Origin: Marinobacter daqiaonensis
GTDB taxonomy: Bacteria; Pseudomonadota; Gammaproteobacteria; Pseudomonadales; Oleiphilaceae
NCBI RefSeq assembly: GCF_900115285.1
Contig: NZ_FOYW01000001.1
Coordinates: forward strand, 1,895,272-1,959,271
DNA: 64,000 nt
Direction of reading: 5' to 3'
Shown here piece after piece: positions 1 to 64,000 of the stretch (positions are counted from its first letter, which is position 1; each line of letters opens with the position of its first letter). Below the pieces are notes generated by a model. It did not search any database. It had not been told where the DNA came from and saw nothing but the letters and a program-made list of their open reading frames with translations. A program made the position numbers and the translations under genes.

Positions 1-1433
1 CCTTCGAAGTTCTGCAACGCCATGGTCAGGGCCTGGCGCATCTCCAGATCCAGGTGGTTGGTGGGCTCGTCCAGCAGCAACAGGTTTGGCTTCTTCCACG
101 CGATCACCGCCAGGGCCACACGGGCCTTCTCCCCCCCTGAGAAGGAGCGGATCGGAGAGAGCGCCTCGTCTCCGTGAAAATCAAAGCCACCCAGGAAATT
201 GCGGATACTCTGCTCGGACGCCTTCGGCGCCAGCCGCTGTAGATGCAGGAAGGGACTGGCGTCCAGATCCAGGGATTCCAGCTGATGCTGGGCAAAATAG
301 CCAATGGCCAGATGTTCGCCGCAGGTGCGCTCACCCGCCAGCAGGGTCGTGTCGCCCCGCAGCGCATCCATCAGGGTGGACTTGCCGGCCCCGTTGGGGC
401 CCAGCAGGCCGATGCGGCTACCGGGCAGCAGGGTCAGGTTGAGGTCCGACAGCACCACGGTATCGCCGTGCCCCGCCTCCCCATTGCGAATGGACAGGAG
501 GGGGTTGGAGACCCTGTCGGCCAGCGGGAAGGTAAAGCTGAACGGCGAGTCGATATGGGCCGGGGCGATCCGCTCCATTCGTTCCAGCGCCTTGACCCGG
601 CTCTGGGCCTGACGCGCCTTGGTGGCCTTGGCCTTGAAGCGGTCCACGAAACGCTGGATCTCGGCGACCCTGGCCTGCTGCTTCTCGTAGTTTGCCTGCT
701 GCTGGGCCAGTCGCTCACTGCGCTGGCTTTCGAAGGCGGAGTAATTACCGGTGTATTGCACCAGCTTCTTCTGGTCAAAATGAATAATGTGGGTCGCCAC
801 CCGGTCCATGAAATCCCGGTCGTGGGAAATGAAAAGTAACGTACCCGGATAGCGGGCGAGCCAGTTCTCCAGCCAAAGACAGGCGTCCAGGTCGAGGTGG
901 TTGGTGGGCTCGTCGAGCAGTAACAGATCGGACGGCTTCATCAGGGCCTGGGCCAGGTTAAGACGGATGCGCCAGCCACCGGAAAAGGACGCCACCGGCC
1001 GGTCCGCATCGCCATCGGCAAAGCCGAGGCCTCGAATCAGTGCCTCCGCCCGGCGGGAAGCCGACCAGGCCTCATGCAGATCCAGCTCACCGTGAATCCG
1101 CGCCATGCCATGATCGTCGCCGGCCTCTTCCGCCTTCGCCAATTCCGCTTCCAGCTCACGCAGGCGGCTATCGCCATCGAGCACGAAGTCACGGGCGCTA
1201 CGCTGGGAGGCCGCCACCTCCTGGGCCATATGGGCAATGCGACATCCTCCCGGCAGCGCCACTGTCCCCTGCTCCGGAGACAGCTGGCCCAGGAGCAGCT
1301 GGAACAGACTGGATTTTCCGGCGCCGTTGGCACCGACAATCGCAACCCTCTGACCGGGCTGAATGGTGACGCTGGTGTTATCTAGCAACCAGACGCCACC
1401 GCGTTGTAAACTGAGATCGGTTATCGTAAGCAT
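1..1433 (-). CDS. yheS: ABC-F family ATPase YheS (3' end beyond window)
   Basis: About 477 N-terminal residues are present; E. coli YheS has about 637, so the C-terminus lies before base 1. Two ABC cassettes are seen on one chain. The first has Walker A GANGAGKSS near residue 35, signature SGGWRIRLNLAQAL and Walker B LLLLDEPTNHLDL. The second has Walker A GPNGAGKST, signature SFSGGEKARV and again LLLLDEPTNHLDL. A charged linker rich in Gln, Arg and Lys lies between them. The absence of membrane segments and the duplicated DEPTNHLD signature define ABC-F proteins, soluble ATPases that act on the ribosome rather than in transport. The start is ATG at 1431-1433, beginning MLTITDLSLQRG, with a divergent gene 21 bases away. 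Resemblance to E. coli YheS is close along the whole visible length. Confidence 0.95.
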   Translation of the reverse strand, partial: MLTITDLSLQRGGVWLLDNTSVTIQPGQRVAIVGANGAGKSSLFQLLLGQLSPEQGTVALPGGCRIAHMAQEVAASQRSARDFVLDGDSRLRELEAELAKAEEAGDDHGMARIHGELDLHEAWSASRRAEALIRGLGFADGDADRPVASFSGGWRIRLNLAQALMKPSDLLLLDEPTNHLDLDACLWLENWLARYPGTLLFISHDRDFMDRVATHIIHFDQKKLVQYTGNYSAFESQRSERLAQQQANYEKQQARVAEIQRFVDRFKAKATKARQAQSRVKALERMERIAPAHIDSPFSFTFPLADRVSNPLLSIRNGEAGHGDTVVLSDLNLTLLPGSRIGLLGPNGAGKSTLMDALRGDTTLLAGERTCGEHLAIGYFAQHQLESLDLDASPFLHLQRLAPKASEQSIRNFLGGFDFHGDEALSPIRSFSGGEKARVALAVIAWKKPNLLLLDEPTNHLDLEMRQALTMALQNFE

Positions 1434-1454
1434 AGCGGGATTATACGACGTCTT

Positions 1455-1994
1455 ATGACCGAGAGGGAAAATACCCAGCCGGATACGGACACTCCCCTAT
1501 GGCGGTTTGCACTGGCCTTCTGGCAGCGGGAAGGGGCCGCCGGACTCTGCCTCGAGCTGCAGTCCCAGGGCTGGAGCGTAACGCGGATTCTGTGCGCCGG
1601 CTGGCTGGCGCGGGAAGGCCATTGCTATTCCGGGAGCGAACCGGAAACCGTCACTCATTGGCGTCAAAGTGTGACCGCGTCCATACGTTCCCTGAGGCAA
1701 TCCCTGAGCAAATCGGATAGCCTGCAACTCCCGGTACGCCAGAGTCTGGCGAAGGCCGAACTGGAGGCGGAACGGGTCGAGCTGTTCCATGCCTGGGAAG
1801 CGCTGCAGGATCAGTTGAGCTCCCTGGCCGGGGACCAGGACGAGGCCCTTGCCCTGGCCAACCTGAGAAAGGCCGCACCGGCAACGGACAATCGCACCAA
1901 CGAGATGACAGACGCCATGATCACACAGCTGGCCCGACTTATGCTCGATACCCCCACGCCGGCCTCCGATACTCACGGGAGTCCCGGGTCGTGA
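1455..1994 (+). CDS. TIGR02444 family protein
   Basis: A 179-residue protein with N-terminal motif LWRFALAFWQREGAAGLCLELQ, followed by a helical, Gln/Leu/Glu-rich body. This pattern (an LW.FAL..Y/W start and a C.EL.. block) is that of the TIGR02444 family, conserved in Pseudomonas and relatives and of unknown function. It is found next to yheS in such genomes (recalled, not checked). There is no signal peptide or membrane segment, so it is probably cytoplasmic. Its stop overlaps the GTG start of the next gene by four bases, suggesting translational coupling. No strong Shine-Dalgarno is visible before the ATG. Confidence 0.8.
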   Translation: MTERENTQPDTDTPLWRFALAFWQREGAAGLCLELQSQGWSVTRILCAGWLAREGHCYSGSEPETVTHWRQSVTASIRSLRQSLSKSDSLQLPVRQSLAKAELEAERVELFHAWEALQDQLSSLAGDQDEALALANLRKAAPATDNRTNEMTDAMITQLARLMLDTPTPASDTHGSPGS

Positions 1995-2380
1995 GCCGCT
2001 GGCTGGCGCGGCTGGCTTTTCCCGCCCTGGGGCTGCTGGTGGTGCTGATCCTCGTGGGTGTCAGTGTGCCTCAGGAGGCAGCAGCACCGCGAGCACCCGC
2101 GCAGCCACCGGGAACGATGCTCTCCTTTGAGGAGGTAGTACCGGCTCCCGTGCCCGTGGAAGGGCCGGATATCGTCTTCAAGTGGCAGGGTGCTGACGGC
2201 AGCTGGCATTATGCCGACCAGCCACCGGCCGAGGGCCCGTGGAATACCCTTGCCATTGAACCCCGCCGCAGTGTCTCCCCGACCCACCCAAGGAGCCCTG
2301 ACCAGCCGGATCAGGATCTGTCGTATCCATACGCTGCGCCCTTCTCACTCAGCCCACGCTACCCCGAGAATGGCAGCTGA
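1991..2380 (+). CDS. DUF4124-like membrane-anchored small protein
   Basis: A 129-residue protein starting at GTG 1991, four bases inside the preceding gene. Residues 8-26 form one hydrophobic segment (signal anchor), then a Pro/Ala-rich linker. The short motif VFKWQGADGSWHYADQPP near residues 62-79 matches the DUF4124 pattern (YKW.D..G..HYSDQPP). The C-terminal 40 residues are Pro/Ser-rich and probably disordered. Function is unknown; the DUF4124 segment would lie in the periplasm. The start choice rests on the overlap and on the immediate hydrophobic N-terminus. Confidence 0.65.
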   Translation: MSRWLARLAFPALGLLVVLILVGVSVPQEAAAPRAPAQPPGTMLSFEEVVPAPVPVEGPDIVFKWQGADGSWHYADQPPAEGPWNTLAIEPRRSVSPTHPRSPDQPDQDLSYPYAAPFSLSPRYPENGS

Positions 2381-2517
2381 GGAAGCCCCTCCGCCATTCG
2401 GCATTTACCCATACCCGGTATTACGACTCCGTCAGTGGTATCCGCGACGCAAAGCGGTTACCTTTGCCGTTTGCAGTGTATCCATTGACAAGAAGACACA
2501 GGACTACAGGAAATACC

Positions 2518-3225
2518 ATGAAAAAGACTGTTATCGCCCTTTCCGTGGCCGGCATTCTCGGCGGCTGTTCGGCCAACACCCAGACCAGCAGTGAACCCGC
2601 TCTGGAGACCAATAACGAGAAGGTCAGCTATGGCATGGGCATCGTTCTTGGCGAGCGCATGAAGAATGACCTGCCGGATCTGCAGATGGACCAGTTTATC
2701 GAGGGCTTCCGCCATGGCCACGGCGACGAGGAATCCCGTCGCCTGAGCAATGAGGAGATCCAGTCAGCCATGATGGCTTTCCAGCAGGAGATGCAGGAAA
2801 AGCAGCTCGAGGAAATGGAGGAGTCCGCCAGGGCCAACCGGGAAAAGGGTGAAACCTTCCTCGCTGAAAACGCGGAAAGAGAAGAGGTGAAAACCACCGA
2901 ATCCGGACTCCAGTATGAAGTGCTGGAAGAAGGTGACGGCGAGAAGCCCGGGCCCACCGACCAGGTCACCGTGCACTACACCGGTGAACTGCTCTCAGGG
3001 GAAGTTTTCGACAGCTCCCGTGAGCGGGGCGAGCCGGTCACCTTTGGCCTCAACCAGGTCATTCCCGGCTGGACCGAAGGCCTTCAGCTGATGAGTGAGG
3101 GCAGCCGCTACAAACTGTATATTCCGTCGGATCTGGCCTATGGCCCGGGTGGCAACAGGGGTATCGGTCCCAACGAAACGCTGATATTCGATGTGGAGCT
3201 GCTGGAAGTCAATCCGGAAGAGTGA
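2518..3225 (+). CDS. FKBP-type peptidyl-prolyl isomerase, periplasmic lipoprotein (FkpA/Mip-like)
   Basis: The 235-residue product catalyses cis-trans isomerisation of prolyl bonds in envelope proteins. The start is ATG 2518, after AGGA with 6-base spacing; it gives a lipoprotein-type N-terminus (MKKTVIALSV, then LGGC with Cys17). Residues about 30-125 are a Glu/Gln-rich helical FKBP_N dimerisation domain (KVSYGMGIVLGERM). Residues about 130-232 are the FKBP domain with VHYTGEL, VFDSS, VIPGWTEGL and AYGPGG. The isomerase pocket residues (Tyr, Phe, Asp, Trp) are present. An in-frame upstream ATG at 2464 would hide the signal and was not chosen. A strong terminator follows. Confidence 0.92.
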   Translation: MKKTVIALSVAGILGGCSANTQTSSEPALETNNEKVSYGMGIVLGERMKNDLPDLQMDQFIEGFRHGHGDEESRRLSNEEIQSAMMAFQQEMQEKQLEEMEESARANREKGETFLAENAEREEVKTTESGLQYEVLEEGDGEKPGPTDQVTVHYTGELLSGEVFDSSRERGEPVTFGLNQVIPGWTEGLQLMSEGSRYKLYIPSDLAYGPGGNRGIGPNETLIFDVELLEVNPEE

Positions 3226-3254
3226 ATTCCTTCCGGGACAGGGCTTCACTGACC

Positions 3255-3289
3255 AAAAAAGGGGTGACCGCGACGGTCACCCCTTTTTT
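3255..3289. terminator. Bidirectional intrinsic terminator between fkpA-like gene and rsd
   Basis: A near-perfect 16-bp stem (A-tract plus GGGGTGACCG, 3255-3270) pairs with 3274-3289 around a 3-base loop. A run of T follows on the + strand and the A-run gives a U-tract on the - strand. It lies between two converging genes and can serve both. Confidence 0.9.
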
Positions 3290-3312
3290 GTCTGGTTTTT
3301 TCGAGTCGCCGA

Positions 3313-3795
3313 TCAGGCCGAGGAAGGCACCTTACCCGCATGGGCGTTGTGCAGATTCTCGATCAGGAAATCCTCGAGTTCGAAACGGGTAGCAAGAACC
3401 TCCCCCAACCTGGACAGCTCCGCCATCAGGTCGTCCATTTCCGACACCGGCGGGCGCCTGCCATCAACCCGCTCGTTGAAATCCAGGACCACTTCCGTGG
3501 TTTCGCTGATTCGGGGATAGATCCTGCCAGCGAGCTCGATGCCACCGTCATCAAACTCCCGGGCTTCCTGGATCAGCTGTTCGTAAATCTCGAAATGACC
3601 GGCGGAGGTATAGTCCATAAGCACCTGGCAGAGACGCTCAAGCTTCTTGCCGAGGTCTTCGGCCGGGATATCACGAGCGGTATCGGAAAGATCACAGTAA
3701 TGCACCAGCAGCTCCTGACGCTCCTTGAGCCAGCGGTCAATGAGCTGATGCACGCCACCCCAGCGTTCCTTCGCATTTCGGCAGTTTTCTAACAT
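3313..3795 (-). CDS. rsd: Anti-sigma-70 regulator Rsd/AlgQ
   Basis: A 160-residue all-helical cytoplasmic protein that binds region 4 of the housekeeping sigma factor. It is called Rsd in E. coli and AlgQ in Pseudomonas, where it also affects alginate and iron-related genes. The N-terminus (MLENCRNAKERWGGVHQLIDRWL) and the internal blocks LCQVLMDYTSAGHFEIYEQL and SETTEVVLDFNERVD match the family, and the length is normal (about 158). It is transcribed alone toward the FKBP gene. Upstream bases 3796-3930 separate it from dsbB on the same strand. Confidence 0.92.
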   Translation of the reverse strand: MLENCRNAKERWGGVHQLIDRWLKERQELLVHYCDLSDTARDIPAEDLGKKLERLCQVLMDYTSAGHFEIYEQLIQEAREFDDGGIELAGRIYPRISETTEVVLDFNERVDGRRPPVSEMDDLMAELSRLGEVLATRFELEDFLIENLHNAHAGKVPSSA

Positions 3796-3930
3796 GGTGT
3801 CTCCCCGGACAGTCTTGTTGGTTCGTCTGGCAACTCTCTTTCAAGAGATTCAAGTTACCCCAATTCAACTCGGCCGGGCAAGCACATACGTATTGGACAC
3901 GCTCATGAAAATATGAGAAGAACGTTTTTT

Positions 3931-4431
3931 CTAGCGACCGGAAGAAGCCCGCCGAAACAGGCCGAAAAGCACCCCAAGACCGCTCAGCAGGATGATCGTA
4001 AAGAAAACCGCAGTCCAGCCGGGAATGCTGAGCCCGAGGAAGGTCCAGACCACCCTGGCACAATCGCCAGTGCCCTTCAGGGCCCAGGCCAGCACGTCGA
4101 TCAGGGGGAAAACCTCAAGCATGTAATCCACCGACGACCCGCAGGCCGGCACCTGATCCGGCGGCAGGCTCTGCAGCCAGAGCTGGCGACCGGCAATGCC
4201 CAGGCCAGCGCCCGCGAATAATGCCAGGAAGAAGCCGTAAATACGGCCACCGGTATCCCCGGGGTTGTGGATCAGTGCCAGCAGGGCCACCGCCGCCACC
4301 GCCATGAAGGCGTAACGTTGCAGCCAGCACAACGGGCAGGGCTCGAGTTCCATCACGTATTCCATGTAGAACGCCACCGCCAGCAGAACAACCGGCACCA
4401 GCAAGGCGAAAAGAAAAACCAGTCTGCGCAT
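3931..4431 (-). CDS. dsbB: Disulfide bond formation protein DsbB
   Basis: The 166-residue inner-membrane quinone reductase reoxidises DsbA. Four membrane segments are visible. The first periplasmic loop carries the CPLC pair (EPCPLCWLQRY, near residue 36) and the second loop carries the other pair (ACGSS and GDCARVVW), so both redox centres are intact. An open frame continues upstream to 5007, but the start is set at ATG 4431 because the N-terminus MRRLVFLFALLV matches DsbB and the extension is antisense to the FliL-like gene. The two genes diverge with about 130 bases between them. Confidence 0.93.
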   Translation of the reverse strand: MRRLVFLFALLVPVVLLAVAFYMEYVMELEPCPLCWLQRYAFMAVAAVALLALIHNPGDTGGRIYGFFLALFAGAGLGIAGRQLWLQSLPPDQVPACGSSVDYMLEVFPLIDVLAWALKGTGDCARVVWTFLGLSIPGWTAVFFTIILLSGLGVLFGLFRRASSGR

Positions 4432-4560
4432 TGGACTCAAAACCCTCTGTAAGAGAAAACGGAAGCCTGCCGGGCCATGGATCGGTGGCTGCACCGCAGC
4501 CTCTGTCCTGCTATTCTGCCGAACAGATTCCATGAAAACGACGAGCCAAGACAATTCATC

Positions 4561-5004
4561 ATGAAACAAACCACAACGTTCTGGCTGATGCTTGTCCTCA
4601 CAGCCCTGCTGCCCGTTACCACCCTGGCCCAGGACAATGAGGAGAACACCAGCGAGGAAGAGCCGGGGCCCCGCTTTACCGATTACGTGGAAATGACCCC
4701 GGCATTCGTCACCCATGTCGGGCCACCCACCGAGCGGCCCAGTTACCTGAAAACCGACATCAGCCTGCGGGTGGGGACGGAAACCGCCAGAGCCGCTATT
4801 GAAACCCACATGCCCCGCCTGCGCCATGAACTGGTTATGCTTTTTGGCGAACAGAGCGACCTTGACGTCCTGGCGTCGCCCATTGGCCAGAAAGACCTTC
4901 GGGAGCAGGCACTGGAGCGGATCAACCAGGTCATGGAGGAGCAGCGGACAGGCGAGACGGTGGTGGACGTCCTGTTCACCACCTTCGTGGTTCAGCGTTC
5001 CTGA
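4561..5004 (+). CDS. FliL-like exported protein
   Basis: A 147-residue protein. The start at ATG 4561 gives a clear signal peptide (about residues 1-21, ending TTLAQ), then an acidic linker (NEENTSEEEPG). The C-terminal domain of about 100 residues has the FliL pattern: YVEMTPAFVTHV, then YLKTDISLRV, and a final VVDVLFTTFVVQ strand. FliL proteins associate with the flagellar stator. This copy sits outside any flagellar cluster and has a cleavable-looking signal instead of a long cytoplasmic N-terminus, so its role may differ. An in-frame ATG at 4477 would only add a non-hydrophobic leader. Confidence 0.75.
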   Translation: MKQTTTFWLMLVLTALLPVTTLAQDNEENTSEEEPGPRFTDYVEMTPAFVTHVGPPTERPSYLKTDISLRVGTETARAAIETHMPRLRHELVMLFGEQSDLDVLASPIGQKDLREQALERINQVMEEQRTGETVVDVLFTTFVVQRS

Positions 5005-5025
5005 CACCGGCGGGAGCCCTTGCCA

Positions 5026-6579
5026 TCAGCTGGCGAGGTAGCTCTCCAGGAATTCCCCGAACGGCACCGTATCCTCCGCCTCCATGGCGGCCTGCTCGTC
5101 GAGGGAGGCGCGGCTCATACGCTCGAAATCCGCCCGCATCTGCTCATCGGGCTCCGCTTCCCGGAGCATTTTCTGGTGCTCCAGGGACAGCTCGAGCGTC
5201 CACTCACGGTGGCCTTTCCCACTGCTGGTCATGGCATCCAGCACCCTTGCCGACGGCATCAGTGACGGCTCTTCAAGCTTCTGACGCTGCGTTGACAGGG
5301 CGACGCGGTAGCGTTGACCACCCTGCCAATGGTCCAGCTGCTCCGCCAGCCACTCCAGCTCGTCCAGCGCGTCCCGGCCGGCATCCATCACCGGTGTGGT
5401 CTGGTCACAGCGGGCAAGCTGCAGGTCCGGGTCCCGGCCCCGGTTCACCACGTCCTTGTAGTTGTCGTCGAGCCGCTCGCATTCAGCATCGCCAATGCGG
5501 GGGCTGTCCTGAAGGAGACACCCCAGCAGGAACAGGTCCAGGAAGTCCACCTGGGGCGCATTGAGACCCAGGGGCGAGAAGGGGTCCAGGTCGAGGCAGC
5601 GTACCTCGATGTACTCCACTCCCCGGCTCTCCAGTGCCTGTATGGGCTTCTCACCACGCTCGGTGGTGCGCTTGGGCCGGACCGCGCTGTAGTACTCGTT
5701 CTCGATCTGGAGGATGCTGGTGTTGATCTGGATGTACTCGCCATTGCGACGGGTACCGATCTCCTCGTAGGGCGGCCAGGTGGTGTGGATTGCCCGCTCC
5801 AGAGTGTTGGTGTAGGTTTTCAGCTCGTTGAAACAGATGTTCAGTGAGGACTGGGCGTTGTTGTGGTAACCCAGGTCGCCCATCCTCAGGGAGGTGGCCC
5901 GCGGACCGTACCAGGTATGGTCGCCGAACCGGGTCAGGTTGTGCTTCACACCCTGGACAAAACTGGCATCCAGCGCGGGTGAGGCCCCGAACAGCATCAT
6001 CAGCAGCCAGCTGCGGCGGCGGAAGTTACGGATCAGCCAGAAGTACTGGTCCGACTTGAAATCCTTCAGGGGCTGGCCGTTTTCCAGCAGCTGCTGCCAC
6101 TTTTGCCAGAAACTGTCCGGCAGAGAGAGATTGTAGTGGGCGCCGGCAATGCTCTGCATCATGCGGCCGTAGCGCACCGCAAGGCCCTGACGGTAGACAT
6201 GCTTGAGCTGTCCGATATTGGAACTGCCGTACTCCGCAATGGGAATGCTGGCATCGCCGTCCAGCTCACAGGGCATGCTCGCCGACCAAAGCACCTCATC
6301 CTCCAGGTGCTGGTGCACGAACCAGTGGATGTCCCGCAGGGAGGTCAGCATTTCCTCTGTGGTCCGGCATACCGGCGTGATCAGCTCCAGCAGGGCCTCC
6401 GAGTAGTCGGTGGTGATACGCGGATGGGTCAGAGCCGAGCCCAGTGCCTTCGGGTGCGGGGTCTGGGCGATGAAACCATTCCGGTCGACCCGCAACCCTT
6501 CCTTCTCGGCTCCCTTAAGAAAGCCGTCCCAGTCACTGGACGTGAGCTGCAGAAACAGCGCCTGGCGCGATGCACCCAT
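5026..6579 (-). CDS. gshA: Glutamate-cysteine ligase
   Basis: The 517-residue enzyme makes gamma-glutamylcysteine from Glu and Cys with ATP, the first step of glutathione synthesis. It is the E. coli-type ligase (518 residues), matching throughout: LGSALTHPRITTDYSEALLELITPV near residue 46, SMPCELDGD, ISIAGAHYNLSLP-type block, SDLGYHNNAQSSL, RPKRTTERGE and GVEYIEVRCLDLDPFSPLG. ATG 6579 is preceded by AGGAGT at 5-base spacing. The gene stands alone, converging on the FliL-like gene with 21 bases between their stops. Confidence 0.96.
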   Translation of the reverse strand: MGASRQALFLQLTSSDWDGFLKGAEKEGLRVDRNGFIAQTPHPKALGSALTHPRITTDYSEALLELITPVCRTTEEMLTSLRDIHWFVHQHLEDEVLWSASMPCELDGDASIPIAEYGSSNIGQLKHVYRQGLAVRYGRMMQSIAGAHYNLSLPDSFWQKWQQLLENGQPLKDFKSDQYFWLIRNFRRRSWLLMMLFGASPALDASFVQGVKHNLTRFGDHTWYGPRATSLRMGDLGYHNNAQSSLNICFNELKTYTNTLERAIHTTWPPYEEIGTRRNGEYIQINTSILQIENEYYSAVRPKRTTERGEKPIQALESRGVEYIEVRCLDLDPFSPLGLNAPQVDFLDLFLLGCLLQDSPRIGDAECERLDDNYKDVVNRGRDPDLQLARCDQTTPVMDAGRDALDELEWLAEQLDHWQGGQRYRVALSTQRQKLEEPSLMPSARVLDAMTSSGKGHREWTLELSLEHQKMLREAEPDEQMRADFERMSRASLDEQAAMEAEDTVPFGEFLESYLAS

Positions 6580-6672
6580 GGTTGACTCCTCTGATCACCG
6601 GGCAAGCGGCACAGGGGCCGCTACGGACAACTCTAGCATGACAGTGGCGAACCCATGGCCGCCAGCTGCCGG

Positions 6673-9024
6673 TTAACGCTTATCCTTGCGGGCCGAGGCC
6701 AGGGCCTGTGCCAGCGCGCCAGCCATGGCGCCCTGCGGCGGGTTCTGCTGTGACTTGCCGCCCTTGCTGTTACGTGACGGTGGTTCATTCCGACCTCTGG
6801 CACCGGCTTTTCTGGTCGTGGCGGTCCGTTCCTGCCCACCGCTTTCCCCGGGGGTGTCGTCCAGGCGCATGGACAGGCCGATACGCTTGCGGGGGATATC
6901 CACCTCCATCACCTTCACCTTGACGATGTCACCGGCCTTCACCACTTCCCGCGGATCCTTGACGAAGTCCCGGGACAGCGCCGAGATGTGGACCAGGCCA
7001 TCCTGGTGAACGCCGATATCCACGAACGCACCAAAATTGGTGACATTGGTTACCGTACCTTCCAGGGTCATGCCGGGCTTGAGGTCACTGAGCGTTTCCA
7101 CCCCTTCCTGGAAGCTGGCAAAACGGAATTCCGGGCGCGGGTCCCGTCCCGGCTTCTCGAGTTCGGCAATGATATCCCTGATGGTGGGAACGCCGAAGCG
7201 CTCGGTAACGTAGTCCTCCGGCTTAAGGGAGCGAAGAAAACTCACATCCCCGATGACGTCGCTGACCTTGCGCCCGTTCTTTCTGGCGATGGCCTCGACC
7301 ACGCCGTAGGCTTCCGGGTGCACCGCGGAGCGGTCGAGGGGATTGTCGCCCCGGCTGATACGCAGGAAGCCGGCAGCCTGCTCAAAGGTCTTTGGACCAA
7401 GACGGGGCACGTCCAGCAGCTGCCGGCGGGTCAGGAAGCCGCCATTACGATTACGGAAATCGATGATGTTTTCGGCGGTGCCGGGGTTGAGACCCGACAC
7501 CCGCGACAGCAAGGGTGCCGAGGCCGTGTTCAGATCCACACCCACGCCGTTGACACAGTCTTCCACCACGGCGTCCAGGCTGCGGGCCAGCTGCACCTGG
7601 GAGACGTCGTGCTGGTACTGCCCTACGCCGATGGACTTGGGTTCGATCTTGACCAGTTCCGCCAGCGGGTCCTGCAGCCGGCGGGCGATGGAGACCGCGC
7701 CGCGAATGGTGACGTCCAGATCCGGCAGTTCGCGGGAGGCGAACTCGGAGGCGGAGTAGATGGACGCGCCGGATTCGCTCACCACGATCCGGTTCAGTTT
7801 CAGTTCCGGATAACGCTTGCTCAGATCCGCCACCAGCTTCTCGGTTTCCCGGGAGGCGGTTCCGTTGCCGATGGCCACCAGTTCGATACGGTGCTCCCGG
7901 CACCATTTCGCCAGCTGCTCTATTGACGGGTCCCACTGGTTCCTGGGAGCGTGGGGGTAGATCGCACCGTAGCCGGCCACCTGGCCAGTGCCATCGATGA
8001 TGGCCACCTTGACGCCCGTGCGCAGCCCCGGGTCCAGACCCAGAGTGGGCCGGGGCCCGGCCGGCGCCAGTAGCAGCAGGTCCTTGAGGTTATTGGCGAA
8101 TACCTGGATGGCCTCGGCTTCCGCGGCCTCCCGTATCTGGGCCATCAGATCCGTCTCCAGCTGGGTCGAGAGCTTGACCCGCCAGGTCCATCGCACCACC
8201 TCCGCCAGCCAGCGGTCTGCTGGCCGCCCATTGTCCCGGATGTGCCAGTGGGCGGCGATCTTGCCTTCCGCCGGGTGCGGGACGCGCCGGTCATCGCTCT
8301 CACCCTCGACGGTAATGGCGTAGGTCAGGACACCTTCATTACGACCCCTGAGAATGGCCAGGGCGCGGTGAGACGGGATCTTCCTCAGGGACTCCTGATG
8401 GTCGAAGTAATCCCGGAACTTGGCGCCTTCACTCTCCTTGCCCTCGATAACCGTCACCTTGAGCTGGCCCTCGTTCCAGAGGTATTCCCGCAGCCGCCCC
8501 AGCAACTCGGCATCCTCGGCGAATCGCTCCATCAGGATGTTCCGCGCTCCCTCAAGGGTTGCCTTGGTGTCGCTGAAGCCGGCCTCCGGGTTCAGGTAGC
8601 CGGCGGCGGCCGCGTCCGGATCCTGGTTCGGATCGTCGTACAGGCTGTCCGCCAGGGGCTCCAGGCCTGCCTCCCGGGCGATCTGGGCCTTGGTGCGGCG
8701 CTTGGGTTTGTAGGGAAGGTAGAGGTCTTCGAGGCGGTTCTTGGTGTCCGCCTGCTCAACGGCGGACTTCAGCTCGTCGGTGAGCTTGCCCTGCTCGTCG
8801 ATGCTGCGCAGGATGGCGTCGCGGCGCTCTTCCAGCTCCCGCAGGTAGCGCAAACGCTCTTCCAGGGTCCGCAACTGGCTGTCGTCCAGGGCACCGGTGA
8901 CCTCTTTCCGGTAGCGGGCGATAAAGGGCACGGTTGCGCCTTCGTCCAGCAGGGTGATAGTGGCATTGACCTGCTGCTCGCGGACACCAAGTTCTTCGGC
9001 AATACGACCGGGGATACTGATCAT
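6673..9024 (-). CDS. tex: RNA-binding transcriptional accessory protein Tex
   Basis: The 783-residue protein has the Tex architecture. The helical N-terminal region runs to about residue 320. An YqgF/RNase H-like domain begins [16 protein letters not shown] (about 330-430). Helix-hairpin-helix repeats ([20 protein letters not shown]) cover about 490-560. An S1 RNA-binding domain ([24 protein letters not shown] type) covers about 650-722. The last 60 residues are a basic, low-complexity tail. Tex binds nucleic acids and affects transcription and ribosome-linked processes; its exact role is unsettled. The start ATG 9024 has a short AGGT upstream. Confidence 0.95.
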
Positions 9025-9135
9025 GCTGTGTTACCTGAAACGGAGAACCGCACCGGTCTGGCGGCGCGGGACCTTTGACTGTATGTGAACCAGGGAGCCT
9101 CTGACCGGGCCCTGAAGCGCAAAAGGTACAGGGCC

Positions 9136-10869
9136 TTACTCCGGCAGGCAAGCGAGGCGGTTGCGGTCGTGCAAAAAGGTCACCAGATCGTCCCATGGCA
9201 TGGGGCGGGCGTAATAATAACCCTGGACCTCGTCACAGTGCTGGTCCCGCAGGAAGTCCAGCTGGCCTTCGGTCTCCACGCCTTCTGCAACAACGCTCAT
9301 CTGGAGGCTGTGGGCGAGGCTGATGATGGCGCGGATGATGTGCTCCGAATCGCCGCTCTCTCCGAGTGCCTGGACAAAGGACTTGTCGATCTTGACCAGT
9401 GAAATGGGCAGGTGCTGCAGGTTGGTCAGGGAGGAATAGCCGGTACCGAAGTCATCCAGGGCAAAGCTGATACCCAGCTGACTCAGCTCCCTCAGGCAGC
9501 GCTGTGCGTAATCCGGGTCGTGCATCATGGCGCTTTCGGTGAGCTCCAGCTCCAGCAGGCTGGTATCGACGTTGGCGTTGAAAATGATGCGAAAGATGGT
9601 CTCGGTCATCTTGCGGTCGTGGAACTGGCGGAAGGACAGGTTGACGGCGACCACCAGCCCCGGAAAACCCGCATCGGCCGCCTGCCGCAGGCGCTCACAG
9701 GCCTGCTCTATCACCCAGTAGCCAATGGGTACAATCAGGCCGCTGCGCTCTGCCGCGGGGATGAAATCGTCCGGCATGACCAGCCCCCGGGTGGGGTGAT
9801 TCCAGCGGATCAGGCTCTCCACGCCCCGCACCTCACCGGTGATGAGATCAACCCGGGGCTGATAGTACAGTTCCAGCTCGCCGGCCCGCAGCGCGTTGCG
9901 AAGGTCCGCCTCCAGCTGCAGCTGGTGTCCCGCGGAAATGTGCAGCTGACGATTGTAGAAGCGGTAGGACGTGCCGGTATCCCGCTTGGCCTCGAACATG
10001 GCCCGGTTGGCCCGCCGCAACAGGGTTTCGGGGGTGTCACCGGCCTCCGGGAAGGTGGCGACGCCCAGGCTTGCGGTAATACCCACCAGATTGCCGGACA
10101 CGTTCACCGGATCACTCAGCCCCGCGACCAGCTTGCGGATGATCTGTGACAGGTCCAGGGAGTCATCCACGTTCTCCGCAATCACCGCCAGCTCATCACC
10201 ACCGATGCGCATCAGGGAATCCACGCGGCGCATGGTGTGTCGCAGGCGTTCGGCCAGCTTCAGCACCAGTTCATCCCCCTGGCTGTAACCGAGGGATTCG
10301 TTGACGGTGCGAAAATCGTCCAGGTTGATGTGGATAAGGGCGAGGCGGTGGTCACCCCTTTCAGCCCGCAGAATGGCCTGCTGGAGGCGATCGAAGAACA
10401 GGTTCCGGTTGATGAAACCACTGGCAACCTCGCGGCCAAGCTGGCCGCCGGCGGAATCCTCCAGTTGCTGACGGAACCAGACACAGCGCACCGCCCGGGC
10501 AAGTGCCCAGCGATCGATCTTGCCCTTGCAGAGGTAATCGGAGGAGCCGGAACCGAGCAGGTCCTCATCCATTTCGGCCTCGGAATCGGCACCGAGGGCA
10601 ATCACCGGCTTCTCGTTGCCGGCCACCGACAGGTATTGAAGGAAGCCGATGTTGGAGCCGGCATGGAAGCTGCAATCCCAGATCAGGACATCGAAATGGG
10701 CATTTTCCAGGAGATCGCCGAGATCGTCGGGGTCCGGGCACCAGGTCAGCTCCGGGACAAAATCGGCATGGCCACGGAGGAGTTCACCGTACCAAAGGAA
10801 ATCCATGTATTCCCCGGTCAGGACCAGGAGACGCAAGTTATGGGACTGCATGGGGGCTCTGAGATTCAT
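9136..10869 (-). CDS. Receiver-like / GGDEF / EAL c-di-GMP protein
   Basis: A 577-residue cytoplasmic protein. Residues about 10-130 resemble a response-regulator receiver (LRLLVLTGEY...VLIWDCSF) but lack the usual N-terminal acidic pair, so phosphorylation is doubtful. Residues about 150-320 are a GGDEF domain with GGDEL in the active loop and an RxxD inhibitory site (RRVD, five residues before). Residues about 325-575 are an EAL domain. The signature is ESL, but the metal and catalytic residues are kept (NLSFRQF, ELTESAMM, LDDFGTGYSSL, VKIDKSF, AEGVET and VQGYYYARP). It is probably a phosphodiesterase, perhaps bifunctional. It diverges from rep. Confidence 0.9.
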   Translation of the reverse strand: MNLRAPMQSHNLRLLVLTGEYMDFLWYGELLRGHADFVPELTWCPDPDDLGDLLENAHFDVLIWDCSFHAGSNIGFLQYLSVAGNEKPVIALGADSEAEMDEDLLGSGSSDYLCKGKIDRWALARAVRCVWFRQQLEDSAGGQLGREVASGFINRNLFFDRLQQAILRAERGDHRLALIHINLDDFRTVNESLGYSQGDELVLKLAERLRHTMRRVDSLMRIGGDELAVIAENVDDSLDLSQIIRKLVAGLSDPVNVSGNLVGITASLGVATFPEAGDTPETLLRRANRAMFEAKRDTGTSYRFYNRQLHISAGHQLQLEADLRNALRAGELELYYQPRVDLITGEVRGVESLIRWNHPTRGLVMPDDFIPAAERSGLIVPIGYWVIEQACERLRQAADAGFPGLVVAVNLSFRQFHDRKMTETIFRIIFNANVDTSLLELELTESAMMHDPDYAQRCLRELSQLGISFALDDFGTGYSSLTNLQHLPISLVKIDKSFVQALGESGDSEHIIRAIISLAHSLQMSVVAEGVETEGQLDFLRDQHCDEVQGYYYARPMPWDDLVTFLHDRNRLACLPE

Positions 10870-11034
10870 GTTGCCAGGACATTCCCTGTCCCGGGGACGG
10901 CACTATCCCGGAACTCCGACCGCTTGTTACATGTCTTCACGTTCAACCTACAAGATAGCTTAAAGCCACAGAAGATACAGAAAAACCGCTGAGGTAGAAT
11001 AGTGCCTCGTGCGAAATCAACCATCAGGTGAACT

Positions 11035-13053
11035 GTGTCACAACTTAACCCCCGTCAGCGGGAAGCTGTCCACTACATCGACGGCCCCTTGCTAGTGCTG
11101 GCCGGGGCCGGCAGCGGCAAGACCAGCGTTATCACCCGCAAGATCGCCTACCTGATCGAGCAGGCTGGTATCCCGGGGCGACATATTGCCGCAGTCACCT
11201 TCACCAACAAGGCCGCCCGTGAAATGAAGGAACGGGTAGGCAAACTGATCGACCGGAAGCTGACCCGGGGTCTCACGGTCTCCACCTTCCACAACCTGGG
11301 CATGCACATCATCCGCGAAGAGCTTGCCCACCTGGGATACCATCCCGGCTTCTCCATTTTCGACGCGGAGGATGCCAAGGCCCTGCTGCAGGACCTGATG
11401 CTGCGGGAGGCGAGTGCCGATGCCGGCGATGAGCTTGCGGACATCCAGGCCACCATATCCAGCTGGAAGAACGACATGAAAGGCCCGCAGGAGGCCTGGA
11501 GCAGGGCCGCCGACGAGCGTGAGCAACGCATCGCCCTGGTCTACAGGCGATACCAGGAATACCTCAAGGCCTATAACGCGGTGGACTTCGACGACCTGAT
11601 CCTGCTGCCCGTACAGTTGTTCCGCACGGTACCGGAGGCCCTGACCAAATGGCGCCGCAAGATCCGCTACATGCTGGTGGATGAATACCAGGACACCAAC
11701 CTGTGCCAGTACGAGCTGGTGAAACTGCTGGTGGCGGAGCGTGCGGCGTTCACCGTGGTCGGCGACGACGACCAGTCCATCTACGCCTGGCGGGGCGCCC
11801 GGCCGGAAAACCTGGCCCAGCTCAAGGAGGACTTCCCCAGCCTGAAGATCGTCAAACTGGAGCAGAACTACCGCTCCACCGCCCGCATCCTGCGCTGTGC
11901 CAACCAGGTTATTGCCAATAATCCCCATGTGTTCGAAAAGGCGCTGTGGAGCGACCACACCATCGGCGAGGAATTGCGCATCCTGCGATGCCGCAATGAG
12001 GACGCGGAGGTGCACCGGGTTGCCTCGGAGATTATTGACCAGAAGCTGAAGAAAGGCCTGCAGTTCCGGGACTTCGCCGTGCTTTACCGGGGCAACCACC
12101 AGGCCCGGCTACTGGAAATGAAGCTGCAGGCGTTCCAGATCCCCTACCGGATCTCCGGCGGCCAGTCGTTCTTTTCGAAAAATGAAATCCGCGACGCCAT
12201 GGCCTATCTGAGGCTGTTGATCAATCCGGACGACAACTCCGCGTTCCTGCGGGTGGTCAATGTGCCGAGGCGGGAAATCGGCCCCCGTACCCTGGAGCAG
12301 CTGAGCCATTATGCCCGCTCCCGGGACGTCAGTCTTTACCGGGCGCTGGACGACATGGGCGTCGAGACCCACGTCACCGAAAAGGGCCTGGACCGCCTGC
12401 GCCGTTTCCGCCACTGGGTGGAGAACACCTGTCGCCGACTTCACGAGGAAGACCCGGTACCGGTACTCAAGCAGCTGTTCACCGACATCGAATACGAGGA
12501 ATGGCTGCACCAGCACGCAAGCAGCCCGAAGCAGGCGGAACGACGGATGGAGAACATATGGTACCTGACCGAATCGATCCAGCGGATGCTCGATGACGAC
12601 AAGGGCACCGCCAACGAGACCGGCATCGAGGACGCCATCAGCCGACTGATCCTGCGCGACCTCATGGAGCAGCAGGAAGAGGAGGACGACAGCGACAAGG
12701 TCCAGTTACTGACCCTGCATGCCTCCAAAGGCCTGGAGTTTCCCCATGTGTTCGTCATGGGGCTGGAGGAGGAGATCCTGCCTCATCGCTCCAGTATCGA
12801 GGAAGGCAGCATCGAGGAGGAGCGCCGGCTGATGTACGTGGGCATCACCCGCGCCAGGGAAACCCTGACCCTGACTTTTGCGGCGCAGCGCCGCCAGTAT
12901 GGTGAAAAAATGGAAACCATCCCCAGCCGCTTCCTGGATGAACTTCCTGAAGAGGACGTTCGCTGGGAAGGCATGGGGGATCTGGACCGGGAAGCCAATC
13001 AGGAGAAAGGAAAAGCCACCCTCAGCGCGCTGCTGGGTGACCTGGGGGTCTGA
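11035..13053 (+). CDS. rep: ATP-dependent DNA helicase Rep
   Basis: The 672-residue superfamily 1A 3'-5' helicase is nearly the same length as E. coli Rep (673). Motifs in order: Walker A AGAGSGKT at residues 23-30, motif Ia TFTNKAAREM, motif II VDEYQDTN, motif III GDDDQSIYAWRGARPEN, QNYRST, LTLHASKGLEFPHVFVMG and the C-terminal YVGITRARETL. The start is GTG 11035 (GTG TCA CAA), preceded by AGGTGA. Rep removes proteins ahead of replication forks. It ends just before the convergent cytochrome gene. Confidence 0.95.
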   Translation: MSQLNPRQREAVHYIDGPLLVLAGAGSGKTSVITRKIAYLIEQAGIPGRHIAAVTFTNKAAREMKERVGKLIDRKLTRGLTVSTFHNLGMHIIREELAHLGYHPGFSIFDAEDAKALLQDLMLREASADAGDELADIQATISSWKNDMKGPQEAWSRAADEREQRIALVYRRYQEYLKAYNAVDFDDLILLPVQLFRTVPEALTKWRRKIRYMLVDEYQDTNLCQYELVKLLVAERAAFTVVGDDDQSIYAWRGARPENLAQLKEDFPSLKIVKLEQNYRSTARILRCANQVIANNPHVFEKALWSDHTIGEELRILRCRNEDAEVHRVASEIIDQKLKKGLQFRDFAVLYRGNHQARLLEMKLQAFQIPYRISGGQSFFSKNEIRDAMAYLRLLINPDDNSAFLRVVNVPRREIGPRTLEQLSHYARSRDVSLYRALDDMGVETHVTEKGLDRLRRFRHWVENTCRRLHEEDPVPVLKQLFTDIEYEEWLHQHASSPKQAERRMENIWYLTESIQRMLDDDKGTANETGIEDAISRLILRDLMEQQEEEDDSDKVQLLTLHASKGLEFPHVFVMGLEEEILPHRSSIEEGSIEEERRLMYVGITRARETLTLTFAAQRRQYGEKMETIPSRFLDELPEEDVRWEGMGDLDREANQEKGKATLSALLGDLGV

Positions 13054-13113
13054 GTCCGCAGACGGTCCGGAAAGCAGATGGCCGACCCCGATCGGGGCCG
13101 GCCGAAGACAGTA

Positions 13114-13536
13114 TTACTGGACTTCGTCCACCATGTACTGGACGGCGGCCTCGATCTCCTCATCGGAGCAGGAGCCGCAGCCGCCTTTTGCCGGCATGGC
13201 ATTGAAGCCATTGATCGCATGGCTGATCAGGGTCTCCATGCCCTTGTCGATTCGCGGTGACCAGGCGTCCTGATCACCCGTCACAGGGGCACCGGCCACA
13301 CCGTTGGCGTGACATGCCTGGCAGGCCGCGGCATAAACCTCGTCTCCCGCGCGAGGACCATCACTGCCGGCAGTTGCCGCGGAAGGTGCTGCGCTGCCGC
13401 AGTCTTCACCCTGCAGGCAGACGTCGCCAACGGGCGAGATACGCTCGCGAATCTGATCTTCAACGCTTGCCATGACGACGCCGGCCGTCAGACCACATGC
13501 AACCAGAACGGCCGCCAGCACTTTTACTATCTTCAC
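13114..13536 (-). CDS. Cytochrome c5
   Basis: A 140-residue exported monohaem cytochrome. The signal peptide covers about residues 1-23. The haem site is CQACH and the distal Met lies in NAMPAKGG. The extra pair in KGGCGSCSDEE is the disulfide typical of cytochrome c5. The region before the haem (about 25-65) is longer than usual and holds its own two Cys (VCLQGEDCG). The protein would carry electrons in the periplasm. A TATAAT on the minus strand at 13578-13583 may be its -10 element. Confidence 0.9.
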   Translation of the reverse strand: MKIVKVLAAVLVACGLTAGVVMASVEDQIRERISPVGDVCLQGEDCGSAAPSAATAGSDGPRAGDEVYAAACQACHANGVAGAPVTGDQDAWSPRIDKGMETLISHAINGFNAMPAKGGCGSCSDEEIEAAVQYMVDEVQ

Positions 13537-13663
13537 AATGCACCTCGCATCAGGACACTATAATTGTATGTGGGCGCATTATAGCGGGTGGAGCCGGGCA
13601 AAAAAACCAACAAACCGCTAAGATAGGCCGGGACTGGCCCACGACCGCCCGCAAGAGGACCCC

Positions 13664-13999
13664 ATGACCGGCAGACCCTCCGACAATCAACACCCGTGGC
13701 GACGCCCGCTGCTGACCGCCGAATTCACCGCCCTGGCGGTTCTTGTGGGCTCGATGCTTCTGTTCAGCTCATGGGGTTCGGCCGAGACACCCATCCATCC
13801 CGGCTGGCTGCTGATCCCCGCCGCCGCGAGCCTGGTGGTGTTTCTGTCCTTCCTCGGGCTGATGTATCTGCGCTGGGTTGCGGCGGCGGGACCGGGACGT
13901 CAGACCCGCCAGCAGTGGCTGTTCTACCTGCTGGCGCTGACCCTTCTCGGGGTCTGGGCCTTTGCCATAGTCCAGACCTGGAACAGCCTGCCGGTGTAA
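13664..13999 (+). CDS. Small three-helix membrane protein, unknown
   Basis: A 111-residue protein starting at ATG 13664. It has three hydrophobic stretches (about 18-40, 47-69 and 85-106) separated by short charged loops. I do not recognise the family. It lies about 70 bases before pldA on the same strand and could be co-transcribed with it, but nothing in the sequence ties it to phospholipid metabolism. Codon use looks like that of its neighbours. Confidence 0.6.
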   Translation: MTGRPSDNQHPWRRPLLTAEFTALAVLVGSMLLFSSWGSAETPIHPGWLLIPAAASLVVFLSFLGLMYLRWVAAAGPGRQTRQQWLFYLLALTLLGVWAFAIVQTWNSLPV

Positions 14000-14067
14000 T
14001 CCGCCGTTCACCCCGCCGTCACCCGGAGGCAGGCATAATTCGCCAGGACTTCACACAAGGACCCGCC

Positions 14068-15030
14068 ATGAGATCACGGATACTGAACACCTTCTTCCTC
14101 ACCCTGCTCGTTCTCAATGGAACCGCCCTGGCTCAGGACCAGGACCAGCAGAAAGAGACCTCTGAACTGGCCAGGGATCTGGAAGATGAGTCGAACAGGG
14201 AGGTTCCGGAAAGCCGGGCGATGGAGCAGGAACTCGATGAGTACGAAGCACGGGAACGGCTGATGGGCCGGCTGATCGGTGGCTTTGTACCCTACCGGCC
14301 CACCTACATCCTGCCCTATACCTACGTGGACGACCCCAACCAGAATCCCAACAGTCCGCGGGTGGGCGAGGCCAGCTATGACTCCAGCCTCTTCAACGAA
14401 GAGGCCAAATACCAGATCAGCTTCCGCGTCCCCCTCCTGAGCGGGATCCTCGACGACCGGACTACCCTATGGTTCGGCTATACCCAGAAGTCGTTCTGGC
14501 AGGTTTACAACACTGACGATTCCGCCCCCTTCCGGGAAACCAACTACGAGCCGGAAATCTTCCTGCGACACCGCCTCGGCTGGGACATCGGCCCTGGTGA
14601 GCTGAACGCCGTGACCGCCGGCTTCAGCCACCAGTCCAACGGCCAGTCCGAGCCCCGTTCCCGGAGCTGGAACAGAATCAAGGGCAGCGTCTCCTACACC
14701 TACGATCGCTGGCTGTTCATCGTCTCCCCCTGGTACCGCGTACCGGAGGACGGGGGCGAGGACGACAACCCGGATATTGATGATTACCTGGGGTATGCCG
14801 ACTACCTGGCCGTCTACAAGTGGGACGACAACCACGTGCTGTCCACACGCCTGATGAACAACCTCAGGTCCGACAACAGGACCTCGGTGGAGATCGGCTA
14901 CAGCTTTCCCATTGGTCAGACCCTGAAGGGCTTCGTCCAGTACTACAACGGTTATGGCGAAAGCCTGATCGACTACAACGAGCGAATCCACCGGCTCGGC
15001 ATCGGCATCATGCTGAACGACTGGCTCTGA
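14068..15030 (+). CDS. pldA: Outer membrane phospholipase A (OMPLA)
   Basis: A 320-residue outer-membrane beta-barrel lipase that hydrolyses phospholipids in damaged membranes. ATG 14068 gives a signal peptide ending NGTALAQ. An acidic, Gln/Glu-rich stretch (about 25-70) precedes the barrel. The active-site block is GFSHQSNGQSEPRSRSWNR: the catalytic His and Ser are in HQS and the Asn lies 12 residues on, as in E. coli OMPLA (His142, Ser144, Asn156). The last strand ends in LNDWL. The same frame is open upstream to 13696, overlapping the previous gene, but that is a shadow. A terminator follows. Confidence 0.93.
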   Translation: MRSRILNTFFLTLLVLNGTALAQDQDQQKETSELARDLEDESNREVPESRAMEQELDEYEARERLMGRLIGGFVPYRPTYILPYTYVDDPNQNPNSPRVGEASYDSSLFNEEAKYQISFRVPLLSGILDDRTTLWFGYTQKSFWQVYNTDDSAPFRETNYEPEIFLRHRLGWDIGPGELNAVTAGFSHQSNGQSEPRSRSWNRIKGSVSYTYDRWLFIVSPWYRVPEDGGEDDNPDIDDYLGYADYLAVYKWDDNHVLSTRLMNNLRSDNRTSVEIGYSFPIGQTLKGFVQYYNGYGESLIDYNERIHRLGIGIMLNDWL

Positions 15031-15046
15031 TCCAGGCGGAGACAGC

Positions 15047-15075
15047 AAAGGGGTGGCCGAGGCCACCCCTTTTTT
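15047..15075 (+). terminator. Intrinsic terminator after pldA
   Basis: AAAGGGGTGGCC (15047-15058) pairs with GGCCACCCCTTT (15061-15072), followed by more T. It lies between pldA and the converging phosphomannomutase gene. The minus-strand U-tract is only three bases, so it should work mainly for pldA. Confidence 0.85.
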
Positions 15076-15091
15076 ATGGGTCGATCACCCG

Positions 15092-16447
15092 TTAGCTGTT
15101 GTTGAGCCGCTCCATCACCGCGAGGAGTTCCTCGGTTTTGGTCTCCATCAGGGGTTTGTCGGCCCGGGACTCCACGTTGAGACGAACCACCGGTTCAGTG
15201 TTGGACATCCTCAGGTTGAAGCGCCAGGTCTCGAACTCCACGCTCAGACCATCGATGTGATTGACCGCTACCGCATCCGGGCCGTAAGCCTCCTCGATGG
15301 CCTGGATCACCTTCGGCGGATTGTCGATGGTCCGGTTGATCTCGCCACTGGCCGGGTAGGCCTCGATACGGGCGTCAATGAGGGAGGAAAGTGACTGGCC
15401 GGACTGGGACAGCCGCTCAGCCACCAGCAGCCAAGGGATCATGCCACTGTCGCAATAGGCGAAGTCGCGGAAATAGTGGTGGGCGCTCATCTCGCCACCG
15501 TATACGGCATCCTCGTCCCGCATACGCTGCTTGATGAATGCGTGGCCGGTCTTGCTCTCCACCGGTTCGCCACCGGCCGCCCTGACCAGGTCAAGAGTGT
15601 TCCAGGTCAGCCGCGGGTCGTGAATCACCTTGCCGCCCCCTGTCTTGCGCAGGAACTGGTCCGCCAGCAGACCGACAATGTAGTAACCCTCGATGAAGCG
15701 GCCGGTTTCATCGAAGAAAAAACAGCGGTCGAAGTCTCCGTCCCATGCAATCCCCATGGCGGCCTGATGGTTCAGCACCGTTTCTGCGGTAATCGCACGG
15801 TTCTCCGGCAGAATGGGATTGGGAACACCGTGGGGAAAGTTGCCGTCCGGTTCGTGATGAAGCTTGATAAATTCAAACGGCAGGTGCTGCTCAAGGGCAT
15901 CCACCACCAGGCCCGCGCCGCCATTACCCGCGTTGACCACGATCTTCATGGGTTTGAGAGAAGTGGCGTCGACGTAGCCCAGCAGGTGGTCAATGTAGGC
16001 GTCCATGACGTCAAGGGTCTCGTAACGACCCTGTTGCGGGGCATTGGCGAACGGCTCGGGCACCCGGTCGCGGATATCGTTCAGACCGTTGTCGGAGCTG
16101 ATGGGGCGGGACTCGGAAGCCACCATCTTCATACCGTTGTGATCTTTCGGGTTATGGCTGGCCGTTACCATGATGCCGCCATCCATCCTGTAGTGGCTGG
16201 TGGCGAAATAGACATGCTCGGTGCCACAGAGACCAATATCGAACACATCCGCGCCGGCCGCCATCAGGCCAGAACTCAGGGCATCGGCGATGTCAGGACT
16301 GGAGAGGCGGATGTCGTAGCCGACAATCACCTTGCGGGCGCCGGTCACCTCGACATAGGCACGACCAATCCGTTCCGCCAGGGCGGGATTGAGCTGATCG
16401 GGAACGCGACCGCGCAGGTCATAGGCTTTGAAGCAGGACAGGTCCAT
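15092..16447 (-). CDS. Phosphomannomutase / phosphoglucomutase
   Basis: The 451-residue alpha-D-phosphohexomutase moves phosphate between C1 and C6 of mannose or glucose for exopolysaccharide and LPS sugars. The phosphoserine loop is TASHNP near residue 98, the metal loop is WDGDFDR and the phosphate-binding C-terminus has RMSNTEPVVRLNVES. Length and start (MDLSCFKAYDLRGRVP) fit the E. coli CpsG/ManB type (456). Pseudomonas AlgC is a relative with both activities, so the substrate is not settled. It stands alone. Confidence 0.92.
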   Translation of the reverse strand: MDLSCFKAYDLRGRVPDQLNPALAERIGRAYVEVTGARKVIVGYDIRLSSPDIADALSSGLMAAGADVFDIGLCGTEHVYFATSHYRMDGGIMVTASHNPKDHNGMKMVASESRPISSDNGLNDIRDRVPEPFANAPQQGRYETLDVMDAYIDHLLGYVDATSLKPMKIVVNAGNGGAGLVVDALEQHLPFEFIKLHHEPDGNFPHGVPNPILPENRAITAETVLNHQAAMGIAWDGDFDRCFFFDETGRFIEGYYIVGLLADQFLRKTGGGKVIHDPRLTWNTLDLVRAAGGEPVESKTGHAFIKQRMRDEDAVYGGEMSAHHYFRDFAYCDSGMIPWLLVAERLSQSGQSLSSLIDARIEAYPASGEINRTIDNPPKVIQAIEEAYGPDAVAVNHIDGLSVEFETWRFNLRMSNTEPVVRLNVESRADKPLMETKTEELLAVMERLNNS

Positions 16448-16563
16448 GGCAATGAGTTCTCCCAGTTGATCCGCGGTTCTTACGTGATTCCTTAGGCAAC
16501 AAACGGGCCCATTCTAGCGGCAAGGAGATGACAACGGCAGGAAACTTTTGAAAAATGAAGAAA

Positions 16564-16594
16564 AAGAAACCCGGCTTTAAGTACCGGGTTTCTT
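16564..16594 (-). terminator. Intrinsic terminator after bfr
   Basis: GAAACCCGG (16566-16574) pairs with CCGGGTTTC (16584-16592) around a 9-base loop. The minus strand continues into a T-rich run (from the A-run before 16566). It lies about 45 bases past the bfr stop codon. Confidence 0.8.
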
Positions 16595-16637
16595 GCGCTC
16601 ACAGATGGAGCCAGGGGCCCCGCACCGTGGCGGTGCG

Positions 16638-17114
16638 TCAGTCGGCGGAGCCTGACTGGAGCTGGATGTAATTCTGGATGCCCATCTGGCTGATCATCTC
16701 GAGCTGGGTTTCCAGGAAGTCGATGTGCTCTTCCTCACTCTCCAGAATACGGCGGAAGAGTTCCCGGGAGGCGTAGTCCTGAACCTGGTCGCAGTAGGCG
16801 ATTGCCTCCTTGTAGTCAGTGTGCCCGGCTCTCTCCAGCTGAAGATCGCATTGCAGCATCTCTTCGACGTTCTCACCAATCAGAAGCTTGTTCAGATCCT
16901 GAAGATTGGGCAGGCCTTCAAGGAAGAGGATGCGTTCGATCAACTGGTCCGCATGCTTCATTTCATCGATGGACTCTTCGTATTCCTTGTCCGCCAGCTT
17001 GGTAATACCCCAGTCCTTGTACATGCGGGCATGCAGGAAATACTGGTTGATCGCTGTCAGTTCATTGCCCAGCGCCTTGTTGAGGTACTGAATAACCTTC
17101 TTGTCACCTTTCAC
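16638..17114 (-). CDS. bfr: Bacterioferritin
   Basis: The 158-residue subunit forms a 24-mer iron-storage shell with haem between subunits. All six ferroxidase ligands are at canonical positions: Glu18, Glu51, His54, Glu94, Glu127 and His130. Met52, the haem ligand, is present in SIDEMKHAD. It is therefore a catalytic, haem-binding Bfr. It lies about 185 bases downstream of bfd on the same strand, the usual pairing, since Bfd docks on Bfr to release iron. A terminator follows. Confidence 0.96.
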
Positions 17115-17299
17115 GGCCGTGGCCTCCTCTTATCGTTCTAGGATGTCTGTTATTCGAATCGTCGGAATTTCCAGACAATCGCGGCTGCAAAATCTGCAGT
17201 ATCCGGATAAGGATAGACCTAAAGGCGGCGATAAAAAATCGCGTAAGAGAATGGTTTACGTTTGACAGGAATCATTGACCCGCTCGGTGGCGGGCCACG

Positions 17300-17506
17300 T
17301 CAGGCGGGCTGGGCGAGCATATTGGCCAGCGACAGGTAATCGGCGGAGCGGCTTTCACGGAGGATCTCCCGGGCGGTGCAGGCACAGCGGCCACACTGAC
17401 GGCCAACGCCCAGCTCCTTGCCGAGCTGGCGCATGGAGGAAACGCCGTTTTCGGCCGCTTCACGGATTTCCCGGTCCGTGACACCGGTGCAGAGGCAGAC
17501 GTACAT
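17300..17506 (-). CDS. bfd: Bacterioferritin-associated ferredoxin
   Basis: A 68-residue [2Fe-2S] protein that passes electrons to bacterioferritin to mobilise stored iron. The cluster ligands follow the Bfd pattern: Cys4 and Cys6 (MYVCLC) with Cys38 and Cys41 (GRQCGRC). Residues 8-35 carry the T..EI..A...G helix-turn seen in the BFD-like [2Fe-2S] domain. A close match to the Fur box lies 27 bases upstream of the start codon, so iron should repress it. Confidence 0.95.
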   Translation of the reverse strand: MYVCLCTGVTDREIREAAENGVSSMRQLGKELGVGRQCGRCACTAREILRESRSADYLSLANMLAQPA

Positions 17507-17532
17507 AGGAAGAATCTCTCCACCCGATCAAA

Positions 17533-17551
17533 GATAGTGATAATTATTGTC
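17533..17551 (-). promoter_or_regulatory. Fur box upstream of bfd
   Basis: GATAGTGATAATTATTGTC matches 16 of 19 positions of the consensus GATAATGATAATCATTATC. It lies 27 bases before the bfd ATG, where it would overlap the promoter. Being near-palindromic it could also influence the divergent yaeQ gene at 17657. Confidence 0.85.
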
Positions 17552-17656
17552 ATTCGCAGACGTTATTGCAAGTCGTTTGGGAAAATTTCCACAAATCGTT
17601 ACACAAAATTTCCGCTACACTATTGCGCTTGACCCCCAGCGAGCACCGGAACCCCC

Positions 17657-18193
17657 ATGGCCCTGAAATCCACCGTATGCAAGGCAACCCTCAACATTGC
17701 CGACATGGACCGCCACTACTATGCGGACCATCACCTCACCGTAGCCAGGCATCCCTCGGAAACCGATGAGCGGATGATGGTGCGGGTGCTGGCTTTTGCC
17801 CTCAATGCCTCCGAGCACCTGGAATTCACTGCGGGCCTGAGCGCCGATGATGAGCCGGATGTCTGGGAGAAAACCCTCACTGGCGACGTGGCTCACTGGA
17901 TCGAGGTGGGGCTGCCGGAAGAAGACCGGATCCGCAAGGCCTGCAATCGCGCAGACCGGGTGACCATCTATGGCTACGGCGGACGCGGCCTTCCGGTCTG
18001 GTGGGACAAGCTGGGCAATAAACTGCAGCGGCACGACAACCTGGCGGTTATCCGCCTGGACCAGTCACAGACCAGTGACCTTGCCGAGATGGCGGACCGC
18101 TCCATGAGCCTTCAGGTAAACATTGAGGACCAGGTGGTCACCATCAGTAATGACAGCGGCGTGGTGATGCTGCATCCGGAGAAGCTGCTGTAG
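17657..18193 (+). CDS. yaeQ: YaeQ family protein
   Basis: A 178-residue protein matching E. coli YaeQ (181) from the first residues (MALKSTVCKATLNIADMDRHYY) through RMMVRVLAFALNA, DDEPDVWEKTLTGD and RADRVTIYGYGG. The family has a PD-(D/E)xK-like nuclease fold, with candidate acidic residues in DEPDVW. It was named as an RfaH suppressor in enterics, but its function is unclear. It diverges from bfd, with the Fur box between them. Confidence 0.9.
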   Translation: MALKSTVCKATLNIADMDRHYYADHHLTVARHPSETDERMMVRVLAFALNASEHLEFTAGLSADDEPDVWEKTLTGDVAHWIEVGLPEEDRIRKACNRADRVTIYGYGGRGLPVWWDKLGNKLQRHDNLAVIRLDQSQTSDLAEMADRSMSLQVNIEDQVVTISNDSGVVMLHPEKLL

Positions 18194-18198
18194 CCGGA

Positions 18199-18744
18199 TC
18201 AGAACCAAAGCCCTGCGGCGGCCTGGGTGCGGCGGGTAACGGGAAGACCCTGGCTCTGTAGCAGGGTCATCAGCTCACGGGAGTCCCTGGCGTTGAGAAA
18301 ATCCGCCAACGGAATCTCCTCGTCCAGGCTGCGCAGCCACATCCGCTCGGGCGCGAAGGGATGGGGCTTGGGCTCCAGGTAGACCCGCACCGACTGCCGG
18401 GGCAGTTCCCATTCCTGCTCCCTGCACTGGTGTCCCTTCTCCACCCTGACCACCCGCGGCCCGAAAGTGATCACCTCCCGGCGACAGCATTTACGGGCGG
18501 TATACCAGAGCCCGGCCCCCACAGCCGCCAGCTCCAGCCCCGCAAATGGCACCACCAGCCAGGCCCCGGCAAGAACCATGAACACCACCACCAGGGAGGT
18601 CACCGCCACCAGTCCAAGCCATACCCGCACCAGCGCCGGCCAGCTGATGGACCGGTTCGGCGTGAGGCTGTATCGCATGCCATCCTTGTCGGGTAAGCGC
18701 TCGATCATGGGAAGCCGCCCTGCGGGAGTCATCGTACTTGTCAT
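18199..18744 (-). CDS. DUF2244 integral membrane protein
   Basis: A 181-residue protein. Two adjacent hydrophobic helices (about residues 38-60 and 63-83) form a hairpin. A cytoplasmic beta-rich domain follows with ITFGPRVVRVEKG and the Trp/Pro block W.LPRQSVRVYLEP, then an LxxFLN.RD ending. This layout is DUF2244, a family of unknown function. The stop lies 5 bases beyond the convergent yaeQ stop. Confidence 0.75.
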   Translation of the reverse strand: MTSTMTPAGRLPMIERLPDKDGMRYSLTPNRSISWPALVRVWLGLVAVTSLVVVFMVLAGAWLVVPFAGLELAAVGAGLWYTARKCCRREVITFGPRVVRVEKGHQCREQEWELPRQSVRVYLEPKPHPFAPERMWLRSLDEEIPLADFLNARDSRELMTLLQSQGLPVTRRTQAAAGLWF

Positions 18745-18858
18745 CCCTCAAGTATACGCAAAGAACCGCAATTGGTTTGCGGAAAGGGGCTGGACAGAAA
18801 ACCTCGGCACACGTAAGATTGCGCACTCGAAATTGACGCATCACGCGCCGTTTCAAAT

Positions 18859-18935
<77 letters not shown>

Positions 18936-18943
18936 TATTTTAC

Positions 18944-18974
18944 AAAAAAGCCCACGTTCATCGTGGGCTTTTTT
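18944..18974 (+). terminator. Intrinsic terminator after tRNA-Arg
   Basis: AAAAAAGCCCACG (18944-18956) pairs with CGTGGGCTTTTTT (18962-18974) around a 5-base loop, nine bases after the tRNA. It is perfectly paired with a six-base T-run. Confidence 0.93.
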
Positions 18975-19091
18975 GTGGAACTCTGGTTTGTCAGAGGGCA
19001 GGTGCAAAACCTCCATTCGACCCTCCGCCTGCACCGGCCCCCCAGGATTTAGCCCAATCGCTCCCGAATAATGTCAACAGCACATTGCTTC

Positions 19092-20255
19092 TTACACCCC
19101 GTGCTCAAGCACGTTCACTTTGGAATACACTTCATTCCAATAGAGGTCGCCAAGCGCTTCAGTGCTGTCAATGTCCTGCACAAGGTGAACCCACTTTTCC
19201 AACAGCTCACGGAATTGCGCCAGCATCTCCTCACCGCGAGTAATGCCGTGCCGGGTTGCGTAATACCCGATATTCCTGCGTAGGTCCTTTTCAACAAACT
19301 CCCGGGTCGCTTGCAGAACTTCCGGAGATGCCTGGTGAATCCGGATGCCCGCCTCGCGGGCACGGTCAAGAGTCTGCCCCACCCGAATAACGGATTCGTA
19401 GGGAAGCGCTGCCGCATAGTAGGCGCCGGCTTTGAGCAGGGCCCGGCGCTGATCCGGGGTCAGTGACTGCCAGACGTCCTGGTTGGTACTGGCGGTGCTG
19501 GCACCGGCGTACACTCCGCCGGGAATATCTGTTGTGATATCCGTAACCACATCGGTCATGCCAAGGTTGATCAGCTCCGGCAGTGCCGACGCTGTGCAGT
19601 CGACCACACCCTGGTCAAGTGCTTCCGTCAGCTCCCCGATGGTCATGGAGACGGATGTGCCGCCGAGCTCATGAATCCACCGGGACCAGTGTGCGCCGGC
19701 CACCCGCAGGCGAAGCCCGTCCATGTGAGCCAATTCGGTTACTTCCTGGGTGCACAGCAGGGAGTAGCGGGCACTGGCTGAATTACCGGTATAGACCTGG
19801 TTCTGATCCGCATATTCCTGGTTGCATTCCGGACAATGCTCGAAGATGAACTCGGACATGGCCCCTTCAAACGCGAGCGCTCCGCGCCCGTTATCCACCA
19901 GGTCCGGATCAAACAACTGAAGCTGCATCGAGCTTTCGTTGACCATGTTGGTGTGGGGGTACAGTGAAGGAAAATAGACGGTCAGGACCTGACCGCTATC
20001 AGCCAGCCCGTCACGAATGCCATCCGACATTTCCGATCCGCTCAGCAATGTCAGGGGATACACCTTGATTGCCAGCTCCCCGCCCGAGAATGCCTCCACA
20101 TCGGCCGCATACTGTTTGGCTGCCTCATGAGGCAGGGTGCCCGAAGGATAGGCGTGGGCATGGCTCAGTGTTCTCTGGGCATAGCTGTAGGGGATGGCAG
20201 CGATGGATGCTGCCAGGACAGAACTTGCGATCATGCCCAGTTTCATCTTGCTCAA
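19092..20255 (-). CDS. TRAP transporter substrate-binding protein (DctP family), orphan
   Basis: A 387-residue periplasmic binding protein with a signal peptide to about residue 26 (ending YSYAQ). The body has the DctP pattern: YPSGTLPHEAAKQYAADVEAFSGGELAIKVYP, a central substrate-Arg region (GLRLRVAG), then GELTEALDQGVVDCT. DctP proteins deliver organic acids or similar compounds to a DctQM permease. No DctQ or DctM gene is present nearby, so the partner must lie elsewhere or the protein has another use. The substrate cannot be inferred. One open point is a set of Cys residues (HCPECNQ), unusual in the family. Confidence 0.88.
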   Translation of the reverse strand: MSKMKLGMIASSVLAASIAAIPYSYAQRTLSHAHAYPSGTLPHEAAKQYAADVEAFSGGELAIKVYPLTLLSGSEMSDGIRDGLADSGQVLTVYFPSLYPHTNMVNESSMQLQLFDPDLVDNGRGALAFEGAMSEFIFEHCPECNQEYADQNQVYTGNSASARYSLLCTQEVTELAHMDGLRLRVAGAHWSRWIHELGGTSVSMTIGELTEALDQGVVDCTASALPELINLGMTDVVTDITTDIPGGVYAGASTASTNQDVWQSLTPDQRRALLKAGAYYAAALPYESVIRVGQTLDRAREAGIRIHQASPEVLQATREFVEKDLRRNIGYYATRHGITRGEEMLAQFRELLEKWVHLVQDIDSTEALGDLYWNEVYSKVNVLEHGV

Positions 20256-20357
20256 TGTCGTCTCCGTACCGGGACTTTCCGCAGGTGATGGTCGTTATCT
20301 GTCTGTGTTTGCTGGTCACGTCATCGCTTTCAGCAATCGCTTGTCGGATCTTGGATG

Positions 20358-20608
20358 TCAAAACCGGATCATTACATCGCGTAGTGTCACCCATAGTTTC
20401 TCAATTCTCCAGAGATCCTCAGCAGGCACCAAAGATAACTGGTAACCCAGTGGCTCTCCGGTTTTCTTGACAGATTCGAGCAAGACTCTGGGTCGACCCG
20501 CTCGATGTTCATAAGTGTCGTCTTCGACAGACCACACAGTCGAGCGTTGCCCGCTAGCCTGAGACCGACAAAGCGCTGACGTACCTCACGCAACGCAGCC
20601 CTGACCAT
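20358..20608 (-). pseudogene. Decayed XRE/HipB-like HTH gene
   Basis: Starting at ATG 20608, the first frame reads a helix-turn-helix-like segment (GLSKTTLMNIERVDPES). At the codons for ESC the similarity jumps to another frame, which continues LLESVKKTGEPLGYQLSL and VPAEDLWRIEKLW to a stop at 20358. Together the two frames look like the C-terminal half of a small Cro/C1-type regulator or HipB-like antitoxin; the first HTH helix (expected Gln-Ala-Glu-Leu-Ala) is also damaged. I read this as a frameshifted remnant. No toxin gene adjoins it. Family assignment is tentative. Confidence 0.4.
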
Positions 20609-20631
20609 GAACCACTTTAGTCAGGGATACA

Positions 20632-20661
20632 TTATGATTGCCCCGCTTTCTTCCCTATAAT
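20632..20661 (+). promoter_or_regulatory. Possible promoter of the iron ABC permease gene
   Basis: A perfect TATAAT at 20656-20661 lies 60 bases before the permease start codon. A weak -35-like TTATGA sits 18 bases upstream of it. No Fur box was recognised here. Confidence 0.4.
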
Positions 20662-20710
20662 GCCTCCCTCACCCGGTTCCAGTGAGCTTTGACCATCCAC
20701 TCGGCCCGCC

Positions 20711-20724
20711 AGGAGGGCGCCTTG
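20711..20724 (+). promoter_or_regulatory. Shine-Dalgarno that fixes a TTG start for fbpB
   Basis: AGGAGG followed 5 bases later by TTG (20722-20724). This consensus site supports the non-ATG start and removes 11 residues from the longest reading frame. Confidence 0.8.
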
Positions 20725-22401
20725 TCCGACATACAGACAACCCGCCCTTCCAGACGCCATCGTGTCCGCTGGCCGAACGCCTGGGCGTCAAGTACCTTTG
20801 TGGTCGCCATGCTGGTGGCAACGCCCGTTCTCGTCATCCTGGCTCATGTGTTTTTCCCTTCGGGGGACGTCTGGCAGCACCTGGCCAGCACGGTGCTGCC
20901 ACGCTATCTGACCAATACCGTGGTGCTGAGCCTGACGGTTGCCCTGGGCACCACTGTAATCGGCACTGCCTGCGCCTGGCTGGTGGTGATGTGCCGATTC
21001 CCCGGTCGCCGCCTGTTCGAGTGGGCGCTTCTGCTGCCACTGGCGGTCCCCACCTACGTGATTGCCTACGCCTACACCGACTTTCTGCAATTTGCCGGGC
21101 CCCTGCAGAGCACCCTGCGCGGATGGTTTGGCTGGGAATACGGTGACTACTATTTTCCCGAGATCCGGTCCCTGGGCGGCGCCTGTCTACTCATCACCAT
21201 GGTGCTCTACCCCTATGTGTATCTGCTTGCACGGGCGTCCTTTCTGGAGCAGTCGGTCAGTGCCCTTGATGTGAGCCGCACCCTGGGACTGGGGCCCTGG
21301 CGGATGTTCAGGCGGGTGGCACTGCCCCTGGCCCGGCCTGCCATTATTGGCGGGGTTTCCCTGGTACTGATGGAGACGCTCAACGAGTTCGGCGCGGTCC
21401 AGTTTTTTGGCGTTGACACCTTTACCACCGGCATCTACCGGACCTGGTTCGGGCTGGGGGAACAGGTCGCCGCTGCCCAGCTGGCGGCATGCCTGCTGGT
21501 GTTTGTTATGGTGATTGTGCTGTTGGAGCGGGCGTCACGGGGCGGTAAACGATACCATGCCCCGGTCCGCTACCAGGCCCTGCCGGAATACCGCCTGAGC
21601 CCCGGGCAGGCGGCCCTGGCCTTTGCGGTCTGTTTCTCCCCGGTCCTGATCGGGTTCGTGGTTCCTGCCGTGATACTGCTGGAAATGGCGATTACCACTG
21701 GGGACACCCTGCTGGGCACGCGCTTCCTGCCGTTCGCCGGCAACAGCCTGATTCTGGCGTCGGTCACCGCGCTTGTTGCCGTTACCCTCTCAGTACTTCT
21801 CAGTTACGGCGCCCGGCTGAGCGAAAGCCGCTGGGTCCGGGGTGCAAACCGGGTGGCGGCAATGGGGTATGCCATTCCCGGCTCCGTGATTGCCGTGGGA
21901 ATCTTGATCCCCCTGACCTGGCTGGACCAGAAGCTGAACCTCTTTCTTCGCGACAACTACGGATTCATGATCGGACTGATATTCAGCGGTAGCGCGTTCG
22001 TGCTGGTTTACGCCTACACGGTCCGTTTTCTTGCGGTGTCTTTCAATACCGTCGAGGCCAGCCTCGGCAAAGTCACGCCTTCGATGGACGCGGCCGCCCG
22101 GACACTGGGGCAGACTGCGGCTGGAACCCTTCGCAAAGTACACACACCCATCATGCGCAGCAGCCTTCTGGCGGCGGGAATTCTGGTGTTTGTGGACGTA
22201 ATGAAGGAGTTGCCCGCCACAATCATCCTCAGGCCGTTCAATTTCGACACCCTGGCGGTGCGTGCATACAGCCTGGCGTCTGATGAACGGCTGGCCGAGT
22301 CTGCACTGTCTTCCCTGTCCATCGTTGCGGTTGGCGTGATTCCGGTCATTCTACTCAGCCTGGCAATGCGCCATGGCCGGCCGGGTAGCAAGAAGGGCTG
22401 A
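20722..22401 (+). CDS. fbpB: Fbp/Afu-type ferric iron ABC transporter permease
   Basis: A 559-residue inner-membrane permease made of two fused MetI-like halves, as in FbpB. Each half has an EAA-type loop that contacts the ATPase (ARTLGQTAAGTLRKVHTPIM in the second; a matching SRTLGLGPWRMFRR block in the first). About 12 membrane helices are expected. The start is TTG 20722, because AGGAGG at 20711-20716 lies 5 bases before it. The longer TTG start at 20689 has no such site. It converges with the ATPase gene, leaving 6 bases between them. Confidence 0.9.
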   Translation: MSDIQTTRPSRRHRVRWPNAWASSTFVVAMLVATPVLVILAHVFFPSGDVWQHLASTVLPRYLTNTVVLSLTVALGTTVIGTACAWLVVMCRFPGRRLFEWALLLPLAVPTYVIAYAYTDFLQFAGPLQSTLRGWFGWEYGDYYFPEIRSLGGACLLITMVLYPYVYLLARASFLEQSVSALDVSRTLGLGPWRMFRRVALPLARPAIIGGVSLVLMETLNEFGAVQFFGVDTFTTGIYRTWFGLGEQVAAAQLAACLLVFVMVIVLLERASRGGKRYHAPVRYQALPEYRLSPGQAALAFAVCFSPVLIGFVVPAVILLEMAITTGDTLLGTRFLPFAGNSLILASVTALVAVTLSVLLSYGARLSESRWVRGANRVAAMGYAIPGSVIAVGILIPLTWLDQKLNLFLRDNYGFMIGLIFSGSAFVLVYAYTVRFLAVSFNTVEASLGKVTPSMDAAARTLGQTAAGTLRKVHTPIMRSSLLAAGILVFVDVMKELPATIILRPFNFDTLAVRAYSLASDERLAESALSSLSIVAVGVIPVILLSLAMRHGRPGSKKG

Positions 22402-22407
22402 AACCTG

Positions 22408-23523
22408 TCACTGCCTGAACATGAAGACCTTTGACATGTCCAGGCTCAGCGATACAGGCTGCCCTTCCGGTGGCAGAAACACACCTGGTACCCGGGCGTG
22501 CAGATGCATCTCCTGGCCTTCGGCACCGTGGGCACAGATATGCAACAGACTGCTGGAGCCCAGGAGCTTCGACATCACCACATGGCTGGCCTCCTGGTTC
22601 TGGCCGTCATCGGGCAGTGCGCTGACCCTGACGGCTTCCGGGCGAATCATCACGGTCACTTCACTGCCCTCGGGAAACCCGTGGGCCTGAAGATGCCCGA
22701 CAGGCGTCAGAACGGAACCATTGCGAACCGGACCGGTACACACGTTGACCCGGCCAAAAAAATTCACAACAAACGGGTCTGCCGGATTGCAATAGAGCTC
22801 CGCCGGAGCCCCCGTCTGAACCACCTGACCCTCACGCATCAGGGCGATGCGATCGGCCATGAACATGGCCTCTTCGGGATCATGGGTTACCAGTAACGTC
22901 GCCGTTCCCATCTCTTTGAGCACATGCAGAGTGTCATCGCGGATCTGGTCCCGCAGTCGCGCGTCCAGGCTCGAGAATGGCTCATCAAGCAACATCACGC
23001 GGGGGGCCGGGGCCAGTGCCCGGGCCAGTGCAACCCTCTGCTGCTGGCCACCGGAGAGCGTATGGGGATAGGCCTTGGCAAGCCCCGCCATGCCGAGGCG
23101 ATCCAGGAGGTGCATCGCCCGGGACTTGCGCTCGTGTTTCGGTAACGCCTGTAAACCGAAAGAGACATTCTCAAGTATGGTCAGATGGGGGAACAGCGCG
23201 GACTCCTGAAACGCGAGACCCACATTGCGCTGCTCGGGCGGGCGATGAACGTGACCAGGTGCCGCCACCAGATCGCCACCCAGAAATACGCTGCCTTCAG
23301 AGGGTGCCTGAAGGCCGGCCGCAACGCGCAACAGCGTGGTTTTACCGCAACCAGAGGGACCCAACAGGCAGACAACTTCACCGGCATTGATATGCAGACT
23401 GACGTCGGAAACCGCTTTGTGCTGGCCGAAGCGGCAGTGCACATGGTCAAGGGTCAGCACCGGCCTGGCCAGCTTCTCATCAAGCGGCAGGCTGCCAACA
23501 GACGTTCGTTGATAAGCGCTCAT
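22408..23523 (-). CDS. fbpC: Fbp-type iron ABC transporter ATPase
   Basis: A 371-residue cytoplasmic ATPase. Walker A is GPSGCGKTT, the Q-loop is AFQESALFPHL, the signature is LSGGQQQRVALARAL, Walker B is VMLLDEPFSSLD and the switch His is in LLVTHDPEEA. A C-terminal TOBE-like domain (about 240-371) includes VMIRPEAVRVS. These features match the FbpC/CysA/PotA group. Location between the FbpB-like and FbpA-like genes points to iron. It is transcribed against the permease and divergently from the binding protein, so the three subunits are not one operon. Confidence 0.9.
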   Translation of the reverse strand: MSAYQRTSVGSLPLDEKLARPVLTLDHVHCRFGQHKAVSDVSLHINAGEVVCLLGPSGCGKTTLLRVAAGLQAPSEGSVFLGGDLVAAPGHVHRPPEQRNVGLAFQESALFPHLTILENVSFGLQALPKHERKSRAMHLLDRLGMAGLAKAYPHTLSGGQQQRVALARALAPAPRVMLLDEPFSSLDARLRDQIRDDTLHVLKEMGTATLLVTHDPEEAMFMADRIALMREGQVVQTGAPAELYCNPADPFVVNFFGRVNVCTGPVRNGSVLTPVGHLQAHGFPEGSEVTVMIRPEAVRVSALPDDGQNQEASHVVMSKLLGSSSLLHICAHGAEGQEMHLHARVPGVFLPPEGQPVSLSLDMSKVFMFRQ

Positions 23524-23673
23524 AGGATCGATCCAGCTTTATTCACAGATAGCCCAGCGTACTGGATTTTAAATCCGGTTGCTCCCCAATTTGAATTGAT
23601 TTTCTGATTGATATTGATTCCGGTTCATTGACTTTTCAGGCAGGTTTCGATTTACTGACGCTCAAACGGAAAT

Positions 23674-23687
23674 GGTTATCAATAACC
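23674..23687. promoter_or_regulatory. Inverted repeat upstream of fbpA
   Basis: GGTTATCAATAACC is a perfect 6-bp inverted repeat with a 2-base centre, 43 bases before the fbpA start. It may be an operator. It does not fit the Fur consensus (about 9 of 19 positions). Confidence 0.3.
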
Positions 23688-23729
23688 CTGTTTAAAACAC
23701 CTATGGGCAGACTTCAGGAGATTAATGCT

Positions 23730-24752
23730 GTGCTATCCCTCAAAGTAAAATTCATGACAGTTGCGCTGGCTGCAACTACGGCGGCAGCCAACGTGTCCGC
23801 GAGTGAAGTCAATCTGTATTCCGCTCGCCACTACGATTCCGACCAGGTCATCTACGATGCATTTACCGAGGCAACCGGCATCAAGGTCAACCTGATCGAG
23901 GGCAAGTCCGATGCCCTGATCGAGCGCATCAAGCGCGAGGGCGTCGCCAGCCCCGCTGATGTCCTGATAACGGTGGATGCCGGCAACCTGTGGCGGGCCG
24001 ATCAGGAGGGCGTGTTTCAGGCGGTGGACTCCGGGGTGCTCAAGGACCGTCTGCCAGATCAACTGAGGCATCCGGACGGTCACTGGTTTGGCTTCAGCCA
24101 GCGTCTCCGGGTTATTTACTACAACCGCGAGGATTTTGACCCATCCCAGATCAGCACCTACGAAGATCTTGCGAAGCCCAAATTCGACGGTGAAATCTGC
24201 ATCCGCTCCTCCACCAACATCTATAACCAGTCGCTGCTGGCCAGCCTGGTTGAGCACCATGGTGCGGAAGAAGCAGAAGAATGGGCCAAGGGTGTTGTCA
24301 ACAACATGGCCAGGGATCCCCAGGGCGGCGATACCGATCAGATCCGTGCCGTTGCCGCGGGTGAATGCAATCTGGCGGTAGGTAACCACTATTACTATGC
24401 CCGTCTGCTCAACTCGGACGACGTGGCCGATCGCGAAGTCGCCCGTAAAGTCGGTATCATCTTCCCTAACCAGTCCGGACGCGGGGTTCACGCGAATATC
24501 GGCGGAGCAGGCGTGGTTGCGACGGCACCCAATCGTGAAAACGCCGTCCGCTTCCTTGAGTTTCTCGCCTCGCCCACGGCACAGGAGGTTTTCGCTGGAA
24601 GCAATCACGAGTACCCGGCCGTAGAGGGTGTACTTGCGAACCCGGTTCTGGACTCCTGGGGTAACCTGAACATCGATGACGTCAATGTCAGCGTACTTGG
24701 TGAGAACAACCCCGAAGCGGTGCGGATTTTTGACCGGGCCGGATGGCGCTGA
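23730..24752 (+). CDS. fbpA: Ferric iron-binding periplasmic protein
   Basis: A 340-residue class of periplasmic transferrin-like proteins. The start is GTG 23730, preceded by AGGAG at 23716-23720. This gives a short signal peptide (LKVKFMTVALAATTAAANVSA) with an AxA-type cleavage before SEVNLYSARHY, the normal FbpA mature start. The iron-binding tyrosines are in GNHYYYARLL, and an earlier YSARHY supplies a further candidate ligand. ENAVRFLEFLASPTAQEVFA is a conserved C-terminal block. An intrinsic terminator follows, so it is monocistronic. Confidence 0.92.
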   Translation: MLSLKVKFMTVALAATTAAANVSASEVNLYSARHYDSDQVIYDAFTEATGIKVNLIEGKSDALIERIKREGVASPADVLITVDAGNLWRADQEGVFQAVDSGVLKDRLPDQLRHPDGHWFGFSQRLRVIYYNREDFDPSQISTYEDLAKPKFDGEICIRSSTNIYNQSLLASLVEHHGAEEAEEWAKGVVNNMARDPQGGDTDQIRAVAAGECNLAVGNHYYYARLLNSDDVADREVARKVGIIFPNQSGRGVHANIGGAGVVATAPNRENAVRFLEFLASPTAQEVFAGSNHEYPAVEGVLANPVLDSWGNLNIDDVNVSVLGENNPEAVRIFDRAGWR

Positions 24753-24810
24753 TACCGCCGCGACACAATTAACAGGAAAACCTTCGGAACGGGATGTTCC
24801 AACACAAGAG

Positions 24811-24843
24811 GCTGGTACTGCGTTCGCGGTGCCAGCTTTTTTT
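24811..24843 (+). terminator. Intrinsic terminator after fbpA
   Basis: An 11-bp stem (24811-24821 with 24826-24836, two G-U pairs, GTTC loop) followed by seven T. It lies 58 bases past the fbpA stop and separates fbpA from the tautomerase gene. Confidence 0.88.
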
Positions 24844-24955
24844 ATGGTGCGCAGCTTACGGCCCTTCCCGGACCAAAGCCCTATTCAAAACCCCAGTGGC
24901 GTGACCGACAATGCTACCTGGCAGCCTTGAACAGCAAAATGACAAAGGAGGCTTT

Positions 24956-25402
24956 ATGCCAACCTATAAAGTCACGACCGCTAACCTGGCACTCTCGCAG
25001 AAACAGAAATCACAAATCGCGAGTGCGATAACAACAGCCCATCATTCCCAAACAGGCGCACCCGGATTTCTTGCCCAGGTTTTCTTCTCTTCAACCGATG
25101 GCGGCGATCACTTTATCGGTGGTTCCGTGAACGTCAAATCCCATATTTTCGTTTCCGGCCTGATCCGACAGGGGCGCAGCGCGGATATCAAGCAGAAGCT
25201 GATGGACACTATTCTCAGGCAGGTAAGCCTGATTGCCGGTATATCCGTGGAGGACATATGGATTTACCTCCAGGAGATCCCTTCCGTCCAGATGATCGAG
25301 TTCGGGCGTTTTCTGCCCGCCCCGGGGGAGGAGGAGGAATGGAAACGGGGACTTTCTCCAGAGAAGCAGGCTGACCTGGCAAATGCCAACGTTTTTCTGT
25401 AA
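24956..25402 (+). CDS. Tautomerase superfamily protein, cis-3-chloroacrylic acid dehalogenase-like
   Basis: A 148-residue protein that would start with a free Pro after Met removal. ATG 24956 follows AAAGGAGG, a near-ideal ribosome-binding site. Counting Pro as 1, it has Pro1, His28, Arg70, Arg73, Tyr103 and Glu114, the six residues known to be catalytic in cis-CaaD, at the same numbers. It also shares the blocks FLAQV, IFV.GL.R.GRSAD and EFGRFLP. cis-CaaD hydrolytically dehalogenates 3-chloroacrylate; the homologue Cg10062 has the same residues but acts poorly on that substrate and hydrates acetylenecarboxylate. The native substrate here is unknown. It is a single gene, convergent with the depolymerase. 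Confidence 0.85.
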   Translation: MPTYKVTTANLALSQKQKSQIASAITTAHHSQTGAPGFLAQVFFSSTDGGDHFIGGSVNVKSHIFVSGLIRQGRSADIKQKLMDTILRQVSLIAGISVEDIWIYLQEIPSVQMIEFGRFLPAPGEEEEWKRGLSPEKQADLANANVFL

Positions 25403-25466
25403 GTCCCTGGATTATTGGCATCGAAGTAACCCTGGGGTACCCCATCGGGGCGAGAAGATACCAGCC

Positions 25467-25493
25467 AAAAAGGGGAGCACCATTATGCTCCCC
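25467..25493 (-). terminator. Intrinsic terminator of the PHB depolymerase gene
   Basis: GGGGAGCA (25472-25479) pairs with TGCTCCCC (25486-25493) around a 6-base loop. The minus strand then runs into TTTTT (25471-25467). It lies 20 bases past the stop codon. Confidence 0.88.
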
Positions 25494-25513
25494 CTGTTCG
25501 CTGGTTGAACGGT

Positions 25514-26608
25514 TTAATAGTTATAGGCCGGGCCGTAGGCACCCGAATAATTGTCGGCACAACTGCTGCTGCAGGTCGTGGAAAGCATCCGATGGATGAT
25601 GGCTCCGGTATTTGAGCGAGAGTGAAAGTGACCAACGCCATCGATGTCGCCGCCATCCTTGACGGTCAGCATTCCGTCAGCCCAGTCCCAGTCGTACTGG
25701 GTGGCGTAACTGCCGGTGCCAACATCCACCTGGGCAATGACGTTGCTATCGCTGTTGAAGTCGGGGCCATATCCACAGTAGTCCCAGCCGGTTGTGGTGG
25801 AGCAATGTATCTGGTCATGCCAGCCGGCACTGATCGTGTAGAACCGGATGCCTGAATGAACTCCGGGCATGTTGCGCATGGAGCGACGGGTACCAGTGCC
25901 TGTCCAGTCATTGTTGACGTACACACCGCCGTACCATCCTTCCTTGAAGAAGCCGAACACGTACTTGTCGTAGGCGTTTTGACTGCCGCAGGTCTTGGCG
26001 TATGGGTTTGCATATCCGGTGTAATAGCAGGAGTGCAGGCCGCGAAGACCGCCGGCGATATTTACGAAGCGGCGAATATCGCCGTGGGTGCCATAGTATT
26101 CAAGAGCGGCCAAGGTCTGAGACACGCCCATGGAGTGGGATACAATATCAACTTTGCTCGCACCGGTGTAGGCCTTCACTTCCTTGATAAACTTGGCAAT
26201 GATGTAATATTTGGATGACTGATGGTAGTTATCCGGCGCCCCGTCAGATCCCTGCTCGCTGCTGTGGAGCCAGGTCACACCGAAAAGCTCGCTGTCATTG
26301 TAGCCGGCGGCTTTAAAATGGTCGTACACGGAATGCGGAGCCTTGCTGTAGCCGGGAACCTGGAATGTGGGACTGTCCCAGCCCAGCGCACTGTCGGCAT
26401 TACCGTGAATAAAGACGACCGGCACCTTGGAGGCGGTATTGTTGTCACCGCCAAAGCCACCATAGCCGACAGTGGGGCTGAACCCGCCGCCGAACTGGAA
26501 TGCCTCCCCGGAACAGAACTTGCCATCGAAACTGCCGCAGTTAAGCGCGAATGCCGTTTGTGCGGTTAATGCAAACAGCAATACCGCGATCAAGGATAGA
26601 AATTTCAT
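25514..26608 (-). CDS. Extracellular PHB depolymerase / lipase-fold esterase, PhaZ7-like
   Basis: A 364-residue secreted alpha/beta hydrolase. ATG 26608 gives a 21-residue signal peptide ending QTAFA. The mature start LNCGSFDGKFC, the GYGGFGG block, VVFIHGN, ELFGVTWLHSSEQGS, the nucleophile motif VSHSMGVS, RRFVNIAGGLRGLHSCYYTGYA, the ISAGWHDQIHC Asp region and GVGHFHSRSNTGAII with the His all line up with PhaZ7 of Paucimonas lemoignei, which degrades amorphous PHB. The likely triad is Ser138 (mature numbering), the Asp in HDQIHC and the His in GVGHF. The longer frame to 26728 lacks a signal and was rejected. It is monocistronic. Confidence 0.85.
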   Translation of the reverse strand: MKFLSLIAVLLFALTAQTAFALNCGSFDGKFCSGEAFQFGGGFSPTVGYGGFGGDNNTASKVPVVFIHGNADSALGWDSPTFQVPGYSKAPHSVYDHFKAAGYNDSELFGVTWLHSSEQGSDGAPDNYHQSSKYYIIAKFIKEVKAYTGASKVDIVSHSMGVSQTLAALEYYGTHGDIRRFVNIAGGLRGLHSCYYTGYANPYAKTCGSQNAYDKYVFGFFKEGWYGGVYVNNDWTGTGTRRSMRNMPGVHSGIRFYTISAGWHDQIHCSTTTGWDYCGYGPDFNSDSNVIAQVDVGTGSYATQYDWDWADGMLTVKDGGDIDGVGHFHSRSNTGAIIHRMLSTTCSSSCADNYSGAYGPAYNY

Positions 26609-27330
26609 TGTCACGAATCTCCAGTTGTTTTTGTTATGCGAGATATTGGGGGTGAAGCACCCCCGCCCGAGAGATCCGTCTGCCCGCGCTCTGTGAGCAT
26701 TCCTTGTTGAATTTCCCCTTCCCTGCATTCGGCCACTTCGTAGCCCTGCCGGAACTTATCTTCCCTTAAGCGTTCTCGTATCCGCGTGCTGGCTCTCTAT
26801 TGCTTCCGGCACTATCGTTTTACTTGAGTCTAGATCAATCCGACCGCAAACGTTAACAACCTAGTCAAAGGTCTCATCGCCATGTCCACGGCATCGCTTC
26901 GGAAGATCATTGCTACTCCGCCACCACTTCATAAACCTGTGCGAAAAGCGACAGAATGCCGCTGTTACTCTCGCGCCAGACGCGTAATGCATCTTCGAGG
27001 ATCGGGGGAATCAGAGAAGTATCGATAGAGTCAGATCATTCGACCAATATCGTCTGGATGATTCTGTCCGCGGAGGAAGCCCTAGCGTGCAGCAGCCGCA
27101 TTCGGAGTGTCATATTTGAAGAATACTTTGCGGCTGAGGAAGGGATCAGCAAAACACCCTGCGCTAAGCCGGTGTAATCGCACTGCTGGCGGCCGCTGCC
27201 ATCGTGCCCCTTGCGTGCCTTTGCCTAAATTGCGAATAGCTGGTGCTTTAAACGTGGCTACCAGGATCCGATTCCAGTCCGTACATCCTGGTTCAAGGTC
27301 GAAGGATCTGTCCCGGGTTAAAAAAGCGAA
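26609..27330. other. 722-base region without a convincing gene
   Basis: Short frames exist (26956-27177 and 27107-27388), but their translations are basic, Cys/Arg/Ser-rich and family-less, with no ribosome-binding site. Base composition is more AT-rich than the surrounding genes. The left end must hold the promoter of the PHB depolymerase gene. Nothing else is recognisable. Confidence 0.5.
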
Positions 27331-28125
27331 TTACCGGTCTTGCCATCCAGGAGCACGTTTCTCCAGAAACGCGCAGATTCCTTCCTGAGCATCCGCGGCC
27401 TCCAGATTGGCTACCATCACTTCCGACGTGTATTCGTAGGCATCCGTCAGCCCCATTTCCAACTGCCGGTAAAAGGCCTCTTTGCCAATCCTGAGGGTAT
27501 GACTGGATTTTGCAGCAATGGTAGACGCCATTTCGTGAATGGTCTGGTCCAGGTTTTCCCCGGAGACCACCCGATTAACGAGTCCCATTTCTTCGGCGCG
27601 CTGGGCACTGATCATCTCCCCTGTCAGCAGCATCTCCATGGCGTGTTTCCGGGAAACGTTACGGGAAAGGGCAACCATGGGTGTCGAGCAGAACAGCCCG
27701 ATGTTGACTCCCGGCGTCGCGAATCTCGCCGAGTCCGACGCAACCGCCAGGTCACAGCTCGCAATCAGCTGACAGCCCGCAGCTGTGGCGACGCCTGCTG
27801 CCCTTGCGATAACAGGCTGGGGCAGCTGAATGATCTGCTGCATGACTTTGCTGCAGAGCCGGAACAGCTCCTGCAGCGCAGCCTTCTGGTCAAGTTGCTC
27901 CCGTATTTCCCGCAGATCATGCCCGGCGCAGAATACATTTCCTTTTGCAGCAAGAACCACAACACGGGTTTCGTCATCTCCGGCGAGTTCCTCCAAAGCG
28001 ACCGATAGCGACTCCAGCATTGCCATGGACAGGCTGTTCCGACGTTCAGGCTGATTAAGCGTAAGGGTCGTAATGCCAGCTGGAGTACTTTCTCGGAGAA
28101 TCAGTGGTGCTTCTGGATCAGTCAT
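27331..28125 (-). CDS. Enoyl-CoA hydratase/isomerase family protein (ECHDC3-like)
   Basis: A 264-residue crotonase-fold protein. It has the oxyanion-hole region FCAGHDLREI and the second glycine-rich turn GVATAAGCQLIASCDLA. At the two positions that carry catalytic Glu in true hydratases (rat Glu144 and Glu164) it has Gln (in GCQL) and Gly (in TPGVNIG). It therefore probably does not hydrate enoyl-CoA in the usual way and resembles the ECHDC3 group, whose chemistry is not clear to me. The C-terminal block CAFLEKRAPGWQ is typical of the superfamily. Confidence 0.85.
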   Translation of the reverse strand: MTDPEAPLILRESTPAGITTLTLNQPERRNSLSMAMLESLSVALEELAGDDETRVVVLAAKGNVFCAGHDLREIREQLDQKAALQELFRLCSKVMQQIIQLPQPVIARAAGVATAAGCQLIASCDLAVASDSARFATPGVNIGLFCSTPMVALSRNVSRKHAMEMLLTGEMISAQRAEEMGLVNRVVSGENLDQTIHEMASTIAAKSSHTLRIGKEAFYRQLEMGLTDAYEYTSEVMVANLEAADAQEGICAFLEKRAPGWQDR

Positions 28126-28370
28126 GGGCTACCTCCGGGGAATCTATTGTTTATTCTTTATACCGCCTCTCAGGATAACAAACCACGCATTTGCTGAAGG
28201 CGGGAAGAATTCCAGGAGCGGACAGGGCCGCCCACCAGTCAGCTCCCGAACCCGGCTCAAGCCAGGATTAGACCCGGAGCCTGCACCTGCCTTAGAATTC
28301 GAGTCCTTAAACGCTGGCTGACCAAAATTGCCTGCACGTTCATATTGAGACACGACACATTCACAATCCA

Positions 28371-28467
28371 GTCGACAGGGGAGTCCCGGCCAGCCAGGCC
28401 GGGGCTGAGAGTGTCACAGACAGACCCTGGAACCTGATCCGGATCATTCCGGCGGAGGAAGAGCGAC
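28371..28467 (+). promoter_or_regulatory. TPP riboswitch (THI element)
   Basis: The hallmark CTGAGA is at 28405-28410 and ACCCTGGAACCTGATCCGG begins near 28424, followed by the ATTCCGGCGGAGGAAG end. These match the thiamine pyrophosphate aptamer. GTCG at 28371 can pair with CGAC at 28464 to close P1. The Shine-Dalgarno GGAGGA (28454-28459) lies inside the 3' part of the aptamer, nine bases before the symporter ATG. Ligand binding should hide it and block translation. No terminator is seen between aptamer and start codon. Confidence 0.95.
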
Positions 28468-29841
28468 ATGATGATGACCCACCTGGCCGCCATTGCTGCG
28501 GCGCTGTGCCTTTTCGTCTGGCTGGGGCTGAGGGCCCGCAGGACAGCTGACGGCATCGACGACTACATGACGGCCCGCAACAGCCAGGGAGCCGCCACGA
28601 TCGGCCTCTCCTTTCTCGCCTCCGGCATGGGGGCCTGGATCCTGTTCGCACCACCGGAAGTAGGTGCCTTTGTTGGCCCGATCGCCCTCGCCGGATATGC
28701 CATCGGCGCGGCGTTGCCATTTATCGTCTTCGCCATGCTCGGCCCTGTTATCCGCAAGCGGCTGCCGGAGGGGCGCAGCATCAGTGAGTTCGCCGAGCGG
28801 CGATTCGGCATCGCCATGCGGCGGTGGGTGTCGGTGATTTCGGTGCTTTACATGCTGTGCTTCCTGGCGGCGGAGCTGACCGCCATCGGAGCCATTACCG
28901 GGCTGCTCTCGGAGCTGAACGGCCAGATCGTGATCATCGGGGTCGCGGTCACCACATTGATCTACACGACCTGGGGGGGACTGAGGGCCAGTCTTGCCAC
29001 CGACCGCTGGCAGGCGTTACTGCTGATGGCGCTGCTGGCTGCCGTTCTGTTCGTGGACTGGAAACACCTGCCCGCCGTGCCGGAGTCTGCCCGGCTGCCC
29101 GGCATCCCCTTCTGGAGTGCCGTCAGCGTCGCTCTTACCCTCGTTCTGGCGGTAACAGCAGCCAACCTGTTCCACCAGGGATACTGGCAGCGGGTCTGGG
29201 CGGCACGGGACAGCGCTTCACTCTGGAAGGGCGCGGTTCTCGGTGGCGGCACCACCATTGTCGTGGTGGCGGTGGTGGGCGCCCTGGGTATGAGTGCCGC
29301 CATGGCGGGTCTTGACCTGGGCGAACCGCCGATTCCGTTCTTCGCCCTGCTCAGCGAGGCGCCGCCATGGCTGGGCGTGGTGGCACTGGTTCTGGCGGTC
29401 ACACTGGTGGCCTCCTCCGTGGATACCCTCCAGAATGGCATCGCATCGCTGGCGGTGGCTGAGAAAGGGGGCCTGACCCTGACCTCCGCCCGCTGGATAA
29501 CGGTTGCTCTGATGGTTCCGGTCGTTGCCCTGGCCATGCAGGGCGTGTCGGTACTCAGGCTTTTCCTGATTGCCGACCTGCTGTGCGCGACGGCCATCAT
29601 CCCGGTTCTGATGGGCTTGTGGCCGCGGGTCACACCAGCCGCCTCCATGGCCGGTGCACTGGCTGGCCTGATCGGCGCGATCCTGCCCAACTGGTTCATG
29701 ACCGGCAGTTTCCTCGAGGCCGTTCATGCCGCCAGCTTCCCGGGTGGGGTCCCGACGCTGGCGCCATTCGCCGGGGCGTTACTGCTATCGGGTGGCATGA
29801 CCCTGGTACTGACCGCTGCGCAGGGTCTTCGATTCGATTGA
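28468..29841 (+). CDS. Sodium:solute symporter family protein under TPP control (probable thiamine-related transporter)
   Basis: A 457-residue membrane protein with about 12-13 hydrophobic helices. The SSS family pattern is seen in DDYMTARNSQGAATIGLSFLASGMGAWILF, followed by GRSISEFAERRFG and YTTWGGLRASL. The gene starts within three consecutive codons ATG ATG ATG, directly behind a TPP riboswitch. ThiV, an SSS member placed under TPP elements in other bacteria, is predicted to take up thiamine or its pyrimidine precursor; this gene fits that idea. The substrate is inferred from the riboswitch alone. It converges on the binding-protein gene 18 bases away. Confidence 0.85.
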   Translation: MMMTHLAAIAAALCLFVWLGLRARRTADGIDDYMTARNSQGAATIGLSFLASGMGAWILFAPPEVGAFVGPIALAGYAIGAALPFIVFAMLGPVIRKRLPEGRSISEFAERRFGIAMRRWVSVISVLYMLCFLAAELTAIGAITGLLSELNGQIVIIGVAVTTLIYTTWGGLRASLATDRWQALLLMALLAAVLFVDWKHLPAVPESARLPGIPFWSAVSVALTLVLAVTAANLFHQGYWQRVWAARDSASLWKGAVLGGGTTIVVVAVVGALGMSAAMAGLDLGEPPIPFFALLSEAPPWLGVVALVLAVTLVASSVDTLQNGIASLAVAEKGGLTLTSARWITVALMVPVVALAMQGVSVLRLFLIADLLCATAIIPVLMGLWPRVTPAASMAGALAGLIGAILPNWFMTGSFLEAVHAASFPGGVPTLAPFAGALLLSGGMTLVLTAAQGLRFD

Positions 29842-29859
29842 CCGGGCGGCGGGGCAATC

Positions 29860-31110
29860 CTACAGGTAGGGGGGCTTGTTCGCCGCGGCGCGCTCCGCTC
29901 GCCATTCCGTCAGGGTCTGTGCGGCCTTCTCGCCTTCGAGGGATCCGACCACCTCGAAGAAATCACTGCGTAGCGGGTCGCTGATCACCTGTTCTCTCTT
30001 CTTACTGCGCACCACGTATATGGTCTGAAGATTCTGGTGGTCAAAGGCGCGCCATTGCTGACGGTCTTTTAGCAACGTGTACTCATAGCCTTCCAGGGCC
30101 CGGATAAGAGCCTGTGTATCGGTGGTTCCGGCACGCTCCACCGCATCCTTGTACTGGTAGATGATGCCATAGGTTGTTGCCGCCGTTGAGGTAGGCCTCA
30201 GGCCGTACTCTTCCGTAAACGCCTCAACAAACTGCTGGCCACGCTCGTAGTCCAGCTGGTATGGGATCATCCACTCCCAGGGCGTGGTCGAGATAAGGTC
30301 TTCCATGATGGTCGCACCCACGTTATGGGCAATCCCCAGTGAAATATTGGGCGATACGATCTTCATTTTGTCCTTCAGGCCCATGTCATGAGCCACATTA
30401 AGCGCTCTCACGAGATCGTCGCCGAATAACACCAGCATTAATATATCGGCCCCACTCGCTTCAGCGGCGGACAGTGCTTTCTGGAAATCCCTGATGAAAG
30501 CCCCTGGAAAAGGCGTCAGTGCGTTTGGGTGGGCCTCTGTATCGGAGGTATTGGTGAAGTTACGCAAAGACGCTTCCGAGGACTTCCCCCAGGTGTAATC
30601 CGCCGTTACGTAGAAGTATTTTGCATCACCGAACGTTTCTGTCAGATAGCTCCCCAGTGCGTTTCCCGTCATCCAGGCGTTGGGGTACTCACGAAACATG
30701 TGATCATGCCCCTCGCTTCCCGTCGTGGCATTCGCGGATGTGGTGGTACCAAAATACAGGCGACCCAGCTCTTTGGCAGCCTTGCCCGAGGCAATGGCAA
30801 CGGCGCTTGAAGCACCGCCGAATAGCATGTCCACGTTTTCCTGTGTGATGAGCTCTCTGGTATTGGCAACACCGCGCTCGGGAGAACCGGCGGTGTTACG
30901 GATGACCAGTTCCACATCCTTGCCGAGAATTCCGCCAGCGCTGTTTATTTCTTCCACGGCCAGGAACGCCGCCAGTCTTTGCTGCAGACCCAGGTCCTTG
31001 TAACGACCGGTTTGCGGATAATTAAAACCGAGTTTGATGGAGTCCGCCCAGCTCGGCAAACTGCACACTAACAATAGAAATCCGGCAAACAGAATCGTTT
31101 TCTTGTTCAT
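29860..31110 (-). CDS. ABC transporter substrate-binding protein, Leu/Ile/Val or amide type (orphan)
   Basis: A 416-residue periplasmic type I binding protein. The signal peptide ends LPSWA near residue 22. The mature start SIKLGFNYPQTGRYKDLG and the motifs AAFLAVEEINSAGGILGKDVELV and MLFGGASSAVAIASGKAA are the PBP1/LivK-like fold. Related proteins bind branched-chain amino acids, amides or urea. No permease or ATPase gene is adjacent. The LivM-like permease end at the right edge of the window is 33 kb away and unrelated by position. Confidence 0.85.
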   Translation of the reverse strand: MNKKTILFAGFLLLVCSLPSWADSIKLGFNYPQTGRYKDLGLQQRLAAFLAVEEINSAGGILGKDVELVIRNTAGSPERGVANTRELITQENVDMLFGGASSAVAIASGKAAKELGRLYFGTTTSANATTGSEGHDHMFREYPNAWMTGNALGSYLTETFGDAKYFYVTADYTWGKSSEASLRNFTNTSDTEAHPNALTPFPGAFIRDFQKALSAAEASGADILMLVLFGDDLVRALNVAHDMGLKDKMKIVSPNISLGIAHNVGATIMEDLISTTPWEWMIPYQLDYERGQQFVEAFTEEYGLRPTSTAATTYGIIYQYKDAVERAGTTDTQALIRALEGYEYTLLKDRQQWRAFDHQNLQTIYVVRSKKREQVISDPLRSDFFEVVGSLEGEKAAQTLTEWRAERAAANKPPYL

Positions 31111-31402
31111 TTATAAATGAGCCTCGTATATTTTCATTATTCGCAATTAAAAAGCCGGATCATTTTATGATAAAAATCAATATCGTTGGTTAATAAACGC
31201 CTCATTATCGTTACAGAGTGTAATCACGCCTTACCAGCCCAGTGGGGCTCCCTTGACCCGAGCTGGTGCCAGGCCGGCTGACTTCCAGGCCCCGGGCCTG
31301 TGTTAGGATCCAATTACACTTTGACATCCAGCATCGTCCACTGAGACTCTGTAGGTGGGCTTACAACCCAGACATGTTCGGAAGCCACGCGAGGGAACAA
31401 CC
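31111..31402. other. Non-coding divergent region between binding protein and usp
   Basis: About 290 AT-richer bases with divergent genes at each end, so it must hold both promoters. A TTGACA occurs at 31321-31326 on the + strand but no matching -10 is placed 17 bases on. No operator was recognised. Confidence 0.4.
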
Positions 31403-31822
31403 ATGTACAGCAAGATACTGGTGCCTGTGGATCTGGCACATAAGGAAAAAATGTCTAAAGCGCTGGATACCGCTACCGACATTGCCAAACATTATCAGGC
31501 CAAACTCTGCTACGTGAGCGTCACAAACACGACACCCTCAGCCGCCGCCCACAACCCCGGAGAGCTGGCAAAAAAGCTTGCTGCCTTCGCGGACGAGCAG
31601 AGCCAGGCCCATGGGGTGAAAGCAGAGAGCAAGGTTATCGAAACCGCCGATACAGCCGTTGAGCTTGATAAAAAGCTTGTTGAGGCCATCAAGGAATCGG
31701 GAGCTGACCTGGTGGTCATGGCCTCACATTCCCCTGGCATCGGCGATAAGCTGCATATTCTCCATTCCAACGGTGCCAATATTGTCAGGCACAGCGATGT
31801 TTCTGTGTTCGTCGTGCGCTAA
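31403..31822 (+). CDS. Universal stress protein, UspA family
   Basis: A 139-residue cytoplasmic protein. ATG 31403 gives MYSKILVPVDLA, the usual Usp N-terminus, and the C-terminal ATP-binding type block G.....HILHSNGANIVRHSDVSVFVVR. The segment VVMASHSPGI corresponds to the conserved V.G.H/S.R region with some change. Usp proteins help cells survive stress. It is followed by a short hairpin and the convergent cupin gene. Confidence 0.9.
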   Translation: MYSKILVPVDLAHKEKMSKALDTATDIAKHYQAKLCYVSVTNTTPSAAAHNPGELAKKLAAFADEQSQAHGVKAESKVIETADTAVELDKKLVEAIKESGADLVVMASHSPGIGDKLHILHSNGANIVRHSDVSVFVVR

Positions 31823-31903
31823 TTTGAGTTAGCCACAGGCATCCCTTGCGGGCCGGGCATGTGAAAATCCCGGAACGTGCGCCACCCTCTCCGTTGACCG
31901 GGG

Positions 31904-31938
31904 GCGTCGTCCCGTGCCCTTGACGGACGGGACGACGC
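31904..31938. repeat. 12-bp inverted repeat between usp and cupin genes
   Basis: GCGTCGTCCCGT (31904-31915) is perfectly complementary to ACGGGACGACGC (31927-31938) across an 11-base loop. It lies just past the cupin stop at 31945, on the side where a terminator is expected, but no T-run follows on either strand. Confidence 0.7.
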
Positions 31939-31944
31939 AAGGGC

Positions 31945-32331
31945 CTACTCGTCGGCATCCGCCTGCTGTTTGGTTTCGTGTTCGGTGCCTGGCGCATGTT
32001 CCGGTGGACAGTACGTCGTGTAGAGCTTCAGCATCGTACTGCCGGCATTGCGGAAATTATGGTAGGACCCGGAAGGCACAATGCTGACGTCACCCGGCCT
32101 GACGGCAACCCTGGTATCACCAATGGTGGCTTCACCTTCCCCCTCTACGAAATAGAGCAGCTGGTCGTGGCCCTCATGGACTTCACCCCCGATTTCGCCG
32201 CCCTCCGGGATCGCCATCAATACCAGTTGGGTATTGTCCCCCGTCCAGATCACCTGGCGGAATTCCGTGTTTTCCCGGGCCATCTCAACAATGGGTAACG
32301 TGGTCCTGCGTACCTCTTTCATGGTCTTCAC
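31945..32331 (-). CDS. Cupin domain protein
   Basis: A 128-residue single-domain cupin. The first motif is GGEVHEGHDQLLYFVEGEGEATIG, with metal-binding HxH-like residues and Glu. The second is PGDVSIVPSGSYHNFRNAG with the His. Residues 1-25 are a helical leader and the C-terminal tail (about 110-128) is polar and Gln/Glu-rich. It binds a metal, but enzyme or sensor function cannot be told from the sequence. It is monocistronic. Confidence 0.82.
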   Translation of the reverse strand: MKTMKEVRRTTLPIVEMARENTEFRQVIWTGDNTQLVLMAIPEGGEIGGEVHEGHDQLLYFVEGEGEATIGDTRVAVRPGDVSIVPSGSYHNFRNAGSTMLKLYTTYCPPEHAPGTEHETKQQADADE

Positions 32332-32725
32332 CTCCGATCGTGACAGTGTTATTTACATCACACGGTAATGACTGCTCATACCGTTACGAGAGGGTTTCAA
32401 TATTCAGCATGGTTATTGTCCCTTAGGCTCTGAATACTCGGGAGCATTCCGGCTCAGGCATTGCCTGCCGGCAAGCACCAGTGGGTTCGGTCGCATCTCT
32501 CAGATTTACAACCACTCCATAAACGCTACGCAGGAATGAGAGCGGCGGATTTTTTGATCTCCAAAGAAAGCGAGGGACCTAAAACCATTGAGCCGGCCGT
32601 TTCCGGGTGTTTATACTCCAACTCCCCTCGACTTTGAGTCTCTGGTCCCCAAGCGGGTAATCAGAAACTTTGCGATTCGTCCACGGCGAAGGGTCGACTT
32701 CTCAAACTTACGAAAAAGGTTACCG
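32332..32725. other. 394-base non-coding region before the nitroreductase gene
   Basis: No convincing gene is seen. An in-frame leader from 32588 to the nitroreductase start is open, but it has no ribosome-binding site and its residues are Arg/Pro-rich, so it is more likely 5' untranslated. A small hairpin TTGCCTGCCGGCAA is at 32461-32474. Confidence 0.4.
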
Positions 32726-33403
32726 ATGAAACTCGATCAGGCAATTCAGGAACGTCGATCCATCCGCGGCTTCACCGACGAACCCGTTTCCCGGGAGCTG
32801 CTTGAGGAGATCATTGCCCTGGCCAACCGCGCGCCTTCCTCCATGAACACCCAGCCCTGGCATCTTCACGTGCTGACAGGAGAGCCACTGGAGCGGGTTC
32901 GTCAGGGCAATACTGAGCGGATGCTCGGTGGCGTTCCACCGACCCGTGAAATCGAAGACTATGGCGCCTACCAGGGGGAACACCGCAAGCGCCAGATCGA
33001 GATTGCCGTACAGCTGTTCGAGGCCATGGGAATAGAGCGCGATGACAAGGAGCGGCGTCAGGACTGGGTCATGCGGGGTTTCCGGCAGTTTGATGCACCC
33101 GTGTCCATCGTCGTCTGTTTTGACAGGGAACTTCTGAATAACACCATTGCCCACTTTGACACTGGCGCCATGACCTATGGCCTGGTGCTGGCGGCCTGGA
33201 GCCGGGGGCTCGGGGCAGTGATCAACGGGCAGGGAATCATGCAAAGCCCAGTGGTGCGGGAAGTCGCCAACATCCCGGAAGATCAGGTCATCCTGACCTG
33301 CGTCGCCCTTGGCTGGCCGGACGATGAATTCGTCGCGAATTCCGTCATCTCCCGCCGACGCCCCATCAGCAACACGGCGCGCTTTCTGGGCTTCGACGAT
33401 TGA
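32726..33403 (+). CDS. Nitroreductase family protein
   Basis: A 225-residue FMN-dependent oxidoreductase. The start ATG 32726 gives MKLDQAIQERRSIRGFTDEPVSRELLEEI, the standard nitroreductase N-terminus with the FMN-phosphate Arg residues (RRSIRGF). NRAPSSMNTQPWH is the conserved flavin-binding block and GLGAVINGQ contributes to the pocket. These enzymes reduce nitro compounds or quinones with NAD(P)H. A longer start at 32588 in the same frame is possible but unsupported. Confidence 0.9.
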   Translation: MKLDQAIQERRSIRGFTDEPVSRELLEEIIALANRAPSSMNTQPWHLHVLTGEPLERVRQGNTERMLGGVPPTREIEDYGAYQGEHRKRQIEIAVQLFEAMGIERDDKERRQDWVMRGFRQFDAPVSIVVCFDRELLNNTIAHFDTGAMTYGLVLAAWSRGLGAVINGQGIMQSPVVREVANIPEDQVILTCVALGWPDDEFVANSVISRRRPISNTARFLGFDD

Positions 33404-33446
33404 AAGAAATGCCTGAAGCCGGGTGTAAAACCGTCCCGGCGCCATC

Positions 33447-35888
33447 TCAGATGCTGTCGGGGCGTGGAATTGCGGATTGCTCAGGAACCTGATCAAGACC
33501 GAACAGCAAATCGTCCAGAGGACAGGGCCGGTGTATTCCGTAGCCCTGCACCCAATGGATACCAAGTTCAGCCACACAATCGCGGATGGCATCGGTCTCG
33601 ACGCATTCTGCCACGGTGCTTCTGCCCATAAGGGAGTCGATTTCACCGATGGACTTCACGATTGAACGGTGTACTTCATTATCGAGCAGATCCCGCACAA
33701 ATACGCCGTCGATCTTTACGAAGTCCACCGGCAGGCTCGTAAGGTATTCGAACGAAGACAGACCGCTACCGAAGTCATCCAGGGCGAACGTGCAACCTCG
33801 CTGGCGGAGTCGCTCGAAGAAATGCCTCGCATCGGCGAGATTCGAGATAGCCGCCGTCTCGGTAATCTCGAAACACAGCTTGCCCGGGTCCACCGGAGAG
33901 TGATCCAGCGCCAGCTCCAGGAAGGCGAGAAAGTCCTCGCGTCCGATGGATTGTCCGGAAAGATTGATGTGGCATGATCCCAGTTGCTCCAGGCGCTGTG
34001 GGTGCTCAGCAAGAGCCTTCAGGGTTGCCCCGACCACCCATCGGTCAATGTCGGGAGCGATGTGGTATCGCTCTGCGGCAGGAAGAAACCGACCCGGTGG
34101 TATCGTGTTTCCATTCAGGTCGAGCATGCGCACGAGTATCTCGCAATGGAGCTTTTCCCCTCCGGCCAGCGATTTTATCCTCTGGGCGTACAGTGTGAAT
34201 CTGTTGGACGTCAGGGCCGCGCGGATCTGGGCCAGGGCTTCCATTTCCGAGCGTCGCGACTGTAGCGCGTGATCGTCCGGTGAATAGAGGACGACCCGAT
34301 TACGGCCATAGTCCTTGGCCATGTAGCAGGCCGTGTCGGCGGCACGGAGCAGATCCGTCGGATCTCGCATGGTTTCGTCGATACAGACGCAGCCGATGCT
34401 GGCACCCATCCGCAGCTGCCTGTCGTCTGAGCTGAACACGTAGCCTTCGATCGCCTCACGGAGCTTCTGCGCGACTTCCACCGCAGCCGTCTCGTTGCAA
34501 TCCAGCAGGATTACGCCGAACTCATCACCGCCAAGCCGAGCCAGGATATCGGACTGCCGGAGTTCCCGCCGTAGCAGCCGGGTGACCTCCTGCAGGACCT
34601 CGTCCCCAGCCAGGTGACCTGCGGTATCGTTCACGACCTTGAACTGATCCAGATCGATGAAGCACAGGGCATGCCGCATCCCCTTTGTATGTGCCTGATG
34701 GATCGCCGCAGCCAGGTGTTTTTCGAATTCATAGCGGTTTATTGTGCCGGTAAGTGCATCATGACGTGCCTGGTAGTGCAGGTTGTGCATCAGGTCCCGG
34801 GCTTCGGTGATATCCTGAACGCCTAGAATCATGTGGGGCCGGCCATGCCAGGTATCTTCAACCCGTGACAGGGAAAACCGGCACCATACCGGGGTATCGT
34901 CCCGGGTCCTGAGCTTGAATTCCTGTGTTTGCGGCGTTTCTCCCGCCAGGAACAGGCTCTCAAGACTATCCGATGCCTGATCCGGATGGAGAAACTCGGC
35001 CAAGTAGCGGCCAGCCAGCTCGTCCCGGGAGTAACCAAGAAGCTCACCCAGTGCGCGATTGGCAGCCACCAGCCTGCCATCGGGTCGCATCTGGGCCATG
35101 CCCATGGCGGCCTGCTCGAAGGTGTCCCGAAACTGTCGCTCTGAGCCGGCGATTCGACGGGTTGCCCACCGGAAAAGCAGGCTGATGGCAACTGCCAATG
35201 CGCCAAACGCAGTGGCTGCGATGACCTGGAGCCAGGACTCGAGGAGCCGGGAACCTTTACCAAGTTCGTCAGTAAACCCGTCCTGCAGGGGTCGCAACTC
35301 CTGCGCAATCCGGCTCACCTCTTCGCGCAGGCTCTTTATTTGCCTCCTGCTGTCGGCGAGATCGGGGCTGTCTAACTGCGCCTCCATTTCGCCAATAATG
35401 GTCTGGAGGCGAAGGATGTATGGGTCCGCCTTTCGCCAATTGGCTATGGCATCACGAATATGGGGTGCGCTCTGGAAATAGCGGAACATCCAGACCATGC
35501 GAGCAGCATCGGCAGGGTGATTTCCTGCGGCGATGAACTGCCTCAGCGCCGCATCGGTGTCTTGCGGCTGTCTTTCCATGGCCTGCCTTGCGCGGAGGTC
35601 GGCCAACGGTACTTCCAGAGCCGCTCTGGCTTGTTCGAGCCAAAGCGGATCCCCGGTATCGGCAGCCCGATCCAGCCAGTAAACGACTTCTTTCTGGGAC
35701 TTCGACCAGTCACTCTCACCTGCCACAAACGCCCTGACAGCCGACTGGATTTCCAGCGCCAGAACCGACAGCCCGAATCCTGCCAACGCGATGAGCGCAA
35801 CGAACAGATAGACTCTGACGGCAGTCTTCCGGGATCGGCGGGGATCCGATTGTGAAGAAGTAACCGATTCTTCCTTACGGTGGCTCAT
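33447..35888 (-). CDS. Membrane PAS-GGDEF-EAL c-di-GMP protein
   Basis: An 813-residue inner-membrane protein. TM1 is at about 24-46, a periplasmic helical region at about 47-222 and TM2 at about 223-243. A PAS domain follows (about 255-370, RLVAANRALGELLGYSRDEL). GGDEF (about 378-540) has intact GGDEF and an RxxD inhibitory site (RQSD). EAL (about 556-800) has EIL in place of EAL, with NLSGQS, ITETA, LDDFGSGLSS, VKIDG, AECVET and VQGYGIHRP kept. Both domains may be active. It ends 43 bases from the convergent nitroreductase gene. Confidence 0.92.
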   Translation of the reverse strand: MSHRKEESVTSSQSDPRRSRKTAVRVYLFVALIALAGFGLSVLALEIQSAVRAFVAGESDWSKSQKEVVYWLDRAADTGDPLWLEQARAALEVPLADLRARQAMERQPQDTDAALRQFIAAGNHPADAARMVWMFRYFQSAPHIRDAIANWRKADPYILRLQTIIGEMEAQLDSPDLADSRRQIKSLREEVSRIAQELRPLQDGFTDELGKGSRLLESWLQVIAATAFGALAVAISLLFRWATRRIAGSERQFRDTFEQAAMGMAQMRPDGRLVAANRALGELLGYSRDELAGRYLAEFLHPDQASDSLESLFLAGETPQTQEFKLRTRDDTPVWCRFSLSRVEDTWHGRPHMILGVQDITEARDLMHNLHYQARHDALTGTINRYEFEKHLAAAIHQAHTKGMRHALCFIDLDQFKVVNDTAGHLAGDEVLQEVTRLLRRELRQSDILARLGGDEFGVILLDCNETAAVEVAQKLREAIEGYVFSSDDRQLRMGASIGCVCIDETMRDPTDLLRAADTACYMAKDYGRNRVVLYSPDDHALQSRRSEMEALAQIRAALTSNRFTLYAQRIKSLAGGEKLHCEILVRMLDLNGNTIPPGRFLPAAERYHIAPDIDRWVVGATLKALAEHPQRLEQLGSCHINLSGQSIGREDFLAFLELALDHSPVDPGKLCFEITETAAISNLADARHFFERLRQRGCTFALDDFGSGLSSFEYLTSLPVDFVKIDGVFVRDLLDNEVHRSIVKSIGEIDSLMGRSTVAECVETDAIRDCVAELGIHWVQGYGIHRPCPLDDLLFGLDQVPEQSAIPRPDSI

Positions 35889-36058
35889 TGGCTGCTGTGT
35901 TCCATTCCTGCTACCCAGTCAGGGCAAGGCGTATCACGGTAGTAGGTTAGCATCGTTCGCTTCAAAAACATGCATTTATCATGCAATTCCGAGTACATCG
36001 GCGCAGGGACGTGGTCTAGATGGCCCCGCAGGGATTATCGGTGGATAGGCTCCCGGTT

Positions 36059-37804
36059 TCATGCCGGTTCGGGTGGCGCGGTCGGTGGATTCGAGAACAT
36101 CACCACCCGGTTTCTGCCAGCCATCTTGGCGCGATAGAGTGCACTATCCGCGTTTTTGACCAGCTCGAACGCGCTCGTGATATCGCTGGCCGGTTCGAGT
36201 ACAGCAACCCCGACACTGATCGTGATCCTCTGCCAGGGGGAGTCTTGGTGGGGAATATCGAGACCCGATACTGCGCGACACAGGCTTTCGGCAATATCCA
36301 TGGCCTTGTCATGACCGGCGTCCTGGAGGATGACGATGAATTCCTCCCCACCGTAACGGGCCGCCAGATCGTCCCCACGGCGCAGGTGGCGCTGAAGGGA
36401 AATCGCCACGTCGCGCAGACACTGGTCGCCTGCCGGGTGCCCGTAACGGTCGTTGAATGCCTTGAAATAGTCGATGTCGAGCATGATAACGCTCAGGCTC
36501 AAGCCGCTGCGCAGGGCTGTTGACCATTCGCGATCGAGTATTTCCTCGAAGTGACGCCGGTTGGCCAGGCCAGTGAGGCTGTCGGTACGGGATAGTTGCT
36601 GTAGCTTGCGATTCGCCCCTTCGAGTTCCTCTGTCCGTTCCTTTACCCTCTCCTCCAGCTCTTCACTGATTTCCCGGTATCGGATCAGGAGGCGCTCGGT
36701 CTCCTGGTTCCTCTCCCGGAAGACCTCGGCTGCCTTCGACAGTTCATGAAGCTCGTATCCGGCTTCCCGCTGGCGCAGGCCCGAGACCGTCTCGCCCTTC
36801 GCAAGACGGCGAAAGGTACCGGCCAGGTTTTCGATCGGCGTTGCGATGCTCCGACCAATGGCATAAGAGAGGCCGATAATCAGCACCAACATGACCGCAC
36901 TGCCGGAAAGCCCCAGCAGAAAGGCCTGGCGGATTGTGCGGGCCACATCGCTCTCGATCCGGTTCATTTCAAGGTGAAGTTCATCGGACAACCGGTCTGA
37001 CTGATAGAGAATCTCGTGAGTCTCTGCCGCCATGACCACGTTGACCAGGAACAGATACCCACGGGTCCGCTGGACCGCCTCCAGTATGACCTCCTCGTAG
37101 GCCCGTACCGACTCTTCCATCTGGCCCAGCAGTCTCAGCGAGACCCGACTCTGGTGCAGGTCCCGGAGCTGCCGGATCAGCTCACGGGACAGACGGACAT
37201 TGCTTCTGACCTCCCGGATCAGGGAGTTGTCGAGAGAGTCGAAATACCGATGCGTCAGTCGCTCGACCTGCAGCGCCAGGGTACGCAGACGCTCCACCAG
37301 AGCAACCGATTCCGGACCCGACGGCGGAATCCTCGCGGCGAACTGGTCCAGCAGGGCCCCATACTCTTCCGCCCGGGCCTGGATCGTTTCGGTGATCAGC
37401 CGGCTCTGCCGGTTGCGCTGGATCTTAACCTCTGAAAAGGCCTGCTGGAAACTGTCCAGATGCGTTGCAATGACAGCGGCCCGTTTCATGACTGGCTCGC
37501 TGCCACTGCCTCCAAGCCTTGCCAGCAGACCTCTCGCCTGTTCAAAGACAAGATTGGCCTGATCCGCCGAGAAGCTCTCGCCTTCCTGGATAAATTCCTC
37601 TGACAGCCGCTGAAGATCAATCATCCGGGTGGACAGATCCTGACCCAGCTCCGCCCGTTCACTGAAGACCGTGAACCGCCGGAAATCCGAATAGATGTTA
37701 CTGATGGCCAGGCCCATGGAAAGAGCCACGCCCACACCAATCAGACCGATCACCAGGAAGCCGGCAAAGATCCGGTTCTTGAGGCGCCACCGGTGGAAAC
37801 CCAT
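36059..37804 (-). CDS. Membrane HAMP-GGDEF diguanylate cyclase, partner of the binding protein
   Basis: A 581-residue inner-membrane protein. The start ATG 37804 overlaps the TGA of the preceding gene (TGATG), giving translational coupling. The periplasmic helical region lies between TM1 (about 11-33) and TM2 (about 283-308). HAMP (about 310-360) and a Glu/Arg-rich coiled coil precede GGDEF (about 411-575), with an active GGEEF loop (RYGGEEFIV) and an RxxD site (RGDD). There is no EAL domain. The coupling to a PotD-like protein suggests it senses a ligand-loaded binding protein, as in MbaA of Vibrio; MbaA also has EAL, so the match is by arrangement. Confidence 0.88.
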   Translation of the reverse strand: MGFHRWRLKNRIFAGFLVIGLIGVGVALSMGLAISNIYSDFRRFTVFSERAELGQDLSTRMIDLQRLSEEFIQEGESFSADQANLVFEQARGLLARLGGSGSEPVMKRAAVIATHLDSFQQAFSEVKIQRNRQSRLITETIQARAEEYGALLDQFAARIPPSGPESVALVERLRTLALQVERLTHRYFDSLDNSLIREVRSNVRLSRELIRQLRDLHQSRVSLRLLGQMEESVRAYEEVILEAVQRTRGYLFLVNVVMAAETHEILYQSDRLSDELHLEMNRIESDVARTIRQAFLLGLSGSAVMLVLIIGLSYAIGRSIATPIENLAGTFRRLAKGETVSGLRQREAGYELHELSKAAEVFRERNQETERLLIRYREISEELEERVKERTEELEGANRKLQQLSRTDSLTGLANRRHFEEILDREWSTALRSGLSLSVIMLDIDYFKAFNDRYGHPAGDQCLRDVAISLQRHLRRGDDLAARYGGEEFIVILQDAGHDKAMDIAESLCRAVSGLDIPHQDSPWQRITISVGVAVLEPASDITSAFELVKNADSALYRAKMAGRNRVVMFSNPPTAPPEPA

Positions 37805-39060
37805 CAAGCCAGCAATAGATCCCTCCACTTCGTCAACGTGTACTCGTAGGTATCCATAACCGTGTTCCAGACCGCAACGTTCTCGAACCTCTTGACGTAG
37901 CTCCCTCCCCGCCGGACCTCACCGGGCTCCGCCACGATCTTTCCGTCGGTCCCGGTCATGGGGATCTGCGCAGGCTGGCCTTCGTACCAGAAATTCCATT
38001 CTTCGGGGCTCAGGTATTGTCGGGTCCGCTGTGGATTGGAAATGTAGTAGCCCTGCCTTGCAATGAACGCCCCGGGCCAGCCCGACAACCACCAGTTCAT
38101 ATAGGCGTAGGCTGCCTCCTTTCGCTCTTCGTCGACCGCTGATGACAGACACATCACCCCATACCAGGCCCGGTAGCCTTCCCTGGGGGCGGCATAGACA
38201 CAGGGGATGCCCATGCCCCGCAACCGCGTGGCGGCAGGGGAAAACATGCTGGCGATATCAACGTCGCCCCCAGAGACCAGGTCCACCGAATGGGGGACAG
38301 AAGACCAGAACCCGCGAAAATGACCCCGTCGCTTGTAGTCGACGAGGATCTCGAACAGTTGGTCGACTTCCTGCCGACTCATCCGACCAATATTGTCAAA
38401 ACGGATGAGCCCGCGCGCCTGAGCCGCGAGGGCAAGGTCGAACAGCCCGATACTTGGCGCGTTGACGATGGCCACCCGACCACGATACCTGGGGTCAAGA
38501 AGCCAGCCCCAGCTTTCCGTCTCGTAGGGAATTCCCTCATCAATGACGTCTGAGCGATATCCGAAGGAATCCACGTTATGGGCGTAAGGCAGGAAACTGA
38601 TGCTGCCGGAAGGGTCCGGACCCAGAGTCCCGTTTGGCTGGATATGGAGCAGCCGGTGAGGCGCGTCCCCTTTGCCAACCTGAGCTCCGGGGGCGATCCG
38701 CCCCGTCTTTGGCAGATCGTTGATTTCGTCCCAGTAGGTCAGCCGCCGGGTTTCAATCGGCTGGATAGCGTTGGCCTGCCAGAGCACCCGGATACTGTTT
38801 GACCACTGCTCATACAGATCGAAGGCTCCGGGATCTGTCGCCGCCTTCAGCAGGACCTCGGCACTCCCACCCGGGTAAAACTCGATGTTTATGCCCAGAT
38901 CACGCTCGGCGCGTTGCCGTATCGGCTCCTGCAGGGTGACATGGGTGCCAACCACTCGGAGGGTGGGCTTGCGGTTCACTGCCTTGACGATGGCCGGGAA
39001 CCCGGCCTTGCCCAACAGCAGGCCCGCTCCACCCGCTTTTAACACATCGCGACGTCTCAC
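37804..39060 (-). CDS. Tat-exported polyamine-type binding protein (PotD/NspS-like)
   Basis: A 418-residue periplasmic binding protein with a twin-arginine N-terminus (MRRRDVLKAGGAGLLLGKAGFP), so it is exported folded. The body has the bacterial type 2 binding pattern: FYPGGSAEVLLKAATDPGAFDLYEQW and SWGWLLDPRYRGRVAIVN, and FLPYAHNVDSFGYRSD. These resemble spermidine/putrescine binding proteins. No permease or ATPase accompanies it. Its stop overlaps the start of the GGDEF gene, so it is more likely a sensor subunit than a transporter part. The ligand is unproven. Confidence 0.85.
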   Translation of the reverse strand: MRRRDVLKAGGAGLLLGKAGFPAIVKAVNRKPTLRVVGTHVTLQEPIRQRAERDLGINIEFYPGGSAEVLLKAATDPGAFDLYEQWSNSIRVLWQANAIQPIETRRLTYWDEINDLPKTGRIAPGAQVGKGDAPHRLLHIQPNGTLGPDPSGSISFLPYAHNVDSFGYRSDVIDEGIPYETESWGWLLDPRYRGRVAIVNAPSIGLFDLALAAQARGLIRFDNIGRMSRQEVDQLFEILVDYKRRGHFRGFWSSVPHSVDLVSGGDVDIASMFSPAATRLRGMGIPCVYAAPREGYRAWYGVMCLSSAVDEERKEAAYAYMNWWLSGWPGAFIARQGYYISNPQRTRQYLSPEEWNFWYEGQPAQIPMTGTDGKIVAEPGEVRRGGSYVKRFENVAVWNTVMDTYEYTLTKWRDLLLA

Positions 39061-39262
39061 CAGATGATCGGCTCTGTTTACAGGAAACTGTCACCCTGCC
39101 GTGAAAAGGCAGGGGCTGCGTCCCGGGGTAATCGTTACAGCCATATCCCGGGGTACTGGCCCTTTATTTCGAGGTACTCCCCCTTGCATCCTGTTCAGGA
39201 CAATTCGGTCTACCCACAAGGCCCGGTAAAGAGCGTACGGAGCCAACCTGTTCACAGGCTCT

Positions 39263-39943
39263 TCACTCTGCCCACAGGCGGGCCCGGAAGCCGCTTTTTT
39301 TCCAGAGTACGGCAAGCCAGATCGCATGCAGGTTGATCAGAAGCGCCAGCACCCATTCGAAAGCGTCATCCGTTTGACTATAGACCGTCGGCGCCACCGC
39401 CGAAAGAATAACCGAGAGGATGCCCACCGCCAGAGTAAGCTCGCACAACCACAGCAGGTGCTGGCCACTTCGGCGCCATCGCGGATGCCCTGTCAGGGCC
39501 GAACTGATCAGCAACTGGGCAATGTAAGTAAGGGCAAAGTAGAGCACCACACCGATGCGGCGAATGAGGTAGAAACCATCGCCCGCATGGCCAAGGGCCA
39601 GCGTATAGGCCGCCAGCGATGCGCAGGCGACGAGGCCCAGCCAGGGGATCCATGGCCGGCCACGACTGGTGGCACCAAGCTGCAAAAGCCATTGACTGTT
39701 CAGAAACCAGAACAGTACGCCGAGAATCGCCGCCGGCAACATGGTGCCCTTGAAAATGAAATAGGAGGTGCCGTACCGACCGGTCCGGCTGATGCTGGTG
39801 CAGCTGTCCCAATAGGGAACGCACCAGGAAACGTGGCCTTCCAGTATCGATACGACAAAGGTGGTGTGGATGGTGATCAGCGGCGTCAGTGCGGCGGCCA
39901 TGGCCAGCCACCACAGTGAAATACCCCTGTACCGGTTGTTCAT
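39263..39943 (-). CDS. Five- or six-helix membrane protein, Frag1/DRAM/Sfk1-like
   Basis: About 226 residues from ATG 39943 (MNNRYRGISLWW); another ATG at 39964 is possible. Hydrophobic helices cluster at about 10-30, 60-80, 95-115, 125-150, 165-190 and 200-220. The polar segment between helices 1 and 2 (CVPYWDSCTSISRTGRYGTSY) recalls the conserved loop of the Frag1/DRAM/Sfk1 family, though this is a weak resemblance. Function unknown. It precedes the binding protein on the same strand by about 200 bases and could share its transcript. Confidence 0.55.
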   Translation of the reverse strand: MNNRYRGISLWWLAMAAALTPLITIHTTFVVSILEGHVSWCVPYWDSCTSISRTGRYGTSYFIFKGTMLPAAILGVLFWFLNSQWLLQLGATSRGRPWIPWLGLVACASLAAYTLALGHAGDGFYLIRRIGVVLYFALTYIAQLLISSALTGHPRWRRSGQHLLWLCELTLAVGILSVILSAVAPTVYSQTDDAFEWVLALLINLHAIWLAVLWKKSGFRARLWAE

Positions 39944-40038
39944 GGCCCTGCCCCCGTCATCCATTGCCCCTGGTCATGATGATCAAAGTCTGAACAGCGC
40001 GCAATCCACCTCAGCGGGACAGCAACGGCCCTCGGGAG

Positions 40039-40749
40039 TCAGGCACGGGCTGCGGATTTCTCCAGGAACTGGCTGATTTCCCGCTCCAAACGGGAGTGCA
40101 CATCCAGCAGATCCTCCTGTTCGACCCGGCGTTCCCTGAGGCTGGAACGGGACTTCTTGCGCTCAAGCTCGGCCCTTTGCTCGGCGTAGACGTAATGCAG
40201 CACACCCACGCCCAGGCTGGCCTGCTCCTCATCGTTCATGTGCTTGCGCAGTCGCTTGAACTGCTCCGGAGCGGGAGAACGGTGTCGCCTGGCCTCTATG
40301 TCCTTTGGCCGTATCCCGAAGGTTTCGCCCCAGAGCACAACGGCCCTGTCCCAGGCCCGCGACAGGGTCTGCTCCTCGCTAATGGCAATCCGAACGGGAT
40401 TACCCGGAACATTGACCTGAAAATAGCACTGCTCGGTTTGGCTCCCACCGATCGTGCCAATACCCAGGGTGATACCCTGAAAACCGACGCCCCTGAAGGG
40501 CCTGGTCCGCGCGTGCTCCGTGCGGATGAAATCGAGATATTTGGTAGCGGCCGCACGCATGGACCAGCGTGCCTCATAATACTCGGCGCGGGTTTTCTGG
40601 TATCGGTACCAGAGCTCCTCGGGCACGCTCGTGCCGGGCCGCCGGAGGCTCAGATACTTCTGGTACCGTTCGCCGCGAATCATCACGACAACGCGCCAGC
40701 CCCAAAACCCGGACGACAGTTCGCCCTTTTCATAAAACTGAATGGCCAT
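40039..40749 (-). CDS. Hypothetical protein with basic N-terminus
   Basis: A 236-residue soluble protein. The N-terminus MAIQFYEKGELSSGFWGWRVVV followed by GERYQKYLSL resembles the AP2-like beta-sheet seen at the start of phage integrases, but no recombinase catalytic block follows. The central part has GITLGIGTIGG and a C-terminal half of charged helices (LERKKSRSSLRERRVEQ). I do not recognise the family. Codon use fits the genome. Start is ATG 40749. Confidence 0.6.
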   Translation of the reverse strand: MAIQFYEKGELSSGFWGWRVVVMIRGERYQKYLSLRRPGTSVPEELWYRYQKTRAEYYEARWSMRAAATKYLDFIRTEHARTRPFRGVGFQGITLGIGTIGGSQTEQCYFQVNVPGNPVRIAISEEQTLSRAWDRAVVLWGETFGIRPKDIEARRHRSPAPEQFKRLRKHMNDEEQASLGVGVLHYVYAEQRAELERKKSRSSLRERRVEQEDLLDVHSRLEREISQFLEKSAARA

Positions 40750-41165
40750 AAGTGGTTATCAAGCTCTCCGCTTTATTGGTTGGCACTTCAATGGTTCAGG
40801 GATGGGCCGAACGACACCACCCGCTAACTGGTAAGACTCCCACCGACACTACTCGCCTTCGCCGGCCGGTCCTGTTTCGGTGAGGGCCAAAGTGCATTAT
40901 TGCAACCCGGTGCCGTAATATCCTGCCCAGACAGCGCCGGTTAATTCTGCAGCCGGGAACCCGTCCTGCGACTGTCGAGACCGGGACTTCCCAAACAACA
41001 GGTCGATGTATTTTCATAACGGATATTCGACCGGGAGGCCATCCGGATCACTGCACAGAGTTACTTTCCAGGGCCGGCGCATCAACGGGACTGTTACTAT
41101 AACCGCTTCAATGAACCTTTCCAGGTAATCTCGAATACTGCCTGGATCAAGGAGGAACGACACAC
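40750..41165. other. 416-base region before the MaoC gene
   Basis: No gene is seen. A TATAAC at 41098-41103 could be a -10 for the hydratase, without a clear -35. AAGGAGG at 41149-41155 is its ribosome-binding site. A sigma-54-like TGGCAC at 40791 lacks the paired TGC, so it was not called. Confidence 0.4.
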
Positions 41166-41630
41166 ATGTCCCACATTCGAAGAACGACGATCCAGGGCCT
41201 CAGGGCAGGCGACAGCTTCACCATCACCCGGACTTTCAGGGAAGAGGACACCCTGGCCTTCGGCGACATCAGTGGTGATGATAATCCTGTCCATTACGAC
41301 GACCGCTTTGCCCGGATCAAGGGCTTCGACGGGAAGATCTGCCACGGGCTCCTTGTAGGTGGGATGATTACGGAGGTGGGCGGGCAGATTGGCTGGCTGG
41401 CTTCAGGAATGAATTTCCGCTTCCGGCGGCCGGTGTACTTTGGCGATACCATCACCTGTGTATTCACACTCACCGAGGTGGACGAACGGAATCGCGCCAG
41501 GGCGGAGGCAACGCTGTCGAATCAGCATGGTGTTCCGGTGATCGAGGCCTGGCTGACCGGTGTGCTGCCCACGCCTGATGAGCAGCAGATCCTTTCGGCC
41601 ATTCTTGAGGAGCAGGACGGGGCTTACTGA
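41166..41630 (+). CDS. MaoC-like (R)-specific enoyl-CoA hydratase
   Basis: A 154-residue hot-dog-fold protein. The hydratase 2 motif FGDISGDDNPVHYDDRFA carries the catalytic Asp and His, and CHGLLVGGMIT is the following helix. It would hydrate trans-2-enoyl-CoA to (R)-3-hydroxyacyl-CoA, a step toward PHB monomers or fatty acid oxidation. A strong AAGGAGG precedes it at 10 bases. It faces the thiolase gene. Its start MSHIRRTTIQGLRAGDSF is typical. Confidence 0.88.
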   Translation: MSHIRRTTIQGLRAGDSFTITRTFREEDTLAFGDISGDDNPVHYDDRFARIKGFDGKICHGLLVGGMITEVGGQIGWLASGMNFRFRRPVYFGDTITCVFTLTEVDERNRARAEATLSNQHGVPVIEAWLTGVLPTPDEQQILSAILEEQDGAY

Positions 41631-41642
41631 ATACCGCATCTG

Positions 41643-41684
41643 CCGGGTCCGATGCCTCTTCCTTACTTGAGGCATCGGACCCGG
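41643..41684. repeat. 16-bp perfect inverted repeat between MaoC and thiolase genes
   Basis: CCGGGTCCGATGCCTC (41643-41658) pairs perfectly with 41669-41684 around a 10-base loop. It sits between two convergent genes where a terminator is expected. Neither strand has a T-run behind it. Confidence 0.75.
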
Positions 41685-41722
41685 CCTGCCGCCAATAATG
41701 GCCAGTGGTTCCGGTGTTGTGG

Positions 41723-42904
41723 TTAAAGCAGCTCGATTGCCACCGCCGTACCTTCGCCACCGCCGATGCAGAGCGCCGCAACGCCGCGCTTGAGGCCGCG
41801 CTGCCTGAGGGCGTTGATCAGCGTGATCATGATCCGCGAACCGGAGGAGCCGATGGGGTGACCAAGGGCGCAGGCGCCGCCATGGACGTTGACCTTGTCG
41901 GTGTCGAGCCCCAGCTCGTTGATGGCGGCCAGTGTCACGACGGCAAAGGCCTCGTTGATTTCGAACAGGTCCACGTCATCGCGGTTCCAGCCAGCCTTTT
42001 TCAGTACCTTTTCGATGGCACCAATGGGGGCGAGGGTGAACTCGGCCGGCAGGCGGGCGTGGGTGGCATGGGCGACAATGCGGGCCTGGGGTTTGAGGCC
42101 CCGTTTTTCGGCCTCTTCCCGGCTGGCCAGCACCATGGCCGAGGCGCCGTCGCTGATGGAACTGGAGTTGGCGGCGGTGACAGAGCCATCTTTGGCAAAG
42201 GCCGGTTTCAGCTGGGGAATTTTTTCAGGCTTCGCCTTGCCCGGCTGCTCGTCAGTGTCGACAACGGTGTCGCCACCACGACCGGAGACGGTAACCGCTG
42301 CGATCTCATCGGCGAACCCGCCATTTTTGATGGCGGCCAGGGAGCGTTCCAGGGAAGCCATGGCAAAGTTGTCCATGGCTTCGCGACTGATGTTGTACTT
42401 GTCTGCGGTGCGCTGGGCGAAGACGCCCATAAGGCCACCTTCGTAGGCGTCCTCGAGACCATCCAGGAACATGGAGTCCATGACCTGGCCGTGGCCCATG
42501 CGCAGGCCCGCGCGGGCTTTCGGCAGCAGGTACGGGGCCTGGCTCATATTCTCCATGCCACCGGCGATCATAATGGAATTGGTGCCGGCCCTGATCTGGT
42601 CATGGGCCATGATGACCGCCTGCATGCCGGAGCCACACATCTTGTTAACCGTGGTGCAGCCTGATGAGTCCGGAATGCCGGAGGCGCGGGAGGCCTGGCG
42701 GGCAGGTGCCTGGCCGAGACCGGCCGGCAGCACACAGCCCATGATGACCTCCTGGATATCACTGGGCTGCAGACCACTGCGCTCAATGGCCGCCTTGATA
42801 GAGACGGCGCCCAGCTCCGGGGAGCGAACCGAACTCAGCTCTCCCATCATGCCGCCCATGGGGGTGCGGGCGGAGCCGGCGATGACCACTTCTGTTGTCG
42901 ACAT
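41723..42904 (-). CDS. Acetyl-CoA C-acetyltransferase (thiolase)
   Basis: A 393-residue thiolase with Cys90 in VNKMCGSGMQ, the active-site His in CALGHPIGSSG and a C-terminal Cys in LCIGGGEGTA. It makes or cleaves acetoacetyl-CoA. The ATG at 42904 follows GGAGGATAAACAAC. An identical copy of the liuR operator lies 47 bases upstream, placing it in the leucine catabolic regulon, where it would convert acetoacetyl-CoA to acetyl-CoA. AtoB, PhaA and fatty-acid thiolases are not distinguishable here. Confidence 0.93.
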   Translation of the reverse strand: MSTTEVVIAGSARTPMGGMMGELSSVRSPELGAVSIKAAIERSGLQPSDIQEVIMGCVLPAGLGQAPARQASRASGIPDSSGCTTVNKMCGSGMQAVIMAHDQIRAGTNSIMIAGGMENMSQAPYLLPKARAGLRMGHGQVMDSMFLDGLEDAYEGGLMGVFAQRTADKYNISREAMDNFAMASLERSLAAIKNGGFADEIAAVTVSGRGGDTVVDTDEQPGKAKPEKIPQLKPAFAKDGSVTAANSSSISDGASAMVLASREEAEKRGLKPQARIVAHATHARLPAEFTLAPIGAIEKVLKKAGWNRDDVDLFEINEAFAVVTLAAINELGLDTDKVNVHGGACALGHPIGSSGSRIMITLINALRQRGLKRGVAALCIGGGEGTAVAIELL

Positions 42905-42950
42905 GTTGTTTATCCTCCAGACGGACAGACTATTGAATCAGGGAAGCTAA

Positions 42951-42970
42951 TTTACGTTTACGTAAACTTT
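42951..42970. promoter_or_regulatory. LiuR-type operator before thiolase
   Basis: TTTACGTTTACGTAAACTTT contains the perfect palindrome GTTTACGTAAAC (42956-42967). It is 47 bases before the thiolase start. The same 20 bases occur before liuR at 51982-52001. This is the expected kind of site for a MerR-family regulator of branched-chain amino acid breakdown. Confidence 0.85.
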
Positions 42971-43059
42971 ATCCAAATCGCCCCCAAAAAGGAAATCCTG
43001 ATGACAGGGGAACATCTACAGCATCAGCAATTCCGCCATCCCTGGCAGATCGCGCTTCC

Positions 43060-44466
43060 CTAGAAAAGGTTATAGATGAACACCACTGCTACAGCGATGG
43101 GAGTGACATAGCGGATTACACCATACCAGAGCGAAAAGCTTCCGGATGACATGGCCAGCTCTTTCTGCAGAGTCTCGCGGGTCATGACCCAGCCTGCAAA
43201 CAGCGCCACCAGCAGGCCTGCCAGGGGCAACATGATGCTCGCGGTCACGAAATCAAGCAGGTCAAAGATGGTCTTGCCTTCAAACATGGAGAACATGCCC
43301 AGGGGCGTCACATCAGACCAGACGTTGAGGGACAGGATCGAAGCGATACCCAGCAACCAGCAGCTGACGCCGGCACCGACCGTGCTTCGGGTCCGGCTCA
43401 TGCCCTTTTTCTCTTCCAGCCATTCCACGACCGGCTCAAGCAGCGAAATGGCCGATGTCCAGGCGGCGAATGTCAGCAAGACGAAGAAAAGCGTGCCGAT
43501 CAGGCTGCCCCAGGGCATCTGGCCAAAGGCCAGCGGCAGGGTCTGGAAGATCAGCCCCGGTCCCGCACCCGGCTCGAGGCCATTGGCGAACACGATGGGG
43601 AAGATCGCAAGGCCCGCCAGCAGGGCGACGCCGGTATCCATGACCGATACCACAATGGAGGTCTTGGCAATGGACACATTCCTGGAAAGATAGGAGCCAT
43701 AGGCCATCATCACCGCCATGCCCAGGCTCAGGGTGAAAAAGGCATGGCCAAGGGCTACCAGTACGCCCGCGGTGGTCAGGCGGGAAAAGTCAGGCTGGAA
43801 GAGGAAAGCGACCCCCTCCCCAAAGTGTCCGGTGGTCATGGCGTAGCCAACCACGATCAACAGCAACACGAACAGTGCCGGCATCAGGATGGTCACGGCA
43901 CGTTCCAGGCCGCCGCGAAGGCCCCGGCCCACCACGAACATCACCAGGGCCATGAACAGGGTGTGCCAGCCCAGCAATAACCAGGGGCTGCCCAGCAGCC
44001 CTGAGAAAATCTCGCCCACCGCTTCGGCGGATTTTCCCACGAGTTCACCGGTAGCCGCGGTGCCTATGTAGGAAACCGCCCAACCTCCGATAACGGAATA
44101 GAAGGACAGGATCAGAAACGCCGCCAGCATGCCGATCACCGCCGTGAAGCGCCAGGCAGGGTGATGACCTCCCTGTTCAATAAGCAGACGCATGCTCCGC
44201 AGGGGACTGGCGGCGCCACTGCGGCCAATGAGTATTTCCGCCATCATGATGGGCAGACCCACGGCCGCAATGCAGACAAGGTAAACCAGCACGAAGGCGC
44301 CGCCGCCGTTTTCACCGGTGATGTAGGGAAATTTCCAGATATTGCCAAGGCCAACTGCGGACCCGGTGGCGGCGAGTACGAAAGCCATCCTGGATGACCA
44401 CAGACCGCGCTTGATGGAGGCCTCGCTGTCGCCGCCGTTCCGGTTGGCGGGTGAAGGGTTATTCAT
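43060..44466 (-). CDS. Sodium-dependent transporter, NSS (SNF) family
   Basis: A 468-residue inner-membrane symporter with the NSS signature RGLWSSRMAFVLAATGSAVGLGNIWKFPYITGENGGGAFVLVY type and about 12 helices. The start ATG 44466 follows AGGAGA at 7 bases. Substrates of the family are amino acids. Location beside leucine dehydrogenase suggests branched-chain amino acid uptake, which is inference. The C-terminus is hydrophobic (VAVVFIYNLF). It ends 90 bases from the LiuR site. Confidence 0.9.
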   Translation of the reverse strand: MNNPSPANRNGGDSEASIKRGLWSSRMAFVLAATGSAVGLGNIWKFPYITGENGGGAFVLVYLVCIAAVGLPIMMAEILIGRSGAASPLRSMRLLIEQGGHHPAWRFTAVIGMLAAFLILSFYSVIGGWAVSYIGTAATGELVGKSAEAVGEIFSGLLGSPWLLLGWHTLFMALVMFVVGRGLRGGLERAVTILMPALFVLLLIVVGYAMTTGHFGEGVAFLFQPDFSRLTTAGVLVALGHAFFTLSLGMAVMMAYGSYLSRNVSIAKTSIVVSVMDTGVALLAGLAIFPIVFANGLEPGAGPGLIFQTLPLAFGQMPWGSLIGTLFFVLLTFAAWTSAISLLEPVVEWLEEKKGMSRTRSTVGAGVSCWLLGIASILSLNVWSDVTPLGMFSMFEGKTIFDLLDFVTASIMLPLAGLLVALFAGWVMTRETLQKELAMSSGSFSLWYGVIRYVTPIAVAVVFIYNLF

Positions 44467-44540
44467 GATGTTCTCCTGCTGTCTTTCTTGTTTTTGCAAA
44501 GATGAGCCGGGGTGTCGGCCGGCGGCTTCAAGAGTGCCAG

Positions 44541-45629
44541 CTAACCAGACATCCCGGCACTGGCAGGGTGGTGCTCAAAACGCTCTTCCGCCAGCTGATT
44601 GGCGATCTGGCCAGTGGGCCTTCCATCCCTGGCGGAGCGGGTAAAGATCTCGTCAAGGGTCTCGCCAATATTTTCAACGTGCTGGCGCACCACATCCGGC
44701 TCGCCACCAACCCTTTCGTAGTAGATATCGATAATGCCGCCGGCATTGATCACGAAATCCGGGGCGTAGAGAATCCCCCTCTGCCACAGGGAGTGGTCAT
44801 GACTGGTGCGGTACAGCTGGTTGTTGGCAGCTCCCGCAACTACAGAGGCCTGCAGTCGCGGAATGGATTCATCGTTGAGCACGGCCCCCATGGCACAGGG
44901 AGCCAGTACATCCACCGGCAGGAAAAGAACTTCCTCCGCGCCCACCGGGGTGGCTCCAAGCTCGTCAACGGCCCGGTTCATGTTTTCCCGGTGGATGTCG
45001 AAGACCGAGAGCTTTGCGCCCGCATCCCGCAGGTGGCGGGCGAGGCGGTAGCCAACATTGCCGATACCCTGCACTGCCACGGTCAGCCCCTCGAGATCAT
45101 TCGGGTCGGTGCGACCCAGTTTATGCTTTACCGCGGACTGGATACCCACGAAGGTGCCGTAGGCGGTGGCCGGCGAGGGGTCGCCGCTGCTCGGCCGGCC
45201 GTCAAAGCCGGGGCGTGGAGAAACACCGGCCACATTGGCGGTGTGCCGCCCCATTACCTTCAGGTCGGGAACACTGGTTCCGGAATCCTCGGCCGCGATG
45301 TACAGGCCACCCAGGCTCTCCAGGAAACGCCCCATACTCTCAAGCAGCGCCTCCGTTTTGTGCTTGCGGGGATCCCCGATAATCACGGATTTGCCCCCGC
45401 CGAGATCCAGGTTGGCCAGGGCGGACTTGTAGGTCATCCCCCTGGACAGGCGCAGCACGTCGGTCAGGGCCTCGTCGTCGCTGCCGTAGGGGAACATGCG
45501 GCAGCCCCCCAGGGCAGGACCGCGGGAGGTATTGTGAATGGCAATAATCGCGCGCAGGCCGGTTTCCGGGTCACAGTGGAAGGACAGGTGTTGGTGATTG
45601 TCGAACTCGGCGTGAGTAAACACACTCAT
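44541..45629 (-). CDS. Leucine dehydrogenase
   Basis: A 362-residue NAD-dependent enzyme that deaminates leucine, valine and isoleucine to the 2-oxoacids. The start ATG 45629 ([17 protein letters not shown]) places Lys68 and Lys80 (DLGGGKSVI) at the numbers of the known catalytic lysines in Bacillus leucine dehydrogenase. GPALGGCRM is the family block and [13 protein letters not shown] binds the dinucleotide. It feeds the oxoacid dehydrogenase encoded divergently on the other side. A longer start at 45773 in the same frame is unlikely. Confidence 0.9.
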
Positions 45630-46199
45630 GGCTTGGTACCTATTCAGAGCACCGTCAGGGTGAGCGACGGCGCTTGCATTCACCTCGCCAACGGGCAATT
45701 GGTCCCGTTGACCAGAAATGGTCGGGCGGTCAGTGGGACCGTGATTTCCGGAACCAGTGGAAACCGGACACATCCTTTGAGGTCATGGCTGATGAGAGCG
45801 GCCTGATCCGGCCTGCTGGAAGAGAAACTGCTGCGGGAGGTGGGACTGCTCCATCAGAGCGGTCACCGGGAAGGGACGCATTAACCAGTTGCATACTGAA
45901 ACCCTCTTTTCATTTCACCGGATCACGGCGCTCGGGGTTGTGTTTTGTGCCGCAGGCAGGGTATGCCATTGGCGGCCTCTCGGCTGCTTATGCTCTTTTG
46001 GAGCCAGACAGCTGAACGATAGGTTAACCTGTACGTTAACGTCAATGGCTATCTTTCATCCAGTATCTTTTTACGCTACTGTGAAATCAAGTCTGGTTCC
46101 ATGGCACCCCACAGGGTTCCTCCTGACGAACCGGCTTCATTGAACGACGCCCTCACAAGGGGCATTTCGTCCCTCAACCCCTACCCCAGGAAGAGGATT
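45630..46199. other. 570-base divergent region between leucine dehydrogenase and E1alpha genes
   Basis: No gene is seen. It contains an AGGTTAACCT palindrome (46021-46030) followed directly by a diverged operator (46030-46045). The ribosome-binding site of E1alpha, AGGAAGAGGA, is at the right end. Its length fits two promoters. Confidence 0.55.
46030..46045. promoter_or_regulatory. Diverged LiuR-type operator before the branched-chain dehydrogenase operon
   Basis: Read on the minus strand, TTGACGTTAACGTACA matches 13 of 16 positions of the TTTACGTTTACGTAAA operators before thiolase and liuR. It lies 155 bases before E1alpha and 400 bases before leucine dehydrogenase. A 10-bp palindrome adjoins it. 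Confidence 0.65.
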
Positions 46200-47387
46200 A
46201 TGAGTACAACAACAAAAGCCGAGGTCGTGCACACGCCGACCTTCACCGACGGTGCCGAGTTTCGCATTCCCACGTTTCAGGTTCTGAAGCAGGACGGCAC
46301 GCTCCACGAGGGTGCCCAGGCCCCTGCCCTGGACAAAGACCAGGCCCTGCGCATATACCGCACCATGATTTTCACCAGGGTTCTGGATGAGCGGATGCTG
46401 GCTGCCCAGCGCCAGGGCCGGCTGAGCTTCTACATGCAGTGCATCGGAGAGGAGGCCGCCATCATAGGCAGTGCCGCCGCCCTCGATGAGGACGACATGA
46501 TCATGGCCCAGTATCGCGAGCAGGGTGCGCTCGCCTACCGCGGCTTTACCACCGACGAATTCATGAACCAGCTGTTCGGCAATGAGATGGACTACGGCAA
46601 GGGTCGCCAGATGCCGGTCCACTACGGTTCCGCCAAACTGCACTACATGACTATTTCTTCGCCGCTGGCCACCCAGATACCCCAGGCCACCGGCTATGCC
46701 TATGGCCAGAAACTGGCGGGGGACGGCAAGTGCACGATTGTCTATTTCGGCGAGGGCGCCGCCTCCGAAGGGGACTTCCACGCCGCCCTCAACATGGCGG
46801 CGGTTCACCGGGTGCCGGTGATCTTTCTCTGCCGCAACAACGGTTACGCCATTTCCACCCCTTCCGTTGAGCAGTTCGCTGCTGACGGCGTCGCTCCCCG
46901 GGCCTTTGGCTACAAAATGGATGTTATCCGCGTGGATGGCAACGACGTTCTCGCCGTACACGAAGCCACCCGCCTCGCCCGGCGGATGGCGGTGGAAGAG
47001 AACCGCCCGGTCCTGATCGAGGCCATGACCTATCGGCTTGCCGCCCACTCATCCTCCGACGACCCTTCCGGTTATCGCAGCAAGGACGAAGAAGCCGTCT
47101 GGAGGGAAAAGGACCCTATCCTGCGCATGCGTCACTGGCTCCAGGGAAGGGAGTGGTGGAGCGATGACGAGGAAAAAGAGATCCAGGAGCGCCTCCGCCG
47201 CGAGGTACTGGAAACCATGAAGAAGGCCGAGAAGCGGCCACCCCCTCCCCTTGAGAGCCTGGTCACCGATGTCTACGACCAGGTGACGCCGGAACTGAGC
47301 CGGCAGCTGGATAATCTCAAGTCTCATATACGCCGCTACCCGGACGCGTACCCCAAGACCGCCGGTCAGGTAAGGGGAGGTGAATAA
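46200..47387 (+). CDS. bkdA1: Branched-chain 2-oxoacid dehydrogenase E1 alpha subunit
   Basis: A 395-residue thiamine diphosphate-dependent subunit. It decarboxylates branched-chain 2-oxoacids and passes the acyl group to E2. The ThDP block [18 protein letters not shown] ends in [10 protein letters not shown]. Ser284 lies in [11 protein letters not shown], the loop that in mammalian E1alpha (HSTSDDSSAYR) is phosphorylated by its kinase. The start ATG 46200 follows AGGAAGAGGA. The stop leaves one base before E1beta. Confidence 0.94.
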
Positions 47388-47388
47388 C

Positions 47389-48366
47389 ATGGCCAAGATG
47401 AACATGCTCCAGGCCATAAACAATGCTCTTGATATGGCAATGGCCGCCAACGACCGGGTGCTGTGCTTCGGAGAAGACGTGGGTGTCTTCGGCGGTGTTT
47501 TCCGCGCCACCAGCAACCTGCAACAGAAGTACGGCAAGGACCGCTGCTTCAACACGCCGCTGGTGGAACAGGGCATCATCGGTTTTGCCAACGGCCTGGC
47601 GGCCCAGGGCTCGGTGCCGGTTGCGGAAATCCAGTTCGCTGACTACATCTTCCCCGCCTTCGACCAGATCGTTAACGAGTCCGCGAAATTCCGCTACCGC
47701 TCAGGCAACCTGTTCGACGTTGGCGGGCTGACCATCCGCGCTCCCTATGGCGGTGGTATCGCGGGGGGGCTCTACCATTCCCAGTCGCCGGAAGCCTACT
47801 TTGCCCATACCCCGGGCCTGAAGATCGTTGTCCCCCGGAATCCGCACCAGGCCAAGGGCCTGCTGCTCGGCGCCATCCACGACCCCAACCCGACCCTGTT
47901 CTTCGAGCCCAAGCGGCTCTACCGGGCCTCGGTGGGCGAAGTGCCGGAAGAAGACTACCGCCTGCCCCTGGGTGAAGCCGAGGTACTGAAGGAAGGCACC
48001 GACATTACCCTGCTGGGCTGGGGCGCCCAGATGGAAGTGATCGGCCAGGCAGTGGATCTGGCGGAAAAGGAGGGTATTTCCTGCGAAGTGATCGATCTGA
48101 GGACCATCCTGCCCTGGGATGTGAACACTGTGGTCGAATCGGTGCTGAAAACCGGTCGCCTGGTGGTAAGCCACGAGGCGCCGCTGACCGGCGGCTTCGC
48201 CAGCGAGATTTCCGCAACCATTCAGGAGCGTTGCTTTCTTTACCTGGAATCTCCCATCGCCCGTGTTACCGGCATGGATACACCCTTCCCGCTGGCACTG
48301 GAGAAGGAATATCTACCCAATCACCTGAAGGTTTTTGATGCCATCAGGGCGAGCGTCGAATTCTAG
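47389..48366 (+). CDS. bkdA2: Branched-chain 2-oxoacid dehydrogenase E1 beta subunit
   Basis: A 325-residue transketolase-like subunit forming the alpha2beta2 E1 with bkdA1. It has [32 protein letters not shown] and the C-terminal [18 protein letters not shown] 47389 is preceded by GGGGAGG at 8 bases; the GTG at 47380 overlapping the previous gene was not chosen. Spacing implies coupled translation with E1alpha. Confidence 0.94.
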
Positions 48367-48392
48367 GCCGGTATCAGGACAGGAGAGCAACC

Positions 48393-50075
48393 ATGAGTGA
48401 TTTTATTCTGCCCGATATCGGTGAAGGTATCGTGGAATGTGAGCTGGTCAAGTGGCTGGTGAGCGAAGGTGACATCATCGAGGAAGACCAGCCGGTCGCC
48501 GAGGTCATGACCGACAAGGCCCTGGTGGAAATCCCCGCGCCCTACAAAGGCAGGGTTACCCGGCTTTACCACCAGGAAGGTGACATCGCCCGGGTGCATG
48601 AGCCTTTATTCGAGCTGGTGGCCGAGGGCGAGGGCGAGGGCGAGGGCGAGGGCGAGGGCGAGGGCGAGGAAGGAGAACACAGCGAGACGGAGACCGAAAC
48701 TTCTTCCGAAACCGTCAGTGATGAACCATCTTCCGCCATCGCGGCAGAGACCGGCCGGCCTGCTTCAGAACAGCAGGAAGCAAAGACCGAACCTGCCGGA
48801 CCCGCCGCCGGGGAAGCCACCGAGGACTTCATCCTGCCGGACATCGGTGAGGGCATCGTGGAATGCGAGGTCGTGGAATGGCGTGTAGCCGAGGGCGACA
48901 GGATCGAGGAAGACCAACCCGTTGTGGACGTCATGACGGACAAGGCCATGGTGGAAATCACGGCGCCCAAGGCCGGCCGCGTCACACAGCTTTACTATCA
49001 GAAAGGGGACCTGGCGAGAGTCCACTCTCCCCTGTTTGCCTTCATTCCCGGGGATGGAGAATCGTCGGCCGGGCCTGCCGCTGAGGCGGAAACACAGAAA
49101 CAGGCAACTCCGCCAGCGGTTTCGGCCCGGTCCGCCCCGGCTATCAACAAAGCCGGGGGCAAGCGGATTCCCGCCAGCCCGGCCGTGAGGCGCATTGTAA
49201 GGGAACACGATCTGAACCTGGCGGACATCCCCGGTTCCGGTAAGGACGGCCGCATACTCAAGTCCGATGTGCTGGAGTACCTTGAACGGGGCGAACAGGC
49301 TCCCCGGGCCCCGGTCTCTCCCGAGCCGGCACCGGAGGCAGGACCGGCTCGCCGCCCGGAAACCGGCGGGAAGGCCCGGATTGAACCCATCCGGGGGGTC
49401 AAGGCGGCCATGGCCAGACATATGGCCTCGGCAGCGGCGATGATTCCCCACTTCATCTACAGCGAGGAGATCGATGTCACCGATCTGCTGGCCCTGCGAG
49501 CCCGGCTCAAGCCGGAAGCGGAGGCCGCAGGCTCACGGCTGACCCTGATGCCCTTCATCATGAAGGCCATGGCGCTGGCGGTGCGGGAGTACCCCGTACT
49601 CAACAGTCAGCTCAATGACGAGGTCACCGAGATCCACTACCTGCCCCAGTGCAATATCGGCATGGCCGTGGACAGTACATCCGGCCTGATCGTGCCCAAC
49701 GTGAAGGGAGTGGAGGGCCTCACCCTGCTGGAAATCGCCAACGAAGTGGCCCGCCTGACGGAAGCCGCACGATCAGGCCGGGTAAGCCAGGAGGACCTCC
49801 GTGGCGGCACCATCACCATCTCCAACATCGGCGCCCTGGGCGGCACCTACGCTGCCCCCATCATCAATGCACCGGAAGTGGCCATTGTCGCTCTCGGGCG
49901 AACCCAGAAGCTGCCCCGGTTCGATGCGGGCGGCCAGGTCAGGGAAAGATCGATAATGACCGTGAGCTGGGCGGGGGATCACCGAATCATCGACGGTGGC
50001 ACCATTGCCCGTTTCTGTAACCGCTGGAAGGGCTATCTGGAGGATCCCCAGTCCATGCTGCTGCACCTGGGCTGA
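48393..50075 (+). CDS. bkdB: Branched-chain 2-oxoacid dehydrogenase E2 (dihydrolipoyl acyltransferase) with two lipoyl domains
   Basis: A 560-residue acyltransferase. Lipoyl domain 1 carries Lys42 in VMTDKALVEI; domain 2 carries Lys184 in VMTDKAMVEI. Their first 15 residues are near-identical (DFILPDIGEGIVECE). An E3-binding domain follows (ASPAVRRIVREHDLNLADIPG). The catalytic core ends with SWAGDHRIIDGGT, which has the HxxxDG site. A Glu-Gly linker (residues 78-91) is coded by a 7-copy GAGGGC repeat. It takes the acyl group from E1 and gives it to CoA. E3 is not in the window. Confidence 0.95.
   Translation: MSDFILPDIGEGIVECELVKWLVSEGDIIEEDQPVAEVMTDKALVEIPAPYKGRVTRLYHQEGDIARVHEPLFELVAEGEGEGEGEGEGEGEEGEHSETETETSSETVSDEPSSAIAAETGRPASEQQEAKTEPAGPAAGEATEDFILPDIGEGIVECEVVEWRVAEGDRIEEDQPVVDVMTDKAMVEITAPKAGRVTQLYYQKGDLARVHSPLFAFIPGDGESSAGPAAEAETQKQATPPAVSARSAPAINKAGGKRIPASPAVRRIVREHDLNLADIPGSGKDGRILKSDVLEYLERGEQAPRAPVSPEPAPEAGPARRPETGGKARIEPIRGVKAAMARHMASAAAMIPHFIYSEEIDVTDLLALRARLKPEAEAAGSRLTLMPFIMKAMALAVREYPVLNSQLNDEVTEIHYLPQCNIGMAVDSTSGLIVPNVKGVEGLTLLEIANEVARLTEAARSGRVSQEDLRGGTITISNIGALGGTYAAPIINAPEVAIVALGRTQKLPRFDAGGQVRERSIMTVSWAGDHRIIDGGTIARFCNRWKGYLEDPQSMLLHLG
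48624..48665 (+). repeat. GAGGGC hexanucleotide repeat, seven copies, in E2
   Basis: Seven perfect tandem GAGGGC units code for (Glu-Gly)7 in the linker between the two lipoyl domains. Change in copy number would keep the frame. A GAGGAAGGA continuation follows. Confidence 0.95.
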
Positions 50076-50084
50076 CCGGAAGCC

Positions 50085-51944
50085 ATGCCGCAACAGAGCC
50101 AGCTGCAGCAATTCTATATCCCTGAAGAGCAGTCCATCTATCTGCTCAGCGAGGACGACGCCAGAAAGCTCAAGGACTGGGTGGCATTGTGTGCCACCCA
50201 GCTTGAGCAACTGGGCTACCGTGACATAGAAATGATCGGCAAGGGGGCCTACGGCTTTGTGTTTGCCGGCGTGCTGGCGAGACCGGGTGCCACCGACCTG
50301 GAGCATGTGTTCAAGTTCACCCGGGTCACCCTGGCCCAGCATCTTCAGGACCGGCTGGAGGAGGAAGCCTTCATGCTGGAGCAGGTGCGGCATCCACGGG
50401 TACCACAGCTGATCGCTTACCAGCGGGCCGGCAACCAGCCCATCCTCGTCATGGAGCGGGCGCCGGGCCTCAACCTGGAGGAAATTTCCCTTCGGGAAGG
50501 CCCCCTGAGGCCAAGGCTGGTGATCCGTATCGCCGCGCAGCTGGCGGATATCCTCCGCAACCTGCGGCAGGAACTCGGCCCTGCCGGTCGGCCCATCGTT
50601 CACGGCGATATCAAGCCGTCCAACCTGGTCTTCGACGAGCGCACCGAAAACATCGCCCTGATCGACTGGGGCTCTTCCGTATTTGCCCAGCTCGATGCGA
50701 ATCAGCAGTTCATCAATGCCAATGTCATGGAGCTGATGTCCGACAATCTCCAGCAGACCAACGCCCGCCTGGGCGATGTCTATTTCATTGGCGAGGAACA
50801 GCTCAATGGCGGCCTGTCCTCACCCAGGTTCGACGAGCAGGGCGCGGCGGGAACCCTGTATGCCCTGGCGTCCGGCCAGTCCTGCCGATTTGGCCATCAG
50901 GCCATTCCTCCCACCTCCCTGGGCCTGCCCATGGAATTCGCCCGCATGCTCGAGGGCATGCTGGACCCGGACCCGGAGACACGGATGCGGGCCGGCGACT
51001 ATTACCTGAAAGCCATGCCGAGAATGGCCAGGACCGTGATGGTTGACCTGCCCGAGCCGCCGGTGCCCCCCATGGTTCCGGTCTGGACACGGCTGGCCAG
51101 GCGGGAGATCGACACGGTGGTCTACAGTTCCCGCAAGTCCTTTCTGCGCCAGGAGGATGCCCAGGAAACCCTTAACAGCGTCAACGACGTACAGCTGGAT
51201 CGCTACTACAAGAACTTCATGCAGGGCATGGGGGAAACCGAGAAGGCATTTCTGGCGGCAGTCAGCCGGCTTGGCAGATACCCGGTGGTGGGTGGGCTCG
51301 CCGTGCGCTGGGAGAGCGACGGGGTCTACATAGATACTTCCCTCAATCTCCACGATCCGGAGCTCCGCACCTCATTTGTGGCCGCAGTGAACAATATGGT
51401 GAACCTGGCCCGGGCAATCTACCGCCAGGGCATCTTCAAGAGCTGCCTGTTCAACGCCCGGGATACCCTGCATATCGATCGCCTCAGCCCGGAAGAATCG
51501 TTCGAGGTTTCGCCGGATTTGCGCCTGCCCTACGAAGTGAGCTCGGTTCCCGAGCTGGAGGATCACTCCCGTGTGCATTCCTACTTTGAAGACGGGCCGG
51601 ACCCCGAGGAATTCCTGGTATTGCCCGCGCAGATCATCCATTCTCTGGAGGCCCTGAACGAAATACACCATACAGGAATGATCATATTCGAAGCCCTGCC
51701 CACCCACCTGAAGATCCACAGTCACTACCGTCTGCTGGACCCGGGCAGGGAAAAGGAGTTCCGTCTGCGTCTGGAGGAGATTCTCGCGGCCGTCGGCCAG
51801 ATCGAGGGACTGGGTGTCTCGGGCTTCATGAAAATGCCCTTCAAGGACACCCGGTTTTTCACTCACATCGAACGGATGCCGGAGCGGTATTATCCCAGGA
51901 ACCCCCGCCTTGCCAGTGATCCCCCATCGAATCCTTCCCCGTAG
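50085..51944 (+). CDS. Eukaryotic-like protein kinase domain protein
   Basis: A 619-residue protein, nine bases behind E2. A kinase domain covers about residues 45-310: glycine loop GKGAYGFVF (52-60), a candidate ATP Lys (Lys77 in VFKF), catalytic HGDIKPSN (Asp175, Asn180), and DWG (Asp194) in place of DFG. The remaining 300 residues have no family I recognise. Location in the branched-chain dehydrogenase operon and the conserved serine of the E1alpha loop make the complex a candidate target. That role is inference. No transmembrane or PASTA segment is seen. Confidence 0.85.
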   Translation: MPQQSQLQQFYIPEEQSIYLLSEDDARKLKDWVALCATQLEQLGYRDIEMIGKGAYGFVFAGVLARPGATDLEHVFKFTRVTLAQHLQDRLEEEAFMLEQVRHPRVPQLIAYQRAGNQPILVMERAPGLNLEEISLREGPLRPRLVIRIAAQLADILRNLRQELGPAGRPIVHGDIKPSNLVFDERTENIALIDWGSSVFAQLDANQQFINANVMELMSDNLQQTNARLGDVYFIGEEQLNGGLSSPRFDEQGAAGTLYALASGQSCRFGHQAIPPTSLGLPMEFARMLEGMLDPDPETRMRAGDYYLKAMPRMARTVMVDLPEPPVPPMVPVWTRLARREIDTVVYSSRKSFLRQEDAQETLNSVNDVQLDRYYKNFMQGMGETEKAFLAAVSRLGRYPVVGGLAVRWESDGVYIDTSLNLHDPELRTSFVAAVNNMVNLARAIYRQGIFKSCLFNARDTLHIDRLSPEESFEVSPDLRLPYEVSSVPELEDHSRVHSYFEDGPDPEEFLVLPAQIIHSLEALNEIHHTGMIIFEALPTHLKIHSHYRLLDPGREKEFRLRLEEILAAVGQIEGLGVSGFMKMPFKDTRFFTHIERMPERYYPRNPRLASDPPSNPSP

Positions 51945-51981
51945 ATAACCGGCTACAGACGCTTTGGCCAGCAAAAACACC

Positions 51982-52001
51982 TTTACGTTTACGTAAACTT
52001 T
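51982..52001. promoter_or_regulatory. LiuR-type operator before liuR
   Basis: TTTACGTTTACGTAAACTTT, identical to the thiolase site at 42951-42970. It is 31 bases before the liuR ATG, so autoregulation is likely. Confidence 0.85.
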
Positions 52002-52031
52002 CTCTAACCTAAGTCTAAAAAGGGAGTCACC

Positions 52032-52475
52032 ATGGCCAGTAAAAAGACGTACAGCATCAGTGAGCTCTCAAAAGAGTTCGACGTAACCACCCGGAGCATC
52101 CGCTTCTACGAAGACCAGGAACTGCTCAGGCCTTCCCGGCGGGGCCAGACCCGGATCTTCAGCTCCAAGGACAGGGTACGCCTGAAGCTCATCCTGCGGG
52201 GCAAGCGCATGGGCTTTTCCCTGGCGGAAACCAAGGAACTGTTCGACCTGTGGGACGAGACCCCCATCGGTAACGAAAAACAGCTGCTGAAGATGTTGAC
52301 CATCCTCAACAACAAACGGGCGCAGCTGGAACAGCAGAAAAATGACATTGCCCAGGCAGAAATGGAAATGGACACAGCCGAGGCCAGGTGCCGGGAAGCC
52401 CTGGCCGAACTGCAGAAGAAAAAGAAACAGCAGGCACCGGCCAACGACGATGAAAAGCAGGCCGCTGAAAACTAA
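52032..52475 (+). CDS. liuR: MerR-family regulator of leucine/isovalerate utilisation
   Basis: A 147-residue DNA-binding protein. The winged helix-turn-helix is near the start: YSISELSKEFDVTTRSIRFYEDQELL, then RPSRRGQTRIF. A long coiled coil (about residues 85-140, Lys/Glu/Gln-rich) serves dimerisation. It has no Cys cluster for metals. It begins the liu operon and is the likely binder of the two identical operators, as LiuR is in other Proteobacteria. Confidence 0.93.
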   Translation: MASKKTYSISELSKEFDVTTRSIRFYEDQELLRPSRRGQTRIFSSKDRVRLKLILRGKRMGFSLAETKELFDLWDETPIGNEKQLLKMLTILNNKRAQLEQQKNDIAQAEMEMDTAEARCREALAELQKKKKQQAPANDDEKQAAEN

Positions 52476-52501
52476 TGACAGAGAACCAAAGGTAGCCAAC
52501 C

Positions 52502-53668
52502 ATGAAATCACAATACTCAGAGCTCAACTTCGGTCTTGGCGAAACCCTCGACATGCTTCGGGAACAGACCAACGGCTTCGCCGCCTCTGAAATCGCGCCC
52601 CGGGCCGAGGAGATCGACCGCAACAACGAGTTCCCCATGGACCTGTGGCGGAAAATGGGCGATATGGGCCTGCTGGGTATTACCGTGAAGGAAGAGTATG
52701 GCGGCTCTGACATGGGCTATCTGGCCCACGTGATCGCCATGGAGGAAATCAGCCGCGCCTCAGCATCGGTCGGCCTGTCCTACGGTGCCCATTCCAACCT
52801 GTGTGTGAATCAGATTCACCGCAACGGCACCGAGGAGCAGAAACAGAAATACCTGCCGAAACTGGTCAGCGGCGAGCACATCGGTGCCCTCGCCATGTCC
52901 GAGCCCAACGCGGGCTCCGATGTCATCTCCATGAAACTCAGCGCCAGGGATGCCGGTGACCACTATGTGCTCAACGGCAACAAGATGTGGATCACCAATG
53001 GCCCTGATGCCCATACCTACGTGATCTACGCGAAGACTGACACCAAGGCCGGTTCCAAAGGCGTGACCGCCTTCATCGTGGAACGGGACTACCCGGGCTT
53101 CAGCCGTCATCAGAAACTCGACAAGCTGGGCATGCGGGGCTCAAACACCTGTGAGCTGGTGTTTGAAGACTGCAAGGTACCCAGGGAAAACATGCTCGGG
53201 GAACTCGGCGGCGGCGCCCGCGTACTCATGAGCGGCCTCGACTATGAGCGCCTGGTCCTTTCCGGCGGCCCCCTGGGCATCATGCAGGCAGCCATGGACG
53301 TGGTGGTGCCCTACATCCGCGAGCGCAAGCAGTTTGGCCAGGCCATCGGCGAATTCGAGCTGGTACAGGGCAAAGTGGCGGACATGTATACCTGGATGAA
53401 CACCGCCAGGTCCTACGTCTATATGGTGGCGATGTCCGCCGACCGGGGCGAGACCACCCGCAAGGACGCCGCCGGCGCCATTCTCTACTCCGCCGAAATG
53501 GCCACCAAGCTGGCCCTGGACGCTATCCAGCTGCTCGGTGGCAACGGGTACATCAACGAATACCCGACAGGACGTCTGCTGCGGGATGCAAAGCTTTACG
53601 AGATCGGTGCCGGAACATCCGAAATCCGCCGCATGCTGATCGGACGAGAGCTGTTCCTGAACAAGTAA
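52502..53668 (+). CDS. liuA: Isovaleryl-CoA dehydrogenase
   Basis: A 388-residue FAD-dependent acyl-CoA dehydrogenase. It oxidises isovaleryl-CoA to 3-methylcrotonyl-CoA. [17 protein letters not shown] and the flavin segment [14 protein letters not shown] are conserved. The catalytic Glu lies in [17 protein letters not shown], the internal position specific to isovaleryl-CoA dehydrogenases rather than the C-terminal Glu of the medium-chain type. It is 26 bases after liuR. Confidence 0.94.
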
Positions 53669-53733
53669 CAGCGCCGTACCGGGAAGTCAGCACCAAAGCA
53701 CGTCGAGGGACCGGCGGTACGTCGCTCCGGAAG

Positions 53734-53761
53734 TGCCTGTTGCCTTCAAGGGCAACAGGCA
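53734..53761 (+). repeat. Hairpin between liuA and liuB
   Basis: TGCCTGTTGCC (53734-53744) pairs perfectly with GGCAACAGGCA (53751-53761) around a 6-base loop. It sits in the only large gap (178 bases) inside the liu cluster. No T-run follows, so a simple terminator is unlikely; it may be an mRNA processing or stability element. Confidence 0.75.
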
Positions 53762-53846
53762 GGCGCCCAGGGTGTGCCTTCAAACTTCCCGAGGGGCCGC
53801 CGCCGGACCCTATGCACCGACACACGTTGCACGGACCAAGAGCCCT

Positions 53847-55454
53847 ATGACCATACTCCAGAGCAAAATAAACCCCAGGTCTGACGAGTTCCAGGCCAAC
53901 CAGGAATCCATGGCGCAGGCCGTGGAGGACCTGCGGGACAAAGTCTCCACCATCCAGCAGGGTGGCGGCCCCTCCTACCAGGAGCGGCACCTTGCCCGGG
54001 GCAAGCTGCTGCCCCGGGAGCGTATCAACCGCCTCCTGGACGACGGTTCTCCATTCCTGGAAATCGGCCAGCTGGCCGCCTACAACGTCTATGATGAGGA
54101 GGTCCCGGCAGCCGGCCTCATTGCTGGTGTGGGCCGTGTCTCCGGCACTGAGTGCATGATTATCGCCAACGATGCCACGGTCAAGGGCGGCAGCTACTAC
54201 CCCCTGACCGTGAAGAAGCATCTTCGCGCCCAGGAGATCGCCCTTCAGAACCGACTGCCCTGCATCTACCTCGTGGATTCCGGTGGCGCCAACCTGCCCA
54301 GGCAGGACGAAGTCTTCCCGGACCGCGACCACTTCGGCCGTATCTTCTACAACCAGGCCAGAATGTCCGCCAACGACATTCCCCAGATTGCCGTGGTCAT
54401 GGGTCTGTGCACCGCCGGCGGCGCCTACGTGCCTGCCATGGCGGATGAATCCATCATCGTGCGCAACCAGGGAACCATCTTCCTGGCGGGCCCGCCGCTG
54501 GTCAAAGCGGCCACCGGCGAAGTGGTCAGCGCCGAGGACCTTGGCGGCGCCGATGTCCACTGCAAGATCTCCGGCGTTGCCGACCATTATGCCGAGAACG
54601 ATGCCCATGCCCTGGAAATCGCCCGGCGCTGCGTGTCCAACCTCAACCGCCGCAAGCCGGTGGATGTGGAGATCCGCAAGCCGAAGGCGCCCCTGTACGA
54701 CGCCGAGGAAATCTACGGCATCGTCGGCACCGACCTGCGTAAACAGTTCGACGTGCGTGACGTCATAGCGCGGGTGGTCGATGGCTCCGAATTTGACGAG
54801 TTCAAACGCTACTATGGCCAGACCCTGGTCACGGGCTTCGCCCACATACATGGGTACCCGGTGGGCATCATCGCCAATAACGGCATCCTGTTCGGCGAGT
54901 CGGCCCAGAAAGGCGCCCACTTCGTGGAGCTTTGCTGTCAACGCAACATTCCCCTGCTGTTCCTGCAGAACATCACCGGCTTTATGGTGGGCCGGAAGTA
55001 CGAATCCGAGGGCATCGCCAAACATGGCGCCAAGATGGTCATGGCCGTGGCCTGTGCCAATGTGCCCAAGATCACCATTCTGATCGGAGGCAGCTTTGGC
55101 GCGGGTAACTACGGCATGTGCGGGCGCGCCTACAGCCCGGACTTCCTGTGGATGTGGCCCAACGCCCGCATCTCTGTCATGGGTGGCGAGCAGGCCGCCG
55201 GTGTTATGGCAACGGTGCGCCGGGAGGGGCTGGAGCGAAAGGGCCAGGAATGGGGCGCCGAGGAAGAGGCCGAATTCAAGAAGCCGATCATCGACACCTA
55301 CGAGCATCAGGGCCATCCCTACTACGCCAGTGCTCGACTGTGGGACGACGGTGTCATCGATCCGGCCCAGACCCGCGAAGTGGTTGCCCTGAGCCTGTCT
55401 GCCACCCTTAACCGACCGGCCCGGCCGACACGCTTCGGCGTGTTCCGGATGTAA
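53847..55454 (+). CDS. liuB: Methylcrotonyl-CoA carboxylase, carboxyltransferase subunit
   Basis: A 535-residue carboxyltransferase subunit that joins with liuD to carboxylate 3-methylcrotonyl-CoA. Landmarks are [23 protein letters not shown], a dense GG block ([17 protein letters not shown]) and [25 protein letters not shown]. The start ATG 53847 gives [19 protein letters not shown], matching the family. It begins 178 bases after liuA. Confidence 0.94.
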
Positions 55455-55468
55455 CGGAGGAGAACACC

Positions 55469-56272
55469 ATGACCGAACAGGAATCAGCGGTTCTGCTGAG
55501 ACGCCGCGCCGAAGGTGTAACCGAGGTGGTACTGAACCGCCCGGAGAAACGCAATGCGTTCGACGACCTCATCATCCAGCAACTGATCACCGCGCTGGAA
55601 AAGGTGAATGCAGACGATAAGACCAACATCGTGATCCTTCGTTCCGAGGGCAAGCACTTTTCCGCCGGTGCGGACCTTGGCTGGATGCGCCGCATGGCGG
55701 AAAACACCCGCCAGGAAAACCTGGACGATGCCCGCCAGCTCGCGCGGCTGATGGAGACCCTGAACAATCTCGGCAAGCCGGTCATCGGCCTGGTCCAGGG
55801 CGCGGCCTACGGAGGGGCAGTCGGCCTGGCTGCCTGCTGCGACATCGTCATCGCCACCGGGAAGTCCAGTTTCTGCCTCAGCGAGGTGAAGCTCGGCCTG
55901 ATCCCGGCCGTCATCAGCCCTTACGTGGTACGGGCCATCGGTGAACGCCAGGCTCGCCGCTACTTCATCTCGGCGGAAGTGTTCACCGCCCGCCAGGCCG
56001 AACAGTATGGGCTGGTGCACATGGTCTGCGACGACCTCGACGCCATGGAGCGCCGCTGCGATGACCTGCTGCTGCAGCTTGCCCTGAACGGGCCCGAAGC
56101 CATGAATGCAGCGAAAGACCTGGTGTTCGCCGTCAGTCACAAAGTCATCGGTGAAGACGTGATTGAAGACACGGCACAGCGCATTGCGGACATCCGTGTG
56201 GGTGCCGAAGGCCAGGAAGGGCTCAGTGCCTTCCTCAACAAGCGCAAGGCCACGTGGGTTCCGGGAGAATAA
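55469..56272 (+). CDS. liuC: Methylglutaconyl-CoA hydratase
   Basis: A 267-residue crotonase. It hydrates 3-methylglutaconyl-CoA to HMG-CoA. It has HFSAGADLGWM (oxyanion hole) and GAAYGGAVGLAACCD. The second catalytic Glu is kept in CLSEVKLGLIPAVISP; the first position is Gly, as in the LiuC group. Rest of the family layout is normal. It lies 14 bases after liuB. Confidence 0.92.
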   Translation: MTEQESAVLLRRRAEGVTEVVLNRPEKRNAFDDLIIQQLITALEKVNADDKTNIVILRSEGKHFSAGADLGWMRRMAENTRQENLDDARQLARLMETLNNLGKPVIGLVQGAAYGGAVGLAACCDIVIATGKSSFCLSEVKLGLIPAVISPYVVRAIGERQARRYFISAEVFTARQAEQYGLVHMVCDDLDAMERRCDDLLLQLALNGPEAMNAAKDLVFAVSHKVIGEDVIEDTAQRIADIRVGAEGQEGLSAFLNKRKATWVPGE

Positions 56273-56275
56273 TCC

Positions 56276-58288
56276 ATGAGACAGGGCACCCAAATGTTCA
56301 ACAAAATTCTGATTGCCAACCGGGGCGAGATTGCCTGCCGGATAATACAAACCGCCCATCGCATGGGCATTCGCTGCGTGGCCGTGTATTCCGACGCCGA
56401 TGCAAGCGCCCGCCATGTGGCCATGGCCGATGAGGCCTTCAACATCGGGCCCGCGCCCAGCTCCGAAAGCTACCTTCGGGCTGAAAAAATTATCGAGATC
56501 GCAAAGCAGAGCGGCGCCCAGGCCATCCACCCCGGCTACGGCTTCCTCTCGGAAAACACCGGCTTCGCCGAAGCCTGTGAGGCCAATGATCTTGTTTTCA
56601 TCGGGCCGCCCTCTTCCGCCATTGCCGCCATGGGGTCAAAGTCCGCCGCCAAGGCCATTATGGAAAAAGCCGGCGTCCCCCTGGTGCCCGGATACCACGG
56701 TGACGACCAGTCCCCGGAAACGCTTCGCGCCGAAGCGGAGAAATGCGGCTTTCCGCTGCTTCTGAAGGCCGTTGCCGGCGGTGGCGGCAAAGGCATGCGG
56801 GTGGTTGAGCGCATGGCCGATTTTGACGATGCCCTGGCCGCCGCCAGGCGGGAGGCCCAGAACGCCTTCGGCAATCCGGACATGCTGATCGAGCGCTACC
56901 TGACCCAGCCGCGCCACGTGGAAATCCAGGTGTTCTGTGATCAGGAAGGCCACGGCGTCTACCTCGCTGAACGTGACTGCTCGGTGCAGCGGCGCCACCA
57001 GAAAGTCCTGGAGGAAGCCCCCGCGCCGGGCCTTTCCGAGGAAACCCGCAAGGCCATGGGGGAGGCCGCTGTGCGCGCGGCCCAGGCCATCGACTATGTT
57101 GGCGCCGGCACCGTGGAGTTCCTCTACGACGTGGACGGCTCCTTCTTCTTCATGGAGATGAACACCCGCCTGCAGGTGGAGCACCCGGTCACCGAAATGG
57201 TCACCGGCCAGGACCTGGTGGAGTGGCAGCTGAAAATTGCCTGGGGCGAGCCCCTGCCTCTGGACCAGTCCCAGGTACGCACCCGGGGCCATGCCCTGGA
57301 GGCGCGGATTTACGCGGAAGATCCGGACCAGGACTTCCTGCCCGCCACCGGCAGCCTGCGCTACCTGAGAACACCGGATGAAAGCACCCACGTCAGGGTG
57401 GACACCGGGGTTACCGAAGGGGACGACATCAGCATCCATTACGACCCGATGATTGCCAAACTCATCGTCTGGGACGAAACCCGGGACCAGGCCATCAACC
57501 GCATGGTTCAGGCCCTCGAGCACTACCGCATTGCCGGGGTAAAGACCAACATCCGGTTCCTCCACGCCCTGGCCGATTCCCAGCCGTTCCGGGAAGCGGA
57601 TCTGACCACCGGCTTCATCGACAGCCACCGTGACCTGCTGTTTCCGAAATCCCGGCTGGATACCCACAAGGCCCTGGTACTGGCCGCGGGCTTTGTCCTG
57701 GAGCAGCGCAAGTCCCGGGAGGTGGTCAGCAACGACCCCTGGTCGCCCTTCGGCCGCCAGAACAGCTGGCGCATGAATTCCGAGTTCGCACAGCCCCTTC
57801 GGCTCCAGGTAGGCGAGGAGATCCACGAACTCAAGGTGCTTGAACGGGACGACCGTTACCAGGTGTTCGTGGGCGGCAGCGTCTATAACCTCTGCGCGAG
57901 ACTGGATGACGATTATCTCCAGGCTGTGATCAACGGCCACCGCATCAGCATCCACGGCGATCTCCACAACGACCAGCTGGTGCTGTTCTACGAAGGCGAC
58001 ACCTTCAACTGCACGGTTTACCGGGAGACCTACGGCTTCGAGGAAATGGCCGGGGAAGGCAGCCTGGAGGCACCCATGAACGGGGCCATCGTAGCGGTGC
58101 AGGCCAAAGTCGGAGACCGGGTAACCGCCGGCCAGACCCTGGTGATCATGGAAGCCATGAAAATGGAACACGCCATCAAGGCCCCTGCCGATGGTGTAGT
58201 GACCGAGATCTTCTTCACCGAAGGCGATCAGGTCTCAGAGGGCGCTGAACTGATTGCCATCGAAGTGGACGAAGAGGAGGCAGGCTGA
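56276..58288 (+). CDS. liuD: Methylcrotonyl-CoA carboxylase, biotin-containing subunit
   Basis: A 670-residue subunit. The biotin carboxylase half starts [16 protein letters not shown], with the ATP-grasp block [14 protein letters not shown] and HVEIQVFCD. Biotin is attached to the Lys of MEAMKMEH near the C-terminus. ATG 56276 follows GGGAGA; the internal ATG at 56294 is the conserved start in many homologues, so the six leader residues are uncertain. Its TGA overlaps the liuE ATG. Confidence 0.95.
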
Positions 58289-59196
58289 TGGCTTTTCCCA
58301 AACAGGTTCGTCTGGTGGAGATGAGCCCCCGGGACGGTCTTCAGAACGAACCCGGTGCGGTGATTGCGACGGCCATCAAGACCGGACTGATCGACCGCCT
58401 GGCGGACTGCGGCCTCAGCCACATCGAGGCCGCCAGCTTCGTGTCTCCGAAATGGGTGCCCCAGATGGGGGATGCCGCCGAGGTCATGGCCGGCATCAAC
58501 CGCAGGCCGGGCGTTCGCTATTCCGCCCTCACCCCCAACCTCAAGGGACTTGAAGGAGCCATTGCCGCCCGGGCCGACGAAGTGGCGGTGTTCGGGGCGG
58601 CTTCCGAGTCCTTCACCAAAAAGAACATCAACTGCACCATTGCCGAGAGCCTGGAGCGGTTCGCCCCGGTGGTGGAGCAAGCCCGCAGCCACGGCATTCC
58701 TGTTCGAGGCTACGTTTCCACCGTGATGGGCTGCCCCTACGAGGGCGATATCGCCCCCGGGCAGGTGGCCACCGTGGCCCGGGCCCTGTACGACATGGGC
58801 TGCCATGAAATCTCCCTGGGCGACACCATCGGCGTGGGGACGCCCCTGAAAGCCAAGCGCATGCTTGAAGCCGTTGCCGCCCACGTGCCCATGGAGAAAC
58901 TGGCCGCCCACTTCCACGATACCTACGGCCAGGCCCTGGCCAATCTCTATGCGGTACTGGAAGAAGGCGTGGCGGTCATCGACTCATCGGTAGCCGGACT
59001 CGGTGGCTGCCCCTACGCCAAGGGCGCTTCCGGCAACGTGGCCACCGAAGACGTGCTGTACCTCCTTGAGGGGCTGGGCATCAGAACCGGTGTCGACCTC
59101 CACAGGCTGGTGGCCACCGGTAACTGGATCTGCCAGCAGCTGAACCGCCACAACGGTTCCAAAGTTGGCCAGGCGCTTGTCGGCAACTGCGATTGA
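58288..59196 (+). CDS. liuE: Hydroxymethylglutaryl-CoA lyase
   Basis: A 302-residue TIM-barrel lyase. It cleaves HMG-CoA to acetoacetate and acetyl-CoA. The N-terminal [14 protein letters not shown] holds metal and catalytic residues (Asp, Arg-Asp-Gly). [12 protein letters not shown] supplies metal His. [20 protein letters not shown] is the conserved Cys loop. It overlaps liuD by one base and ends the pathway core. Confidence 0.95.
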
Positions 59197-59248
59197 ACGG
59201 TGGAGGGCGTCCCCTCTCTCCACCACACCTTGAAGGCAAGGAGCAAAC

Positions 59249-59827
59249 ATGAGTCAGAACAGAAACATCGTCGCCCTTGATCTGCCGATCCCGGAGATCA
59301 GCGACCTGCCCGAGGATACCCGGAAGTACTTCGAGATCTGCCAGGAAAAGCTGGGCATGATTCCCAACGTGCTTACCGCTTACAGCCAGAACCTGAAACA
59401 GCTGGATGGCTTTACCCGCCTGTACAATGAGCTGATGCTCGGCGAGGGGGAGCTTTCCAAACTGGAACGGGAGATGGTCGCCGTGGTGGTCTCCTCCGAG
59501 AACAAGTGTTTCTACTGCCTGGTGGCTCACGGCGCCGCCGTTCGGGTACTCAGCGGCGACCCGGCACTGGGTGAACACATGGTGATGAACTACCGCACCG
59601 CCAGCCTCGACCGGCGCCAGCGGGCGATGCTCGATTTCGCGTCGCTTCTCACCCGCTCGCCGGCCACCGTCACCGAAGACAATATCCAGGCACTGCGGGA
59701 CGCCGGTCTCAGCGACCGCGCCATCTGGGACCTCAGCAACCTGGTGGGCTTCTACAACATGTCCAACCGCGTGGCCATTGCCAGCGATATGCAACCCAAT
59801 ACCGAGTATCACAGCCAGAATCGCTAG
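59249..59827 (+). CDS. Carboxymuconolactone decarboxylase-fold (peroxidase-related) protein
   Basis: A 192-residue protein with an AhpD/CMD-like domain. The redox motif is KCFYCLVAHGAAVR (CxxC plus His). The conserved NLKQLDGFTRLYNELM and ALRDAGLSDRAIWDLSNLVGFYN blocks are those of the peroxidase-related family (TIGR01926-like). Such proteins reduce peroxides in some cases, but many members have no known reaction. Spacing (52 and 51 bases) places it in the liu transcript, but a role in leucine use is not evident. Confidence 0.82.
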   Translation: MSQNRNIVALDLPIPEISDLPEDTRKYFEICQEKLGMIPNVLTAYSQNLKQLDGFTRLYNELMLGEGELSKLEREMVAVVVSSENKCFYCLVAHGAAVRVLSGDPALGEHMVMNYRTASLDRRQRAMLDFASLLTRSPATVTEDNIQALRDAGLSDRAIWDLSNLVGFYNMSNRVAIASDMQPNTEYHSQNR

Positions 59828-59878
59828 CAGGCCCGGCCGTCTGCTCGCCCTCGACTACAAAAACAATGGAGGCAGATA

Positions 59879-61567
59879 ATGAACCAGACTCTTCCAAGTT
59901 ACACCAGCGGCACCTCCGAAATCCCACTGCTGGGCATGACCATCGGCGAGATGCTCGACCGTACCGTCGAGAAATACCCGGACACCGAAGCCCTGGTGTG
60001 CCTGCATCAGGACATCCGCTGGACCTACAGGCAGTTCGTTGAAAAGGTCAACGAGGCGGCCCGTGCCTTCCTGGCCATCGGCGTCAGGCGTGGCGACCGG
60101 GTGGGCATCTGGTCCCCCAACCGCTACGAATGGACCGTCACCCAGTTCGCCACCGCCAAGGTGGGCGCCATCCTGGTGAACATCAACCCCGCCTACGGCG
60201 TCCACGAGCTGGAATACGCCATGAACCTGGCCGGCATTTCAGTACTGGTAACCGCAGACAGCTTCAAGGCGTCCGACTACCGCAAGATGGTCTACGAACT
60301 GGCTCCCGAACTGAAAGCCGGTGCGCCGGGCAAAGTTCAAGCCCAGCGACTGCCGGACCTGAGGGCGGTGATCAACCTGGACAAGGACAGTCACGACGGC
60401 ATGTGGACCTGGGACGAGTTCACAGGCTTTTCAGGAGAGGTCAGTCAGGAAGAGCTGGAGAGACTGCAGGACAGACTCCAGTTCGATGATCCCATCAACA
60501 TCCAGTTCACCTCCGGCACCACAGGCAATCCCAAGGGTGCCACCCTTACCCACCACAATATCCTCAATAACGGATACTTCGTGGCAGAAAGTCAGCGCTT
60601 CACCGAGAAAGACCGCCTGGTGATCCCGGTACCCCTCTACCACTGTTTCGGCATGGTAATGGGCAACCTGGGCTGCATCACCCACGGCTCCACCATGATC
60701 TACCCGGGTGAGGGTTTCGAGCCGAAATCCGTGCTGCAGGCGGTACACCAGGAAAAAGCCACCGCCCTTTACGGCGTGCCCACCATGTTCATCGCCGAAC
60801 TGGCCGAGCCGGAGTTTGAAACCTACGACCTGTCGAGCCTGCGCACCGGCATCATGGCCGGCTCCATCTGCCCGGCGGAGGTGATGAAAAAGGTCAACGG
60901 CAAGATGAACATGAAGGAAGTACAGATTGCCTATGGGATGACCGAGACCAGCCCCGTGTCCACCCAGACCAGCTCCCTCGACCCCTTCGAGAAGCAGGTG
61001 ACCACCGTGGGCCGAACCCAGCCTCACCTGGAAACCAAGATCGTTGATCCAGGCACCGGCAACATCCTGCCCCGGGGCGAAATCGGCGAACTCTGCACCC
61101 GCGGCTACAGTGTGATGCTGAAGTACTGGGACAACGAGGAGAAAACCGCCGAAGCCATTGACGAGGCGGGCTGGATGCACACCGGCGACCTGGCCACCAT
61201 GGACGAGGACGGCTACGTTCAGATCGTTGGCCGCATCAAGGACATGGTCATCCGTGGCGGTGAAAACATCTACCCGAAGGAAATCGAGGAATTCCTCTAC
61301 ACCCACCCCGCCATCGAGGAAGTGCAGGTCACGGGTATTCCTGATGACAAATACGGCGAGGAACTGATCGCCTGGGTGAAACTGGCCCCGGACGCGGAAC
61401 CCGTCACCGGCGACGACCTCCGGGAGTTCTGCAAGGGCAAGATCGCCCACTTCAAGATCCCCCGGAACTACAAGTTCGTGGACGAATTCCCCATGACGGT
61501 TACCGGCAAGATCCAGAAGTTCAAGATGCGGGAGATCTCCATTGAGGAGATGGGCCTGAAGTCCTGA
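59879..61567 (+). CDS. Acyl-CoA synthetase (AMP-forming)
   Basis: A 562-residue ANL-superfamily ligase that activates a carboxylic acid to acyl-CoA through an acyl-AMP. The P-loop [15 protein letters not shown], the motif GMTETSPV, and the hinge [22 protein letters not shown] are present, with the catalytic Lys in TGKIQKFKM. The chain substrate cannot be read from the sequence. At the end of the liu operon, activation of isovalerate or a related branched or methylated acid is a reasonable guess. A terminator follows. Confidence 0.92.
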
Positions 61568-61592
61568 TTCGTGCCGAGACAGATCCATTCCA

Positions 61593-61619
61593 AGACCCCC
61601 GTACCGGCCGGGGGTTTTT
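61593..61619 (+). terminator. Intrinsic terminator of the liu operon
   Basis: CCCCC (61596-61600) pairs with GGGGG (61610-61614) with a 9-base loop, extended by A-T and G-U pairs at the base, then five T. It lies about 30 bases past the synthetase stop and marks the operon end. Confidence 0.8.
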
Positions 61620-61652
61620 ATTGCCCGACCAGTATCTCCCACCCTGTTACAG

Positions 61653-63542
61653 TCACGCACGGGCCCTGTTACGGCCCTCACTCTTGGCCCGATAGAGAGC
61701 CTGATCTGCCTGGCGGACCAGTTGGTCGAGGCCACAGCTCCCATCCCATTCAGCAATACCGAAGCTCGCAGTGACTTGGAGGGGTGTGGTCCCATAGTTT
61801 ACTGGAGTTTCGGAAATCTGAGTGCGGATGCGTTCAGCGATGTCCAGAGCTGCGCTTTCAGGGGTGTCGGGCAGGAGTATCAGAAACTCCTCACCGCCAA
61901 TCCGTCCAAATAGGTCGGTCGGGCGAATAGTGGTTTCGACTGGGGTCATAACCCCACGCAGAACCTCATCTCCGGCCTCATGACCAAAGGTGTCATTGAT
62001 GGTCTTGAAATGATCCAGGTCGAAGGCGACCAGAGCTGCCGTCCGTCCGTCCTGCTTCAACCGTTTCAATTCTCTCTTGGCGACTTCGTAGAAATGGCGG
62101 CGGTTGGCGATGCCTGTCAGGAAATCTGTAGACGCAACCTTCTTAAGCTTCTCAACAGCCCTGTTCAGGGACTGTGTGCGCTCCTGAACTTTTTCCTCCA
62201 GGACCTCATTCTGCTGCTCGATTGCACGGTTGGCCTCCCGCAGGCGTTCCTCGGCCTCTTTCTCCTGCGTGAGATCGTGCTGGATACCTACATAATGTGT
62301 AACAGTGCCGGCATGGTTACTCACGGGTGCCAGACTCAGGTCTATCCAGAGAAGCTTGCCTGATTTTGTGTAATTTCTAACCTGAACGCGGCATGGTTTA
62401 CTCTCAGCCACTGCGGCTCGTATGATTTCAATCGTCGTCTTTTGCTGATCACCATCCTGAAGAAACTGACAGCCCTGCCCAACGATTTCGGCTGCCCTGT
62501 AACCAAACAGTTCCTCGAACTTGGGATTGACCCAGGTGATTGGCATGTCAGATTGCCGGACATCGACAACAGAAATTGGATCGTTGCTTGCCTGAATTGC
62601 CCGCTCCTGAAACCGAAGAGAAGCGTTTTGACGTCTTATTTTCTGGATCAGCCCGGAGAGACCAACGGCAATGATACTCACAACCACGAGATATTCCTGG
62701 GTCAGCCAGATTGCCTCCTGAGGAGCTATCGTTTCGGTATAGGTACTCAGCGGTTGGATGAGGAGAGCAACAGCCACGACGGCAATTATCGACACGGTTG
62801 CTGTGGTGGCGAGTAACCGGAAACGGGTCGCAGTCCAGACGACGAATCCCAAGAGCAGCACAGGTGTAAGGAAAAACTCGACGCTTCCCTGGCGAGCAAA
62901 GTCAAAGGCATAGAAGCCGGTGATTGCGATGGCTGTCCATATCACGACAAGTTCTGTGATCTTCGAATAGTGTGGAGCACGGACACTCCTCCAGCCGGTG
63001 CTTATGGCATGCCAACAGGAAGCGAACAGTGGCGTGAGAAGAAGGAGGCCCACGGCGTCGGCAAACCACCAGAGACGCCAGAACACCCAAAACGGATTGT
63101 CCGTTCGGTCCAGAATATTGTAAACGGCGGCGCCTAACAGCGCGGCAACGGAACATGCAACCAGGGGACCCGTCAGGATGAATATCCTGAGGTGCTTTAA
63201 CGATTGAAAGTCAAAACCGGGACCACAAAATCGCCGGATCAGAAAAGCCGCAAGAAAAGATTCAAAGATATTCACCAGACCAAACAGGCTGGCGGACCAA
63301 AGCGGGAAAGAGACGGACAGAGCCGCAGTACAGGCTGCGATCAAGGCAGCAGTGGCGAGTCCAGTCCACTCGCGGCGAGGGGTCAATAAAAGTGCGGTTA
63401 AAAGTACGGCATTGGCGGGCCAAAGGATGGCAATGCCGTCCTCTGTCACGGTTTGTGTAAGACCTAACCAGGCCCCCAGAAAGAAAAACACCCCGGTGAG
63501 GATGGCGCGTAAACCAGGTTTCGTTAGCGCATTCGAATTCAC
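61653..63542 (-). CDS. MASE1-PAS-GGDEF diguanylate cyclase
   Basis: A 629-residue inner-membrane protein. Residues about 8-310 have about eight helices in the MASE1 pattern (GIAILWPANAVLLTALLL near the start). PAS at about 325-440 (SNDPISVVDVRQSD, FEELFGYRAAEIVG). A short coiled coil (EQQNEVLEEKVQER) leads to GGDEF at 475-629, with active GGEEF and an RxxD site (RPTD). There is no EAL. It would make c-di-GMP in response to a membrane or PAS signal. Its neighbours share no obvious link. Confidence 0.92.
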   Translation of the reverse strand: MNSNALTKPGLRAILTGVFFFLGAWLGLTQTVTEDGIAILWPANAVLLTALLLTPRREWTGLATAALIAACTAALSVSFPLWSASLFGLVNIFESFLAAFLIRRFCGPGFDFQSLKHLRIFILTGPLVACSVAALLGAAVYNILDRTDNPFWVFWRLWWFADAVGLLLLTPLFASCWHAISTGWRSVRAPHYSKITELVVIWTAIAITGFYAFDFARQGSVEFFLTPVLLLGFVVWTATRFRLLATTATVSIIAVVAVALLIQPLSTYTETIAPQEAIWLTQEYLVVVSIIAVGLSGLIQKIRRQNASLRFQERAIQASNDPISVVDVRQSDMPITWVNPKFEELFGYRAAEIVGQGCQFLQDGDQQKTTIEIIRAAVAESKPCRVQVRNYTKSGKLLWIDLSLAPVSNHAGTVTHYVGIQHDLTQEKEAEERLREANRAIEQQNEVLEEKVQERTQSLNRAVEKLKKVASTDFLTGIANRRHFYEVAKRELKRLKQDGRTAALVAFDLDHFKTINDTFGHEAGDEVLRGVMTPVETTIRPTDLFGRIGGEEFLILLPDTPESAALDIAERIRTQISETPVNYGTTPLQVTASFGIAEWDGSCGLDQLVRQADQALYRAKSEGRNRARA

Positions 63543-63844
63543 CCTCTCTCTCCAATACTGTCACAGGCTCTGTGAAGGGCCTTCTCGGACAGTACGACAA
63601 CGGAATTTCCGCTTTCTGGTCGAAAGCAAACTGTTACGGGAAGCTTAGCTGAAAAAACCGGTGATACTAATACCGGCCAGGCTCACCAGAACGAGGATGT
63701 ACCCCCCAGGGCTGAAGAGCCTGGTCGGTTCCAGGCAAGGGTGCCTGCGCTGATCGTCTGTCGCGGAGCGATTGGGGGGAGTAACTGGCGGGGGACTTGC
63801 CGCTGAAGCCGTCCGTGGCCTCGGAGGTACTGCGGTGGCAACCG
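63543..63844. other. 302-base region without a certain gene
   Basis: It contains the promoter of the MASE1 protein. A minus-strand frame from TTG 63848 to 63645 (67 codons) begins with TTGA overlap on the permease stop and ends in a hydrophobic stretch, YILVLVSLAGISITGFFS. The rest is low-complexity Pro/Thr/Ser. I do not call it a gene. Confidence 0.4.
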
Positions 63845-64000
63845 TCAACTCATATTTTTCCGCAGGAAGTTCTGGATCTCCCCCACAATCCCCGAGCGGA
63901 AGGTCATTACCGTAACCACAAAGATAGCGCCGAGGATGGGGTCCACCCAGTCGCCCAGCGGGCCCTGGGAGAGCTGATACTCGAGGTTGACCACGAAAGT
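63845..64000 (-). CDS. LivM-like ABC transporter permease, C-terminal fragment
   Basis: The last 51 codons of a permease that starts beyond the right edge. The segment LEYQLSQGPLGDWVDPILG followed by AIFVVTVMTFRSGIVGEIQNF is the ending of the branched-chain amino acid/urea-type ABC permeases (LivM, UrtC). The last residues RKNMS end at a TGA at 63845. Which substrate is unknown. Confidence 0.7.
   Translation of the reverse strand, partial: TFVVNLEYQLSQGPLGDWVDPILGAIFVVTVMTFRSGIVGEIQNFLRKNMS

Follow-up and report, generated by a model that had tools for sequence, protein, structure and literature searches.

Does a protein that carries the complete active site of cis-3-chloroacrylic acid dehalogenase (cis-CaaD) act on haloacrylates? 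The question is raised by a gene at 24956..25402 on the + strand of the window, the whole 64,000-nucleotide stretch of Marinobacter daqiaonensis DNA analyzed here, for which a dehalogenase or hydratase function had been proposed from the letters alone. The CDS belongs to the cis-CaaD subgroup (Tautomerase_3) and comprises 148 codons including Met, plus a stop codon, with a protein that starts MPTYKV. An alternative in-frame ATG is located upstream at 24911. Since homology begins only at MPTY and a Shine-Dalgarno-like AAAGGAGG (24944..24951, + strand) lies 4 nt 5' of the ATG at 24956, the latter was assigned as the start, and the ribosome-binding site that had been attributed to the gene was thereby recovered. 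Pro directly follows Met, giving an N-terminal Pro1 upon the predicted removal of Met. The GC content is 53% for the gene versus 60% for the window. The host, previously described as a marine-type genome, is indeed a Marinobacter, and the nearest relative, G861, belongs to the same genus.

In order to place the protein, comparisons of domain, sequence and predicted fold were performed. The protein scored 46.6 bits with Pfam Tautomerase_3 (PF14832), whose cut-off is 25.7, and no NCBIfam model scored above its own cut-off. The nearest solved sequences in a phmmer search of the PDB were cis-CaaD (2flt, E 2.7e-31) and Cg10062 (3n4g, E 2e-29). An ungapped comparison with 2flt yielded 62 identities in 140 positions (44%), whereas 2000 shuffles of the window protein gave no more than 19; for Cg10062, 54 of 144 positions were identical. 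Within the gap-free alignment Pro1, His28, Arg70, Arg73, Tyr103, and Glu114 fall at the cis-CaaD numbers, bearing out the central observation of the sequence-only reading, and the equal length that it reported is nearly correct (147 residues after Met versus 149 in the 2flt chain). The AlphaFold monomer model had a pLDDT of 91.3. Among the 50 Foldseek matches listed, 2flz had the lowest E-value (1.4e-17, TMq 0.86), and one of the highest TM scores belonged to native Cg10062 (3n4g_A, TMq 0.92). Judging by their titles, some deposited structures capture covalent intermediates of acetylenecarboxylate hydration in variants of cis-CaaD and Cg10062, suggesting that the machinery shared by these two enzymes takes more than one substrate. 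These results support assignment of the window protein to the cis-CaaD subgroup of the tautomerase superfamily, a member that could in principle perform Pro1 hydration chemistry.

The diagnostic value of the active site depends on how common it is. Excerpts of PMC5818174 name the six residues as the catalytic set of cis-CaaD and state that fungal members make up most of the subgroup; the rows sampled here are other than fungal. The 68 core rows comprise 31 from Marinobacter (window included), Microvirga, f221 (which holds Caballeronia), f236, named plasmid rows, the two founders cis-CaaD and Cg10062, and 7m58. All six residues were complete in 57 of the 68 rows, including the window and both founders (56 of 67 without Cg10062, whose Pro1 was added to the alignment by hand), and the earlier statement that Cg10062 shares them agrees with this alignment. 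The 11 exceptions were eight f221 rows with Ala1, L011 with Arg70Gly, L101 with His28Gln, and 7m58, for which the aligned sequence lacks the first residues. Within the 32 Marinobacter and Microvirga rows the six residues were invariant except for one Arg70Gly, and Tyr103 was absent from all six distant rows (0/6). The sequence blocks that had been cited as shared with cis-CaaD are both present; GRSAD is scarce (3 of 68 core rows, namely the window, cis-CaaD, and L075), whereas GRFLP is widespread (33 of 68).

L011 (G056, 1501-1929, - strand) is a natural active-site variant, a Marinobacter copy, otherwise intact, in which Arg70 is replaced by Gly. The eight rows with Ala in place of Pro1 (L029, L030, L085, and L087-L091) come from one f221 genus with genomes of about 2 Mb and retain the other five residues; tautomerase superfamily members lacking Pro1 are mentioned in the excerpts of PMC5818174.

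Position 34 was Ala in the window protein and in 62 of the 65 rows read by ungapped index, among which Thr34 occurred only in the founder cis-CaaD; a simulation study singles out T34 (PMC11641302). Cg10062 ('CgX') has the six residues and is described in the excerpts of PMC5818174 as an inefficient and not fully cis-specific cis-CaaD. With the set complete in 57 of 68 rows and Cg10062 a poor dehalogenase, the six residues tell the family and not the substrate. The proposed dehalogenase or hydratase function is supported as far as Pro1 hydration chemistry in principle is concerned; the step from a complete active site to a haloacrylate dehalogenase is not, given these two results and Ala34.

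To gain a view of the relationships within the subgroup, two trees were compared. In the 74-row tree the window protein grouped with M. salicampi, then with other Marinobacter, then with Microvirga (100/99), and cis-CaaD formed a long branch among f221 and plasmid (Burkholderiaceae) rows, a grouping with 99/94 support, with Cg10062 elsewhere. In the 45-row tree, built without the distant rows, cis-CaaD and the window clade were sisters with weak support (42/76), and the program warned of meeting long branches. In the AU test, a tree constrained to hold cis-CaaD with the f221 rows was worse by 0.03 log units (p 0.497), and one constrained to place Cg10062 and 7m58 with the window clade was worse by 16.7 (p 0.089). 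The Marinobacter and Microvirga clade was recovered in both trees with 100/99 support. Based upon these trees and AU costs, the window lineage is phylogenetically distinct and a grouping of Cg10062 with it is disfavoured. The alignment and tree proposed as a check thus set the protein in its own clade apart from Cg10062, and the placement of cis-CaaD differs between trees.

The neighbourhood of the gene is consistent with a stand-alone transcript. Upstream genes, from Pfam and the ORF list, encode a permease (20689-22401, +) and an ATPase (22408-23523, -), followed by an ABC solute-binding protein (Pfam SBP_bac_6/8; 23628..24752, +) which we take to be FbpA-like. Folding placed a Rho-independent terminator-like hairpin with a T run 3' of the binding-protein gene and ahead of the tautomerase gene (24806..24843, about 24800-24850, + strand; z -4.98 versus 200 shuffles); the same hairpin is missing from the output of a consensus terminator scan. 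Downstream, a class 2 lipase gene by Pfam (25514..26728, - strand) is convergent. The strong hairpin after the upstream gene and the lipase on the opposite strand suggest that the tautomerase gene is probably monocistronic, in agreement with the prior remark that it is not part of an obvious catabolic operon. That consensus scan likewise listed no promoter of the sigma-70 type for the + strand between 24600 and 25560, Pfam identified no halogen gene among the six neighbouring proteins scanned, and PADLOC returned no match for a defence function.

Furthermore, the genome was searched for pathway partners. Nothing of the MSAD type (Tautomerase_2, PF14552) scored above the cut-off in the window genome; a second weak PF14552 match is a small lone 4-OT-like gene, also the sole PF01361 match in the genome, and the PF01361 search found no CaaD-type gene pair. 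One dehydrogenase exceeded the cut-off of TIGR01722 (semialdehyde dehydrogenase), with ten others below it, and its neighbours, judged by eye, are enoyl-CoA hydratase-like, 3-hydroxyisobutyrate dehydrogenase-like, and acyl-CoA dehydrogenase-like, and look like valine catabolism. The suggested link to naturally halogenated marine compounds is conceivable but speculative and finds no support in the genome, which showed no MSAD gene above cut-off, no CaaD-type pair, and no halogen gene in the six neighbours.

The distribution of the gene is patchy. Among 124 Marinobacter genomes (110 with at least 90% completeness and at most 5% contamination), 40 had a match, of which 33 were full-length, five had broken copies only, and two (G020 and G050) had distant homologues only, leaving 91 genomes lacking a full-length copy. 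The broken-only genomes were G017, with an internal stop, G005, lacking a start and with His28 changed, and G004, G039, and G054, with fragments. Across the Marinobacter loci, the broken or fragmentary copies are L010, L016-L019, and L025. An extra partial copy was present in G017, G853, G854, and G889, and two full copies in G010. Searches outside the genus at E 1e-10 recovered a relative in 1 of 368 other genomes of the class sample (a distant row without Tyr103), in 8 of 398 of the phylum sample (two of these being Marinobacter and one the window's own genome), in 21 of 249 f221 genomes, and in 10 of 199 f236 genomes; a run without a positive control found none in 248 f20 genomes. Relatives also occurred in 13 plasmid records, from which the taxon names outside Marinobacter derive, and a single-sequence contig scan returned one relative. 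Caballeronia was placed in f221 because the match in G1125 has coordinates identical to those in the C. insecticola plasmid. A single-sequence query of viral contigs returned no relative, and phage carriage was dropped as a candidate on this basis.

Intact copies are under purifying selection, with a median dN/dS of 0.17 (169 of 210 pairs with dS < 1.5, from 21 sequences, the pairs not being independent). Together with the patchy distribution, this value suggests that the gene is optional yet selected where it is kept, and the loss of Arg70 in one full-length copy along with the five genomes that have broken copies only suggests that the function is dispensable in some species. Searches of the open-licence literature turned up no paper dealing with a cis-CaaD homologue from Marinobacter or with the repeat described below.

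Comparison of 21 Marinobacter loci from 18 genomes (G017, G010, and M. salicampi being represented twice) revealed widely varying neighbours. A phosphodiesterase gene was found in 12 of the 21 stretches, in varied order and with fragments of neighbouring genes. No conserved partner gene pointing to a substrate was present in the loci compared; a conserved operon was likewise considered and dropped, as the Marinobacter loci showed none. A 16-base motif, CCGGGACAGATYTATT, was present in seven of ten chosen genomes at 4 to 11 copies each; the window genome, G011, and G028 have none, and the reversed-pattern control gave zero. It clusters at the tautomerase locus in G037, G004, G054, and G056, lies some kilobases from the gene in G017, is scattered away from it in G036, and forms a cluster without the gene in G026. 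The motif abuts Y1_Tnp (IS200-like) transposase sequence. Transposase-associated repeats thus look like they scramble the region in several relatives, not in the window. Integron cassettes, an idea suggested by the clustered short motif, were dropped given the mixed gene orientation and the abutting Y1 (IS200-like) transposase pieces. Scrambled loci of small genes with the repeat GAAAACCGGGACAGATYTATTTT are frequent in the main Marinobacter clade (L004-L019, L037-L047, L056-L070, L114-L118), the motif occurring in 29 of 105 loci; this repeat lies against Y1_Tnp (IS200-like) transposase genes or fragments of them, and related sequence often follows the tautomerase stop codon.

Outside Marinobacter, single neighbours recur in the stretches compared: 3 of 29 loci have a neighbour from an MFS transporter cluster and 4 of 29 one from a MarR-regulator cluster. 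Pfam scans of three MarR-cluster neighbours identified MarR in L079 and L082 and gave no match for L096, which is assigned by similarity only. In some f221, plasmid, and f236 loci the homologue thus adjoins a MarR-type regulator (L079, L082, L096) or an MFS transporter (L073, L078, and L082), a hint of small-acid metabolism that is inducible. An LMWPc gene (low-molecular-weight phosphatase-like, perhaps an arsenate reductase; Pfam on L029 only) adjoins the homologue in L029 and L088 and is near it in L081.

The reading favoured here, at a probability of about 0.62, is that the gene stands alone and encodes a cis-CaaD-subgroup protein in its own Marinobacter and Microvirga lineage, an accessory and non-essential Pro1 hydratase/tautomerase for which dehalogenation is at most a side activity, with possible side activity on 3-haloacrylate or propiolate. 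By analogy with cis-CaaD and Cg10062, the enzyme would be a trimer. Arg70, Arg73, and His28 would bind the carboxylate group of a small alpha,beta-unsaturated acid, water would be activated to attack C3 by Glu114 together with Tyr103 of the adjacent subunit, and C2 would receive a proton from the N-terminal Pro1. Acting on 3-haloacrylate or propiolate, such an enzyme would form malonate semialdehyde; a different natural substrate would be converted into a hydrated or tautomerised acid.

A physiological cis-3-haloacrylate dehalogenase, as a step in a marine pathway for C3 acids that are halogenated in nature, is highly improbable. Although all six residues are present, identity to cis-CaaD exceeds that to Cg10062, one tree pairs cis-CaaD weakly with the window clade, and the positions within 1-125 at which the founders differ are cis-CaaD-like at 23 (including 32, 33, 37, 39, 54, 55, 64, 67, 68, 74-76, 118, and 120) versus Cg10062-like at 15 (including 34, 35, and 69), the residues are generic to the subgroup and Thr34 is replaced by Ala34. 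The lack of an MSAD-type gene above cut-off and the presence of only a lone 4-OT-like gene, the valine-catabolism-like setting of the sole dehydrogenase passing TIGR01722, the halogen-free neighbours scanned, and the 91 of 124 genus genomes without a full-length copy likewise argue against it. A Cg10062-like hydratase (or decarboxylase) for propiolate, other alkynoates, or allenes would account for the same six residues, for Ala34-Pro35 in both proteins, and for a predicted fold nearer 3n4g_A (TMq 0.92, rmsd 1.5) than 2flz_A (0.86, 2.3). This alternative is nonetheless unlikely, as Cg10062 falls in a different clade in both trees (the AU test giving no rejection) and the window protein matches cis-CaaD, not Cg10062, at 32, 33, 54, 55, 67, and 68 among others.

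The patchy, scrambled, and at times broken copies, with repeat-rich loci in several relatives, could also reflect a plain tautomerase or a near-neutral accessory gene in a fluid genome region, lacking a hydratase role. In intact copies dN/dS is low and the catalytic residues hardly vary, which is at odds with this, as is the retention of Glu114 and of Tyr103, the latter found in none of the distant rows, and it is considered very unlikely. A bolder proposal, that Marinobacter and Microvirga form a third separate six-residue lineage that naturally hydrates or dehalogenates a small unsaturated acid of marine origin, and that the gene is selected, stand-alone, dispensable, and shuffled by transposase-associated repeats, is quite unlikely.

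The active site was correctly read, and a known subgroup gains another member. A complete six-residue site is the common state of the subgroup in the sampled rows and is unusable as evidence for a dehalogenase. The 31 natural Marinobacter homologues, one with Arg70Gly, provide material for asking which changes made the founder cis-CaaD a proficient dehalogenase. Beyond these two points, the gene is ordinary.

Among known systems, cis-CaaD resembles the window protein in its six catalytic residues, length, fold, and identity (62/140), but has Thr34 where the window protein has Ala34, and its pathway partners (MSAD- and CaaD-type genes) were not found in the window genome. Cg10062 (CgX; Corynebacterium glutamicum, PDB 3n4g) shares the six residues, Ala34-Pro35, and a high TM score, but differs in its separate clade and lower identity (54/144). 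N1 (PDB 7m58), of the cis-CaaD family, has five of the six residues as in the window protein over the part of the chain compared, which lacks the start; it is identical at 45 of 134 positions and groups with Cg10062 (100/91). Linker 1 Ps01740 (PDB 5uif) has Pro1, His28, the two Arg positions, and the Glu position as in the window protein, but Ala101 replaces Tyr103, and the excerpts of PMC5818174 describe it as lacking cis-CaaD activity.
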